DNA of 6,804 nucleotides from assembly GCA_013140415.1 (NCBI GenBank), contig JABFSW010000063.1, positions 1 to 6,804 of the forward strand, written 5' to 3'. This DNA is from Nitrosarchaeum sp. Lineage in GTDB: Archaea > Thermoproteota > Nitrososphaeria > Nitrososphaerales > Nitrosopumilaceae. Positions 1-6,804 of this stretch are shown here, piece after piece (position 1 is the stretch's first letter; each line of letters begins with the position of its first letter). The translations under genes were made by a program, and so were the position numbers. The notes under the pieces are model-generated. The model saw only the letters and a list, made by a program, of their open reading frames with translations. It did no database searches and had not been told where the DNA came from.

Positions 1-36
1 ATTGTAGATGGAAAACTAGTATCACAGTTTGTGTAA
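1..36 (+). CDS. C-terminal end of an unidentified gene (partial)
   Basis: Frame 1 is open from the left edge and ends with TAA at 34-36, giving the 11-residue tail IVDGKLVSQFV. The codons are ordinary for this genome (GTA, GGA, AAA, TCA). The next gene on the opposite strand ends one base later, which fits a tight convergent gene end. The fragment is too short to assign a family, and a chance open stretch cannot be excluded. Confidence 0.5.
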   Translation: MVDGKLVSQFV

Positions 37-37
37 G

Positions 38-553
38 TTATTGACTTATATGTTTTTCATAGAAAATAATAGCTAATTCTTGTACTTCAGATTGAATTGA
101 ACCTGGTCTTTCTTTTCTAATTTTTTTAATTGCATCTTTTGCAGAATATTTTTGATATTTCACTAAGTAGCAAGCTAGTATAGTTCCTGCTCTTCCCATT
201 CCAGCTGCACAGTGAACCATTACAGCTTGATCATTAGAAATTTTTTTATGAATAAAATTAACTGCAGTATCTATTTTATCCATATCTGGAGCAGTAAGAT
301 CTGGTGTTGGTACATGTAAGTAACCAATATCACTTACCCATTCTTCAGGTAATGCATTTTCAGTCATGGTTACAATGGATGTAACACCTTGTTTTAGAAT
401 CCAATCGAGTTCATCGAAACTTGTAGGTATTCCTGAACCTGCGAGTTTGTTCTCAATTAGCCACGAGAAATTAGTTGGTTTTTTAGTAATTTTACCATGA
501 ACTTTTCTCCAAATATTTCCAGGCTTGCTCATGATGAGTGTTGTATTTTCCAT
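38..553 (-). CDS. Atypical dual-specificity protein phosphatase, DUSP23-like
   Basis: The 171-residue protein carries the cysteine-phosphatase signature HCAAGMGRAGT, with nucleophile Cys115 and phosphate-binding Arg121. Asp85 in VPTPDLTAP is the likely general acid, 30 residues upstream. The segment NFSWLIENKLAGSGIP (residues 28-43) and the later ACYLV and RPGSI stretches closely resemble eukaryotic DUSP23 (VH1-like Z), a small single-domain enzyme with no extra targeting domain. It should hydrolyse phosphotyrosine or phosphoserine/threonine esters in the cytoplasm; its substrate is unknown. There is no signal peptide or membrane segment. The ATG at 551-553 is preferred because a TATA-like element lies about 29 bp upstream, suiting a leaderless transcript. 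Met8 (530-532) is an alternative start. The stop codon is one base from the stop of the convergent gene at the left edge. Confidence 0.9.
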   Translation of the reverse strand: MENTTLIMSKPGNIWRKVHGKITKKPTNFSWLIENKLAGSGIPTSFDELDWILKQGVTSIVTMTENALPEEWVSDIGYLHVPTPDLTAPDMDKIDTAVNFIHKKISNDQAVMVHCAAGMGRAGTILACYLVKYQKYSAKDAIKKIRKERPGSIQSEVQELAIIFYEKHISQ

Positions 554-577
554 ACTTTTAGGATTACGATAGATGCA

Positions 578-587
578 CCTTATATGG
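578..587. promoter_or_regulatory. Shared bidirectional TATA-like element
   Basis: CCTTATATGG reads CCATATAAGG on the other strand, so 8 of 10 positions are symmetric. It is the only strong TATA-like site in the 58-bp divergent spacer. Its centre (582.5) is 29 bp from each flanking start codon, the spacing expected for leaderless archaeal transcripts in both directions. Confidence 0.65.
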
Positions 588-611
588 GAAAAACACGTAT
601 AGTTATCTGAA

Positions 612-1670
612 ATGAATAAAGAGGCAATTCTTTATGAAAAATTACCGAACAAAAAAGTTCGTTGTACTGCATGTGCAAGATATTGTGAGATGGCAGATGG
701 GCAAATTGGATTATGTGGAATACGTGGTAATGAAAATGGAAAGTTAGACCTATTTGTATATGGTAAAGTAATAGCAGGTCACGTTGATCCGATAGAAAAA
801 AAACCAGTCATTCATTACAATCCTGGATCTAAGGTATTTTCTATTGCCACAACTGGATGTAATTGGCTTTGTAAATATTGTCAGAATTATGATATCAGTC
901 AAAGAAGAAAGGTTGAGGGTACAGATATGACTCCCGAACAAGTAGTACAAACTGCATTAGATAATGGGGCGGATGGAATTGCATACACATACAATGAACC
1001 ATCGATATTCATTGAATTTGCAAGAGATTGTGGAGTAATAGCACATCAAAAAAATCTTTACAACATATTTGTATCAAATGGGTATGATACTCCAGAATCA
1101 GTAAAAATGATGGGAGAATTTTTAGATTCTATAACAATTGATTTCAAAGGTAATGCGGAACCTAATTTCATAAGAAAATTTATAGGAGTTCCTGATCCTC
1201 AACCTATTTTTGATACATTATTAGAAATCCGTGATAAAACAAAAATTCATGTAGAGATAACAGATCTTATCATTCCACAAGTTGGAGATAGCTTAGAATA
1301 TGCAGAAAAATTATGTAAATTTATTTATGATCAATTTGGTCCAGAGATGCCTATTCATTTTTTGCGTTTTCATCCAGATTATAAAATGATGGAATTTGAT
1401 TCTACACCTATTAAAACTCTGGAAAAGCATCATGAAATTGCAAAAAAAATTGGATTAAAGTATGCATATATTGGAAATGTACCAGGTCACCCTCTAGAGC
1501 ATACTTACTGTCCTGAATGTAATAATATTGTAGTCAAGAGATATAGTTTTGATATTCAAGGCTGGAATCTTGATGAGAAAAACAAATGCAAGTTTTGTGG
1601 AAATCAGATTCCCATTATTGGCAAGTTATCAAAAAATTATAAAAAAAATAGATTTCATTTTGTTCGTTGA
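612..1670 (+). CDS. amrS: AmmeMemoRadiSam-system radical SAM enzyme (AmrS family)
   Basis: This 352-residue radical SAM protein has the cluster motif CNWLCKYC (Cys83, Cys87, Cys90) that should bind a 4Fe-4S cluster and SAM. It also has the family hallmark AYTYNEPSIF (124-133). Extra cysteines precede the core (18, 21, 25, 35), and a C-terminal CPEC...CKFC pair set (300, 303, 326, 329) looks like a zinc ribbon or second metal site. This layout matches the AmrS family, once annotated as pyruvate formate-lyase activating enzyme-like, which tends to co-occur with Memo and AMMECR1 proteins. Neither partner is in this window, and the reaction is not settled. A pyruvate formate-lyase activase role is unlikely because no glycyl-radical enzyme is nearby. 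The ATG at 612 lies 29 bp from the shared TATA element. The 3' end overlaps the next gene by 16 bp. Confidence 0.88.
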   Translation: MNKEAILYEKLPNKKVRCTACARYCEMADGQIGLCGIRGNENGKLDLFVYGKVIAGHVDPIEKKPVIHYNPGSKVFSIATTGCNWLCKYCQNYDISQRRKVEGTDMTPEQVVQTALDNGADGIAYTYNEPSIFIEFARDCGVIAHQKNLYNIFVSNGYDTPESVKMMGEFLDSITIDFKGNAEPNFIRKFIGVPDPQPIFDTLLEIRDKTKIHVEITDLIIPQVGDSLEYAEKLCKFIYDQFGPEMPIHFLRFHPDYKMMEFDSTPIKTLEKHHEIAKKIGLKYAYIGNVPGHPLEHTYCPECNNIVVKRYSFDIQGWNLDEKNKCKFCGNQIPIIGKLSKNYKKNRFHFVR

Positions 1671-2308
1671 ATAGCTATTGCTCTCACTGGAGAACCGGTT
1701 GCATCTTTAAGTTTTAATGGTAAAATTACAAAATCAAATTGTTTTGAAGATAGTTTATTCAAATTTGACAGATTTTCAACAATTAAGATATTATTTTTTG
1801 CAAGTATTTTATGAACACTGAAAGTTTTATCTTTTCCCAAATCTATGCTAGGGGAATCAATTCCAACTAAATTGATCTCTTTTGATACAAGATATGTAGC
1901 AGCTGATTCAGATAGACCAGGATTATTAATAAAATAAAAATCAGTATTTAGATTTTTTTGCCATTCAGTATGAAAGATTATTGATGAATGTTTTGGGATA
2001 TTACCATTTTTTCTTTCAAATAAAACTAAGTCATTCTTGGTAATTGCTTGATTTTTCCCTTTTTTTATTTTTATCAATATACAGTTTCCTAGTAATCTAT
2101 CAAGAGATATTTGATGTATTTTTGCTCCATTTTTTACAAAATGATATGGTGCATCAAGATGAGTTCCAGTATGAGAACTAAGAAATAATAATTCAAGATT
2201 GTATCCGTCTTCTTTTAGTGTTGACCAAAGAATGAATTGCGGTTTTGGGGAACCAGGAAAAGTAGGAATAGATTGTGATATTGTCAATGTAAGATCTACT
2301 AGTTTCAC
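1655..2308 (-). CDS. Cyclase family protein (kynurenine formamidase-like metal hydrolase)
   Basis: The 217-residue protein begins MKLVDLTLTIS and carries the family metal motif HTGTHLDAPYHF (His46, His50, Asp52, His56). Other family landmarks are TFPGSPKP (16-23), FHTEW (112-116), GIDSPSID (149-156), SVHKIL (164-169), a late Glu178 and the closing GSPVRAIAI (205-213). Members are cytoplasmic zinc- or manganese-dependent hydrolases, including arylformamidase (KynB) and various cyclic amide hydrolases. No tryptophan-pathway gene is nearby, so the substrate is left open. Length is typical. The start is GTG (2306-2308); an in-frame stop lies eight codons upstream with no ATG between. An overlapping ATG at 2308-2310 is followed at once by TGA and is not used. 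The gene is convergent with amrS, overlapping by 16 bp, and divergent from the RAM gene. Confidence 0.87.
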   Translation of the reverse strand: MKLVDLTLTISQSIPTFPGSPKPQFILWSTLKEDGYNLELLFLSSHTGTHLDAPYHFVKNGAKIHQISLDRLLGNCILIKIKKGKNQAITKNDLVLFERKNGNIPKHSSIIFHTEWQKNLNTDFYFINNPGLSESAATYLVSKEINLVGIDSPSIDLGKDKTFSVHKILAKNNILIVENLSNLNKLSSKQFDFVILPLKLKDATGSPVRAIAIQRTK

Positions 2309-2326
2309 ATCAATGAATTCTGATAG

Positions 2327-2336
2327 TGATTAATCA
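2327..2336. promoter_or_regulatory. Perfect 10-bp palindrome in divergent spacer
   Basis: TGATTAATCA is an exact inverted repeat lying in the short spacer between the cyclase and RAM genes. It could be a regulator binding site or simply the A/T-rich core of the cyclase promoter, since its centre is about 23 bp from the GTG start. A chance palindrome in AT-rich DNA is possible. Confidence 0.35.
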
Positions 2337-2357
2337 GTTTTTGAGATCTATGAAAGG

Positions 2358-2364
2358 TTAAATA
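2358..2364 (+). promoter_or_regulatory. TATA-like element of the RAM-domain gene
   Basis: TTAAATA is centred at 2361, which is 26 bp before the GTG at 2387. This is the classic archaeal TATA-to-start spacing for a leaderless message. No equally good element sits at that distance from the upstream ATG at 2372, so this site helps decide the start codon. Confidence 0.5.
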
Positions 2365-2386
2365 GTGTTTGATGAAAATCTGCAAT

Positions 2387-2644
2387 GTGCCTACAGCATA
2401 TGTTTTATTAAATTCTGATCTAGGATCTGATGAATCAATAATAGCAGATACCAAACGTATTCTTTCAAACGAAGGAATAGATTATGAGGTTCAAGGAGTT
2501 TATGGAGTATACGATATAGTCTTAAAATTATCATCTAAAGATGCTGAAAAATTGCGGACAATTATCACAAACAAAGTTAGAAAAATTGGTAAAATACAAT
2601 CAACTCTAACAATGATGGTAATAGAAGAACAGGAAAATTTATAG
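2387..2644 (+). CDS. Stand-alone Lrp/AsnC ligand-binding (RAM) domain protein
   Basis: The 85-residue protein (from GTG 2387) reads MPTAYVLLNSDLGSDESII and later VQGVYGVYDIVLKL, the pattern of the Lrp/AsnC effector-binding RAM domain with its beta-alpha-beta-beta-alpha-beta fold. There is no helix-turn-helix domain, so it should not bind DNA alone. Such single-domain proteins, common in archaea, oligomerise and bind amino acids or other small ligands, and may modulate full-length Lrp regulators or enzymes. The start is debatable. An ATG at 2372 would add MKICN, and a TTG at 2369 one more residue. GTG 2387 is chosen because family members usually begin MPTA and because a TATA-like site lies 26 bp upstream. 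The gene diverges from the cyclase gene and is 47 bp ahead of the RecA-like gene. Confidence 0.82.
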   Translation: MPTAYVLLNSDLGSDESIIADTKRILSNEGIDYEVQGVYGVYDIVLKLSSKDAEKLRTIITNKVRKIGKIQSTLTMMVIEEQENL

Positions 2645-2691
2645 ATTTTTTATTGCATAAACAACTCGAGGTATTTCAGATCCAGTAACAA

Positions 2692-3423
2692 ATGGGTTGG
2701 AATCTATTGAATCTGGTCCTATCAAACTATATGAAAAGAGAAAATCTTCTGATATATCTTTTGAAACCAAATTCATTATTATATCTGTTAGATACTAAAT
2801 TGGTGTTGGATAAAAATCCTGAACAGATTTTAGATGATGATTTAATATATGTAAGAAAAGAATTTTCAAATAAAAATCCAAACATAATTTTATGTTCTGA
2901 GCCTTTTCTTAAAGCTGAATTTCTAAATGAGTTAATTGATTCTATTAACTGTCCAGTAATTTTTTTAGATTTTGATTTACTTTATAGTGGTTATATCGTT
3001 TCCGAAATGATTAAAAAAAATGACAAAGTGGAGATTCATCGTCCAAGTAAGGTAAATTTGGAAAAAATCATATCTGAAATAGCAAAAAGAATATCAAATG
3101 AAAAATTCTTGGTTGTAATTGATTCATTAAATGGTTTTTACAACATATTTGATGAGAAAGAATCTGGGAGATTCATTAATGCGTCACTAATGTTACTTTC
3201 ATCTATTGGAATAGAGAGTGATTCTTCAGTGATAATTACTGCTATGACACGAAAAAATGATAACGGTGAATGGATTCTTTCTCCTGGAGGTAGGCATATT
3301 ATTGATTCAAAAAAATCTGGAATATATCATCTTAAAAGAATTGGTAGTAGTTTGATGCTTAATTCATTAAATCAAGTTGGAGCTATTGAAAAAATGTTTA
3401 AAATCACTCATTTAAATTTTTGA
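2692..3423 (+). CDS. Divergent RecA/RadB/KaiC-fold protein with degenerate P-loop
   Basis: This 243-residue protein is not recognised by name. Its core follows the RecA-like order. A first strand and loop, IILCSEPFLKAEFL (65-78), sits where Walker A should be, with Lys74 kept but the glycines and Ser/Thr lost. A second strand follows as PVIFLDFDLLYSGY (88-101), then a Walker B-like FLVVIDS (139-145, Asp144). VIITAMTRKND (180-190) and LSPGGRHIIDS (196-206) resemble RadA/RadB core strands and the PxGG loop. The fold is likely RecA-type, but ATP binding is doubtful; a DNA-repair or regulatory accessory role is inference. The first 60 residues do not match the fold. ATG 2692 has a weak CATAAA element about 33 bp upstream; Met14 (2731) is an alternative start. 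Another frame is open at 2661-2795 (see findings), so the N-terminus may be disrupted. Base composition is very AT-rich. Confidence 0.65.
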   Translation: MGWNLLNLVLSNYMKRENLLIYLLKPNSLLYLLDTKLVLDKNPEQILDDDLIYVRKEFSNKNPNIILCSEPFLKAEFLNELIDSINCPVIFLDFDLLYSGYIVSEMIKKNDKVEIHRPSKVNLEKIISEIAKRISNEKFLVVIDSLNGFYNIFDEKESGRFINASLMLLSSIGIESDSSVIITAMTRKNDNGEWILSPGGRHIIDSKKSGIYHLKRIGSSLMLNSLNQVGAIEKMFKITHLNF

Positions 3424-3452
3424 GATATTTTGAAAAAGCGATCAAAATTTTA

Positions 3453-3481
3453 AACGGTGTTATAAAATCTGAAACGCCGTT
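3453..3481. repeat. Paired AACNNNGTT elements upstream of ferredoxin
   Basis: AACGGTGTT (3453-3461) and AACGCCGTT (3473-3481) lie 20 bp apart, about two helical turns. In longer form, AAACGGTGTTATAA and AAACGCCGTTATAA match at 12 of 14 positions as a direct repeat. Each copy is itself roughly palindromic. The two copies can also pair as a 9-bp stem with one G-U and an 11-base loop. They could be a two-site operator, tandem TATA-type promoter elements (TTATAA in each) or a terminator hairpin for the upstream gene. The position, 24-52 bp upstream of the ferredoxin TATA box, favours control of ferredoxin. Confidence 0.5.
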
Positions 3482-3504
3482 ATAATTCCCATTTTTTGGG
3501 CAAA

Positions 3505-3512
3505 TTATATTA
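3505..3512 (+). promoter_or_regulatory. TATA box of the ferredoxin gene
   Basis: TTATATTA is centred about 30 bp before the ATG at 3539. Transcription should therefore begin within a few bases of the start codon, leaving no room for a ribosome binding site, and none is seen. Confidence 0.6.
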
Positions 3513-3538
3513 AGATCAAAAGATAAAAAAATTTTGTT

Positions 3539-3838
3539 ATGCCAGTAGGAATTATTCCAGACATCAGCGAACAAATGTGTATTGGATGCGCACTATGTGT
3601 AGAAATCTGTACAACATTAGGACCAGATGTACTTAGAGTAAAACCAGTCGAAGGCTGGAAGAGAGGTAAGGCATTTGTCTTCTACCCAGAAAGATGTATC
3701 TCTGATGGAGCATGCATTGGTGTTTGCCCAACAAAGGCAATTTTTTGGATGAGACCAATGGACTTTACTGTTGGACAACCAGTTCCACTCTACAAGAACT
3801 CAGTCTTCGTCAAAGGTTGGACCGAATTAATCGATTAG
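3539..3838 (+). CDS. Two-cluster ferredoxin (7Fe/8Fe type)
   Basis: The 99-residue protein has a full motif C14-x2-C17-x2-C20-x3-C24 and a second motif C53-x5-C59-x3-C63-P in which Asp56 occupies the usual second-cysteine position. By the crossed ligand pattern of bacterial-type ferredoxins, C14/C17/C20 plus C63 hold one 4Fe-4S cluster. C53/C59 plus C24, with or without Asp56, hold a 3Fe-4S or Asp-ligated 4Fe-4S cluster. CISDGACIGVCP is close to the Asp-type motif of Sulfolobus ferredoxin. It is a soluble one-electron carrier, probably serving 2-oxoacid:ferredoxin oxidoreductases and other reductive steps. The C-terminal tail, about residues 70-99, is not typical of short ferredoxins. By hand count the gene is about 42% G+C, against about 24% in a 120-base sample of the preceding gene, and it uses TTC, AAG, GTC and TAC often, a sign of high expression. 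Confidence 0.93.
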   Translation: MPVGIIPDISEQMCIGCALCVEICTTLGPDVLRVKPVEGWKRGKAFVFYPERCISDGACIGVCPTKAIFWMRPMDFTVGQPVPLYKNSVFVKGWTELID

Positions 3839-3850
3839 ATTAGGTCATCA

Positions 3851-3873
3851 TTTTTAATTTCTTTTTATTATTT
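3851..3873 (+). terminator. T-tract terminator after ferredoxin
   Basis: Two TTTTT runs (3851-3855 and 3862-3866) with further T-rich sequence begin 13 bases after the ferredoxin stop. Oligo-T tracts without a strong hairpin are the usual archaeal intrinsic termination signal. The facing J-domain gene ends at 3913. Confidence 0.5.
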
Positions 3874-3903
3874 CAGATTTTAATGCCCTACCGTATTTTG
3901 TCT

Positions 3904-3922
3904 CAGAAATATTTAGTTTCTG
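3904..3922. repeat. Small inverted repeat over the J-domain gene end
   Basis: CAGAAA and TTTCTG form a perfect 6-bp stem around a 7-base loop, spanning the stop codon of the - strand gene. It may help end or stabilise the transcript, but no long T-run follows on the - strand, so the role is uncertain. Confidence 0.25.
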
Positions 3923-5064
3923 GAAAAACCAAATTTGGAAGCCCATCCAACATTTTGATTTTTTGTGGGCTTTGATAAATTATCTAACATTTCGTATGTA
4001 ATTGTAAATCCATTACCTACCATTGTAGCATCTTTATCATATTCATTCTTGTTAGGTACTAATTCATCTGCTAAATCCTTAATTTTTTTGGTTTTTATAT
4101 CAAATAATCTAATTTCTTTACCATTCTCAAGTTTGATAATTGCGTCATTACTAAGACTTTGAATTGAGAAATTTTCAAAAAATCTTATCATACCGTCTTT
4201 TTTTAATTTAATTATAGTGTTATAGGTAATTTTATTCCCATACAATAAAATTTCTCGTGCATTAATTTGAATATCATCTTCCAGATTAAGAATCATAATA
4301 GAATCAGCATCTAGAGAAACTGTATTGACAATATTTTCAGCAATAATTTTTCCTTTTGGTGCTGATATATGAGTTCGTTGTTCTTGAACTTCATAAATTC
4401 CAACTCTTCCTTCTGGATCTTCAATTTTGTATTTTCTACCAAAAATATTTCCAACTACAACATTACCATTGTCTACAATTATTCTAGCTCCATTCTCAAT
4501 TTTGTATTTATTTTCTAGTGGATTAATAAATTTGAAATCACCTTTTGTAAGATGAATATTTGTTCTAAATTCTTCAGTCCAAGATGGACTTGTTATATTT
4601 CCCTGCATAATAATAGAGCCATCATAAGTTAAACTACCTGCCATAAAATTTCCTTTAATTGAAAGTATACCATTAGCTTTTCTTTCAAGTTCAATTTCTC
4701 CAAGAGTTTTTGAACCAAACAATCTAGTGTCAGTTAAATTTGTTCTAATCAAATCCGCTGCCCATTCTTCAGCTATTTGCATTTCTTTGGATAATTCTTG
4801 GCCTAAAATTCGATTTTTTCTCCTGATAGTCTCTTCTGAATCACTTGAATAAACTCTAGATTTTCTAATTTTTTCTAAATCTGTTTCAGGATATTTTTTG
4901 CCGATTTTGAGATCTTCGTATGCTTGTTTGATTTTAATGAATTGATCATTTTCGCCTCCTCGATCAGAATGGTATCTAAGTGCCAATCGTCTAAACGCAT
5001 TACGAATTTCTTTCTCAGTTGAGCCTTCAATAATTCCTAATATGTCATAGTTATTTTCCACCAT
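3913..5064 (-). CDS. J-domain protein with HSD motif fused to a long beta-rich region
   Basis: Residues 5-55 of this 383-residue protein form a J-domain: YDILGI, helix II (EKEIRNAFRRLALRY), the loop, and helix III (NDQFIKIKQAYEDLKI). The loop reads HSD (32-34), not the near-invariant HPD needed to stimulate Hsp70 ATPase. A charged linker (60-115) is followed by about 200 residues (120-325) of short alternating strands and glycine/asparagine turns, such as GNFMAGSLTYDGSIIMQGNI and ENGARIIVDNGNVVVGNIFG. These suggest a beta-solenoid or bactofilin-like scaffold, which is inference. No zinc-finger or client-binding domain of classical DnaJ is present, nor is there a signal peptide or membrane helix. 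A partner Hsp70 gene is not in the window. The ATG at 5062-5064 has a TATA-like site about 31 bp upstream. I do not know a named function. Confidence 0.8.
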   Translation of the reverse strand: MVENNYDILGIIEGSTEKEIRNAFRRLALRYHSDRGGENDQFIKIKQAYEDLKIGKKYPETDLEKIRKSRVYSSDSEETIRRKNRILGQELSKEMQIAEEWAADLIRTNLTDTRLFGSKTLGEIELERKANGILSIKGNFMAGSLTYDGSIIMQGNITSPSWTEEFRTNIHLTKGDFKFINPLENKYKIENGARIIVDNGNVVVGNIFGRKYKIEDPEGRVGIYEVQEQRTHISAPKGKIIAENIVNTVSLDADSIMILNLEDDIQINAREILLYGNKITYNTIIKLKKDGMIRFFENFSIQSLSNDAIIKLENGKEIRLFDIKTKKIKDLADELVPNKNEYDKDATMVGNGFTITYEMLDNLSKPTKNQNVGWASKFGFSRN

Positions 5065-5091
5065 ATTTCTCTCAGGTTTTGGTTATTCTTT

Positions 5092-5099
5092 TCATATTT
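5092..5099 (-). promoter_or_regulatory. TATA-like element of the J-domain gene
   Basis: On the - strand this reads AAATATGA, centred about 31 bp before the ATG at 5064. The implied leader is only a few bases. A second A/T-rich site lies further upstream near 5101-5110. Confidence 0.4.
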
Positions 5100-5140
5100 C
5101 CTATACTTTTAGTTTATCACAATACAAAATATCAAGGATG

Positions 5141-5152
5141 CTCATTAGTGAG
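5141..5152. repeat. Near-palindrome CTCATTAGTGAG
   Basis: The 12-mer matches its reverse complement at 10 of 12 positions, with CTCA/TGAG arms. It lies in the middle of the divergent spacer between the J-domain and prs genes and is a candidate regulator site. No regulator is known from the sequence. Confidence 0.3.
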
Positions 5153-5166
5153 TCTCAGATCTTTTA

Positions 5167-5182
5167 AAAATTTAGTAACCCC
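5167..5182 (+). promoter_or_regulatory. Upstream copy of duplicated prs promoter-like element
   Basis: AAAATTTAGTAACCCC matches the downstream copy at 5226-5241 in 14 of 16 positions, 59 bp away. As a TATA-type site it would start transcription near 5198, giving a prs leader of about 60 bases. It may be a second promoter or a repeated factor-binding site. Confidence 0.4.
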
Positions 5183-5193
5183 ATCAGTAATAC

Positions 5194-5214
5194 AGATCAC
5201 AAAAATCATGATCT
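5194..5214. repeat. Inverted repeat AGATCA-N9-TGATCT
   Basis: Perfect 6-bp arms (5194-5199 and 5209-5214) flank nine bases. The repeat lies between the two promoter-like copies, its right arm ending 11 bp before the downstream one, as expected for an operator or activator site. A related palindrome AGATCT occurs at 5157-5162. Confidence 0.35.
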
Positions 5215-5225
5215 ACAATACCCTC

Positions 5226-5241
5226 AAAATTTAAGAACCCC
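5226..5241 (+). promoter_or_regulatory. prs promoter element
   Basis: AAAATTTAAGAACCCC places its A/T core, centred near 5231, 29 bp before the TTG start at 5260. This is the same spacing as the other promoters here, so the prs message is probably nearly leaderless. The AACCCC tail is shared with the upstream copy. Confidence 0.55.
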
Positions 5242-5259
5242 TTCTTTGTCGTTGAATTA

Positions 5260-6138
5260 TTGACAAAATTTACTGTTATATCTGGAAGTTCATCTAAAGA
5301 TCTTGCAAAAAAATTGGCAAAAAGATTAGGAGCAAATTTATTAAAATCTCAGCTAAGGGTTTTTCCAGATGGTGAAAGTAAAATTACACTTGAAGGAAAA
5401 CCTCAAAAAAATAAAATTATTGTCATTCAATCAACATATCCACCTGTAGATGAAAATCTTATTCAGACATTATCAATAATTTCAAAAGCAAAAGAATACG
5501 GAACTGAAATAATTGCAGTAATACCATATATGGGATATGCTCGTCAAGACAGAGAATTCTTACCAGGAGAGGTAATAACAATGAAAGTCATTGCCAATTT
5601 ATTCAAAAGTGTGGGAACATCTAGAATTATTGTTGTAGATATTCACAGTATGATCGGTTTAAAGTATTTTAATATAAAATCAAAGAATGTAACTGCAATT
5701 CCAGATCTAGTAAAATATTTTTCAAAGCTAAAATTGAAAAATCCTCTAGTTGTTTCTCCAGATCAAGGTGGAAAAGAAAGAGCAAAAGAATTTGCCAAGT
5801 TTTTGAAGACAAAATACATATCTCTTGAAAAACAACGTGATCGTAAAACCGGAAAAATAGAAATTAAAACTGCAAATTTTAATGAGGTAGTAGGCAGAGA
5901 TTTGATTTTAGTTGATGATATGATCAGTACAGGTGGAAGTATTATCAAAGCTACAGAATTTCTTAAAAAACAGAAATGTGCACGAGTATTTGTTGCTTGT
6001 ACACATGCTCTACTTAGAAATAATGCTGAAAAGAAAATTAAAAAAGCAGGAGTTACAAAAATAATTAGTACAAATACAATTCCTGGAAAAACATCTTTGG
6101 TTGATGTTTCAGGCACAATTGCAAAGGCAATAATATAA
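5260..6138 (+). CDS. prs: Ribose-phosphate pyrophosphokinase (PRPP synthetase)
   Basis: This enzyme makes 5-phosphoribosyl diphosphate from ribose 5-phosphate and ATP for nucleotide, histidine and tryptophan synthesis. The 292-residue protein has the expected landmarks: the FPDGES loop (35-40), YARQDREFLPGE (93-104) for ATP binding, VVDIHS (125-130), VVSPDQGGKERAK (164-176) and the PRPP-binding loop LILVDDMISTGGS (215-227). KQRDRKTGKIEIK (191-203) covers the catalytic flexible loop. The length is close to archaeal enzymes and shorter than most bacterial ones. It is cytoplasmic and usually oligomeric. The start is TTG (5260-5262): no ATG lies in frame upstream, the sequence from MTKFTVISGS fits the family N-terminus, and a promoter element sits 29 bp away. 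The stop overlaps the next gene's ATG by one base (TAATG), so the two are cotranscribed. Confidence 0.96.
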   Translation: MTKFTVISGSSSKDLAKKLAKRLGANLLKSQLRVFPDGESKITLEGKPQKNKIIVIQSTYPPVDENLIQTLSIISKAKEYGTEIIAVIPYMGYARQDREFLPGEVITMKVIANLFKSVGTSRIIVVDIHSMIGLKYFNIKSKNVTAIPDLVKYFSKLKLKNPLVVSPDQGGKERAKEFAKFLKTKYISLEKQRDRKTGKIEIKTANFNEVVGRDLILVDDMISTGGSIIKATEFLKKQKCARVFVACTHALLRNNAEKKIKKAGVTKIISTNTIPGKTSLVDVSGTIAKAII

Positions 6139-6804
6139 TGCCAGAAAGTTTTTTTGTTTTATCTAAAGATAATCTAGAAATTGCAATTGATGAGGTAATT
6201 TCAATCGCAAAAACATACGATAGATTTGCTAAGGTGAAAATATTGTCAAATTTAGTAATAATACAATCAAAAACTAGTTGGGAACAAATTACAAAACGTG
6301 CAACTTTTGTAAAAATTTCTGGTCAAATTCTACGTAAAATGTCAGGATTATTTTTAGATGATGAGAATTTTGAAGTTTTAAAAAATGCTAAAACGTTTGT
6401 TTGTAGAATAATTAATTTATCATCAAACCAATTCAACATATCTGAATTAGAAAGAGCGATGGGTGATATGATAACAAAGTTTTCTAAAGCTCAAGTGTCT
6501 CTTGAAAATCCAGATATTACTATATATCTAATTTTTACTGAGCAGGAAAATTTTTTTGGATTTTCAAAAAAAGTTAAAAGTGAAAATAGACCAAAGAAAA
6601 TTAAAAAATATCCCCATGAACTGGATTGGAAGCTTACAAGAGCAATGATAAATTTAATTGGATTAAAAGAGGGTGAAACTGTTTGTGATCCATTTTGTGG
6701 TACTGGAACTACGATGTTAGAAGCTGAATCAATGGGGATTCATGCAATTGGATTAGATTTTGATGAAAAAATGTATAATATTTCGAAAGAAAATTTAGAT
6801 GTAA
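6138..6804 (+). CDS. trmG10: tRNA (guanine(10)-N2)-methyltransferase, Trm-G10/Trm11 type (partial, 3' end missing)
   Basis: The frame is open from ATG 6138 to the right edge (222 residues). Residues 1-85 form a poorly conserved N-terminal part. Residues 86-145 (FVCRIINLSS, then ITIYLIFTEQENFFGF) fit a THUMP RNA-binding domain. PHELDWKLTRAMINL (159-173) precedes the SAM-binding motif CDPFCGTGTTMLEAESMGI (183-201) and IGLDFDEKM (204-212). The order THUMP then Rossmann-fold methyltransferase matches archaeal Trm-G10, which mono- and dimethylates G10 of tRNA. The catalytic D/NPPY motif would lie beyond the window, so another THUMP methyltransferase (such as a Trm14-like enzyme) cannot be excluded. 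It sits in the prs transcription unit with a one-base overlap and no separate promoter. Confidence 0.85.
   Translation, partial: MPESFFVLSKDNLEIAIDEVISIAKTYDRFAKVKILSNLVIIQSKTSWEQITKRATFVKISGQILRKMSGLFLDDENFEVLKNAKTFVCRIINLSSNQFNISELERAMGDMITKFSKAQVSLENPDITIYLIFTEQENFFGFSKKVKSENRPKKIKKYPHELDWKLTRAMINLIGLKEGETVCDPFCGTGTTMLEAESMGIHAIGLDFDEKMYNISKENLDV

Follow-up and report, generated by a model that had tools for sequence, protein, structure and literature searches.

A J-domain protein of Nitrosopumilaceae with HSD in place of HPD and a predicted beta-solenoid

The gene and its J-domain

The window (the whole stretch of DNA that was analysed, 6,804 nucleotides) is from a Nitrosarchaeum assembly of about 1.2 Mb (completeness 84.5), which codes for four J-domain proteins and one Hsp70. 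The gene under study is located on the reverse strand (3913..5064). It has an ATG start codon and codes for a protein of 383 amino acids, which combines a J-domain with a predicted beta-solenoid. The J-domain (residues 5-53, reverse strand, 4906..5052) matches PF00226 with 44.5 bits (1.7e-11; the curated cut-off is 27.8), and AlphaFold2 predicts helices for residues 5-9, 17-31 and 39-53. All 10 further family members that were scanned also score above the PF00226 cut-off (minimum 30.5 bits). Residues 1-64 are matched by 43 distinct PDB sequences (E 0.001 or better).

The loop that joins helices II and III is His32-Ser33-Asp34, encoded by CAT TCT GAT (residues 32-34, reverse strand, 4963..4971, read from 4971 to 4963; the Ser codon TCT is at 4966-4968). 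HSD replaces the HPD tripeptide, the J-domain trigger that PMC13012618 calls universally conserved. Proteins with a J-domain structure but devoid of HPD have been defined as J-like proteins (PMC9407819). With its predicted helices, its matches to solved J-domains and its H[SA]D loop, the archaeal protein is J-like in this sense.

The C-terminal half

The J-domain is followed by a poorly ordered linker (residues 58-76, reverse strand, 4837..4893; the pLDDT is 49 for block 61-70 and 59 for block 71-80, with residues 63-73 below 50). Judged from the model, this linker is likely a flexible tether between the J-domain and the remainder of the protein. A long helix (residues 77-107, reverse strand, 4744..4836) is predicted by AlphaFold2 to lead into the beta-solenoid (residues 112-319, reverse strand, 4108..4731). 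The solenoid was predicted for the full-length protein (mean pLDDT 85.1) and also when the C-terminal half was modelled alone (pLDDT 86.2, pTM 0.82). Further downstream is a conserved peptide, GxGFxITYxMLD (residues 350-361, reverse strand, 3982..4017), which is predicted to be ordered (pLDDT 93 for block 351-360). Its G350 is found in 101 of 101 sequences, and T356 and Y357 are found in 102 of 102. The protein ends with a basic, aromatic tail (residues 365-383, reverse strand, 3916..3972), most of which is predicted to be disordered (pLDDT below 50 for residues 369-383). W374 is conserved in 93 of 98, F378 in 82 of 99 and F380 in 85 of 99 sequences. This tail, with a Trp and two Phe amid basic residues, may serve as a peptide that engages a membrane or a partner.

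In the C-terminal half, no Pfam family reaches its cut-off, and no sequence relatives were found in the PDB. The matches to Pfam, NCBIfam and PHROGs concern only the J-domain, and PADLOC reported none. Since PF00226 is the only Pfam family reported at E 0.1, the client-binding domain (PF01556) and the zinc finger (PF00684) are considered absent. The preliminary description had stated that this is not a classical DnaJ C-terminus and that no named family is known to have this architecture. Both statements agree with the predicted solenoid and with the searches in Pfam, NCBIfam, PHROGs, PADLOC and the PDB. It had also described a region of short repeated strands, and this is upheld in part: a beta-solenoid is predicted, but its strands are a prediction, and a strong repeat period is absent from the hydropathy profile (the largest z is 2.39, at lag 19). 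The proposed resemblance to a polymerising scaffold has so far gained no support, with a bactofilin match found neither in the protein nor in the genome.

Conservation of the H[SA]D loop

The loop was read in 104 distinct family ORFs (among them that of L143, which has a long upstream extension). It is HSD in 97 and HAD in seven, so that the HPD tripeptide of J-domain proteins is missing throughout, and Pro was never found at position 33. H32, D34, F24, R25, L29, G36 and G37 are invariant in this set, and F42 is conserved in 103 of the 104. The replacement of HPD by HSD in an otherwise well-formed J-domain, as claimed in the preliminary description, is thus borne out. An objection named there, that homologues might keep HPD with only this protein changed, fails because none of the homologues inspected has HPD.

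The 104 ORFs comprise 80 that are represented by pattern-searched loci (76 with Ser, four with Ala) and 24 that are represented by whole-genome-search loci only (21 with Ser, three with Ala). The pattern search took 80 of 132 relatives. Its loci lean towards H[SA]D because the family itself supplied the patterns, one of which includes H[SA]D (a second pattern does not). H[SA]D was also found in 28 of 28 members recovered by a whole-protein search, which is independent of the motif (one member, L028, is cut by a contig end). HSD is present in all of the best 120 database proteins (of 1740 matches), and in 158 of the 160 database proteins examined. The two others (P0124 and P0145) are short at the N-terminus and offer no readable J-domain.

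The 97 Ser codons are TCA (45), TCT (43), TCC (5) and TCG (4), and the seven Ala codons are GCT (5) and GCA (2), each of them being one base from a Pro codon. As all Ser codons are TCN, which is one transition from Pro, Pro is reachable, yet it was never seen. At least six interchanges between Ser and Ala occur on a quick tree with flagged long branches, four of them forced by well-supported branches, and none leads to Pro; the HAD labels cluster no more than in shuffles. One sequence labelled as Nitrososphaeraceae (L127) is placed among Nitrosopumilaceae records on this tree.

In eight chosen carrier genomes, PF00226 detects 34 J-domains, of which eight belong to the J-domain/solenoid family. 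The other 26 were all read, and all have HPD, which argues that HPD is not generally lost in these archaea. Mean column entropy is 0.49 bits for the J-domain (residues 5-53), 0.44 for residues 111-160, 0.77 for the solenoid (112-319), 0.88 for the linker and 1.1 for the tail. The start of the solenoid is thus conserved no less than the J-domain. The J-domain itself belongs to the best-conserved regions and is therefore not undergoing decay. The preliminary description had considered a loss of co-chaperone activity; the invariant or nearly invariant residues expected to contact Hsp70 argue against an Hsp70 face that decays freely.

Distribution and gene neighbourhood

A whole-protein search of 61 genomes detected 28 family members, all of them in family group f1 (28 of 37 f1 genomes, but none of the 24 genomes of other families). 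A profile of the C-terminal half matched 165 of 400 genomes of the class, and the carriers listed are all from the window's own family; loci were retrieved for 30 of the 165 carriers, these being the best matches. At the level of the phylum, 54 of 398 genomes matched (E 0.01), of which 53 are from the same family and one is marginal. Named carriers are Nitrosopumilus, Nitrosarchaeum, Nitrosomarinus and Nitrosomaritimum. The closest named database proteins, among the best 120 of 1740 matches, are from Nitrosarchaeum. The protein seems to be missing from some genera of the family; in genus g9, none of the 14 listed genomes matched. The protein was not found in the phage records and viral contigs that were searched. 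The genomes G022 and G025, which lack the solenoid protein, code for J-proteins of 146 and 156 residues (L033 and L034) with HPD and with a hydrophobic stretch in the C-terminal part.

The gene is solitary. At 60 of 80 loci, the other strand codes for a ferredoxin at a variable distance, and no constant neighbour that would point to a client was found at the loci compared. Across Nitrosarchaeum and Nitrosopumilus (L065-L144), the flanks of the gene are between about 0.1 kb and about 6-7 kb long, with the outer neighbours in order. With such variable flanks and a preserved outer gene order, gene turnover seems to take place at this locus. In the window, the ferredoxin is adjoined by an ORF of 243 amino acids (forward strand, 2692-3423) with a weak match to Iki1, an Elongator subunit (E 0.0027, below the cut-off). 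This ORF is divergent (41-94% identity among relatives, 23-25% in L142-L144). A protein resembling dual-specificity phosphatases is encoded on the reverse strand (38-553; PF22784, 3.8e-25). Its gene order is kept with a cyclase-like gene and, in some relatives, also with a gene for a radical SAM enzyme.

Comparison with known J-domain proteins

The class A DnaJ of the same genome has a homologous J-domain. However, it has HPD (in FHPDR) and cysteine-rich repeats, and neither is present in the HSD protein. DnaJ-Fer of Thaumarchaeota is likewise a lineage-specific J-domain fusion from the same archaea (PMC3564930), but its J-domain has HPD, and the fusion partner is a ferredoxin rather than a solenoid. 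A Pfam scan did not detect a ferredoxin domain in the HSD protein. In the genome analysed, the J-domain/ferredoxin fusion is encoded separately (L003, G000:C177, about 1501-1653); it corresponds to DnaJ-Fer as described in PMC3564930 and has HPD in the loop.

TbPam18 from Trypanosoma brucei also has HSD in place of HPD. This tripeptide is reported to be highly conserved in kinetoplastids, with the J-like domain otherwise kept (PMC11349236). The two proteins are likened by description, and they differ in that TbPam18 is eukaryotic and resides in the mitochondrial inner membrane; the available part of that report mentions no solenoid. A membrane anchor is absent in the archaeal family, for which the highest mean hydropathy of 19 residues is 1.15 in a family-average profile. 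Lineage-wide HSD of the TbPam18 type is found in the archaeal family if HAD in seven of the 104 ORFs is allowed for.

ARC6 and NdhU/CRRL are plant proteins with other partner domains. These plastid J-like proteins are described as being employed in division or complex assembly (PMC9407819).

Possible function of the J-domain/solenoid protein

An Hsp70 was found in the window's genome and in 55 of 61 relatives. We take H32, D34, F24, R25 and F42 of the archaeal family to be the counterparts of H33, D35, Y25, K26 and F47 of DnaJ. In the DnaK of the same genome, the RIINEP stretch and the linker IVLLDVTP are both intact; they presumably hold the residues corresponding to R167 and L391/L392, respectively. 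In the system analysed in PMC13012618, H33 and D35 of DnaJ contact L391 and R167 of DnaK, and Y25, K26 and F47 are also part of the contacts. Simulations of E. coli DnaJ reported there indicate that P34 holds His33 and Asp35 in a common orientation, from which they reach Leu391 and Arg167 of DnaK, and that upon P34A exchange, helix II extends into the loop and the pose is loosened. H33A or D35A alone is reported to block triggering, D35A weakens binding, and replacement of HPD by AAA abolishes stable binding in simulation (PMC13012618).

We infer that the archaeal J-domain docks DnaK but triggers ATP hydrolysis only weakly, the solenoid serving as a platform for a partner, and we favour this tentatively, at slightly less than an even chance. 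The retained His and Asp would dock DnaK together with the residues from helix II. In the Ser/Ala loop, the contact chemistry would stay while the clamp is lost, so that the J-domain would bind and wait. The solenoid may be the platform through which DnaK meets a specific partner, and the flexible linker (residues 58-76) might let the J-domain reach DnaK close to the solenoid. Several points stand against docking. The archaeal family has Phe in place of Y25 and Arg in place of K26. In the AlphaFold2 model, helix II does not extend into the loop but breaks at H32, and residues 33-35 form one turn (confidence is intermediate here, with a pLDDT of 71 for block 31-40). In view of the binding defects of HPD/AAA and D35A in simulation, a loosened loop might also bind poorly. 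An Hsp70 match is absent in six of the 61 relatives (G011, G012, G013, G036, G050 and G056), of which G011, G036 and G056 belong to the 47 high-quality genomes. G011 to G013 carry the J-domain/solenoid protein, although these are drafts with 70-170 contigs.

A more specific version of the docking reading is rather unlikely. According to it, the protein is an Hsp70 holdfast: DnaK-ATP would be bound and parked undischarged on the solenoid until a client or a second J-protein fires hydrolysis, the tail would tether the protein to a membrane or a partner, and TbPam18 would be an independent case. One family of ammonia-oxidising archaea would then have abandoned the proline clamp and kept it from returning.

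A close rival of weak triggering is an Hsp70-independent J-like module, with the J-fold as a piece for protein-protein interaction and the solenoid as the working part of an assembly. We regard it as possible, though doubtful. It is a close rival because of the plastid J-like proteins and because the authors of PMC11349236 argue that TbPam18 works without Hsp70. As reported there, TbPam18 has been repurposed for mitochondrial DNA replication, and mHsp70 was not recovered in a pulldown of TbPam16, the partner of TbPam18. ARC6 acts in plastid division, and DNAJD15/NdhU is a subunit of the NDH complex (PMC9407819). The strong conservation of the solenoid start also fits. However, a module of this kind does not obviously need invariant H32, D34, R25 and F24 and a near-invariant F42 (n=104). 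Moreover, the TbPam18 variant in which HSD is changed to HPD (S98P) is reported to be fully functional (PMC11349236), so that HSD is no proof of Hsp70 independence.

If Ser or Ala were simply tolerated, the protein would be a normal J-protein with full DnaK stimulation, and the solenoid would be an unusual client-binding domain. All other listed contact positions are conserved, the modelled loop appears undisturbed, and PMC13012618 cites a system in which stimulation is not fully abolished by HPD/AAA. This is nevertheless improbable: the 104 ORFs are devoid of Pro at position 33 although every codon found could yield it by a single base change, all 26 other J-proteins in the eight carrier genomes have HPD, and P34A loosens the loop in simulation (PMC13012618). 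Least probable, and by our estimate very improbable, is a cytoskeletal scaffold, a polymer similar to bactofilin or FapA with the J-domain as a handle. A beta-solenoid is predicted, FapA is weakly matched by two of 14 members (best 5e-4), and MinC_C, another solenoid, is matched by one of 14 (0.71). The HSD protein differs from them in its sub-cut-off scores and in the J-domain fusion: FapA (PF03961) is above the cut-off in none of 61 genomes, and full-length L027 reaches 17.7 bits (cut-off 31). Bactofilin (PF04519) did not appear in the scan of the window protein (E 0.1) or in the list of 19 families obtained for 14 members (E 1), and had no match in a search of the genome. It is also not among the matches listed by Foldseek and VIA, which excludes nothing. 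A strong repeat period is also absent, and the ordered helix before the solenoid (77-107) and the ordered peptide behind it (350-361) may cap its ends.

J-like proteins have been known before, and HSD has been reported from one lineage, the trypanosomes. A literature search found no description of the archaeal HSD J-domain/solenoid protein. The archaeal family, in which the J-domain is fused to a predicted solenoid and both His and Asp are invariant, represents a second lineage for the HSD type. In 104 distinct natural sequences from marine and freshwater archaea, exactly the Pro is gone while both neighbours are invariant. This natural family separates "contact" (His and Asp) from "clamp" (Pro), a distinction that was recently proposed by simulation and which becomes testable with natural proteins. 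If docking without full triggering is true, gripping the chaperone is separable from firing it.

The analysis also corrects a database name. Several of the database proteins (P0075, P0087, P0100, P0111 and others) are annotated as "curved DNA-binding protein CbpA", and the sequence supports only the J-domain part of this assignment.
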